From an uncultured beta proteobacterium (GTDB lineage Bacteria; Pseudomonadota; Gammaproteobacteria; Burkholderiales; Rhodocyclaceae), in the NCBI GenBank assembly GCA_903933395.1, contig CAIZKA010000320.1, forward strand, positions 1-35,293: a stretch of DNA of 35,293 nt, written 5' to 3'. The position numbers were made by a program, and so were the translations under genes. Positions 1 through 35,293 of the stretch are shown here, piece after piece (the first letter of the stretch is position 1; every line of letters starts with the position of its first letter). The notes below the pieces were generated by a model. The model made no database searches. It was not told the origin of the DNA and saw only the letters and a list, made by a program, of their open reading frames with translations.

Positions 1-469
1 CAGAAAGCTCGTCCTTGTTGCCACCGAGTTGCGCCTGGTTCTGCGCGAAGATCAGCGCGTAGAGAAACTCCAGTTCCACAGCGATATGGTCGGGCAGTTC
101 GTGAATATCCTCGCTGACGTCGAAACCGCCCTGCTCGTAGAAATCCAGCACCGCCATTGTCGCTTCGTGCCGCATCGACTGATCGTCGGTGAGCCAGAAC
201 GAGGCATAGGGCATGGCCCGGGGCTGCGCTGGTCCGATAAACAACGCGGTGTAGTCGACCAGCAAGGTCTGCAAGTCCTGCGCCCCGAATTCCGTACCCA
301 GCTTGCGGGCAGACTCGGCGAGGTCCGGATGGATGGCGGTGGCGGCCGCCAGCATGGACTCGAACAGATGTTCCTCGCTGAAGTCCGTGCTGGGTTCGCA
401 ATAGCAGGCGGAAAGGAAACGGCACAGATCCGCGCGCGCGCCGGCTTTTCCGTTGATATGGTCGGTCAT
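1..469 (-). CDS. TorD/DmsD-family molybdoenzyme maturation chaperone, partial (C-terminus beyond left edge)
   Basis: Manual translation from the ATG at 469 on the minus strand: MTDHINGKAGARADLCRFLSACYCEPSTDFSEEHL...LFIGPAQPRAMPYASFWLTDDQSMRHEATMAVLDFYEQGGFDVSEDIHELPDHIAVELEFLYALIFAQNQ; TorD-like core. Absent from the ORF track because it is open at the window edge. Follows the A and B subunits on the same strand. Confidence 0.85.
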   Translation of the reverse strand, partial: MTDHINGKAGARADLCRFLSACYCEPSTDFSEEHLFESMLAAATAIHPDLAESARKLGTEFGAQDLQTLLVDYTALFIGPAQPRAMPYASFWLTDDQSMRHEATMAVLDFYEQGGFDVSEDIHELPDHIAVELEFLYALIFAQNQAQLGGNKDELS

Positions 470-538
470 TGCAACTCCTGAAACGATTGTGCCCGGCGCG
501 ACCGCCAAGGCCCCGCCCGGCGCCGGATAGAAAAGGGA

Positions 539-552
539 CCGGTCGAAACCGG
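539..552 (-). terminator. short hairpin (CCGGT-TTCG-ACCGG on minus strand) followed by TCCCTTTTC; possible attenuator between B subunit and chaperone genes
   Basis: Inverted repeat CCGGT/ACCGG with 4-nt loop and a weak downstream T run on the minus strand. Confidence 0.3.
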
Positions 553-566
553 CCGAAGATTCTATG

Positions 567-1370
567 TCAGACACGAGGGCTGTAATTGCCGACGTAGAAC
601 ACATTGGGCTTGGTGCCCTTTTCTTCCTGCAGGCGGAAGGACTTCTCCTTCTTCAGGATCTGCGAGATCTTGCTGTTCGGATCCTGCTGGTCGCCAAAAA
701 TCCGCGCCTGTGAAGGGCAGACCTCGACGCAGGCCGGCTGCAGGCCGTTCGTCACGCGGTGGTAGCAGAAGGTGCACTTCTCGATGACGTCGTCCGAACG
801 GATAGCCTTCGTTTCGCCGCCCTGCCAGTCGTTCAGCGCCGGAATCCGGGCGCCGGCCCTGGCCGACACTTCCGCGCCCGACGACGTGCAGCCCGGAATC
901 GCCGAAGTCTTGTCGGCCCAGAAAGGCTGTGGCTCATCTTGTGCGGGGTTGAGACTGATCACGCTGTAGGTCTCGCCGGTGAGGCTCCTGGAGTCGAGCT
1001 TCTCGTGGCTGTAGGGGCAGCCCTTCTTGGTCTGGCAATCGCCACAACCCACGCACAGCTCGGGATTGTGCAGGGTGATGCCTTCCGCCGTCTTGAACAG
1101 CGCCTTGTAGGGCTTGCCCTTGCCGGCCTTTTCCGGATTGCCCGGGCAGATCTTGATGCAAGGCGGCTCGTCGCAGTGGTTGCACAGCACCGGTATCACC
1201 ATGTGCCGGGTATTGGGAAACGTACCCTCGCTGTGCATCAGGAAGTCGGCCCAGTTGTAGCTTTGGCCCTCGGCACGGTTGCGCGTGTTGTTTTCGGTTT
1301 TGCAGGCAAAGGCGCAGGCACCGCAGCCCACGCAGCGCGACAGATCGATAACCATTCCTAGTTTCATCAT
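567..1370 (-). CDS. arrB: 4Fe-4S ferredoxin-type electron-transfer subunit of an arsenate-reductase-like molybdoenzyme (ArrB-like)
   Basis: Four Cys clusters (CVGCGACAFACKTENNT, CNHCDEPPCIKICP, CVGCGDCQTKKGCP, CTFCYHRVTNGLQPACVEVCP); KLGMVIDLxxCVGCGxC...KTENNT start typical of ArrB-type subunits; immediately downstream of the A subunit. Confidence 0.8.
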   Translation of the reverse strand: MMKLGMVIDLSRCVGCGACAFACKTENNTRNRAEGQSYNWADFLMHSEGTFPNTRHMVIPVLCNHCDEPPCIKICPGNPEKAGKGKPYKALFKTAEGITLHNPELCVGCGDCQTKKGCPYSHEKLDSRSLTGETYSVISLNPAQDEPQPFWADKTSAIPGCTSSGAEVSARAGARIPALNDWQGGETKAIRSDDVIEKCTFCYHRVTNGLQPACVEVCPSQARIFGDQQDPNSKISQILKKEKSFRLQEEKGTKPNVFYVGNYSPRV

Positions 1371-1390
1371 TTTCTCCTTATCGTCAGCGC

Positions 1391-3940
1391 TCAGGCCTTG
1401 GTGATCCGCACGCCGGTGAAGCCACCGTTGCGCGCCGTGGCACCACTCAAGCGGTCGTAGTCATCGACCAGGATCTCGTTGTTGTTGCCGCCCAGCGGGA
1501 CCGCCTTGGCGTAGTCCTTGGAAGCGACGCGGCCGTAGGCCCAGTGCCCTTGCCCGTAGCACTTCGCCACGGTGCCGGGACGCACCCCCTCCCACAGCTT
1601 GAGGTCTACCGTGATGGAACCTGCCTGCGAAGTGATGGTCACCTTGTCGCCGGTCTGCAGACCCAGTTTTGCGCCGTCGGCCGGATTCATCTTGACCACG
1701 TCGCCCCAGGACACGTCGCCCGGATCGACCTTCTTGAACTCCTGGTACCAGGGCAGGTTCTGCGAGCGGCCTTCACGGTTCAGGCGCGACTTGTAGTCGA
1801 TGAAAGTGAAGGGGTACTCTTCCAGGCTGCCGTGACGCTTCGGTACCTCGTAGTGCGGCACGAAAGCCACCTCGCCCTTGGCGGTATAGCCGCTGACGGC
1901 GAGGATGTCGTCGACCGTGGTCGCGTGCTTGGTGGCATGGGCCTCGAGCTTCTTTTTCAGCGTCGCACTGAAGAACTCGAACTTCTTGGTCTCGGTTTTG
2001 AACTTGCCGCCCCAGCCCTTCTTGAGCGTGTAACGCGGGCCGCTGAACATGCCCTTGGCCTTGAACGCGGCCCAACCCTTGATTGGCGCGTCGCCCTTCT
2101 GCTCTTCCTTGCCATCCCAGATCGGCGCGCTGGTGAACTTGGCGGCGAACTCGCTGAACTCCAGCTCGTTGGTCGCCGACTTGCCGGTCTCGGGGTCCTT
2201 GATGGTGTCGTAATAGTCGGCCAGGTTGGGGAAGCCCTTCGCCTTCAGCTTCTGCGCTAGCAGCCACATCACTTCGGTCTCTTCCTGCTTGCCCTCGAAG
2301 ACGCGCTTGATCGGATTCTGCTGGATCGAGGCGTAACTGTAGCCGTTGCTGCCGTTGGTGACGATCGACCAGCCTTCTGACGAATTGAAGGTGGAGGGCA
2401 ACACGACGTCGGCGAACTGGGTCATTTCCGACGGGTTGGTGACCATGTGGGCGAAGAACGGCACCTTGGCCATCACTTGGTTCCAGCGGTCGGCACCGGT
2501 CGCCGAGTGGTTGAAGTTGCTCCACGAGGAGAGCACCACCTTGATCGCGCCCGGGTTCTTCAACAGGTAGTTGGGCACGTTGTTAATCGGCGAGGTCTGC
2601 AGCCCCGGCATATCTTTCTTGCCGCGCGCGTCTGTTCCGTGGTCCTTGTAGCCCTTCTTGGCCACCTCGTCGATGAACTTGTCGGTGCTGGGAAACTTGT
2701 TCAGCTTGGGACCGCTGGCGCCTTCCAGGACAACAACATCGATCGAACCGAGCAGGCCGTTCAGCGCATACACGGCCATCGAGGCATAGGTGCCCCGCGG
2801 CCACATGTTGGCACCGGGCCCCATCCAGACGGCGGTATAGGGTGCGGCCTTGGCCATGGCGCGAGCCACGCGCACGATCTGCTCGGCGGGGATGCCGGAT
2901 TCCTTGGCGCCGAAGGCCGGGGTGCGGTCCTTCAGTTCCAGGTTCCACCACTTGACCAGGCCCGAGGTTTCCTTCTCGACGAAGGCATCTTCGGCGACGG
3001 CACTGCCGGCGACGAAGAGGTTCTTGCCGTCCTTGAAGTCGCCGACGAATTCCTTGTTCCACGTGCCTTCGGTGAGGATCACGTGGGCAATGGCGCCGGC
3101 CAGCGCGCCGTCGGTGCCCGGCAGCACGGGTAGCCACTCGTGCGACTTGGCGCCGGCGTTGGACAGGCGCGGATCGACCGTGATCACGGTGCCACGGGCA
3201 ACGATCTCATGGAAACGGTGGATGGTGTTCGGTACCTGGCGATTGGAGGCCAATGGGTCGCAGCCCCAGACTACCAGGCAGTTGGTCTTTTCCAGATCGT
3301 AGTCACGATAACCGTAGAAGCCTTGCGTCAGGCCCGGGCCCATCTTTTCGGCCTCGGCGCAAAGTGCGCTGTGCGAGTAATAGTTGCCGGTGCCGAAGAC
3401 CTTCGGCAGGGTGCCGTAGAGCAGGTCGGTGGAGGTCGGCGAATAGCGGCCGCGCATGTACATCAGCTTTTCCGGTTCGCCGGCGGCACGCAGTTCAAGC
3501 ATTTTGTCAGCGACGATGTTCATTGCTTCGTCCCAGGAGATCGGCACGAACTTCGGATCGATGCCGCGTCCCTTGAGCGGATTGGTGCGCTTCAACGGCA
3601 CCTTGACGCGGTCCGGATCGTAGGTCTGCTGCGGGATCAGGTGACCGCGCGGGCAGACGTAACCGTGGTTGCTCTTGGAAATCTCGTTGCCGCGCACGCG
3701 GGTGGCGCGGCCCCCCGACACGTACAACTGGATCGCGCACCACTGGGTGCAGCCCTGGCAGGTGCTGGCGATCCATTCACCCTTGGCCGGCGTGCTGGGC
3801 CTGGCCTTGCGCGGGATCAGCGCATTCTTGAACGGCATGGGCTTGTGCTTGGGCTTATCGGCCGCCAAAGCGCTGCCGCCGAGCATCCAGGCCGCGGACG
3901 CGGCGGATGCCATGATGAATTCACGTCTGGTCAATTTCAT
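1391..3940 (-). CDS. arrA: Tat-exported molybdopterin oxidoreductase catalytic subunit, arsenate reductase (ArrA)-like; start corrected from ORF-track 4021 to 3940
   Basis: Tat signal [35 protein letters not shown]...CPRGH Fe-S motif; RGRY segment; SALCAEAEKMGPG...GYRDYDLEKTNCLVVWGCDPLASNRQ resembling ArrA; C-terminal molydop-binding region. ArxA or another related clade cannot be excluded without phylogeny. Confidence 0.75.
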   Translation of the reverse strand: MKLTRREFIMASAASAAWMLGGSALAADKPKHKPMPFKNALIPRKARPSTPAKGEWIASTCQGCTQWCAIQLYVSGGRATRVRGNEISKSNHGYVCPRGHLIPQQTYDPDRVKVPLKRTNPLKGRGIDPKFVPISWDEAMNIVADKMLELRAAGEPEKLMYMRGRYSPTSTDLLYGTLPKVFGTGNYYSHSALCAEAEKMGPGLTQGFYGYRDYDLEKTNCLVVWGCDPLASNRQVPNTIHRFHEIVARGTVITVDPRLSNAGAKSHEWLPVLPGTDGALAGAIAHVILTEGTWNKEFVGDFKDGKNLFVAGSAVAEDAFVEKETSGLVKWWNLELKDRTPAFGAKESGIPAEQIVRVARAMAKAAPYTAVWMGPGANMWPRGTYASMAVYALNGLLGSIDVVVLEGASGPKLNKFPSTDKFIDEVAKKGYKDHGTDARGKKDMPGLQTSPINNVPNYLLKNPGAIKVVLSSWSNFNHSATGADRWNQVMAKVPFFAHMVTNPSEMTQFADVVLPSTFNSSEGWSIVTNGSNGYSYASIQQNPIKRVFEGKQEETEVMWLLAQKLKAKGFPNLADYYDTIKDPETGKSATNELEFSEFAAKFTSAPIWDGKEEQKGDAPIKGWAAFKAKGMFSGPRYTLKKGWGGKFKTETKKFEFFSATLKKKLEAHATKHATTVDDILAVSGYTAKGEVAFVPHYEVPKRHGSLEEYPFTFIDYKSRLNREGRSQNLPWYQEFKKVDPGDVSWGDVVKMNPADGAKLGLQTGDKVTITSQAGSITVDLKLWEGVRPGTVAKCYGQGHWAYGRVASKDYAKAVPLGGNNNEILVDDYDRLSGATARNGGFTGVRITKA

Positions 3941-4065
3941 AATTGCCTCCTGATAAAGAACCCGATCAATAGCCAAACACTGCAAACATTGAAATTTGCC
4001 CGTCCATTGCCTGTTCCCCAAGCCCGTTGGCGATCTGCGGGATTGCTGTCGAAGCCCGCTGACAA

Positions 4066-4081
4066 GTTACCTTCCGGTAAC
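4066..4081. promoter_or_regulatory. dyad GTTACC-TTCC-GGTAAC (site 1), upstream of the A-subunit gene
   Basis: Perfect 6-bp inverted repeat, 4-bp spacer; shares the extended context CAAGTTACCnnnnGGTAACCT with site 3. Confidence 0.7.
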
Positions 4082-4143
4082 CTGGAATCAGTCTTGTCGC
4101 GTCTCCCGTCATAGCAAGCGGCCGGCCCGGACAGACCGGTAAA

Positions 4144-4165
4144 AGTCGGCGCCGGCGACACGGCG
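4144..4165 (+). repeat. copy A of dispersed 22-bp motif AGTCGGCGC-N7-ACGGCG
   Basis: AGTCGGCGCCGGCGACACGGCG (intergenic). Confidence 0.55.
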
Positions 4166-4375
4166 ACCCGCAAAACAAGGCCTTCAGCGCGGTCGGCGCC
4201 GGAAGGCCTGGGTTGCGGGGATGGGTTCGCGGTTTCACGATGTCTGCTTGGTGTTCTTGCTCGCCAGACTTCTTGCGAGAAACATGCCATCGAAGAAAAA
4301 CAGCATGCTTTCAGGGCATTGACCTGCGGGCCCGCCAAAAAGCAGCAGGCAATGAACAAGAATCGCGTTAATATG

Positions 4376-4391
4376 GTTACCAGACCGTAAC
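4376..4391. promoter_or_regulatory. dyad GTTACC-AGAC-CGTAAC (site 2), just upstream of the binding-protein start
   Basis: One mismatch to the sites 1/3 pattern; also readable as the perfect inverted repeat GGTTAC-N6-GTAACC at 4375-4392. Confidence 0.6.
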
Positions 4392-4404
4392 CGACGGAGG
4401 CCTC

Positions 4405-5310
4405 ATGCATCAGGACACGTCAGTCAAGTTACCGGGTGGTAACCTACGCCGTAACCGGCGTCGTTGGCTTATCGACAGCGCTTGCCTCGCTGCCGCCGGA
4501 CTGATCGGCCTGTCTCGCAAGTCGCAAGCAAGCAGCGGAAAGATACGGGTGGGCATGACCCCGGCATTTCTGCACGACCAGCACAGCCTGCTTGGCGAAT
4601 GGCGGGATTTCATGGCGGCCTCGCTGCAGCGGCCGGTGGAATTCGTGCAGCGCGACAGCTACCGCGAAACCATGGACTTGCTGCGGCTCGAAAAGCTGGA
4701 GTTCGCCTGGATCTGCGACTACCCCTACCTGCATCTCAAGAAGGAAGTCCGACTGCTGGCGGTGCCGCTCTACCAGGGGCAACCGCTTTACCGCTCCTAC
4801 CTGATCGTGCGCAAGGACAACGCCCAAGTTAAATCGATGACGGATCTCGCCGGCAGCGTCTTCGCCTATGCCGACCCCTACTCGAACACCGGCTACCTTG
4901 CACCGCGCTACGAGATCCGCCAGATCGGGCGCGATCCGGGAAGTTTCTTTCGCAAAACCTTCTTTACCTGGTCGCATCGCAAGGTGGTCGAGGCGGTGGC
5001 CAGCGGCCTTGCCCGCGGCGGCGCGGTGGACAGCTACATCTGGGACACCCTGGCCCACGTCGAACCGGCGCTGACAGAGCGAACCCGCATCGTGTCGCGT
5101 TCCCCGGAATACGGCTTTCCACCCTTCGTCAGCCACCACTCTGTATCCGCCGCCGACTTTCAACTGATGCAGCAGCATCTGCTCGGCATGGCAAAAACCG
5201 ATGCCGGTCGCCGCCTGCTCGAACACCTGCATCTTGACGGCTTCACCACCGGCAGCCCGGCCCTGTATGAAGGTGTTGCAAAGATGATGCGCGCCTTCGG
5301 CGAAGCCTGA
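4405..5310 (+). CDS. PhnD-like periplasmic substrate-binding protein, ArrX/ArxX/AioX-type sensory component
   Basis: PhnD fold signatures (KIRVGMTPAFLHDQ..., YRSYLIVRKDNAQVKSMTDLAGSVFAYADPYSNTGYLAPRYEI); followed by HK and RR genes; divergent from an arr-like operon. Confidence 0.8.
   Translation: MHQDTSVKLPGGNLRRNRRRWLIDSACLAAAGLIGLSRKSQASSGKIRVGMTPAFLHDQHSLLGEWRDFMAASLQRPVEFVQRDSYRETMDLLRLEKLEFAWICDYPYLHLKKEVRLLAVPLYQGQPLYRSYLIVRKDNAQVKSMTDLAGSVFAYADPYSNTGYLAPRYEIRQIGRDPGSFFRKTFFTWSHRKVVEAVASGLARGGAVDSYIWDTLAHVEPALTERTRIVSRSPEYGFPPFVSHHSVSAADFQLMQQHLLGMAKTDAGRRLLEHLHLDGFTTGSPALYEGVAKMMRAFGEA
4428..4443. promoter_or_regulatory. dyad GTTACC-GGGT-GGTAAC (site 3), inside the 5' end of the binding-protein gene
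   Basis: Perfect 6-bp inverted repeat, 4-bp spacer. Confidence 0.6.
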
Positions 5311-5318
5311 GAGTTCTG

Positions 5319-6800
5319 ATGCGCTGGCTGTTCAACCTCTCCTTCCGCCACAAGATCCCCTTGTGGACCTCCTTCCTGATCAGCTTTTCGATCTTCATCG
5401 TCGGCGCCGCGCTGATGACCCGCGCCTATGAGGACATGAAAAGCGCGGTGGTGATCAGTGCCGACAATCTCGGCCACACGCTGGCCAACACGGTGGCGCC
5501 GACGCTGTTGCACGACGACGTCTGGCGCGCTTTCGAGATCGTGCGCTCGCCGCTGCGCGCCGAGATCGCGAAAACGCCGGTGCAAGTCGACGCGGTGGTG
5601 GTCCTCACGCGCGAGCACAAGGTCTTTGTCTCCAGCGATCCCGATGCGCTGCCGATGCTGAGCGAGGCGACGGCCCTCGGGCCGGACTGGGAACGCCTGG
5701 GTGAATACCTGCGCGCACCGGCCGGCATCAAGTGGCCGCTGGTTCTGGAGCCCGCGGGGTCCAGTTACCTTTATGTCGCTCTGCCGATCACCGACAAGGA
5801 TGCCCAACTCGGGCACCTGGTCCTGCGCTATGCCAAATCGGTGTTTCATCCCTGGTTCATCGACACCCTCTGGCAGGGCCTCGCGCTGGGTCTGCTGGTG
5901 CTGGCGGTGCTGATCCCGATCAACTGGTACTGGGGCGGGCGCATGGCCAAGCCGCTGGTCGACCTGGCACAGCGCATGGGCATGATGATGGAGAAGCCGC
6001 CCGAGCCTCTCCCCCCCGATCTATACCCCTACCACGACGAACTGGGCCAGCTGTTCCAGGCCTACGATCGCATGGTGCTGGCGCTGCGCGACAAGGCCGC
6101 GCTGGAAAATGAAATGGTCAAGTCCGAACGCCTGGCCGCCATCGGCCAGCTCACCGCCGGCATCGCCCACGAAATCAACAACCCGCTGGCCGGGTTGATC
6201 ACGGTCGTCGACACGCTCAAGCTGCGTCGCGATCTCGATCCGCGCGTGTTGCGCAACCTGGAGCTGATCGATCGCGGCCTGATGCAGATTCGCGACACCG
6301 TCGCCGCACTGCTGGTGCAGACCAAAGTGCAGGCGCGGCCGCTGAACCCGCACGACCTCGAAGACATCCGCACCCTGATCCAGCCTCAGGTCGGCAAGCG
6401 CCGTATCCGGCTCGACTGGTCGGCAACCATGCCCGCCGAACTGCCGGCGCCCGCCAGCCTGGTGCGTCAGATCCTGATCAACCTGTTGCTCAATGCGGTG
6501 CAGGCCGCGGCCGAAGACGGCCACGTCAGTCTGTGGCTGGGCCGCAGGGAAGATGTTGAATCCTGTCTGACCATCATCGTGCGCAATGACGGCGAGCTGC
6601 TCGGCGACGAGCAACTTTCCCACCTGTTCGAGCCCTTCACCTCAACCCGCGCCGGCGGCCACGGCCTCGGCCTATGGGTGACTTACCAGATCGTGACCCA
6701 GCTTGAAGGTCGCATTGCCGCCCGCAATATCGATGGCGAAGTCGAATTCGTGGTCAACCTGCCTCTTGGAGATAGCCCATGCAGCACCGCATCGCCCTGA
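5319..6800 (+). CDS. membrane-bound sensor histidine kinase
   Basis: N-terminal TM segment, periplasmic loop, second TM, HisKA motif AAIGQLTAGIAHEINNPLAGL, HATPase region; overlaps the next ORF by 22 nt. Confidence 0.88.
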   Translation: MRWLFNLSFRHKIPLWTSFLISFSIFIVGAALMTRAYEDMKSAVVISADNLGHTLANTVAPTLLHDDVWRAFEIVRSPLRAEIAKTPVQVDAVVVLTREHKVFVSSDPDALPMLSEATALGPDWERLGEYLRAPAGIKWPLVLEPAGSSYLYVALPITDKDAQLGHLVLRYAKSVFHPWFIDTLWQGLALGLLVLAVLIPINWYWGGRMAKPLVDLAQRMGMMMEKPPEPLPPDLYPYHDELGQLFQAYDRMVLALRDKAALENEMVKSERLAAIGQLTAGIAHEINNPLAGLITVVDTLKLRRDLDPRVLRNLELIDRGLMQIRDTVAALLVQTKVQARPLNPHDLEDIRTLIQPQVGKRRIRLDWSATMPAELPAPASLVRQILINLLLNAVQAAAEDGHVSLWLGRREDVESCLTIIVRNDGELLGDEQLSHLFEPFTSTRAGGHGLGLWVTYQIVTQLEGRIAARNIDGEVEFVVNLPLGDSPCSTASP

Positions 6801-8098
6801 TCGAAGACGACCCCATCATCGGCGAGGCGCTCTCCGATCGACTCGAATTCGAGGGCTTTGCCTGCGACCGTTACCGCGACGGAAAACTGGCCCGGCGCGG
6901 CCTCGGCCAGCGCCGCTACAGCGTGGTGGTGAGTGACATCAACCTGCCCGACATCAGCGGCGAACAATTGTTCTGCGACCTGCTCGCGGATAACCAGGCG
7001 CTGCCGCCATTCATCTTCATTACCGGCTATGGCGCCATCGACCAGGCGGTGCGGCTGCTCAAGCTCGGCGCCCACGACTATGTCACCAAACCCTTCAATG
7101 TCGGCGAACTGATCGCCAAGATCCGCGGCCTGTGCGAGCGCCAGCAACCCGCCGCGAACAGCGATGCGCAACTGGGTATTTCCACCGCCATGCGCCATAT
7201 TGAGGGTTTGCTGCCGCGCCTGGCGGCAAGCCGCAGCGCGGTACTGATCTCCGGCGAGTCCGGCGCCGGCAAGGAACAGGTGGCGCGCGCGTTGCACGCG
7301 GCCGGCGACGCGAAAGGCAAGACGCCTTTCGTCGCGGTCAATTGCGGGGCGATTCCGGAGAATCTGATCGAGTCGGAACTATTCGGCCATGACAAGGGAG
7401 CCTTCACCGGCGCCGAGCGCGAGCGGCGCGGCGTGTTCGAACAGGCCGACGGCGGCACCCTGTTCCTTGACGAGATCGGCGAAATGCCGCCCTCGATGCA
7501 GGTCAAGCTCCTGCGCGCGATCCAGGACCGGGCGGTGGTCCGCGTCGGCGGCGCCACACAGCTCAAGGTGAATATCCGGCTGGTCTGCGCCACGCATCAC
7601 GACCTCAAGGCGATGGTCGAACAGGGCGGCTTTCGCGAGGACCTGTATTACCGGATCCACGTCATCCACCTCGACGTACCGCCCCTGCGCGAGCGCCAGG
7701 AAGACATCCTCTGGCTGGCGGCGCGCTTCCTCGACGAAAGAGCAGCCAGAGGGGAGGCCCGCCGCACCCTGACGGCCGACGCCGAGCGCGCCCTGACCCG
7801 CTATCCCTGGCCGGGCAACGTGCGCGAGTTGCAGCATTGCCTGGAGCGCGCCTGCGTGCTCTCGCTAAGTCCGGTGTTGAATGTCGAAAGCCTGTTCGCT
7901 GCCGACGGTCCGCCGGCAACGGCAGAAGATGGGCTGCGCCAACCGCTCAGCGACCACCTGCAGGATTGCGAGCGCACCTACATCCGGCGAGCGCTGAACG
8001 AGTGCGACGGCCGCATCGCCGACACCGCCGCCCTGCTCGGCATCAGCCGCAAGAACCTCTGGGAAAAGATGCGCAAACTCGAGATGGCTGAAGGCTGA
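6779..8098 (+). CDS. NtrC-family sigma-54-dependent response regulator
   Basis: Receiver domain (IALIEDDPIIGEAL...DINLPD...YVTKPF), AAA+ Walker A GESGAGKE, GAFTGA loop, Fis-type HTH DTAALLGISRKNLWEKMRK. Confidence 0.93.
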   Translation: MQHRIALIEDDPIIGEALSDRLEFEGFACDRYRDGKLARRGLGQRRYSVVVSDINLPDISGEQLFCDLLADNQALPPFIFITGYGAIDQAVRLLKLGAHDYVTKPFNVGELIAKIRGLCERQQPAANSDAQLGISTAMRHIEGLLPRLAASRSAVLISGESGAGKEQVARALHAAGDAKGKTPFVAVNCGAIPENLIESELFGHDKGAFTGAERERRGVFEQADGGTLFLDEIGEMPPSMQVKLLRAIQDRAVVRVGGATQLKVNIRLVCATHHDLKAMVEQGGFREDLYYRIHVIHLDVPPLRERQEDILWLAARFLDERAARGEARRTLTADAERALTRYPWPGNVRELQHCLERACVLSLSPVLNVESLFAADGPPATAEDGLRQPLSDHLQDCERTYIRRALNECDGRIADTAALLGISRKNLWEKMRKLEMAEG

Positions 8099-8107
8099 AG
8101 CCTTCAG
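8088..8107. terminator. perfect 9-bp inverted repeat CTGAAGGCT-GA-AGCCTTCAG spanning the regulator stop codon, between convergent genes
   Basis: Sequence symmetry; no clear T-tract, so a terminator role is tentative. Confidence 0.35.
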
Positions 8108-8117
8108 TCAGAAACGG

Positions 8118-8900
8118 TCAGTTCTTTGCTTCCGGCTTCACCGCGCGATGGAAGCCGATCATGCCGTGGAACACGGTATCCACGCTGACCTCGACGAAAC
8201 CCAGTTCGCGCAGCACGATCGACAATTCCTCGGCGGTGTAGAACAGGTCCAGCGCGTCGATGAAATACTGCTTGAACCGGGTCGCCGCGGGACTGCTGCC
8301 GACGATCAGGCTGGTGAAATTCAGGCAGGTCTTGAGATAGGCGTAGTAGAGGTTCTTCACGATCGGATTGCGCGGGCGCAGCATGTCGGAATGGTGAAAA
8401 TGGCCGCCGGGCTTGAGCACGCGCAGGATCTCGGTGAACACCTCGCGCACGCGCAGGTGGCGCGAGGCGAACTGCAGGGTGACGACGTCGAAATGGTTGT
8501 CCAGGAAGGGCAGCACATGCACGTCGCCGATGGTGCTCTTGATGTGAAAACCGAGGGCAGCGGCATTCTGTGCCCCCACGGTCTGCATTTCGGCGCTGCG
8601 GTCCATCGCATGCACGTCCAGCGTCGGCTCGCGCTTGAGCAGGGCGATGCCGATGGCGTTGGTGCCGGCGCAGACATCCAGCACTTTCTGGTCCGGCTTG
8701 ATGTCCACCGTCTGCATGAAGCGCTTGAGAAAGGTGCTCCAGAGGCCCAGTGCGGCGATCTCGTTGGCGCGATCGTAATAACGCGCTATGTCGGCAAAGG
8801 CATCGTTGAGATCATTGTTCCAGACGTCGCTGAAGCGTTGTTCGCGTGCGGCCTCGCGCGAGGCCAGCGGGGGAGGTGCCATATTCGATTTCTCCAGCAT
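8118..8900 (-). CDS. class I SAM-dependent methyltransferase, UbiE/COQ5-like (start chosen at MLEKSNM)
   Basis: VLDVCAGTNAIGIALLKREPTLDVHAMDRSAEM SAM motif; VLKPGGHFHHSDM; the longer ORF-track start runs antisense through the downstream gene's region. Confidence 0.75.
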   Translation of the reverse strand: MLEKSNMAPPPLASREAAREQRFSDVWNNDLNDAFADIARYYDRANEIAALGLWSTFLKRFMQTVDIKPDQKVLDVCAGTNAIGIALLKREPTLDVHAMDRSAEMQTVGAQNAAALGFHIKSTIGDVHVLPFLDNHFDVVTLQFASRHLRVREVFTEILRVLKPGGHFHHSDMLRPRNPIVKNLYYAYLKTCLNFTSLIVGSSPAATRFKQYFIDALDLFYTAEELSIVLRELGFVEVSVDTVFHGMIGFHRAVKPEAKN

Positions 8901-8975
8901 GAGGGTAAAACATTGCAGAAGGCAGGGATTTAGCCCTTCCCGAGAAAGGGTGTCAAGTCGGTCGCGGCCACAAGG

Positions 8976-8997
8976 AGTCGGCGCCGGGGCTACGGCG
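8976..8997 (+). repeat. copy B of dispersed 22-bp motif
   Basis: AGTCGGCGCCGGGGCTACGGCG, overlapping the pepN stop codon. Confidence 0.55.
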
Positions 8998-11674
8998 GAT
9001 TCCCCAGCGCGTTGCCCACCACTTCGGCGACGTCCTTCGCCAGGTCTGAGCAGGCCTGGATGCGCTCCAGCGCGACGCGGGCATGGGCCTGACGCCCGGC
9101 GTCGAACTGCCGCCAGCGATCGAAGGCACGGGCAATGCGCGAGGCCACCTGCGGATTCATGGCCTGCAATTCGATGATGACGTCGGCCGCGAGCCGGTAG
9201 CCCTCGCCGTCGGCGGCGTGGAAATGGCGCGGGTTGCCGGCACAAAACGTTCGCACCAGGGCATACACCTTGTTCGGGTTGCGGATGTCGAAGGCCGCAT
9301 GACGCATCAGTTCGCGCACGCGCTGCGTGGTCCCGGGCAGGCGCGAGGTGGATTGCACCTGCAGCCACTTGTCGACCACCAGCGCCTCGTCCTGCCAGCG
9401 CGCATGGAAACTCACGAGCGCCGTTTCGCGCTCCGGCAGGTCGAGGTTGGCCAGCGCGCCCAGCGCGGCCATGACGTCGGTCATGTTGCCGGCTTCATGG
9501 AACTGCGCCAGCAGGCGCGGCAGGACGCTGTCCTTGAGCCAGGCCTCGTCACTTTCGGCAAGGTAAGCAAGGCAGAGATTGCGCAGGGCGCGTCGGCCGA
9601 CCTGGGTGCCATCGGGCGCATAGTCCTCTGCCGGCGCCAAAGCCAGCCACACTGCCTCGAACCTGTCGCGCAACTCCGTCGCGAGATGGCGGCGCAAGGC
9701 AAGGCGGGCGGCGTGGATGGCTTCAGGGTCGATGGTCCGGCCGCGCCCCGCCATCTCCTCGGCCAGCACCTGCTCGGCCGGCAGCACCAGGGCTTCGGCC
9801 GCGAGCGCCGGGTCACCAATGAGGCCGTCGTCGAGTACGCGCGCTACGGCGGCGACATAGGCCTCGGGTATCCAGCCGGTGCCGGTGCCCGCCACGTCGA
9901 TGCCGGCGAGCAGGACACGGGTGGCGAGGCGCTGCCCCGCTTCCCAGCGGTTGAAGGCATCGCTGTCGTGGGCCATGAGGTGGGCCAGTTCGGCGTCTGG
10001 TTGGTCGAAGTCGAGATGCACGGGCGCCGAGAAACCACGCAGCAAGGACGCCACCGGCTCGGAAGCGATGTTCTCGAAGACGAAACTCTGCGTGGTTTCG
10101 GTCAACGAAACCACCCGTGTCTGTTCGGGCAACGCGTCGCTACCGTCCGGAAGCACCAGGCCGACGGCGACCGGAATGTGCAGCGGGCCCTCATCGACGG
10201 CGAGGCCGGCGTCCTGCAGTTTCCGCTCATAGGCGGTGGGAACCAGCAATTGCGTCAGGGTCAGCGTGTAGCGCTTCGCCGCGGCGTCGTAGGCGCCCGC
10301 GGCATGCAGGCGGGGCGTGCCGGCACGGGCGTACCAGCGGCGGAATTGCGTCAGATCGACGCCCGACGCATCCTGCATCGCGGCGACGAAATCCTCGCAG
10401 GTCACCGCCTGGCCGTCGTGGCGCTGGAAGTAGAGGTCCATGCCCTTGCGGAAGTTGTCGCGGCCGATCAGGGTCTCGATCATGCGGATGACCTGGGCCC
10501 CCTTTTCGTACACCGTCGCGGTGTAGAAATTGTTGATCTCGGCGTAGGACGCGGGCCGGATCGGGTGCGCCATCGGCCCGGCGTCCTCGGGAAACTGGGC
10601 TACACGGAGTGTTCTTACCTCCTGGATGCGCGTCACGGCGCGCGAATGCAGGTCCTCGCCGAATTCCTGGTCGCGATAAACGGTGAGGCCTTCCTTCAGC
10701 GAGAGCTGGAACCAGTCGCGGCAAGTGACGCGGTTGCCGGTCCAGTTGTGGAAGTACTCGTGGGCGACGACGCGGTCGATGTTCTGGTAGTCGCTGTCGG
10801 TTGCGGTGTCGGGCCGCGCCAGCACGTACTTGGTGTTGAAGATGTTGAGGCCCTTGTTCTCCATCGCCCCCATGTTGAAGTCGCCCACCGCGACGATCAT
10901 GTAGTGGTCGAGGTCCATCTCCAGGCCGAAGCGCTGCTCGTCCCAGGCCATGCTCTTCTTCAGTGCACTCATGGCGTGCTCGCACTGGTCTAGCTTGCCG
11001 GGTTCGACATACACCGCGAGGCGGACCTTACGCCCCGATGCCGTCGTGAAGTTGTCCTCCAGCACGTCGAGCCTAGCCGCGACCAGGGCGAAGAGATAGG
11101 CCGGCTTGGCGAAGGGATCTTCCCAGTGCGCCCAGTGCCGGGTTTCCCCCGTGCCCTGGACCACCAGGTTGCCGTTGGAAAGCAGTTGAGGAAAGCGCTC
11201 ACGGTCGGCTTCGATGGTGCAGCTGAAGCGCGCCATGACGTCGGGCCGGTCGGGGTAGAAGGTGATGCGGCGGAAGCCCTGCGCCTCGCACTGGGTGAAG
11301 TAGCCGTCCTTGGAACGGTAGAGGCCGGAGAGCTGGGTGTTGTTGTCGGGATCGATGCGGACCTGGGTTTCCAGCTTGAACTGGTCAGGCAGCGGGCCGT
11401 CGTCGATGCCGGAGATGGTCAGGCTGTCCGCGGTCAGCGTATAGCGGGAATGCGCCAGCGCGACGCCGTCGATGCCGACCGCCTGCAGGGCGAGCTCCTC
11501 GCCGTCGAGCACCAGGGCGCCGCCGCGGCCTGCAGGATTACGCCGGCAGGCCAGTGTGCTGCGCACTTCGGCATGGCCGTCGTTGATTGCGACGTGGAGA
11601 TCGATGCTGTCGATCAGCCAGGCCGGCGGGGTGTAATCCTTGAGATAGATGGCGTGGGGAGTTTCGGTGCGCAT
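8990..11674 (-). CDS. pepN: aminopeptidase N (M1 family)
   Basis: GAMENKGLNIFN and HEYFHNWTGNRVTCRDWFQLSLKEG zinc-binding motif; full-length 894 aa. Confidence 0.96.
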   Translation of the reverse strand: MRTETPHAIYLKDYTPPAWLIDSIDLHVAINDGHAEVRSTLACRRNPAGRGGALVLDGEELALQAVGIDGVALAHSRYTLTADSLTISGIDDGPLPDQFKLETQVRIDPDNNTQLSGLYRSKDGYFTQCEAQGFRRITFYPDRPDVMARFSCTIEADRERFPQLLSNGNLVVQGTGETRHWAHWEDPFAKPAYLFALVAARLDVLEDNFTTASGRKVRLAVYVEPGKLDQCEHAMSALKKSMAWDEQRFGLEMDLDHYMIVAVGDFNMGAMENKGLNIFNTKYVLARPDTATDSDYQNIDRVVAHEYFHNWTGNRVTCRDWFQLSLKEGLTVYRDQEFGEDLHSRAVTRIQEVRTLRVAQFPEDAGPMAHPIRPASYAEINNFYTATVYEKGAQVIRMIETLIGRDNFRKGMDLYFQRHDGQAVTCEDFVAAMQDASGVDLTQFRRWYARAGTPRLHAAGAYDAAAKRYTLTLTQLLVPTAYERKLQDAGLAVDEGPLHIPVAVGLVLPDGSDALPEQTRVVSLTETTQSFVFENIASEPVASLLRGFSAPVHLDFDQPDAELAHLMAHDSDAFNRWEAGQRLATRVLLAGIDVAGTGTGWIPEAYVAAVARVLDDGLIGDPALAAEALVLPAEQVLAEEMAGRGRTIDPEAIHAARLALRRHLATELRDRFEAVWLALAPAEDYAPDGTQVGRRALRNLCLAYLAESDEAWLKDSVLPRLLAQFHEAGNMTDVMAALGALANLDLPERETALVSFHARWQDEALVVDKWLQVQSTSRLPGTTQRVRELMRHAAFDIRNPNKVYALVRTFCAGNPRHFHAADGEGYRLAADVIIELQAMNPQVASRIARAFDRWRQFDAGRQAHARVALERIQACSDLAKDVAEVVGNALGNPP

Positions 11675-11799
11675 GAATTTGTTTGCTCGAAGGTTGGGAC
11701 GGGCCGGCAGGGGTGACGTCGTGGCGGCGCAGAGGCGGCAGTATTTGCGTGATGGGGCTTGCGGTCAACTGGCCTGAGGCGCCGGCCGGTTCGCGTGTT

Positions 11800-12540
11800 T
11801 CACTTGCAGTTGTTGTGCAGCTTCCACTTCTCGGCATGGCCCAGGGCCACCGCAAAGGCCGGCGGCGTGCAGCGATCGTCACCCGGGGATGCGTCGGCAA
11901 CAGGGGCCGGGGCGACCGCGGAAACCGTATCCGCGGCGGGAAAGCCCACCTGGCCGACAACGACGATCAGCGCCAGAAACAGCAGCACGATCGCCGTGGC
12001 GCCGGCGCCGACTCTCTGGCTGGCATGGGGCGTGAAGACTTCGCAGACTCCCCCGGCGCAGTGTTGCGCCTGGCGATTCGTGAAGGCGTTGTAGATCTTG
12101 CAGCCGATGCAGATGCCGAAGGCGCTTTCGAAGAACATCAGCGTCAGGCAGGTGGCGCAGACCAGCATGTTGATCGGCCCGATCACGTTGTTGATGACGA
12201 TCAGCCAGAGCATGGTCACGGCCAGTCCCCAGCCTATCGCCCAGGCGAAGCGCTTCTGCGGCGCGCCGGTCCATTCGGGGATTTGCTTTCTCACCGCGAA
12301 GCGTCCAACGATCATGCTCGGCGAGTATCTCGGGTTGATGAAAATGCGGATCGTGAAATCGATCAGGAAGGCGATCACGAAAATCTTGGTCGGGCGGAAA
12401 TTGCCCATGAACCACGCGTTGGCGAAGGTCATCATGGCGAAAACGAAGAGAATGCCGGCGGCGGCCCGCACCTCGCGCTCGTTCAATACCGGCACGTCGT
12501 AGCCGGGCACCGACTCGCCAAATCCGAGAATCCTGTTCAT
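11800..12540 (-). CDS. DUF4395-like multi-TM membrane protein
   Basis: N-terminus MNRILGFGESVPGYDVPVLNEREVRAAAGI; several TM segments; CATCLTLMFFESAFGICIGCKIY motif; last gene of the ars operon. Confidence 0.7.
   Translation of the reverse strand: MNRILGFGESVPGYDVPVLNEREVRAAAGILFVFAMMTFANAWFMGNFRPTKIFVIAFLIDFTIRIFINPRYSPSMIVGRFAVRKQIPEWTGAPQKRFAWAIGWGLAVTMLWLIVINNVIGPINMLVCATCLTLMFFESAFGICIGCKIYNAFTNRQAQHCAGGVCEVFTPHASQRVGAGATAIVLLFLALIVVVGQVGFPAADTVSAVAPAPVADASPGDDRCTPPAFAVALGHAEKWKLHNNCK
11993..12014 (-). repeat. copy G of dispersed 22-bp motif (inverted orientation)
   Basis: CGCCGTGGCGCCGGCGCCGACT on +, i.e. AGTCGGCGCCGGCGCCACGGCG on -. Confidence 0.5.
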
Positions 12541-12568
12541 CGCAATCCTTTCAAAATGTTCCCGAAGG

Positions 12569-12593
12569 GCCGCACCGCGCCGTCGCGTGCGGC
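12569..12593. other. bulged hairpin GCCGCA(C)CGCG-CCGT-CGCGTGCGGC between the GDCCVxC and DUF4395 genes
   Basis: 10-bp stem with one bulged C, read directly. Confidence 0.4.
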
Positions 12594-12621
12594 AGGGGGC
12601 CGCCAACCAGGCCGGCAAGTT

Positions 12622-12837
12622 TCAACAACAATGGCCACGCCCGTGCTCCTGTATCGGCGGACAGGGCACCGTCCCGTAGGAACAGAACACGCAACAATCG
12701 CCCGGCTTGGGCTTGAGCACGGCGTGGCAGCCCTCGCAATCGTAGAACCACTGGCAGGCGTCGGTGGGCATGATTTCGGTCTTGACGTGCCCGCACAACG
12801 GACAGGTCAGCGTCGACTCGAGGATGATGTCAGCCAC
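12622..12837 (-). CDS. GDCCVxC-domain small Cys-rich protein (GTG start)
   Basis: TCPLCGH...DCEGCHAVLKPKPGDCCVFCSYGTVPCPPIQ...HCC; start overlaps the 3' end of acr3. Confidence 0.8.
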   Translation of the reverse strand: MADIILESTLTCPLCGHVKTEIMPTDACQWFYDCEGCHAVLKPKPGDCCVFCSYGTVPCPPIQEHGRGHCC

Positions 12838-13897
12838 GTTCGTACCAATCCTTGCTTGAATTGACCACCTTGACCACCAGCAGCATCACCGGCACCTCGA
12901 TCAGGACGCCGACCACGGTAGCCAGCGCCGCGCCGGATTCGAAGCCGAACAGGCTGATGGCGGCGGCGACCGCGAGTTCGAAGAAGTTGCTGGCGCCGAT
13001 CAGGGCCGAGGGACACGCGACGTTGTGCTTTTCGCCGACGGCGCGGTTGAGCCAGTAGGCCAGCGCGGAGTTGAAGAGAACCTGGATCAGGATCGGCACG
13101 GCGAGCAGCGCGATGATCAGCGGCTTGTCCACGATGGCCTTGCCCTGGAAGGCGAACAGCAGCACCAGCGTGGCCAGCAGCGCGCTGATCGACCAGGGGC
13201 CGATTTTTTCCATGGTCGCATCGAAATGCTCCTGCCCCTTCTTGAGCAGCGACTTGCGCCACAACTGCGCCAGCGCCAGCGGGATCACGATATAGAGCAC
13301 GACCGAGGTGACCAGCGTGTCCCAGGGCACGGCGATGGCCGAGATGCCGAGCAGCAGGCCGACGATGGGGGCGAAGGCGACGACCATGATGGTGTCGTTC
13401 ACCGCCACCTGCGACAGCGTGAACAGCGGATCGCCGTTGGTCAGGCGGCTCCAGACGAAGACCATCGCGGTGCAGGGCGCCGCGGCAAGCAGGATCAGGC
13501 CGGCGATGTAGCTGTCGAGCTGGTCGGCCGGCAGGTAAGGCGCGAACAGGTGGCGGATGAAGATCCAGCCCAGGAGCGCCATCGAGAAGGGCTTCACCAG
13601 CCAGTTCACGAACAGCGTCACGCCGATGCCTTTGACATGCTGCTTCACTTCGTGCAGGGCGCCGAAATCGACCTTGACCAGCATCGGAATGATCATCACC
13701 CAGATCAGCAGGCCGACCGGGAGGTTGACCCGCGCCACTTCCATCCGGCCCAGCGCCTGGAAAGGCGCCGGCAGGAACTGGCCGAGGGCGATGCCGGCGA
13801 CGATGCAGAGAAAGACCCAGACCGTAAGGTAGCGTTCGAACACGCTCATCGGCGCATTGGCGGCGAGCCTGGCGGTGGTTTCGCATTGGGCGGACAT
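12830..13897 (-). CDS. acr3: ACR3-family arsenite efflux permease
   Basis: MSVFERYLTVWVFLCIVAGIALGQFLP...LPVGLLIWVMIIPMLVKVDF, NWLVKPFSMALLGWIF, APCTAMVFVWSRLTNGDPLFTLSQVAVND; ORF-track start (14494) trimmed. Confidence 0.93.
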   Translation of the reverse strand: MSAQCETTARLAANAPMSVFERYLTVWVFLCIVAGIALGQFLPAPFQALGRMEVARVNLPVGLLIWVMIIPMLVKVDFGALHEVKQHVKGIGVTLFVNWLVKPFSMALLGWIFIRHLFAPYLPADQLDSYIAGLILLAAAPCTAMVFVWSRLTNGDPLFTLSQVAVNDTIMVVAFAPIVGLLLGISAIAVPWDTLVTSVVLYIVIPLALAQLWRKSLLKKGQEHFDATMEKIGPWSISALLATLVLLFAFQGKAIVDKPLIIALLAVPILIQVLFNSALAYWLNRAVGEKHNVACPSALIGASNFFELAVAAAISLFGFESGAALATVVGVLIEVPVMLLVVKVVNSSKDWYERG

Positions 13898-13899
13898 GT

Positions 13900-14391
13900 T
13901 CAGCTCTCCTCGTGAATTCGCCGTGCCGCCAGCGCCGACTCCTGCGGTGTCATGCTTTCCAGCGGCAGGGCGAGAAAGGCTTCGATGCGCTTCCTTAGTG
14001 ATTGATAGGCTACTTCGAAGGCCTCGCGCCGCGCTTCCATCGGCTCGACGTGCGCCGGATCGGGAATGCCCCAGTGTGCCGTCGTCGGATGACCGGGCCA
14101 GACCGGACAGGTCTCCTCCGCCGCATTGCCGCAGACGGTGAAGATGAAATCGATAGTCGGCGCTGACGGCACGGCGAATTCTTCCCATGATTTGCTGCGT
14201 GCGCCTTCGCAGGGCACGCCGTGCTTCGCCAGCGTTTCCAGCGCCACCGGATTGACCGTGCCGGAAGGTTTGCTCCCCGCCGACCAGGCCTTGACGCGTC
14301 CAGCTCCAAGGTCGTTGAACAGCGCTTCGCCGAGGATGGAGCGTGCCGAGTTGCCGGTACACAAGACGAGGATGTCGATTGGCTTGCTCAC
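13900..14391 (-). CDS. arsC: arsenate reductase, LMW-PTP/thioredoxin-dependent family (GTG start)
   Basis: VLCTGNSARSILGEALFN P-loop, SAGSKPSGTVNPVALETL, FTVCGNAAEETCPVWPG. Confidence 0.92.
   Translation of the reverse strand: MSKPIDILVLCTGNSARSILGEALFNDLGAGRVKAWSAGSKPSGTVNPVALETLAKHGVPCEGARSKSWEEFAVPSAPTIDFIFTVCGNAAEETCPVWPGHPTTAHWGIPDPAHVEPMEARREAFEVAYQSLRKRIEAFLALPLESMTPQESALAARRIHEES
14155..14176 (+). repeat. copy C of dispersed 22-bp motif
   Basis: AGTCGGCGCTGACGGCACGGCG, within arsC. Confidence 0.5.
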
Positions 14392-15104
14392 GAAATTCCT
14401 CGCCCTTCGCCGACCTCTTCCACCGTCCTCCCGTCCCGGATGTGGTAAATGCGCTTGAAGGTCGGAATGATCTTTTCGTCGTGGGTGACGACAATGATCG
14501 CGGTCTGGTACTGGCTGGCCATCTGGTTGAGGATGCGCACCACGGCCAGCGCCCGCTCGCTGTCGAGCGGCGCGGTGGGTTCGTCGGCGAGGATCACCGG
14601 CGGCTGGTTGGCCAGGGCGCGGGCAATCGAGACGCGCTGCTGCTCGCCGCCGGAAAGCTCGCTCGGCTGCGCGCGAGCACGATGCGCCACGTCGAGCGCC
14701 TGCAGCAACTCCAGCGCCCTCGCCCGCGAGGCCCCGTTGGGCCGCCCCGCCAGCATCGGCAGCAGGGCGACGTTGTCGGTGACGTCGAGAAAGGGAATCA
14801 GGTAGGGCGCCTGAAAAATGAAGCCGATTCGGTCGCGCCGCAGGGCGCGCAAATCCTTGGTTTTCCAGCCACCCTGCTCGCCGTCGTAGATCACCTCGCC
14901 GCCGAGCGTCATGCGCCCGCGCGTGGGTTCGATCACTGCACCGAGGCACTTGAGCAGAGTGGTCTTGCCCGATCCGCTGGGGCCGACCAGGCCGACCACT
15001 TCGCCGGGCGCGATACTCATGTTTACTTCCTTCAGCGCATCGACGGCGGTGTCGCCCTCGCCGTAGCGCTTGCTCAATCCCTCGATGCGGATGCCCTGTT
15101 CCAT
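14388..15104 (-). CDS. ABC transporter ATP-binding protein (MacB/LolD/DevA-like)
   Basis: GPSGSGKTT Walker A, LSGGEQQRVSIARAL signature, ILADEPT Walker B; overlaps the arsC start. Confidence 0.92.
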   Translation of the reverse strand: MEQGIRIEGLSKRYGEGDTAVDALKEVNMSIAPGEVVGLVGPSGSGKTTLLKCLGAVIEPTRGRMTLGGEVIYDGEQGGWKTKDLRALRRDRIGFIFQAPYLIPFLDVTDNVALLPMLAGRPNGASRARALELLQALDVAHRARAQPSELSGGEQQRVSIARALANQPPVILADEPTAPLDSERALAVVRILNQMASQYQTAIIVVTHDEKIIPTFKRIYHIRDGRTVEEVGEGRGIS

Positions 15105-15105
15105 C

Positions 15106-16299
15106 TCAGCCGCCGATCGCCGTGGCCGGATCGACCTTGAGCGCGGCGCGGATGGCCAGCGTACTGGCCAGCGCGCACACCACCATGACGATGACAAAGG
15201 CGCGCATCGCATCGGCGGTCTCCAGCAGTACGTACTTGGGAAAGGCCGGCGCCCAGAGCGTGGCCGAAATCTTGCCCACCACGAAACCGATCAAGCCCAA
15301 CCCCATCGCCTGCTGCAGGATCATGCCGGCGATGGTGCGGTTGCGGGTGCCGATCAACTTGAGTACCGCGATCTCGCGGATCTTGCCCAGCGTCATGGTG
15401 TAGATGATGAAGGCGACAATGGCCGCGCTGACGATGGTCAGGATCACCAAGAACATGCCGATCTGCTTGGCCGAGGTGGCGATCAGCTTGGCGATCAGGA
15501 TCTCTTCCATCTGCTCGCGGGTGTAGGCCTGCAAATGCTTCCAGCGGCGGATGTCCTGCGCCACGGCTTCCGCCGTGGCGCCAGCACCGACCTTTACCAG
15601 CACGGCGTTCACGCTGTGATTGATGGTCTGCGCGGCATTCACCGCATCGAGCAGGCCGGGCACGCCGGGACGATTCAGCGCCGGGTTGCCGGCCGTGCGG
15701 GCGCGATCGCTGACGATGGCATCGTTGTCCTTGAGGAACTGCGCTTCCTGTGCATCCTTCAGCGGGATGAAGACCATCGGGTCGCCGCCGGAGGACACCA
15801 TGCGTCGCGTCAGACCGACGACTTCGTAGTCGTGACGACGGATGCGAATGCGCTCGCCCAGCCGGAAACCGGTCTTGACGTCGGCAATGGCCTCGTAGTG
15901 GCCGCGCAAAAGACGCCGCCCGGCCAGCAGATAGGCCGGCTCGCCGGGCTGGCCCGGTTCGAAGCCGACCACCATGGCGCGCTCATCGGTATCGCCATGG
16001 CGCACCTGCATGGTCAGATAGGTAACGCTGGCGGCCTGCGCCACGCCGGGCAGGCCGAGCACGCCGCGATACGCATCGTCGCGGATGCTGGACGCTTCGG
16101 CATACGGCCCTTGCGTATCCTTCTGCACCACCCAGATGTCGGCCCCGCTGTTGGTCAGCAATACGCGCGCATCATCGACCATGCCGCGATAAACGCCGGC
16201 CATGGTCAAGGTGGCGCCGATGAGCAAACCCAGCCCCATTCCGGTAAGGACGAATTTGCCCCAGGAATGCAGGATGTCGCGGCCGGCGAGACTGATCAT
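15106..16299 (-). CDS. ABC transporter permease (FtsX/MacB/DevC-like)
   Basis: N-terminal TM, large periplasmic domain, three C-terminal TMs, IREIAVLKLIGTRNRTI motif. Confidence 0.88.
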   Translation of the reverse strand: MISLAGRDILHSWGKFVLTGMGLGLLIGATLTMAGVYRGMVDDARVLLTNSGADIWVVQKDTQGPYAEASSIRDDAYRGVLGLPGVAQAASVTYLTMQVRHGDTDERAMVVGFEPGQPGEPAYLLAGRRLLRGHYEAIADVKTGFRLGERIRIRRHDYEVVGLTRRMVSSGGDPMVFIPLKDAQEAQFLKDNDAIVSDRARTAGNPALNRPGVPGLLDAVNAAQTINHSVNAVLVKVGAGATAEAVAQDIRRWKHLQAYTREQMEEILIAKLIATSAKQIGMFLVILTIVSAAIVAFIIYTMTLGKIREIAVLKLIGTRNRTIAGMILQQAMGLGLIGFVVGKISATLWAPAFPKYVLLETADAMRAFVIVMVVCALASTLAIRAALKVDPATAIGG

Positions 16300-16306
16300 T
16301 TCAGAC

Positions 16307-17485
16307 TCACGAGCCGCCGAGGGCCGAGACTATCTTTATGCGGCTGTCCTCGACCAGATCCCGCTCACTGTGCACAATCACCGCATCGCCTTCCTTGAGT
16401 CCGTCGAGAATCTGCACGCTACCGTCTGCGCCGCTGATGCCGGCCCTGACCGCGACGAAGCTCAGCTTGTCGGCTGCCTGCACCCAGACACCGGTCTTGC
16501 CGCCGCGCTGGCGCAGGGCGGCGTTGGGCAGCACCAGCGCCTGCTTGACGCCCGGCAGACGCAAAGTGATTTCAGCCATCTCACCAACGGAGACGTCCCT
16601 GGGCGGGGTATCGAAGCTCACTTGCGCAATCCGCTCTTCGGTGACGCTGTCGCTGAGCAATTCGATGCGCGCAACTTTTCCTGCCAGCACCTGACCCGGG
16701 CGCGAGCGCAGCACGATCTCGGCCGGCAAGCCGACCTGGAGGCCGGCCGAACGATTCTGATCGAGGCGCAGCTTGACCCACAGGCTGTCGGCAGCCACCA
16801 GTCTCAGCACGGCTTGTCCGGCGACCACGGTCGACCCAGGTTCGGCATCGCGCGCGGTGACAAGACCGTCAGCCGGCGCCAGCAGGCGCAGGTTGGCGCG
16901 CTGTTGTTGCGCTCCATCCCTTTCGGCATTGAACCGGATCAGATCCTGTCGCGCACCCGCCAGAGCAGCTTCGGCGCCGGCAAGCTGGGCCTCGGCGGAT
17001 TTCAGTTCCTGAGCCTTGCCTTCAGTCACGCTGGAACTGACAAAGCCCTTGCCTCCCAGATCGTCATAGCGGCGCGCATTCGCAGCGGCCACTTCGCGCC
17101 GGGCGCTGCTGTCGGCAAGCTGCGCCGCCGCGGTATCGACCGCATTCCTGGCGCGGGCGGCGGCAGCCACTGTCGAGGCGAGACGCTGATCGAGGTCGAC
17201 GGGATCCATCTCTGCCAGCAGCTGGCCGGCACGCACCACGTCCCCGACATCCACCGCCACCTGGCGGACACGGCCGGCGCCGGTCGGGCCGACCAGATAG
17301 CTGCGACGCGCCTCGACGACGCCGATGCCGAACAACATCGGCGCCGGATCGGCACGCACCACTTGCGTCACCGTTACCCGCACCGGTGCCAGCGGCCCGC
17401 TGCGCGCCAGAACCCAGACGAAGGCGGCGAGCAGCGCAGCGCCGGCGAGGATGAACGCGGTACGTCGGTTAATGGAAAGTTTCAT
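16307..17485 (-). CDS. HlyD/MFP-family periplasmic adaptor subunit
   Basis: Lipoyl/barrel-sandwich and coiled-coil pattern (VRQVAVDVGDVVRAGQLLAEMDPVD ... LLAPADGLVTARDAEPGSTVVAGQAVLRL). Confidence 0.9.
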   Translation of the reverse strand: MKLSINRRTAFILAGAALLAAFVWVLARSGPLAPVRVTVTQVVRADPAPMLFGIGVVEARRSYLVGPTGAGRVRQVAVDVGDVVRAGQLLAEMDPVDLDQRLASTVAAAARARNAVDTAAAQLADSSARREVAAANARRYDDLGGKGFVSSSVTEGKAQELKSAEAQLAGAEAALAGARQDLIRFNAERDGAQQQRANLRLLAPADGLVTARDAEPGSTVVAGQAVLRLVAADSLWVKLRLDQNRSAGLQVGLPAEIVLRSRPGQVLAGKVARIELLSDSVTEERIAQVSFDTPPRDVSVGEMAEITLRLPGVKQALVLPNAALRQRGGKTGVWVQAADKLSFVAVRAGISGADGSVQILDGLKEGDAVIVHSERDLVEDSRIKIVSALGGS

Positions 17486-17491
17486 GATGGC

Positions 17492-18550
17492 TTACGGATG
17501 AGGTTGAAACAGCCTGCCGCTGGCCACGCCGCTGATGGTTTTGACCAGCGTCAGCGTCCAGATGGCCGCCAGCAACGCCCAAGCCAGCCATCCGAAGGCC
17601 AGCGGCGTGGTGAGCCCGGTGACTTCGCTCAGACGCTGGCTACCAAGCGTGAAGGCACCCAGCGGAAAGGTGAAGGCCCACCAGGTGAGGGAAAAGGGTA
17701 ATTGCGCGATCTTCCGCACCGACCAGGTGAACAGCAGCGCCAGCACCAGCCAGAAGGCCCCGAAGCCCCAGAGCAGGAAAACCGCCATAAGGTAGGGGGC
17801 CTTGTCGCCGGCGAATGGGGTGGCGGCGACCAGATTGAGCACGCTGACCACGGTCACGCCCAGCGGCGCAAGATTGATCCAGAAGGTCGGCGCCATTGTC
17901 GGCGGCAGGCGCTTATGCACATAAAAGCGATGGAAGGCCAGCGCCAGCAACGCCATGTACATGAAGATGCCGGAGCCGAGGCCGATGGCATTGATGGTCA
18001 GCGCCAGATCGCGCAGGACCTCCGGCTGGACCGCGAGCAGCGGCGCACCGGCCACCGGGATAAGCACCAGCGCCACCGGCGGTATGAAGATGCCGGGCGT
18101 GATGTGATCGAGGTTCACGTGCTCGCCCTGAAAAATCGAGATCAGCACCGCCAGCGTCAAGCTGAACAGCAAGGCGACACCGAGCCACCAGGCAACCAGC
18201 GCGGCGGCGTCATGGCCGCCGAAGGCGCGCAGCTGCGCCGCCAGGACCAGGATGGCGATGGCGTAGGACGGATAGAAATTGGCCGCGACCGGGTGCCTGA
18301 AGCTGGCCACTACCGCCGGCCAGGCAATGACCCAGCGCAGCAGCCATGGGATGCTGATCAGCGCGAACAGCGCCAGGTTGAACCAATGCAGCACCCAGGC
18401 CAGCCCTGCCAGCACGGGCAACTGATGGGAGAAATGCAGCGTCGTCAGGGCGAAGGCGCCGGTGCCCATGACGGCAGCAGGCCAGCCGGGGGCAAAGGTC
18501 CTGACGATGAGCGGGAAGCTGACGGGATCGGGTGCGATGGGTGCGTTCAT
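17492..18550 (-). CDS. TDT-family (TehA/SLAC1-like) transporter
   Basis: About ten TM helices; FAPGWPAAVMGTGAFALTTL N-terminus; SLAC1-like composition; 4-nt overlap with the CDF gene. Confidence 0.8.
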   Translation of the reverse strand: MNAPIAPDPVSFPLIVRTFAPGWPAAVMGTGAFALTTLHFSHQLPVLAGLAWVLHWFNLALFALISIPWLLRWVIAWPAVVASFRHPVAANFYPSYAIAILVLAAQLRAFGGHDAAALVAWWLGVALLFSLTLAVLISIFQGEHVNLDHITPGIFIPPVALVLIPVAGAPLLAVQPEVLRDLALTINAIGLGSGIFMYMALLALAFHRFYVHKRLPPTMAPTFWINLAPLGVTVVSVLNLVAATPFAGDKAPYLMAVFLLWGFGAFWLVLALLFTWSVRKIAQLPFSLTWWAFTFPLGAFTLGSQRLSEVTGLTTPLAFGWLAWALLAAIWTLTLVKTISGVASGRLFQPHP

Positions 18551-19455
18551 GTCTTGGTGTCACCGAGTGGATGGGCGCAACCGTGATCGAGCCCGTCCAG
18601 TTCGATCTGGATCGTCGGATGCGTGATATGAAACTGCTGGTGCAACTCGTGGGCTATTCGTTCGAGGAAGGCATCCCCCGGGTGGCCGTCGGGCATGACG
18701 AGGTGCGCGGTCAGCGCGATGCCGGTGGTGCTCATGGCCCAGACATGCAGATCGTGCACGTCCTCGACGCCGGGCAGGGCGCGCAGCAGCTCATCGACCT
18801 CGGCGAGGACCACACTCTCGGGCACGCCGTCGAACAGGAGATGCAGCGACCCCCGGAACAGGCCCCAGGTGCCGGCGATGATCACCAGCGCGATGGCGAT
18901 GCTGGTCGCCGGGTCGAGCCAGGTCCAGCCGGTCAGCAGATACATTGTGCCGGCAGCCACCACGCCGAGCGAAACCAGCGCGTCGGCGGCCATGTGCAGG
19001 AAAGCGCCGCGAATGTTCATGTCCGATTTTCTGCCGGACATGAACAGGGCCGCAGTGACGCCGTTGACCACGACACCGATGGCGGCGATCACGACTATGG
19101 TCATGCCGTCGGCGGCCGGCGGCGATTGCAGGCGATGGAAGGCCTCCCACAGCAGCGAACCCATCGCCACCAGCAGCAGCACGGCATTGGCGAAGGCGGC
19201 GAGTATCGAGGCGCGCTGCCAGCCGTAGGTATGGCGATGGTCCGGCTGCCGGCCGGCGGCCAGTGTGGCTACCCAGGCCAGCAGCAGTCCGGCGACGTCC
19301 GCAAGATTGTGGCCGGCATCGGCCACCAGGGCCAGGGAATCGGCACGCCAGCCATAAAAGGCCTCGACCGCCACAAAGCCGGTGTTCAGGGCTATGCCAA
19401 AGGCAAAGGCCCGGCTGAATGTGGCCGGGCCGTGGTGATGCGAATGTTCGCTCAT
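18547..19455 (-). CDS. cation diffusion facilitator (CzcD/ZitB-like) transporter
   Basis: His-rich N-terminus, SLALVADAGHNLADV and GAFLHMAADALVSLGV HD-type motifs, C-terminal cytoplasmic domain VHDLHVWAMSTTG. Confidence 0.9.
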   Translation of the reverse strand: MSEHSHHHGPATFSRAFAFGIALNTGFVAVEAFYGWRADSLALVADAGHNLADVAGLLLAWVATLAAGRQPDHRHTYGWQRASILAAFANAVLLLVAMGSLLWEAFHRLQSPPAADGMTIVVIAAIGVVVNGVTAALFMSGRKSDMNIRGAFLHMAADALVSLGVVAAGTMYLLTGWTWLDPATSIAIALVIIAGTWGLFRGSLHLLFDGVPESVVLAEVDELLRALPGVEDVHDLHVWAMSTTGIALTAHLVMPDGHPGDAFLERIAHELHQQFHITHPTIQIELDGLDHGCAHPLGDTKT

Positions 19456-19481
19456 CTGAGGCGGAGACTTTGCGACAAGGC

Positions 19482-19712
19482 TCAGAACCAGCTTTCCACC
19501 TTGGCCCGCGTAGGCACGCCGCCGGCATGGACCACCTTGCCGTTGATCACCACGCCGGGGGTGCTCATCACGCCATGAATCATGATCTGTTGCAGGTCTT
19601 CGATCTTTTCCAGCTGGACCGCGACCCCTTTGGCGCGGGCGACGTCGTCAATCAGCTTGAGCGTGTTCTGGCAGTTGGCACAGCCGGTGCCCAGGACTTT
19701 GATGTTCTTCAT
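19482..19712 (-). CDS. thioredoxin-like redox-active disulfide protein (TGCANC)
   Basis: MKNIKVLGTGCANCQNTLKLI...GVMSTPGVVINGKVVHAGGVP. Confidence 0.85.
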   Translation of the reverse strand: MKNIKVLGTGCANCQNTLKLIDDVARAKGVAVQLEKIEDLQQIMIHGVMSTPGVVINGKVVHAGGVPTRAKVESWF

Positions 19713-19727
19713 TCTTGACTCCAAAAA

Positions 19728-20048
19728 TCAGCAGCAGGAATTTCCCCTGGCGGTCGGCGTGCAGCAGGCGGCCTTGACGGGTTCGGGTTCACTAGTCGGC
19801 GCTGACACCACGGCGGCCGGCGCAACTGCAAGCCTGGCTTCCTCGTTGAAGGCGTGGTCCTGCATCTGCCCGGCCTCGTCGCGGATGTGGCGGGCGATAT
19901 CGACCACCATGTCGATCTGTTCTTCGGCAATGCCGAAACCGCGCAGGCGCTCCAGCTGGCACAGGCCCTTCTTCGGATGGTTGGCGGCGATGTTGGCGGC
20001 GAGCGAAACCATCGCCACGATGGACGGGTGCAAGGGTGAATCGGCCAT
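19728..20048 (-). CDS. hypothetical 106-aa protein with Cys-rich C-terminus (AACCTPTARGNSCC)
   Basis: Intact ORF in operon context; no confident family assignment. Confidence 0.6.
   Translation of the reverse strand: MADSPLHPSIVAMVSLAANIAANHPKKGLCQLERLRGFGIAEEQIDMVVDIARHIRDEAGQMQDHAFNEEARLAVAPAAVVSAPTSEPEPVKAACCTPTARGNSCC
19794..19815 (+). repeat. copy D of dispersed 22-bp motif
   Basis: AGTCGGCGCTGACACCACGGCG, within the 106-aa ORF. Confidence 0.5.
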
Positions 20049-20060
20049 GGCGAGCTCTCC

Positions 20061-21110
20061 CTACAGAACTGCGTTGAAAACGTAACCGACGATCAGGATG
20101 CCGAGCGCGACGACGCCGGCGAAGGTGGCGATCAGCGGCAGCTTGAGCACTTTGCGCAGGATGATCATTTCCGGCAGCGACAGCGCGATGACGCTCATCA
20201 TGAAGGCCAGCACGGTGCCCAGCGCGGCGCCCTTGCCGATCAGGGCCTCGACCACCGGCAGGATGCCCGCGGCATTGCTGTACATCGGCACGCCGATCAG
20301 CACGGCCGCAGGCAGCGACCACCACGGCGCGTCCTTGCCCATGATCGAGGCCATGAAATCCTGCGGCACATAGCCGTGGATGACGGCGCCCACGCCGATA
20401 CCGGCGAGGACCCAGGGCCAGACCTTGCCGACGATATCCCTGACGTGGGCGACACCGGCATCGATGCGTCCGGCCCAGTGCATTTCTTCGCCGACGTAGT
20501 CGGCTGACTGGCTGGCCTGCATGGCGCGCACCCAGTCTTCGAGATGGCGCTCCATGCCGAGCTTGCCGATCACCAGTCCCGCCGTAATCGCCACCGTCAG
20601 GCCCAGCGCCAGGTAGAGCCCGGCGACCTTCCAGCCGAACAGGCCGAACAGCAGCGCCAGCGCGACTTCATTGACCATCGGCGCCGAGATCAGGAAGGAG
20701 AAGGTGACGCCCAGCGGCACACCGGCAGAAAGAAAGCCGATGAACAGCGGTACCGCGGAGCAGGAGCAGAAGGGCGTGATGACGCCGAGGCTCGCCGCCA
20801 TCACGTTGCCGACGCCCAGGCGCTTGCCGGAGAGAAGCGCCCGCGTGCGTTCCGGCGAGACGAAGGTATGCACCACGCCCATCAGGAAGACGATGCCGGT
20901 GAGCAGCAGCAAGACCTTGGGCGTGTCGTAGAAAAAGAAATGCACGGCTTCGCCCAGGTGGGTCTGGCGGGTCAGGCCCAGCAGCGCGATGGCGGCATCG
21001 GCAAAAGGCACCAGACTGGCGTAAGCGGCTATCCACGCGATGAAGCTAACACCCAGCCAGCCCCAGGGCGGGCGGCGCGGGCTATGGCTGGTATCGGTCA
21101 AGGCAGTCAT
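20061..21110 (-). CDS. ArsP/SO_0444-type permease (DUF318)
   Basis: TPFCSCSAVPLFIGFLSAGVPLGVTFSFLISAPMVNEVAL and GVPMYSNAAGILPVVEALIGKGAALGTVLAFMMSVIALSLPEMIILRKVLK motifs. Confidence 0.88.
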   Translation of the reverse strand: MTALTDTSHSPRRPPWGWLGVSFIAWIAAYASLVPFADAAIALLGLTRQTHLGEAVHFFFYDTPKVLLLLTGIVFLMGVVHTFVSPERTRALLSGKRLGVGNVMAASLGVITPFCSCSAVPLFIGFLSAGVPLGVTFSFLISAPMVNEVALALLFGLFGWKVAGLYLALGLTVAITAGLVIGKLGMERHLEDWVRAMQASQSADYVGEEMHWAGRIDAGVAHVRDIVGKVWPWVLAGIGVGAVIHGYVPQDFMASIMGKDAPWWSLPAAVLIGVPMYSNAAGILPVVEALIGKGAALGTVLAFMMSVIALSLPEMIILRKVLKLPLIATFAGVVALGILIVGYVFNAVL

Positions 21111-21125
21111 GGTGTTTTGTCCCGA

Positions 21126-21464
21126 TCAGGCGGCGCAGCGTTGCGGCCGTCCCGCCATGACCTTCAGCCGCTTGAGATCCGCTTTGAATCCGGCGGCAGC
21201 AGCATCCGGCAAGGTTTTCAGCAGCGCCGCAGCCCATGCGGGCAGGGACGGAGACAGGCGGTAGAACATCCACGTCCCCTCGCGACGCGGGATCACCACG
21301 CCGGCATCCTTCAGTACGCCCAGGTGGCGCGAAATCTTGGGCTGGATGTCGTCCAGCGCGGCAGTGAGTTCACAAACGCAGAGTTCGCCCTGATCTACCA
21401 GCAAGGCAAGAATGCGGCGGCGCGTGGCATCGGCGACGGCATCGAAGACGAGTTGGGTATCCAT
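21126..21464 (-). CDS. arsR: ArsR-family metalloregulator
   Basis: ELCVCELTAAL metal-binding motif in a winged-HTH (IQPKISRHLGVLKDAGVV); first gene of the ars operon. Confidence 0.93.
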   Translation of the reverse strand: MDTQLVFDAVADATRRRILALLVDQGELCVCELTAALDDIQPKISRHLGVLKDAGVVIPRREGTWMFYRLSPSLPAWAAALLKTLPDAAAAGFKADLKRLKVMAGRPQRCAA

Positions 21465-21472
21465 GAATGCAA

Positions 21473-21492
21473 ATATACGCCATTTCGTATAT
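21473..21492. promoter_or_regulatory. putative ArsR operator ATATACG-N6-CGTATAT
   Basis: Perfect 7-bp inverted repeat in an AT-rich stretch immediately upstream of arsR. Confidence 0.6.
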
Positions 21493-21593
21493 ATGCGTCA
21501 AGGAATGTTTTCCACGATTCCCCGGCGATCGCGGTCGGCGGGCCAAGCCCGATCGTAATGGCCGGGATGGCCGCCGCCCGTCAGCGCCCCGCC

Positions 21594-22061
21594 TTAAAGC
21601 CCCAGATCGCTCAAGCCGGAATGATCGTCGGGCCGCCGGCCCAGCGGCCAGTGGAACTTGCGCTCGGATTCCTTGATCGGCAGGTCGTTGATGCTGGCGA
21701 AGCGCCGCATCATGAAGCCCTGCTCGTTGAACTCCCAGTTCTCGTTGCCGTAGGCGCGGAACCAGTTGCCGGAGTCGTCGTGACATTCATAGGCGAAGCG
21801 CACCGCGATGCGATTGCCGGCACAGGCCCAGAGCTCCTTGATCAGGCGGTAGTCGAGTTCCTTCGCCCATTTGCGCACCAGGAGCTGCCGCACCTGCTCG
21901 CGCCCGACCGGAAATTCCGAACGGTTGCGCCAGCGCGTGTCTTCCGTATAGACCAGCACGACGCGATCCGGGTCGCGGGTATTCCAGGCATCCTCGGCCA
22001 TGCGCACCTTCTGCGCGGCGGTTTCCGGCGTGAATGGCGGAACGGGGGGTTTGGTTTCCAT
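21594..22061 (-). CDS. DUF1348/NTF2-like (SnoaL fold) protein
   Basis: [62 protein letters not shown]; start trimmed to [10 protein letters not shown]. Confidence 0.8.
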
Positions 22062-22284
22062 GATCGGCTCCTCGGCAGAAATTCGGGTGGATGGCATCCA
22101 GCAGCATGGAGCAGTCTATCCACGATAGCGCGAGGTGCAAGCGGCAGCAATGCCCCAAACTGGCGAATCACGGCCGGATGCCTGCCCCTCGATGGTGCGT
22201 CGCACACGTCACGGTGCAGCTTCCTTGCCCCGGTGCGCCGCGGAATAATTAAATACTTACACTGAATCAGTTCCTTGTCATGGC

Positions 22285-22300
22285 TGGCACGGAGTCTGCA
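22285..22300 (+). promoter_or_regulatory. putative sigma-54 (-24/-12) promoter TGGCACGGAGTCTGCA for the cyanate operon
   Basis: Matches TGGCACG-N4-TTGC(A/T) with one mismatch in the -12 element; GG/GC spacing correct; about 35 nt before the ATG. Confidence 0.7.
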
Positions 22301-22334
22301 CTAACCCGGACAGACCATTAACCGGGAGCGCACC

Positions 22335-23690
22335 ATGTCACTGCACGATCCCTTCGATCCGAACGCCGCGATGAGCGGTTGCAGCTGCGGCCGACACGCC
22401 TCGCAAACGCAGCACGACATCGCCGCCGGGGCGGGCGTCATCGATGCACTGAACAGTCGCGTGATTCAAACGACGGTGATGCGCGCCCTGTTCCCGAAGG
22501 ACGCCGAGCGACGCAAGTTCCTCTCCGCCGTCGGCGCATCCACGGCCTGGGCGGCGATTTCCTCGCTGATCCCGTTCGGCACGCTGGAAGCCATGGCGCA
22601 GGAAAAGGGCAGCCTGGAGAAGAAGGACCTCAAGATCGGCTTCATCCCCATCACCTGCGCCTCGCCGCTGGTGATGGCGGACCCGCTCGGCTTCTACAAG
22701 AAGCAGGGGCTCAACGTCACGGTGATCAAGACCGCCGGCTGGGCGCTGATCCGCGACAAGGTGATAAACAAGGAATACGACGCTTCGCACATGCTGGCAC
22801 CGATGCCCATCGCCATGTCCATGGGCGTCGGTTCCAACCCGATGCCGATCAACGTCGCCACCATCCAGAACATCAACGGCCAGGCCATCACGCTGCACGT
22901 CAAGCACAAGGACAAGCGCGATCCGAAGATGTGGAAGGGCTTCAAGTTCGCCGTCCCCTTCGAGTATTCGATGCACAACTTCCTGCTGCGCTACTACGTC
23001 GCGGAGCACGGCCTCGACCCCGACAAGGACATCCAGATCCGCGTGGTGCCGCCGCCCGAAATGGTGGCCAACCTGCGTGCCGGCAACCTCGACGGCTACC
23101 TCGGGCCCGACCCGTTCAACCAGCGCGCCGTGTTTGACGAAGTCGGCTTCATCCACATCCTGTCGAAGGAAATCTGGGACGGGCACCCCTGCTGCTCGTT
23201 CGGTGCGCCGACGGCCTTCGTCAAGGAGAACCCCAACACCTTTGCCGCCCTGTACCGCGCCGTGCTGACCGCCGCGGCGATGGCGCGCGATCCGAAAAAC
23301 CGCCCGATCATGGCCGAGGTGCTGGCGCCGGCCAACTATCTCAATCAGCCCAAGGCGGTGCTGGAGCAGGTCCTTACCGGCAAATTCGCCGACGGCCTGG
23401 GCAACGTCAGGACGGTTGCGGACCGCGTGGATTTCGACCCCTTCCCCTGGTACTCGATGGCGGTATGGATACTGACCCAGATGAAGCGCTGGGGCTACAT
23501 CAAGGGCGACGTACGCTACAAGGACATCGCCGAGCAGGTCTATCTGGTCACCGACGCCCGCAAGCACATGGCCGAAGTGGGCCTCGCGGCACCCAAGGAG
23601 AACTTCCGCAAGATCTTCGTGATGGGCAAGGAATTCGACCCGGCCAAACCGGAGCCCTACCTCAACAGCTTCGCCATGAAGCGGACCTGA
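22335..23690 (+). CDS. CmpA/NrtA-family ABC transporter substrate-binding protein, likely cyanate (or nitrate)
   Basis: LKIGFIPITCASPLVMADPLGFYKKQGLNVTVIKTAGWALIRDKV; internal Tat-like RRKFLSAVGAST; operon with cyanase. Confidence 0.85.
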   Translation: MSLHDPFDPNAAMSGCSCGRHASQTQHDIAAGAGVIDALNSRVIQTTVMRALFPKDAERRKFLSAVGASTAWAAISSLIPFGTLEAMAQEKGSLEKKDLKIGFIPITCASPLVMADPLGFYKKQGLNVTVIKTAGWALIRDKVINKEYDASHMLAPMPIAMSMGVGSNPMPINVATIQNINGQAITLHVKHKDKRDPKMWKGFKFAVPFEYSMHNFLLRYYVAEHGLDPDKDIQIRVVPPPEMVANLRAGNLDGYLGPDPFNQRAVFDEVGFIHILSKEIWDGHPCCSFGAPTAFVKENPNTFAALYRAVLTAAAMARDPKNRPIMAEVLAPANYLNQPKAVLEQVLTGKFADGLGNVRTVADRVDFDPFPWYSMAVWILTQMKRWGYIKGDVRYKDIAEQVYLVTDARKHMAEVGLAAPKENFRKIFVMGKEFDPAKPEPYLNSFAMKRT

Positions 23691-23702
23691 GGGGACGGCA
23701 TC

Positions 23703-24542
23703 GTGAAGTCCGAATCCATCAAGGCGGCGCTGCTGTCCGTCATCATCTTCCTGACCTTCATCGGCGCCTGGTACATCGCCACCCTGCCGCGCGACAACGG
23801 CCCGGTGTCGACGGCAGATGCCGAGTACGCCGCCCTGATGGGCAAGGGCGCGGAAAAGTCCGGGGGCTTTCCGGCGCCGGGCAAGGTGGGCCAAGCCTTC
23901 GTCGAACACCTGGCCGACCCTTTCTACGACAAGGGCCCCAATGACAAGGGAATCGGCATCCAGCTTGCCCATTCCCTGGGCCGGGTCGGACTGGGCTTCC
24001 TGTTGGCGACGCTGGTGGCGATCCCCGTCGGCTTTGCCATCGGCATGTCCCCCCTGCTGTTCAAGGCCTTCAATCCCTTCATCCAGGTGCTGAAGCCCAT
24101 CTCGCCCCTGGCCTGGATGCCGCTGGCGCTCTACAGCCTCAAGGACTCGTCGGTGTCCGGCATCTTCGTCATCTTCATCTGCTCGGTGTGGCCGATGCTG
24201 ATCAACACGGCTTTCGGCGTGGCTTCGGTGCGCCGCGACTGGATCAACGTGGCGCGAACCCTGGAAGTCAGGCCGCTGCGCAAGGCCTTCCTGGTGATCC
24301 TGCCCGCGGCGGCGCCGACCATACTGACCGGCATGCGCATCTCCATGGGAATCGCCTGGCTGGTGATCGTTGCCGCCGAGATGCTGGTCGGCGGCACGGG
24401 CATCGGCTACTTCGTGTGGAACGAGTGGAACAACCTCGCCCTGCCCAATGTCATCTTCGCCGTGGTCATGATCGGCGTGGTCGGCATGCTGCTGGATCTC
24501 GCCTTCGGTTCGCTGCAGAAGCTGGTCACCTACCGCGAGTGA
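23703..24542 (+). CDS. ABC transporter permease (NrtB/CmpB-like)
   Basis: Six TMs; EAA-type loop ARTLEVRPLRKAFLVILPAAAPTILTGMRISMGIAW. Confidence 0.88.
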   Translation: MKSESIKAALLSVIIFLTFIGAWYIATLPRDNGPVSTADAEYAALMGKGAEKSGGFPAPGKVGQAFVEHLADPFYDKGPNDKGIGIQLAHSLGRVGLGFLLATLVAIPVGFAIGMSPLLFKAFNPFIQVLKPISPLAWMPLALYSLKDSSVSGIFVIFICSVWPMLINTAFGVASVRRDWINVARTLEVRPLRKAFLVILPAAAPTILTGMRISMGIAWLVIVAAEMLVGGTGIGYFVWNEWNNLALPNVIFAVVMIGVVGMLLDLAFGSLQKLVTYRE

Positions 24543-24546
24543 TGCC

Positions 24547-25485
24547 ATGACTCCACACTTCCTCACTGTCGAAGCGCTGAAAAAAGTCTATCCGGCAAGC
24601 GGCGAGAAGAGCAATCCGCCGGTATTCGAGGACATCCATTTCCACATCGAAAAAGGCGAGTTCATCTGCATCGTCGGCCACTCCGGCTGCGGCAAGACCA
24701 CCATCCTGAACGTCCTCGCCGGACTCGAGGAAGCGAGCGCCGGCAACGTCATCATGGACGGCCGCGAAGTGAAGGGGCCCAGCCTGGACCGCGGCGTGGT
24801 GTTTCAGGGCCATGCGCTGATGCCATGGATGACGGTGCTGGCGAACGTGGCGTTTGCCGTGAGCTCGAAATGGCCGGACTGGCCGAAGGACAAGGTGAGG
24901 GAGCACTGCACCCGGTTCCTGACTATGGTCGGCCTCGGCCACGCCCTCGACAAGAAGCCGGCCGAGTTGTCGGGCGGCATGAAACAGCGTGTCGGCATTG
25001 CCCGGGCCTTCGCCATCCAGCCCAAGATGCTGCTGCTCGACGAGCCCTTCGGCGCCCTCGATGCGCTGACGCGCGGCACCATCCAGGACGAGTTGCTGAA
25101 GATCGTGCAGGCCACGCACCAGACCGTGTTCATGATCACGCACGATGTCGACGAGGCCATCCTGCTGGCCGACAAGATCCTGCTGATGAGCAACGGCCCC
25201 GGGGCCAGGATCGCCGAGATCGTCGAAGTGACCATGGCGCGCAGCCGTACGCGCGCCGGCATCCACCACGACCCGCAGTACTACAAGATCCGCAACCACC
25301 TGGTGGATTTCCTCGTCAATCGCTCGGAGACCTATTCCGGCGCCGAAGCGGAGATGTTCCACGATTCGAAGAATCCGCCGCTGGTGCAACCCGGCCTGGA
25401 AGGCGAGCGCGCGCCGGTGTTCACCCTGACCACGGAAAAGGGGATCTCGCAAGCACTGCACGCCAAACACGCCATCAATCAGTGA
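24547..25485 (+). CDS. ABC transporter ATP-binding protein (NrtD/CmpD-like)
   Basis: GHSGCGKTTILN, LSGGMKQRVGIARAFAIQPKMLLLDEPFGALD. Confidence 0.92.
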   Translation: MTPHFLTVEALKKVYPASGEKSNPPVFEDIHFHIEKGEFICIVGHSGCGKTTILNVLAGLEEASAGNVIMDGREVKGPSLDRGVVFQGHALMPWMTVLANVAFAVSSKWPDWPKDKVREHCTRFLTMVGLGHALDKKPAELSGGMKQRVGIARAFAIQPKMLLLDEPFGALDALTRGTIQDELLKIVQATHQTVFMITHDVDEAILLADKILLMSNGPGARIAEIVEVTMARSRTRAGIHHDPQYYKIRNHLVDFLVNRSETYSGAEAEMFHDSKNPPLVQPGLEGERAPVFTLTTEKGISQALHAKHAINQ

Positions 25486-25495
25486 AAGGAAGAAC

Positions 25496-25939
25496 ATGAA
25501 TCGCAACGACGTCACCGAATTGATCATCGCCGCCAAGATCTCCAAGGGCCTCAAATGGGAAGATGTGGCAAAGAAGATCGGGCTTTCCAAGGAGTGGGTC
25601 ACCGCCGGCTGCCTCGGCCAGATGACCTTCGACAAAAAGCAGGCGACCACCCTCGGCAAGATCTTCGGCCTGCCGCCGGAGGCCGTGGCCCTGCTGCAGG
25701 TGGTGCCCTACAAGGGCTCACTGCCGACCGCGGTGCCGACCGATCCGCTGATCTACCGCTTCTACGAACTCATCAGCGTCTATGGCACGACCTTCAAGGA
25801 ACTGATCCACGAGGAATTCGGCGACGGCATCATGAGCGCCATCGATTTCAAGATGGACCTGAAGCGCGAACCCAACCCCAATGGCGACCGCGTCAACATC
25901 GTCATGTCGGGCAAGTTCCTGCCCTACAAGACCTACTGA
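25496..25939 (+). CDS. cynS: cyanate hydratase (cyanase)
   Basis: LIIAAKISKGLKWEDVAKKIGLSKEWVTAGCLGQMTF ... DPLIYRFYELISVYGTTFKELIHEEFGDGIMSAIDFKMDL ... GKFLPYKTY. Confidence 0.97.
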   Translation: MNRNDVTELIIAAKISKGLKWEDVAKKIGLSKEWVTAGCLGQMTFDKKQATTLGKIFGLPPEAVALLQVVPYKGSLPTAVPTDPLIYRFYELISVYGTTFKELIHEEFGDGIMSAIDFKMDLKREPNPNGDRVNIVMSGKFLPYKTY

Positions 25940-26025
25940 TTGCTCCGGCTTCCGCGTCACCCCCGCGCGGCGACCGGTGCCGCGCTGATGCTTGAAAGTC
26001 AGGCCATCCGGGGATGAGCTCCGGA

Positions 26026-26469
26026 TCAGCCGCCGAGCACCGCAACCGCAACGGTAAGCACGCCCAGCAGGAGATTCGTCAGCACCAGCTGCCGTATCGC
26101 ATTCATCGCCGCACCGGCTTGCGGCCAATCGCTGGCGGCCACGGCGGCGACCATGGCGCGGTGGAAACGGAACACGATCAGCGCGAAGATCACCGTCATC
26201 AGGGCCGCGATGCCGGACATCGCCAGCCAGCTTGCGGGTATCGCCGCGCCGGCTTGCGCAAAACGGATAAGGCCGCTGCCCCACAGCAGAACCAGCGCCC
26301 CGCTGACCACCACGAAGAAACGCCCGAGGATGGCGGCCAGCAGGGGCAGGCGCTGCTGCGGCGCCAGTTGTGCGGCGGCCACCGGACGCAGGCAGACGTG
26401 GGCGAAGAACATGCCGCCGATCCAGACGATGACGCCCAGGAGATGGAGCAGGACCAGCAGGCGGTTCAT
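26026..26469 (-). CDS. CopD-family-like small membrane protein
   Basis: MNRLLVLLHLLGVIVWIGGMFFAHVCLRP; four TM segments; start trimmed. Confidence 0.7.
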   Translation of the reverse strand: MNRLLVLLHLLGVIVWIGGMFFAHVCLRPVAAAQLAPQQRLPLLAAILGRFFVVVSGALVLLWGSGLIRFAQAGAAIPASWLAMSGIAALMTVIFALIVFRFHRAMVAAVAASDWPQAGAAMNAIRQLVLTNLLLGVLTVAVAVLGG

Positions 26470-26588
26470 TTGCGTTACTCCGGCGGCAGGCAGCAATGTG
26501 CGGGTGGCCAGTGTAGTAGCCGGCGGCCATCTGGCGCAACCCGCGTCGCAAGGGCAGAATTTCGCCGTGGACAAGGCTACTATTCCGC

Positions 26589-27062
26589 ATGGTCAATCGC
26601 CGACAATTCCTGCGCGGTAATTTCAGGACTGCTCCTGCGCCGCAACGCCCGCCGTGGGCGCTGGCCGAAGAGCAGTTCATCAGCGCCTGCAGCCGCTGCC
26701 GCGACTGCGTTCCGGTTTGTCCGACGCGGATCATCGTCATTGTCCGCGGCTTCCCCGAAGTCGATTTCAAGCGTGGCGAATGCACCTTCTGCGGTGCCTG
26801 CGCCACCGCCTGCATTGACCGGGCGCTGGTGAACAGCAACACCCGGAATCAGCCCTGGGCGATCAAGGCGCGGGTGGCAGACTCCTGCCTGGCACAGCGC
26901 GGTGTGGAGTGCCGCATCTGCGGCGACCACTGCGGGGTGGCGGCGATCCGTTTCAGCCCGCGCCTGGGCGGGCCGCCCGTGGCGGAGATCGATGTCGCCG
27001 CCTGCACGGGCTGCGGCGCCTGCGTGGCGCCCTGCCCGGTAAATGCGATCAGTATTACTTGA
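26589..27062 (+). CDS. napF: NapF ferredoxin-type protein
   Basis: RRQFLRGNF...CSRCRDCVPVCPTRI, CTFCGACATACI, CRICGDHC, CTGCGACVAPCPVNAI. Confidence 0.93.
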   Translation: MVNRRQFLRGNFRTAPAPQRPPWALAEEQFISACSRCRDCVPVCPTRIIVIVRGFPEVDFKRGECTFCGACATACIDRALVNSNTRNQPWAIKARVADSCLAQRGVECRICGDHCGVAAIRFSPRLGGPPVAEIDVAACTGCGACVAPCPVNAISIT

Positions 27063-27486
27063 TGTTGCCGATGAACTTGTTTTCAACCAGGGCCGGCGCA
27101 TCGACCTGCGGCACGTGGCATGCCGTGCAGTTATGCCGTGAGATGTCGAAGGCCTTGGTCGCGGCGACGAAGTGGCTTTCGCCCATCTTCGGTGAATTCT
27201 TCTTCACGTAGTTGGCGTCACCGTGGCAATCCATGCACTGGTTATCGGTGAGCGTCACCTCGTCGAAATTATCCACGGCGTGCGGGATCACCGGCGGCTG
27301 CGTGCTGAAGGTGCGCGCCACGACCGGTTGCGTGCCGGGCCGCTTGCCGGCATATTCCTTGGGTGCCGGCGCCGGATCGGCAACGGCGACATCCGTACCG
27401 CGCATCGAAACCAGGGGTTCGTAGCTTGCGCAACCCACGATGGCGGTCAGCAGCGATGCCAGAAGGATGGTGACGGTTTTCTTCAT
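27055..27486 (-). CDS. napB: NapB, diheme cytochrome c subunit of periplasmic nitrate reductase
   Basis: Two CxxCH motifs (CMDCH, CTACH); RTFSTQPPVIPHAVDNFDEVTLTDNQCMDCH. Confidence 0.95.
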   Translation of the reverse strand: MKKTVTILLASLLTAIVGCASYEPLVSMRGTDVAVADPAPAPKEYAGKRPGTQPVVARTFSTQPPVIPHAVDNFDEVTLTDNQCMDCHGDANYVKKNSPKMGESHFVAATKAFDISRHNCTACHVPQVDAPALVENKFIGNIK

Positions 27487-27529
27487 GATGGACTCCCCAG
27501 AGGAAATTGACGGTTGATCACTTATTTGG

Positions 27530-28438
27530 CTACTTGGGCGCCGCTTGCGGGACGCCGGTTACGGGTGCGACGGTAGTGTTGACGCGGGTGCCGAAGGCAA
27601 ACACATCCTTGGAGCAGACATCGATGCAGCGGCCGCAGTTGGTGCAGTTGGCTTCGAGAATCACCGGCGGCGTGCCGGCCACGGCTTTCAGCGCCGGCCG
27701 GATCACCTGCGGTTCCGGACAGACGGCAAAGCAGTCCATGCAGTCGTTGCAGGCATCGCGGGCCGGCAGCTTGACGCGGACCCGCGCAAATATTCCGATC
27801 AGGCTGTAGAAGGCGCCGACCGGGCAGAGATGGCCGCACCAGCCGTGGCGCATGACGAACAGGTCGAAGAGGAACACGGCAAGCAATACCGCCCAGGCCA
27901 GGCCGAGGCCGAAGATCAGGCCGCGATGCATCATCGACACCGGATTGAGCATCTCCCAGGCGATGCTGCCGGTCACGGCAGCCGTCACCAGCGTCATGCC
28001 CAGCATCCAGTAGCGCGTCGGCCGGCTGATGTGCGCGCTGCCCTTGAGGCCCAGCCGCACGCGCAACCAGTAGGCGAAATCGGTCAGCAGATTGACCGGA
28101 CAGACCCAGGAGCAATAGCTGCGCCCGCCGACCAGCAGGTAGAACAGAACGACAATGGCAGCACCGGTCAGGGCCAGCTTCTCCGGGACCTGCCGCGCCG
28201 CAAGCGACTGCAGGATGACATAGGGATCGGCCAGCGGCAGGAAGTTCAGGGTGTAGCTGAAGTTGAGGTTGCCCTTGACGATCCAGATGCCGAACCAGGG
28301 GCCGGCGAGAAACAGCATCAGGATGCCGAACTGGCTGCTGCGGCGCAGGATCAGCCATTTGTGCGCGGCCAGCCAGCCCTTCGCGGCAACAGCTTCGGCA
28401 CCGGGACGGACAGGCGCAGTGTTCACGACGGCGCTCAC
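27530..28438 (-). CDS. napH: NapH quinol dehydrogenase membrane component
   Basis: TMs plus CSWVCPVNLLTDFAYWLR, CGHLCPVGAFYSLIG, CNDCMDCFAVCPEPQVI, CTNCGRCIDVC. Confidence 0.95.
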   Translation of the reverse strand: MSAVVNTAPVRPGAEAVAAKGWLAAHKWLILRRSSQFGILMLFLAGPWFGIWIVKGNLNFSYTLNFLPLADPYVILQSLAARQVPEKLALTGAAIVVLFYLLVGGRSYCSWVCPVNLLTDFAYWLRVRLGLKGSAHISRPTRYWMLGMTLVTAAVTGSIAWEMLNPVSMMHRGLIFGLGLAWAVLLAVFLFDLFVMRHGWCGHLCPVGAFYSLIGIFARVRVKLPARDACNDCMDCFAVCPEPQVIRPALKAVAGTPPVILEANCTNCGRCIDVCSKDVFAFGTRVNTTVAPVTGVPQAAPK

Positions 28439-29295
28439 AGCTTATTCCCCTGGAAGGCCTTGGGCAATGCGACGGGCGCGGGAGGAGTCGGCGCCGGCGG
28501 GACGGCGCCGGGATTCCCCGAGAGGCCCTTGCCGCTTTCATATTTCATGCCCTCGGGCATGTTGTAGCGGTGCTCGACGTCCGGCGCCACCAGGCTGCCG
28601 CCGGCCTTTTCCTTTTCCACCCAGCCCAGCCGGTAATGCGAACTCAACTGACCCTTGGCCATGTAAAGCGGGAACACCTTGATCGAGGCAACCTCGGTAG
28701 GACAGGCCTTTTCGCATTTGCCGCATCCGGTGCAGTGATCGGAATGCACTACCGGAATGAACTGGGTATGCCTTCCGGTGCGTACGTTGATCTGCCGGTC
28801 GAGCGTGATCGCCTTGTCGATCACCGGACAGACGCGGTAACAGATGTCGCAGCGCAGCCCCAGAAAATTCAGACAGGTCTCGTGGTCGACCAGCACCGCG
28901 AGCCCCATTTTCGACTTGTTGATGTCTTTCAGGGAATGGTCCAGTGCGCCGGTCGGACAGGCCTTCACGCAGGGAAGGTCCTCGCACATCTCGCAGGGGA
29001 ACTGGCGCGCGACAAAGTAGGGCGTACCGGTGGACAAAGGCTCTTCGGGCTTGGCCAGATGCAGGATGTCGAACGGACAATCGCGCACGCACAGCCCGCA
29101 ACGTATGCAGGCCGCGGAGAACTCGGTTTCCGGCAAAGCCCCCGGCGGCCGTATCGCGGCCGGCGGCAGCGCCCTGGCGTGGCGCGCATAAAGTCCCACG
29201 CCCAGCCCCAGCAAGCCGACGCCGCAGGCCATGCGCGCGGTATCGGCGAGGAACTGCCGACGGGCCGCTGCACTGGGCTTGTTCTCGTTGTCCAT
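28435..29295 (-). CDS. napG: NapG ferredoxin-type protein
   Basis: Twin-Arg-containing N-terminus, CIRCGLCVRDCPFDIL, CEMCEDLPCVKACPTGAL, CDICYRVCPV, CTGCGKCEKACP. Confidence 0.95.
   Translation of the reverse strand: MDNENKPSAAARRQFLADTARMACGVGLLGLGVGLYARHARALPPAAIRPPGALPETEFSAACIRCGLCVRDCPFDILHLAKPEEPLSTGTPYFVARQFPCEMCEDLPCVKACPTGALDHSLKDINKSKMGLAVLVDHETCLNFLGLRCDICYRVCPVIDKAITLDRQINVRTGRHTQFIPVVHSDHCTGCGKCEKACPTEVASIKVFPLYMAKGQLSSHYRLGWVEKEKAGGSLVAPDVEHRYNMPEGMKYESGKGLSGNPGAVPPAPTPPAPVALPKAFQGNKL
28486..28507 (+). repeat. copy E of dispersed 22-bp motif
   Basis: AGTCGGCGCCGGCGGGACGGCG, within the 3' end of napG. Confidence 0.5.
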
Positions 29296-29354
29296 GATCC
29301 CTGGCCGGGGAGCGCATTTCCCTCACCACTCCCCATGCTCTCCAGTGCGCCCGC

Positions 29355-31904
29355 TCAGGCCTTGACCACCTTGGCGGCGCACTTCTTGAAGTCCGTTTCT
29401 TTCGAAATCGGGCAAGTGGCATCCAGGGTGAGCTTGTTGACCAGACGATGCTCGTCGAAGAAGGGCACGAATATCAAACCCTCCGGCATCTTGTTGCGAC
29501 CCTTGGTATCGACCCGCAACTCGATCTCGCCACGCCGCGTGGACACCTTGACCACATCGTTGCGCTTGATGCCGCGCTTCTCGGCATCTTTCGGGTGCAT
29601 CCACACCACCGCATCCGGGAAGGACTTGTACAGCTCCGGCACGCGGCGCGTCATCGAACCGGAGTGCCAGTGCTCCAGCACGCGGCCGGTGCACAACCAC
29701 AGGTCGAAATCCTTGTCCGGCATCTCGGCGGCAGGCTGGTAGGGAAGCGCAAAAATTTTGGCCTTGCCGTCGGGATAGCCATAGAACTTCACGCCCTCGC
29801 CTTTCTTCACATACGAGTCGTAGCCTTCGCGGAAACGCCACAGGGTTTCCTTGCCATCGACCACCGGCCAGCGCATGCCGCGTACCTTGTGATAGGTATC
29901 GAAGGGCGCCAGATCGTGGGCGTGGCCGCGGCCGAATCCGGCATATTCCTCGAACAGTCCCTTCTGCACGTAGAAGCCGAACGCCTCGGACTCGTCATTG
30001 GTATAGCCGGCCCAAGCGTGGGCGTTCACCTTCGCGGCTTCTTCCTTCGGAAACTTGTTGACCTGACCGTTGGCGTACAGCACGTCGTACAGGGTCTTGC
30101 CCGCGAGTTCCGGCGCCTTGGCCAGGAGATCGGCCGGCCAGACTTCCTCGACCTTGAAGCGCTTGGAGAATTCCATGTACTGCCAGAGGTCGGAGCGGGA
30201 TTCGCCCGGCGCCTTGACCTGCTGGCGCCACATCTGGCCGCGTCGCTCGGCGTTGCCGAACATGCCTTCCTTTTCCATCCACATCGCGCAGGGCAGGATC
30301 AGGTCGGCCGACATCGCGGAGACAGTCGGATAGACATCGGACACCACCACGAAAGCTTTCGGATTTCGCCAGCCGGGATAGATCTCGCCGTTGATGTTCG
30401 GCCCGGCCTGCATGTTGTTGGTGGTGGAGGTCCAGTAAAAGCCGATCTTGCCGTCCTTCAACATGCGGCTTTGCGCGACTGCGTGATAACCCATCTGCGC
30501 GGAAAGCGCCCCCTCGGGCAGCTTCCAGAGTTTCTCTGTCATCTCCCGATGCTTCGGGTTGAAGATCACCATGTCGGCGGGCAGGCGATGGGCAAAGGTA
30601 CCGACTTCGCGCGCCGTGCCACAGGCGGAGGGCTGGCCGGTCAGCGAGAAGGGGCTGTTGCCCGGCTCGGAGATCTTTCCCGTCAGCAGGTGCACGTTGT
30701 AGATCATGTTATTGACCCAGGTGCCGCGTGTGTGCTGGTTGAAACCCATGGTCCAGTAGGACGTCACTTTCACCTTCGGGTCGGCGTAGGCTTTGGCCAG
30801 GGCTTCAAGCCTGTCCTTGGGTACGCCGGAAATCTCGTGAGCCTTGTCCAGCGTGTATTCGGAAACAAACTTGGCAAAGTCCTCGAAGCTGATCGGCGTG
30901 TGTTTGTTCGGGTCGCCCTTGGGCTTGCCGTCGGCACCCGGATAGCCGTTGTTGTTGGCTACTTGCTCCAGCGGATGGTTGGGTCGCAGGCCGTAACCGA
31001 TGTCGGTAACGCCCTGGAAGAAGCCGACGTTCTTCTTGACGAACTCCTGATTGACGGCCTTGTTCTGGATGATGTAGTTGCAGATGTAATTGAGGATCGC
31101 GAGATCCGACTGCGGCTTGAAGATCAGCTCGTTGTCGGCCAGTTCGCAGGAGCGATGCGTGAAGGTCGACAGCACATGGATCTTGACGTGGTTGGCGGTA
31201 AGGCGACGATTGGTGATGCGCGACCAGAGGATCGGGTGCATCTCGGCCATGTTCGAGCCCCACAGCGCGAATACGTCGGCGTGCTCGGCGTCGTCATAGC
31301 AGCCCATCGGCTCGTCGATGCCGAAGGTGCGCATGAAACCAGCTACGGCGGAAGCCATGCAGTGGCGCGCGTTGGGATCGATACTGTTGGAACGGAAACC
31401 GGCCTTCATCAGCTTGACGGCGGCATAGCCTTCCCACACGGTCCATTGGCCGGAACCGAACATGGCAACACCGTTTGCGCCTTGGGTAGGCTCTTTCAGT
31501 GTCGCCTTGACCTTCTCGGCCATGATGTCGAAGGCGGCATCCCAGGAGATCTGGGCGAATTCGCCGTTCTTGTCGAACTTGCCGTCCTTCATGCGCAACA
31601 GCGGCTTGGTCAGCCGGTCCTTGCCGTACTGAATCTTCGACAGGAAGTAACCCTTGACGCAGTTGAGGCCCTTGTTCACCGGCGCATCGGGGTCACCCTG
31701 AGTGGCCACCACGCGACCGTCCTTGACGCCGACCAACACGCCGCAACCGGTGCCGCAGTAGCGGCAGACGCCCTTGTCCCAGCGCACGCCATCCTGGCTT
31801 TGCGGCGGTACCGCCAGCGCCACGCCGGGAATGCTCATGCCAGCCGTGGCAGCGGCGGCGGCGATGGCATTGGTCTTGATGAATTCACGTCGCGTCAATT
31901 TCAT
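29355..31904 (-). CDS. napA: NapA periplasmic nitrate reductase catalytic subunit
   Basis: Tat signal [79 protein letters not shown]. Confidence 0.97.
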
Positions 31905-31905
31905 T

Positions 31906-32154
31906 TCAGATCTCCTTGTAAGGCTCGGATTCGGATTGGTGATAGACCATGGCCGCCGACATCACGCCGTCTAGCTGGCCGATAGACTGGTAAGTGGCAG
32001 CATTGCTGCCCTCGTCCTCGGTTTCGATGGTGACGATCATCTTGCCTTCGGGCGAGATGGCGTGCACCTCGACCCCCGCCAAGGTGGCAAGCCCGGCCTG
32101 GACGATGGCCACGTCGCCGGGGAGGGCGTGGATGATGGCGCTGGATATGTTCAT
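31906..32154 (-). CDS. napD: NapD chaperone
   Basis: [44 protein letters not shown]; directly upstream of napA. Confidence 0.92.
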
Positions 32155-32225
32155 TGCGTGACTCCGGGCATTTGCTACGGATCGGGCACTGGGTAGCGCC
32201 GCTGCACTGGCTGCCGCACAACAAT

Positions 32226-32245
32226 AACCTTAAAACTTTAAGGTT
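32226..32245. promoter_or_regulatory. 20-bp palindrome AACCTTAAA-AC-TTTAAGGTT upstream of napD
   Basis: Perfect 9-bp arms; lies just downstream of the start site predicted from the FNR box. Confidence 0.65.
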
Positions 32246-32247
32246 TT

Positions 32248-32259
32248 GTGCACGTGCAC
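32248..32259. promoter_or_regulatory. perfect 12-bp palindrome GTGCACGTGCAC upstream of napD
   Basis: Sequence symmetry. Confidence 0.45.
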
Positions 32260-32287
32260 CATCCTAGACCTGCCGAATGTGGCTGCC

Positions 32288-32301
32288 TTGATTCCGATCA
32301 A
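32288..32301. promoter_or_regulatory. FNR/Anr box TTGAT-TCCG-ATCAA
   Basis: Exact match to TTGATNNNNATCAA; a minus-strand -10-like TAGGAT (32261-32266) is suitably spaced. Confidence 0.85.
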
Positions 32302-32315
32302 TCGGAAACACGTTC

Positions 32316-32352
32316 AAAAAAAAATCGCCATAGAGTTTCCCCTATGGCGATT
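32316..32352 (-). terminator. rho-independent terminator downstream of ccmI
   Basis: Minus strand: AATCGCCATAG-loop-CTATGGCGATT (11-bp stem) followed by a long T run. Confidence 0.9.
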
Positions 32353-32394
32353 CGATGAACTGATCCGGCAGGCGGCCTGCCGGCGGACAACCCG

Positions 32395-33699
32395 TCAGGG
32401 ATCGACCTGGTCGATCACGATCTTCACACCTTTGGCCCCCGGCTTGACCGCGGCGCTCTTGCCGGTCAGGTCTCCCTTGCCCGGATTGGCGCTGCCGGAC
32501 TTCGAGATGCGCACTTCGATACGCACCTGCTGCGCCGACGAGAGCTTGTTCGACGGCATCACCGCATGACTGTCGTCGAGCAGGAAATCCAGCGGCAGAT
32601 CGGCCGCCCGGACTCGCAGAGCCGCAAGCGGCATGCGCGGACCATCGACGGCGCGGGCGAAGATGAAAACGATGTCGTCAGGCTTGGCCTTGTCCTTGAG
32701 CGCAGCGGAGAGTTCGACCCGGCCGCTGACGGATTCAGCCCCCGCTTTCGCCGCGTCAGGCTTTTGCTGCGCACCCTTGTCCGCCGCGGCCTTGCCGACA
32801 CCCTTGTGCACGTCATCCTGGGGCACGGCCGTGCCGGGGGCGACATCGCCGCGGGCGATTGCCGGCCGGCCGCCGCCGCCGCTGCGTTCGCGCGCCTGGG
32901 CAATGCTCGCCTCAACCATGCGCGCATCTTCGCCGCCCGGTTCGAGGTTCGGCAGCAGGCGCTGCCACAGCGCCACGGCTTCGGCATAGCGTCCGCCCTC
33001 GAAAGCTTCGGCGCCGCCGAGGAACAGGGCCAGCATGTTTCCGGGCTCGAGGCGCAGTGCCTGTTGAATCAGCTGACGCGAGCGCGGGGTGAATCCATTG
33101 TCCTTCTGCACCAGCATTTCCGCGAGTTCGGCGAGCAATTCCGGATTCTTCTCCAAATCCGGCCCGATGCGGCCAAACGCGCGCTCGGCATCATCCCAGC
33201 GGCCCAGGGATTTGTAGGAACGGGCCAGCATGGCCCAGCCCTCGGGATTGGCCGGATTCTGTTCCAGCTTTTGCGCCAGCGTCGCGGCGAGTTGCTCCAT
33301 GTCGGCGCCGGCCCGCTGCGCCTGCACCGCAGCGGGGAGCAACGCCGCCGGACTGCCAAGCAGCGCATACATCGCCACGGCCAGCAAGGGCACCAGGAAA
33401 GCCAGCACGATGCCGCTGCTGCGGCTGAAGCTATCAGTCGCATGTACCTCGGTGGCTGCCGTGTCGTCAAGCAGTTGCCGCTGCAATTCTTCCCGCGCTT
33501 CAGCCAGGTCGGCTGCGGAAAGCGTGCCATTGACGTGGTCGCGCTCAAGCTCCGCGAGGCGGTCGCGATGAATTGCGGCATTCAGCACGGGCAGGAAGTC
33601 GGCGCTGACGGTACGGCGCCCGGAACGCCACCAGGGACGCAGCAGCAACAGCAAAGCGACGACGACCAGCGTCGCCGCTGCAAGATAAAAATAGGTCAT
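32395..33699 (-). CDS. ccmI: c-type cytochrome biogenesis protein CcmI/CycH
   Basis: N-terminal membrane segment, AVLNAAIHRDRLAELERD motif, TPR region (NPANPEGWAMLARSYKSLGRWDDAERAF). Confidence 0.9.
   Translation of the reverse strand: MTYFYLAAATLVVVALLLLLRPWWRSGRRTVSADFLPVLNAAIHRDRLAELERDHVNGTLSAADLAEAREELQRQLLDDTAATEVHATDSFSRSSGIVLAFLVPLLAVAMYALLGSPAALLPAAVQAQRAGADMEQLAATLAQKLEQNPANPEGWAMLARSYKSLGRWDDAERAFGRIGPDLEKNPELLAELAEMLVQKDNGFTPRSRQLIQQALRLEPGNMLALFLGGAEAFEGGRYAEAVALWQRLLPNLEPGGEDARMVEASIAQARERSGGGGRPAIARGDVAPGTAVPQDDVHKGVGKAAADKGAQQKPDAAKAGAESVSGRVELSAALKDKAKPDDIVFIFARAVDGPRMPLAALRVRAADLPLDFLLDDSHAVMPSNKLSSAQQVRIEVRISKSGSANPGKGDLTGKSAAVKPGAKGVKIVIDQVDP
33597..33618 (+). repeat. copy F of dispersed 22-bp motif
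   Basis: AGTCGGCGCTGACGGTACGGCG, within ccmI. Confidence 0.5.
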
Positions 33700-34178
33700 G
33701 ACTTGGGTTGTTCCAGCAAGGCCGCGGCGCGGCGGTGTTCTTCTTCGGAAAGCGCCGGTGCGGCGTTATCCCTGGCGCGGCGGCGCAGGAAGGCAATCAA
33801 TGCCGCGATGCCGCCGGCCATCAGGAGGAAAGGGCCGCCCCAGAGCAGCCAGGTGGTCGGCTTCACCGGCGGCCGGTAACGCACGAAATCACCATAGCGG
33901 GCCACCATGAAGTCGAGAATTTCCTTGTCGGTCTTGCCCTGGCCGATCAGCGTGCGGATCTCGCGCCGCAGATCCTGCGCCAGCTCGGCATGCGAACCGG
34001 ACAGCGACTCGTTCTGGCAAACCAGGCAGCGCAACTCCTCGCTGATGGCCACCATGCGCTTTTCCACTTCAAGGTCGGCCGCCATCGGCGCCGCTTCCTT
34101 CGCCATTGCGGTGCCGCTGAAAAGCAGCACGCAGCAGACCAGCATATGGCTCAACTTCATGAGGATGCCGGCCTTCAC
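33696..34178 (-). CDS. ccmH: cytochrome c biogenesis protein CcmH/CycL (GTG start at 34178 overlapping the ccmF stop; alternative ATG at 34160)
   Basis: LRCLVCQNESLSGSHAELAQDLRREIRTLIGQGKTDKEILDFMVARYGDFVRYRPP. Confidence 0.95.
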   Translation of the reverse strand: MKAGILMKLSHMLVCCVLLFSGTAMAKEAAPMAADLEVEKRMVAISEELRCLVCQNESLSGSHAELAQDLRREIRTLIGQGKTDKEILDFMVARYGDFVRYRPPVKPTTWLLWGGPFLLMAGGIAALIAFLRRRARDNAAPALSEEEHRRAAALLEQPKS

Positions 34179-35293
34179 GCCGCAACCCCGGCCGGTATCT
34201 GCGCTCCGGCCCTTGCGCGCAGACGGTAACGGCGATCGAGCATGGCCATGAAACCGCCCAGGCCCATCAGCAGGGCACCGCCCCAGATCCAGTCGACGAA
34301 GGGCTTGTAGTAAACCCGGACGCTCCATGCACCCGTTTTGTCCAGCGGTTCGCCAAGCGAAACATAGACATCACGCGTGAACCCGGCATCGATGGCCGCC
34401 TCGGTCATCGGCATCTGCGACGAGAAATACTGGCGCTTCTCCGGATACATGGATTTCAACAGGCGGCCATCCTTCGACAGTTCCACGGTGCCGACCGAAG
34501 CACGGTAATTGGGGCCGGGAGCACTTTTCACGCCGAGGAAGCGGAAGCTGTAGCCGCCCACCTGCACCGTATCGCCCGGCTCCATGCGCACATCCTTCTC
34601 TTCCTGGTAGCCGCCGACCATGGCGACGCCGATGACAAACACCGCGATGCCGAAATGCGCAAGCTGCATGCCCCAGAACGACGCCGGGGGTTTGCCGGCC
34701 TTCATCCGTTCGATGACCTGGAACACGCCACTGGCGGTGATCCAGACCGCCAGCAGGCAGCTCATGGCGGTCAGTGGCGTCCATGCTCCCATCAACAGGG
34801 GCAGCGCGATGCCGGCGATCACCGCAAGCACCATGCTGACCCGCAGGCGGCGCGCAATCGCCTTGAGGTCGGCATGCTTCCAGTGCGCCAGGGGTCCGAC
34901 CGCCATCAGCAGCAGCAGGGGCACCATCACCGGCACGAACACGGTATTGAAATAGGGCGGTCCGACCGACAGCTTGCCCATGCCGAGCGCATCAATCAGC
35001 AGGGGATACAGCGTCCCCAGCAGGACGCTGCCGGCAGCCACCACCAGCAGCACGTTGTTCATCAGCAGCATGGTTTCGCGCGACACCAGCCCGAAGTTGC
35101 CACCGGCACTGACTTTGGGCGCGCGCCAGGCAAACAGTGTCAGCGAGCTGCCCACCACCAGAACCAACAGCCCCAGAATGAAAATGCCGCGACTCGGATC
35201 GGAAGCGAAGGCATGCACCGAGGTCAATACGCCGGAGCGGACCAGGAAGGTGCCCAGCAGCGAAAGCGAAAACGCCGCGATGGCCAGCAGCAC
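34175..35293 (-). CDS. ccmF: cytochrome c-type biogenesis protein CcmF, partial (N-terminus beyond right edge)
   Basis: FSLSLLGTFLVRSGVLTSVHAFASDPSRGIFIL; GPPYFNTVFVPVMVPLLLLMAVGP. Confidence 0.95.
   Translation of the reverse strand: MLLAIAAFSLSLLGTFLVRSGVLTSVHAFASDPSRGIFILGLLVLVVGSSLTLFAWRAPKVSAGGNFGLVSRETMLLMNNVLLVVAAGSVLLGTLYPLLIDALGMGKLSVGPPYFNTVFVPVMVPLLLLMAVGPLAHWKHADLKAIARRLRVSMVLAVIAGIALPLLMGAWTPLTAMSCLLAVWITASGVFQVIERMKAGKPPASFWGMQLAHFGIAVFVIGVAMVGGYQEEKDVRMEPGDTVQVGGYSFRFLGVKSAPGPNYRASVGTVELSKDGRLLKSMYPEKRQYFSSQMPMTEAAIDAGFTRDVYVSLGEPLDKTGAWSVRVYYKPFVDWIWGGALLMGLGGFMAMLDRRYRLRARAGAQIPAGVAA

Follow-up and report, generated by a model that had tools for sequence, protein, structure and literature searches.

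Results and Discussion

Genes and Dyads at the Locus

The window analyzed here, meaning the whole stretch of DNA examined, is a 35,293-nucleotide contig from an uncultured member of the Rhodocyclaceae. It carries genes for a molybdopterin oxidoreductase (A), an iron–sulfur subunit (B), and a chaperone (D), divergent from a cassette that encodes a periplasmic sensor (X), a histidine kinase (S), and a response regulator (R). Three GTTACC-N4-GGTAAC dyads lie in and beside the region between A and X (Table 1).

Table 1. Genes, candidate operator dyads, and predicted promoter elements of the A/X divergent locus, in window coordinates
Feature	Description	Position	Strand	Basis or remark
D	TorD/NarJ-like chaperone, cut by contig end	1..469	-	PF02613
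B	4Fe-4S subunit (ArrB-like)	567..1370	-	Profile matches
A	ArrA-family molybdopterin oxidoreductase, divergent target gene	1391..3940	-	ArrA model and 6cz7 comparison
Site 1	Candidate operator dyad GTTACC-TTCC-GGTAAC, GTTACCTTCCGGTAAC	4066..4081	.	About +190 of predicted A-operon transcript
Sigma54 promoter	Predicted -24/-12 promoter of the A-B-D operon, TGGCATGTTTCTCGCA	4274..4289	-	Transcription start about 4263
-10 hexamer	Putative TAATAT of the X-S-R promoter	4369..4374	+	Abuts site 2; inferred from alignment
Site 2	Candidate operator dyad GTTACC-AGAC-CGTAAC, GTTACCAGACCGTAAC	4376..4391	.	One mismatch; about -120 of predicted A-operon start
X	AioX-family periplasmic oxyanion sensor	4405..5310	+	AioX 6esv, 191.6 bits
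Site 3	Candidate operator dyad GTTACC-GGGT-GGTAAC, GTTACCGGGTGGTAAC	4428..4443	.	About -172 of predicted A-operon start
S	Sensor histidine kinase	5319..6800	+	Profile matches
R	NtrC-type response regulator, proposed ligand of the dyads	6779..8098	+	Domain architecture

A scored 952 bits against the ArrA model, below the NCBIfam ArrA equivalog cut-off of 1600, and 835 bits against the solved ArrA of 6cz7, in an alignment that contains the RGRY motif (a rule for ArrA taken from PMC6549141) and the ArrA active-site residues. Judged by these scores and residues, A is an ArrA-like relative and is not classed as ArrA itself; arsenate reduction, arsenite oxidation, and turnover of another oxyanion are all candidates for its activity. 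No arxB2 gene lies beside A, and no NrfD-type subunit gene occurs before the contig end. X is closer to AioX than to ArrX (129.9 bits). Compared with the AioX/ArxX pocket residues listed in PMC5908839, its AWICDYPY aligns with AWICGYPF, the other pocket positions are kept with one change of Ser to Thr, and it retains the arsenic-pocket cysteine that PhnD is without. The pairing looks mismatched, with an ArrA-like enzyme bearing RGRY beside an arsenite-binding AioX/ArxX-type sensor rather than ArrX. R combines a receiver domain, a sigma54-activating AAA+ domain with GAFTGA, and a Fis-type helix-turn-helix domain with SRKNLWEKM, and rpoN was found in the same genome.

Elsewhere in the window, an ArsR-type regulator (21126-21464) stands beside a SaoE-like permease (20061-21464 for the two), a nitrate/sulfonate-type ABC transporter occurs with cyanase (22335-25939), and NapA is encoded at 29355-31904. 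Together, these genes form an arsenic and nitrogen oxyanion neighborhood.

All three dyads had been picked out in a first-pass annotation of the letters alone, and each is present at the position and with the sequence it gave, site 2 with its one mismatch. Allowing up to two mismatches, we found no further GTTACC-N4-GGTAAC dyad in the window, in agreement with that annotation. Its placement of the sites was also accurate: about 126 bp (against its 125) separate site 1 from the A ATG (3940), and sites 2 and 3 flank the X start at -29/+23, 52 bp apart. Site 2 ends 13 bp from the X ATG (4405), and site 3 falls within X codons 8-13, where it encodes LPGGN.

The three dyads are far more than chance would give. 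The shuffled window is expected to hold 0.24 of them, and 0 of 100 shuffles reached three. Pattern-based scans of the 3.37-Mb draft genome (83% complete), of the kind the first-pass annotation had called for, returned sites 1-3 plus one site with one mismatch on another contig; even with base 6 of the half-site left free, sites 1-3 were the only exact matches. A scoring matrix trained on 52 sites from relatives, with the window excluded, gave 23.4 bits for site 1, 21.7 for site 2, and 21.5 for site 3, while the next best score in the 35 kb was 6.5.

Recurrence of the Dyads with the XSR Cassette

A search for X in 399 genomes of the order gave 48 with a homologue at a cut-off of E 1e-20, and we retrieved 49 loci, mostly 10-15 kb each. 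Around the X start, dyad density was 34 times that elsewhere under a strict rule; by matrix, it was 2.33/kb at XSR loci against 0.039/kb elsewhere, a 59-fold difference. In 37 genomes with XSR, every exact site lay at the XSR locus except one that preceded a second molybdoenzyme, and six of 35 genomes without an X match contained a single stray site. We also retrieved 80 named homologues of A (63-89% identity) and counted those with enough upstream DNA. At least two upstream dyads were present for 22 of 24 homologues with XSR beside them versus 1 of 44 without X (Fisher 1.5e-14, overstated because the loci are related). The dyads accompany XSR beside ArxA-like, AioA, TtrA-like, and PhsA-like enzymes and MtrA/B/C-like conduits; at several XSR loci (e.g. 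L038, L065, L078, and L080), no clear dyads were seen.

When the orthologous loci were aligned, the non-coding blocks that stood out as conserved were sites 1, 2, and 3, the sigma54 element, the ribosome-binding site, and a single dispersed-repeat copy, with the surrounding non-coding sequence diverged. At the level of sequence, the dyads are conserved in orthologous intergenic regions and are not a frequent random occurrence elsewhere, as the first-pass annotation had expected of real operators. In L087, the promoter region is tandemly duplicated, giving six dyads in two sets. The set proximal to A keeps all three with X 5.8 kb away, so that site 3 is intact there without X coding sequence.

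This duplicate bears directly on the idea that the dyads are chance palindromes or a by-product of coding constraint. Such an origin could be suspected from the position of site 3 in coding sequence and from the relatives in which a dyad inside arxB2 likewise encodes LPxGN. Yet the L087 copy keeps site 3 with no X adjacent, the shuffles never reached three sites, and the dyads persist amid diverged non-coding sequence, and we give this explanation almost no credence.

Several loci carry dyads remote from X. A pair at -3902/-3859 from X in L070 precedes the aioBA operon, about 4 kb away; a pair at -7552/-7510 in L035 lies before a second molybdoenzyme; and L061 has a pair at +5206/+5239. With members 33-43 bp apart, these pairs are likely further targets of the same R. 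In L046, L048, L072, and L083, XSR is divergent from MtrC/MtrA/MtrB-like extracellular electron conduits, and two divergent sigma54 elements surround a central dyad in addition to the usual pair at X. It is possible that an oxyanion sensor controls the electron conduit in these four loci.

Promoter Geometry

We searched for sigma54 promoters with a matrix written from general consensus knowledge, and both promoter elements in Table 1 are consensus calls. Only one good -24/-12 element emerged, the predicted sigma54 element, and it has site 1 on one side and sites 2 and 3 on the other. It is conserved among orthologues as TGGCAyGnTTnTCGCr, and in the window its -12 half reads TCGCA instead of TTGCA. 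Another candidate near A (about 3997-4012) was dropped, being without the -12 TT and failing the scan. Minus-strand sigma54 elements facing the enzyme operon occur at 30 of 50 X-centered loci against 1.1 expected, and dyads lie mostly 80-180 bp upstream of such elements.

Relative to the predicted start, the dyads stand at -172, -120, and +190 in the window. Most of the ten orthologous copies agree with these positions to within a few bases; site 1 departs from them in L090 (+180) and L089 (+226). In most copies, about 310 bp separate sites 1 and 2, while the interval between site 1 and the A start ranges from 64 to 313. The predicted A leader is long, at about 320 nt. Because the sigma54 element sits between them, sites 2 and 3 would be the upstream activating sites of A, with site 1 downstream. 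By this geometry, sites 2 and 3 have the position of an enhancer for the A promoter, upstream and at enhancer distance, and site 1 does not.

The first-pass annotation had divided the roles differently, with site 1 as the enhancer of A and sites 2 and 3 serving only autoregulation of X-S-R. Rhodoferax-type relatives do show that arrangement: their third dyad lies 64-184 bp upstream (-64 to -184) of a strong sigma54 element near A, and the pair keeps to -68/-27 relative to X. With about 800 bp between the pair and the A promoter in L108, the third dyad has to be enough in that locus. In the window and its ten orthologous copies, however, the conserved sigma54 element is on the other side of site 1, and no conserved promoter-like element is present in the stretch leading from site 1 to the A ATG, which in most of them measures only about 50-130 bp. 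An enhancer role for site 1 is therefore not upheld in the window, and we regard the division as a whole as unlikely.

The autoregulation part of that proposal fared better. A TAnnAT hexamer lies beside site 2 in the window and in 8 of 10 orthologous copies, and one of the two exceptions is the L087 copy without X. The pair of sites also keeps its place relative to the X start, which in Rhodoferax-type loci holds however far away A is (the X-to-A gap ranges from 319 to 864 bp). This fixed distance and the abutting -10-like hexamer argue for autoregulation of X-S-R as a likely second role of sites 2 and 3, next to their enhancer position for A.

Site 1 and the A Leader

No single role for site 1 fits all relatives. 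It is downstream of the start in the window and in L095, as well as in L036 and L037, where it lies inside arxB2, but it is upstream in the Rhodoferax-type loci. Site 1 is most likely an auxiliary operator, which may help R to oligomerize or loop, or may damp transcription. The three dyads could seat three dimers, the count in an AAA+ hexamer. We also considered whether the A leader contains a relic of arxB2 and rejected this, as tblastn matched only the dyad-encoded residues.

With site 1 probably transcribed and able to fold into a 6-bp hairpin, the dyads might instead work in RNA, as attenuators or terminators. This would leave sites 2 and 3 unaccounted for, outside the A transcript, and no T-run follows the dyads. 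Conservation extends to the letters themselves rather than to pairing alone, the arms vary with the R helix, and the pairs are phased by helical turns (see below), all of which makes an RNA function highly improbable.

The leader contains a further conserved block of 23 bp between the promoter and site 1. We rejected it as an RNA or peptide element: single-sequence folds had no common structure, and the block is one copy of a dispersed genomic repeat of about RAAAGTCGGCGCYGGCGNCACGGCG. In the window, this motif occurs at 4142-4164 and at 8976, 11993, 13920, 14155, 15572, 19794, 28486, and 33597, making 9 copies in 35 kb against 0.02 expected. Across the genome, allowing up to 3 mismatches gives 208+198 matches, which fall in both coding and non-coding DNA. 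The motif is also present in sister Rhodocyclales loci, but a check of eight more distant loci found none. In this it is reminiscent of signals for DNA uptake or chromosome organization.

R as the Predicted Ligand

Two features connect the dyads to R itself. Where the R recognition-helix residue is N (SRKN), 111 of 138 half-sites have C at base 6; where that residue is T, S, or A, only 13 of 40 do, and G is commonest. The covariation has P = 2.7e-8 by half-site and 7e-4 per locus, values that are optimistic because the loci are related. Alphaproteobacterial AioR (SRTTLW) loci have GTTCGG-type pairs, with no match to the matrix trained on relatives. In addition, paired dyads are spaced by about 22, 32, 42, or 52 bp, phased at 10-10.5 bp, that is, by whole helical turns (Rayleigh about 1e-7, or about 2e-3 on distinct spacings, both overstated by the relatedness of the loci).

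AioR operators have the form GTT-N10-AAC, with a DNase I footprint on GTTCGGATTTCCGAAC in Agrobacterium tumefaciens GW4 (PMC5335332). The window sites share both the 16-bp dyad and the GTT...AAC ends. The systems are also alike in having a cognate AioXSR-family cassette, an NtrC/AtoC-type regulator, a sigma54 target promoter, and sites paired at whole helical turns (33 bp in NT-26, pSinA, and pAtCFBP6624). They differ in the inner half-site (ACC in the window, CGG in AioR operators) and in the helix (SRKNLW, SRTTLW), and the window half-site GTTACC does not match the known GTTCGG, making it a variant rather than the same site. The window also differs in its target, an ArrA-like operon instead of aioBA, and in its three sites, one of them downstream of the promoter, with the pair straddling the X start. 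Our search of the open-licence literature on GTTAC with AioR found nothing relevant.

Symmetric 16-bp dyads would suit many dimeric regulators, and an ArsR-type gene lies in the window, so another protein that co-occurs with arsenic genes (an ArsR-type repressor, an anaerobic regulator, or a global factor) might be the ligand. The distribution of the dyads argues against this: they track XSR even beside an Mtr-type conduit or a TtrA-like or PhsA-like enzyme, and A homologues without XSR are without dyads. Base 6 covaries with the recognition helix of R, and the dyad frame agrees with the footprinted AioR site. We therefore judge a different ligand to be very unlikely. The dyads are almost certainly operators of the NtrC-type R of the adjacent AioXSR-like cassette, as read from these comparisons, and the original assignment to an oxyanion-sensing regulon gains support from the XSR linkage, the conservation, and the rarity elsewhere.

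Comparison with ArxR and NtrC Circuits

In NtrC circuits such as glnA/glnL, a sigma54 promoter is served by paired dimer sites located about 100-170 bp upstream, which can also shut an overlapping sigma70 promoter. The pair in the window is likewise at enhancer distance, with a likely second role in limiting the X-S-R operon. It differs in its half-site, in serving a divergent rather than same-direction operon, and in the conserved third site past the start.

For Alkalilimnicola ehrlichii MLHE-1, an ArxR site, gtaacaattcaagc, has been proposed by homology and is asymmetric (PMC5908839); arxXSR control was described in 2019 as not demonstrated (PMC6683785, PMC6549141). The MLHE-1 arx locus resembles the window in its divergent XSR/molybdoenzyme arrangement with an RpoN promoter. 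Unlike that homology-based proposal, the dyad described here rests on a comparison of many loci. By its sites and layout, the window system is real and conserved, and it represents a variant of the AioR/NtrC kind that is unusual in its fixed arrangement of three sites.

Proposed Mechanism

We infer binding, activation, repression, and the role of site 1 from what can be seen in the sequence, namely the sites, their conservation and spacing, the XSR linkage, the covariation with R, and the promoter geometry. In the proposed sequence of events, X would bind an arsenic oxyanion in the periplasm, and S would then phosphorylate R. Dimers of R would occupy sites 2 and 3, five helical turns apart on one face of the DNA, and would loop from 120 and 172 bp upstream to the sigma54 promoter of the A operon and open it. 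On the same two sites, R would cover the X start region and limit its own operon. Site 1, which lies about 190 bp into the A transcript with site 2 about 310 bp away, would be a third conserved site for R. This account, with R dimers on the dyads, sites 2 and 3 as enhancer and autoregulatory sites, and site 1 as an auxiliary operator, is probably correct as a whole and explains the data best.

Implications

Control of anaerobic arsenic respiration genes by ArxR/ArrR has so far been assumed, and its operator only guessed. With the site code, promoter, and geometry described here, the circuit can be tested directly using short probes and point mutants. The code also allows genomes to be scanned for additional targets, among them Mtr-type conduits and still unassigned molybdoenzymes that are accompanied by XSR cassettes, and the covariation of helix and base offers a rule to predict the operators of uncharacterized XSR systems. 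More tentatively, since we hold it somewhat less probable than its converse, one operator code (GTTACC-N4-GGTAAC, tuned by one helix residue) may run a general betaproteobacterial periplasmic-sensor cassette on many respiratory complexes, including Arr/Arx-like, Aio, TtrA-like, PhsA-like, and Mtr-type systems. In the lineage of the window, this code would use a fixed three-dyad geometry, in which the +190 site and the enhancer pair act together from opposite sides of the promoter.
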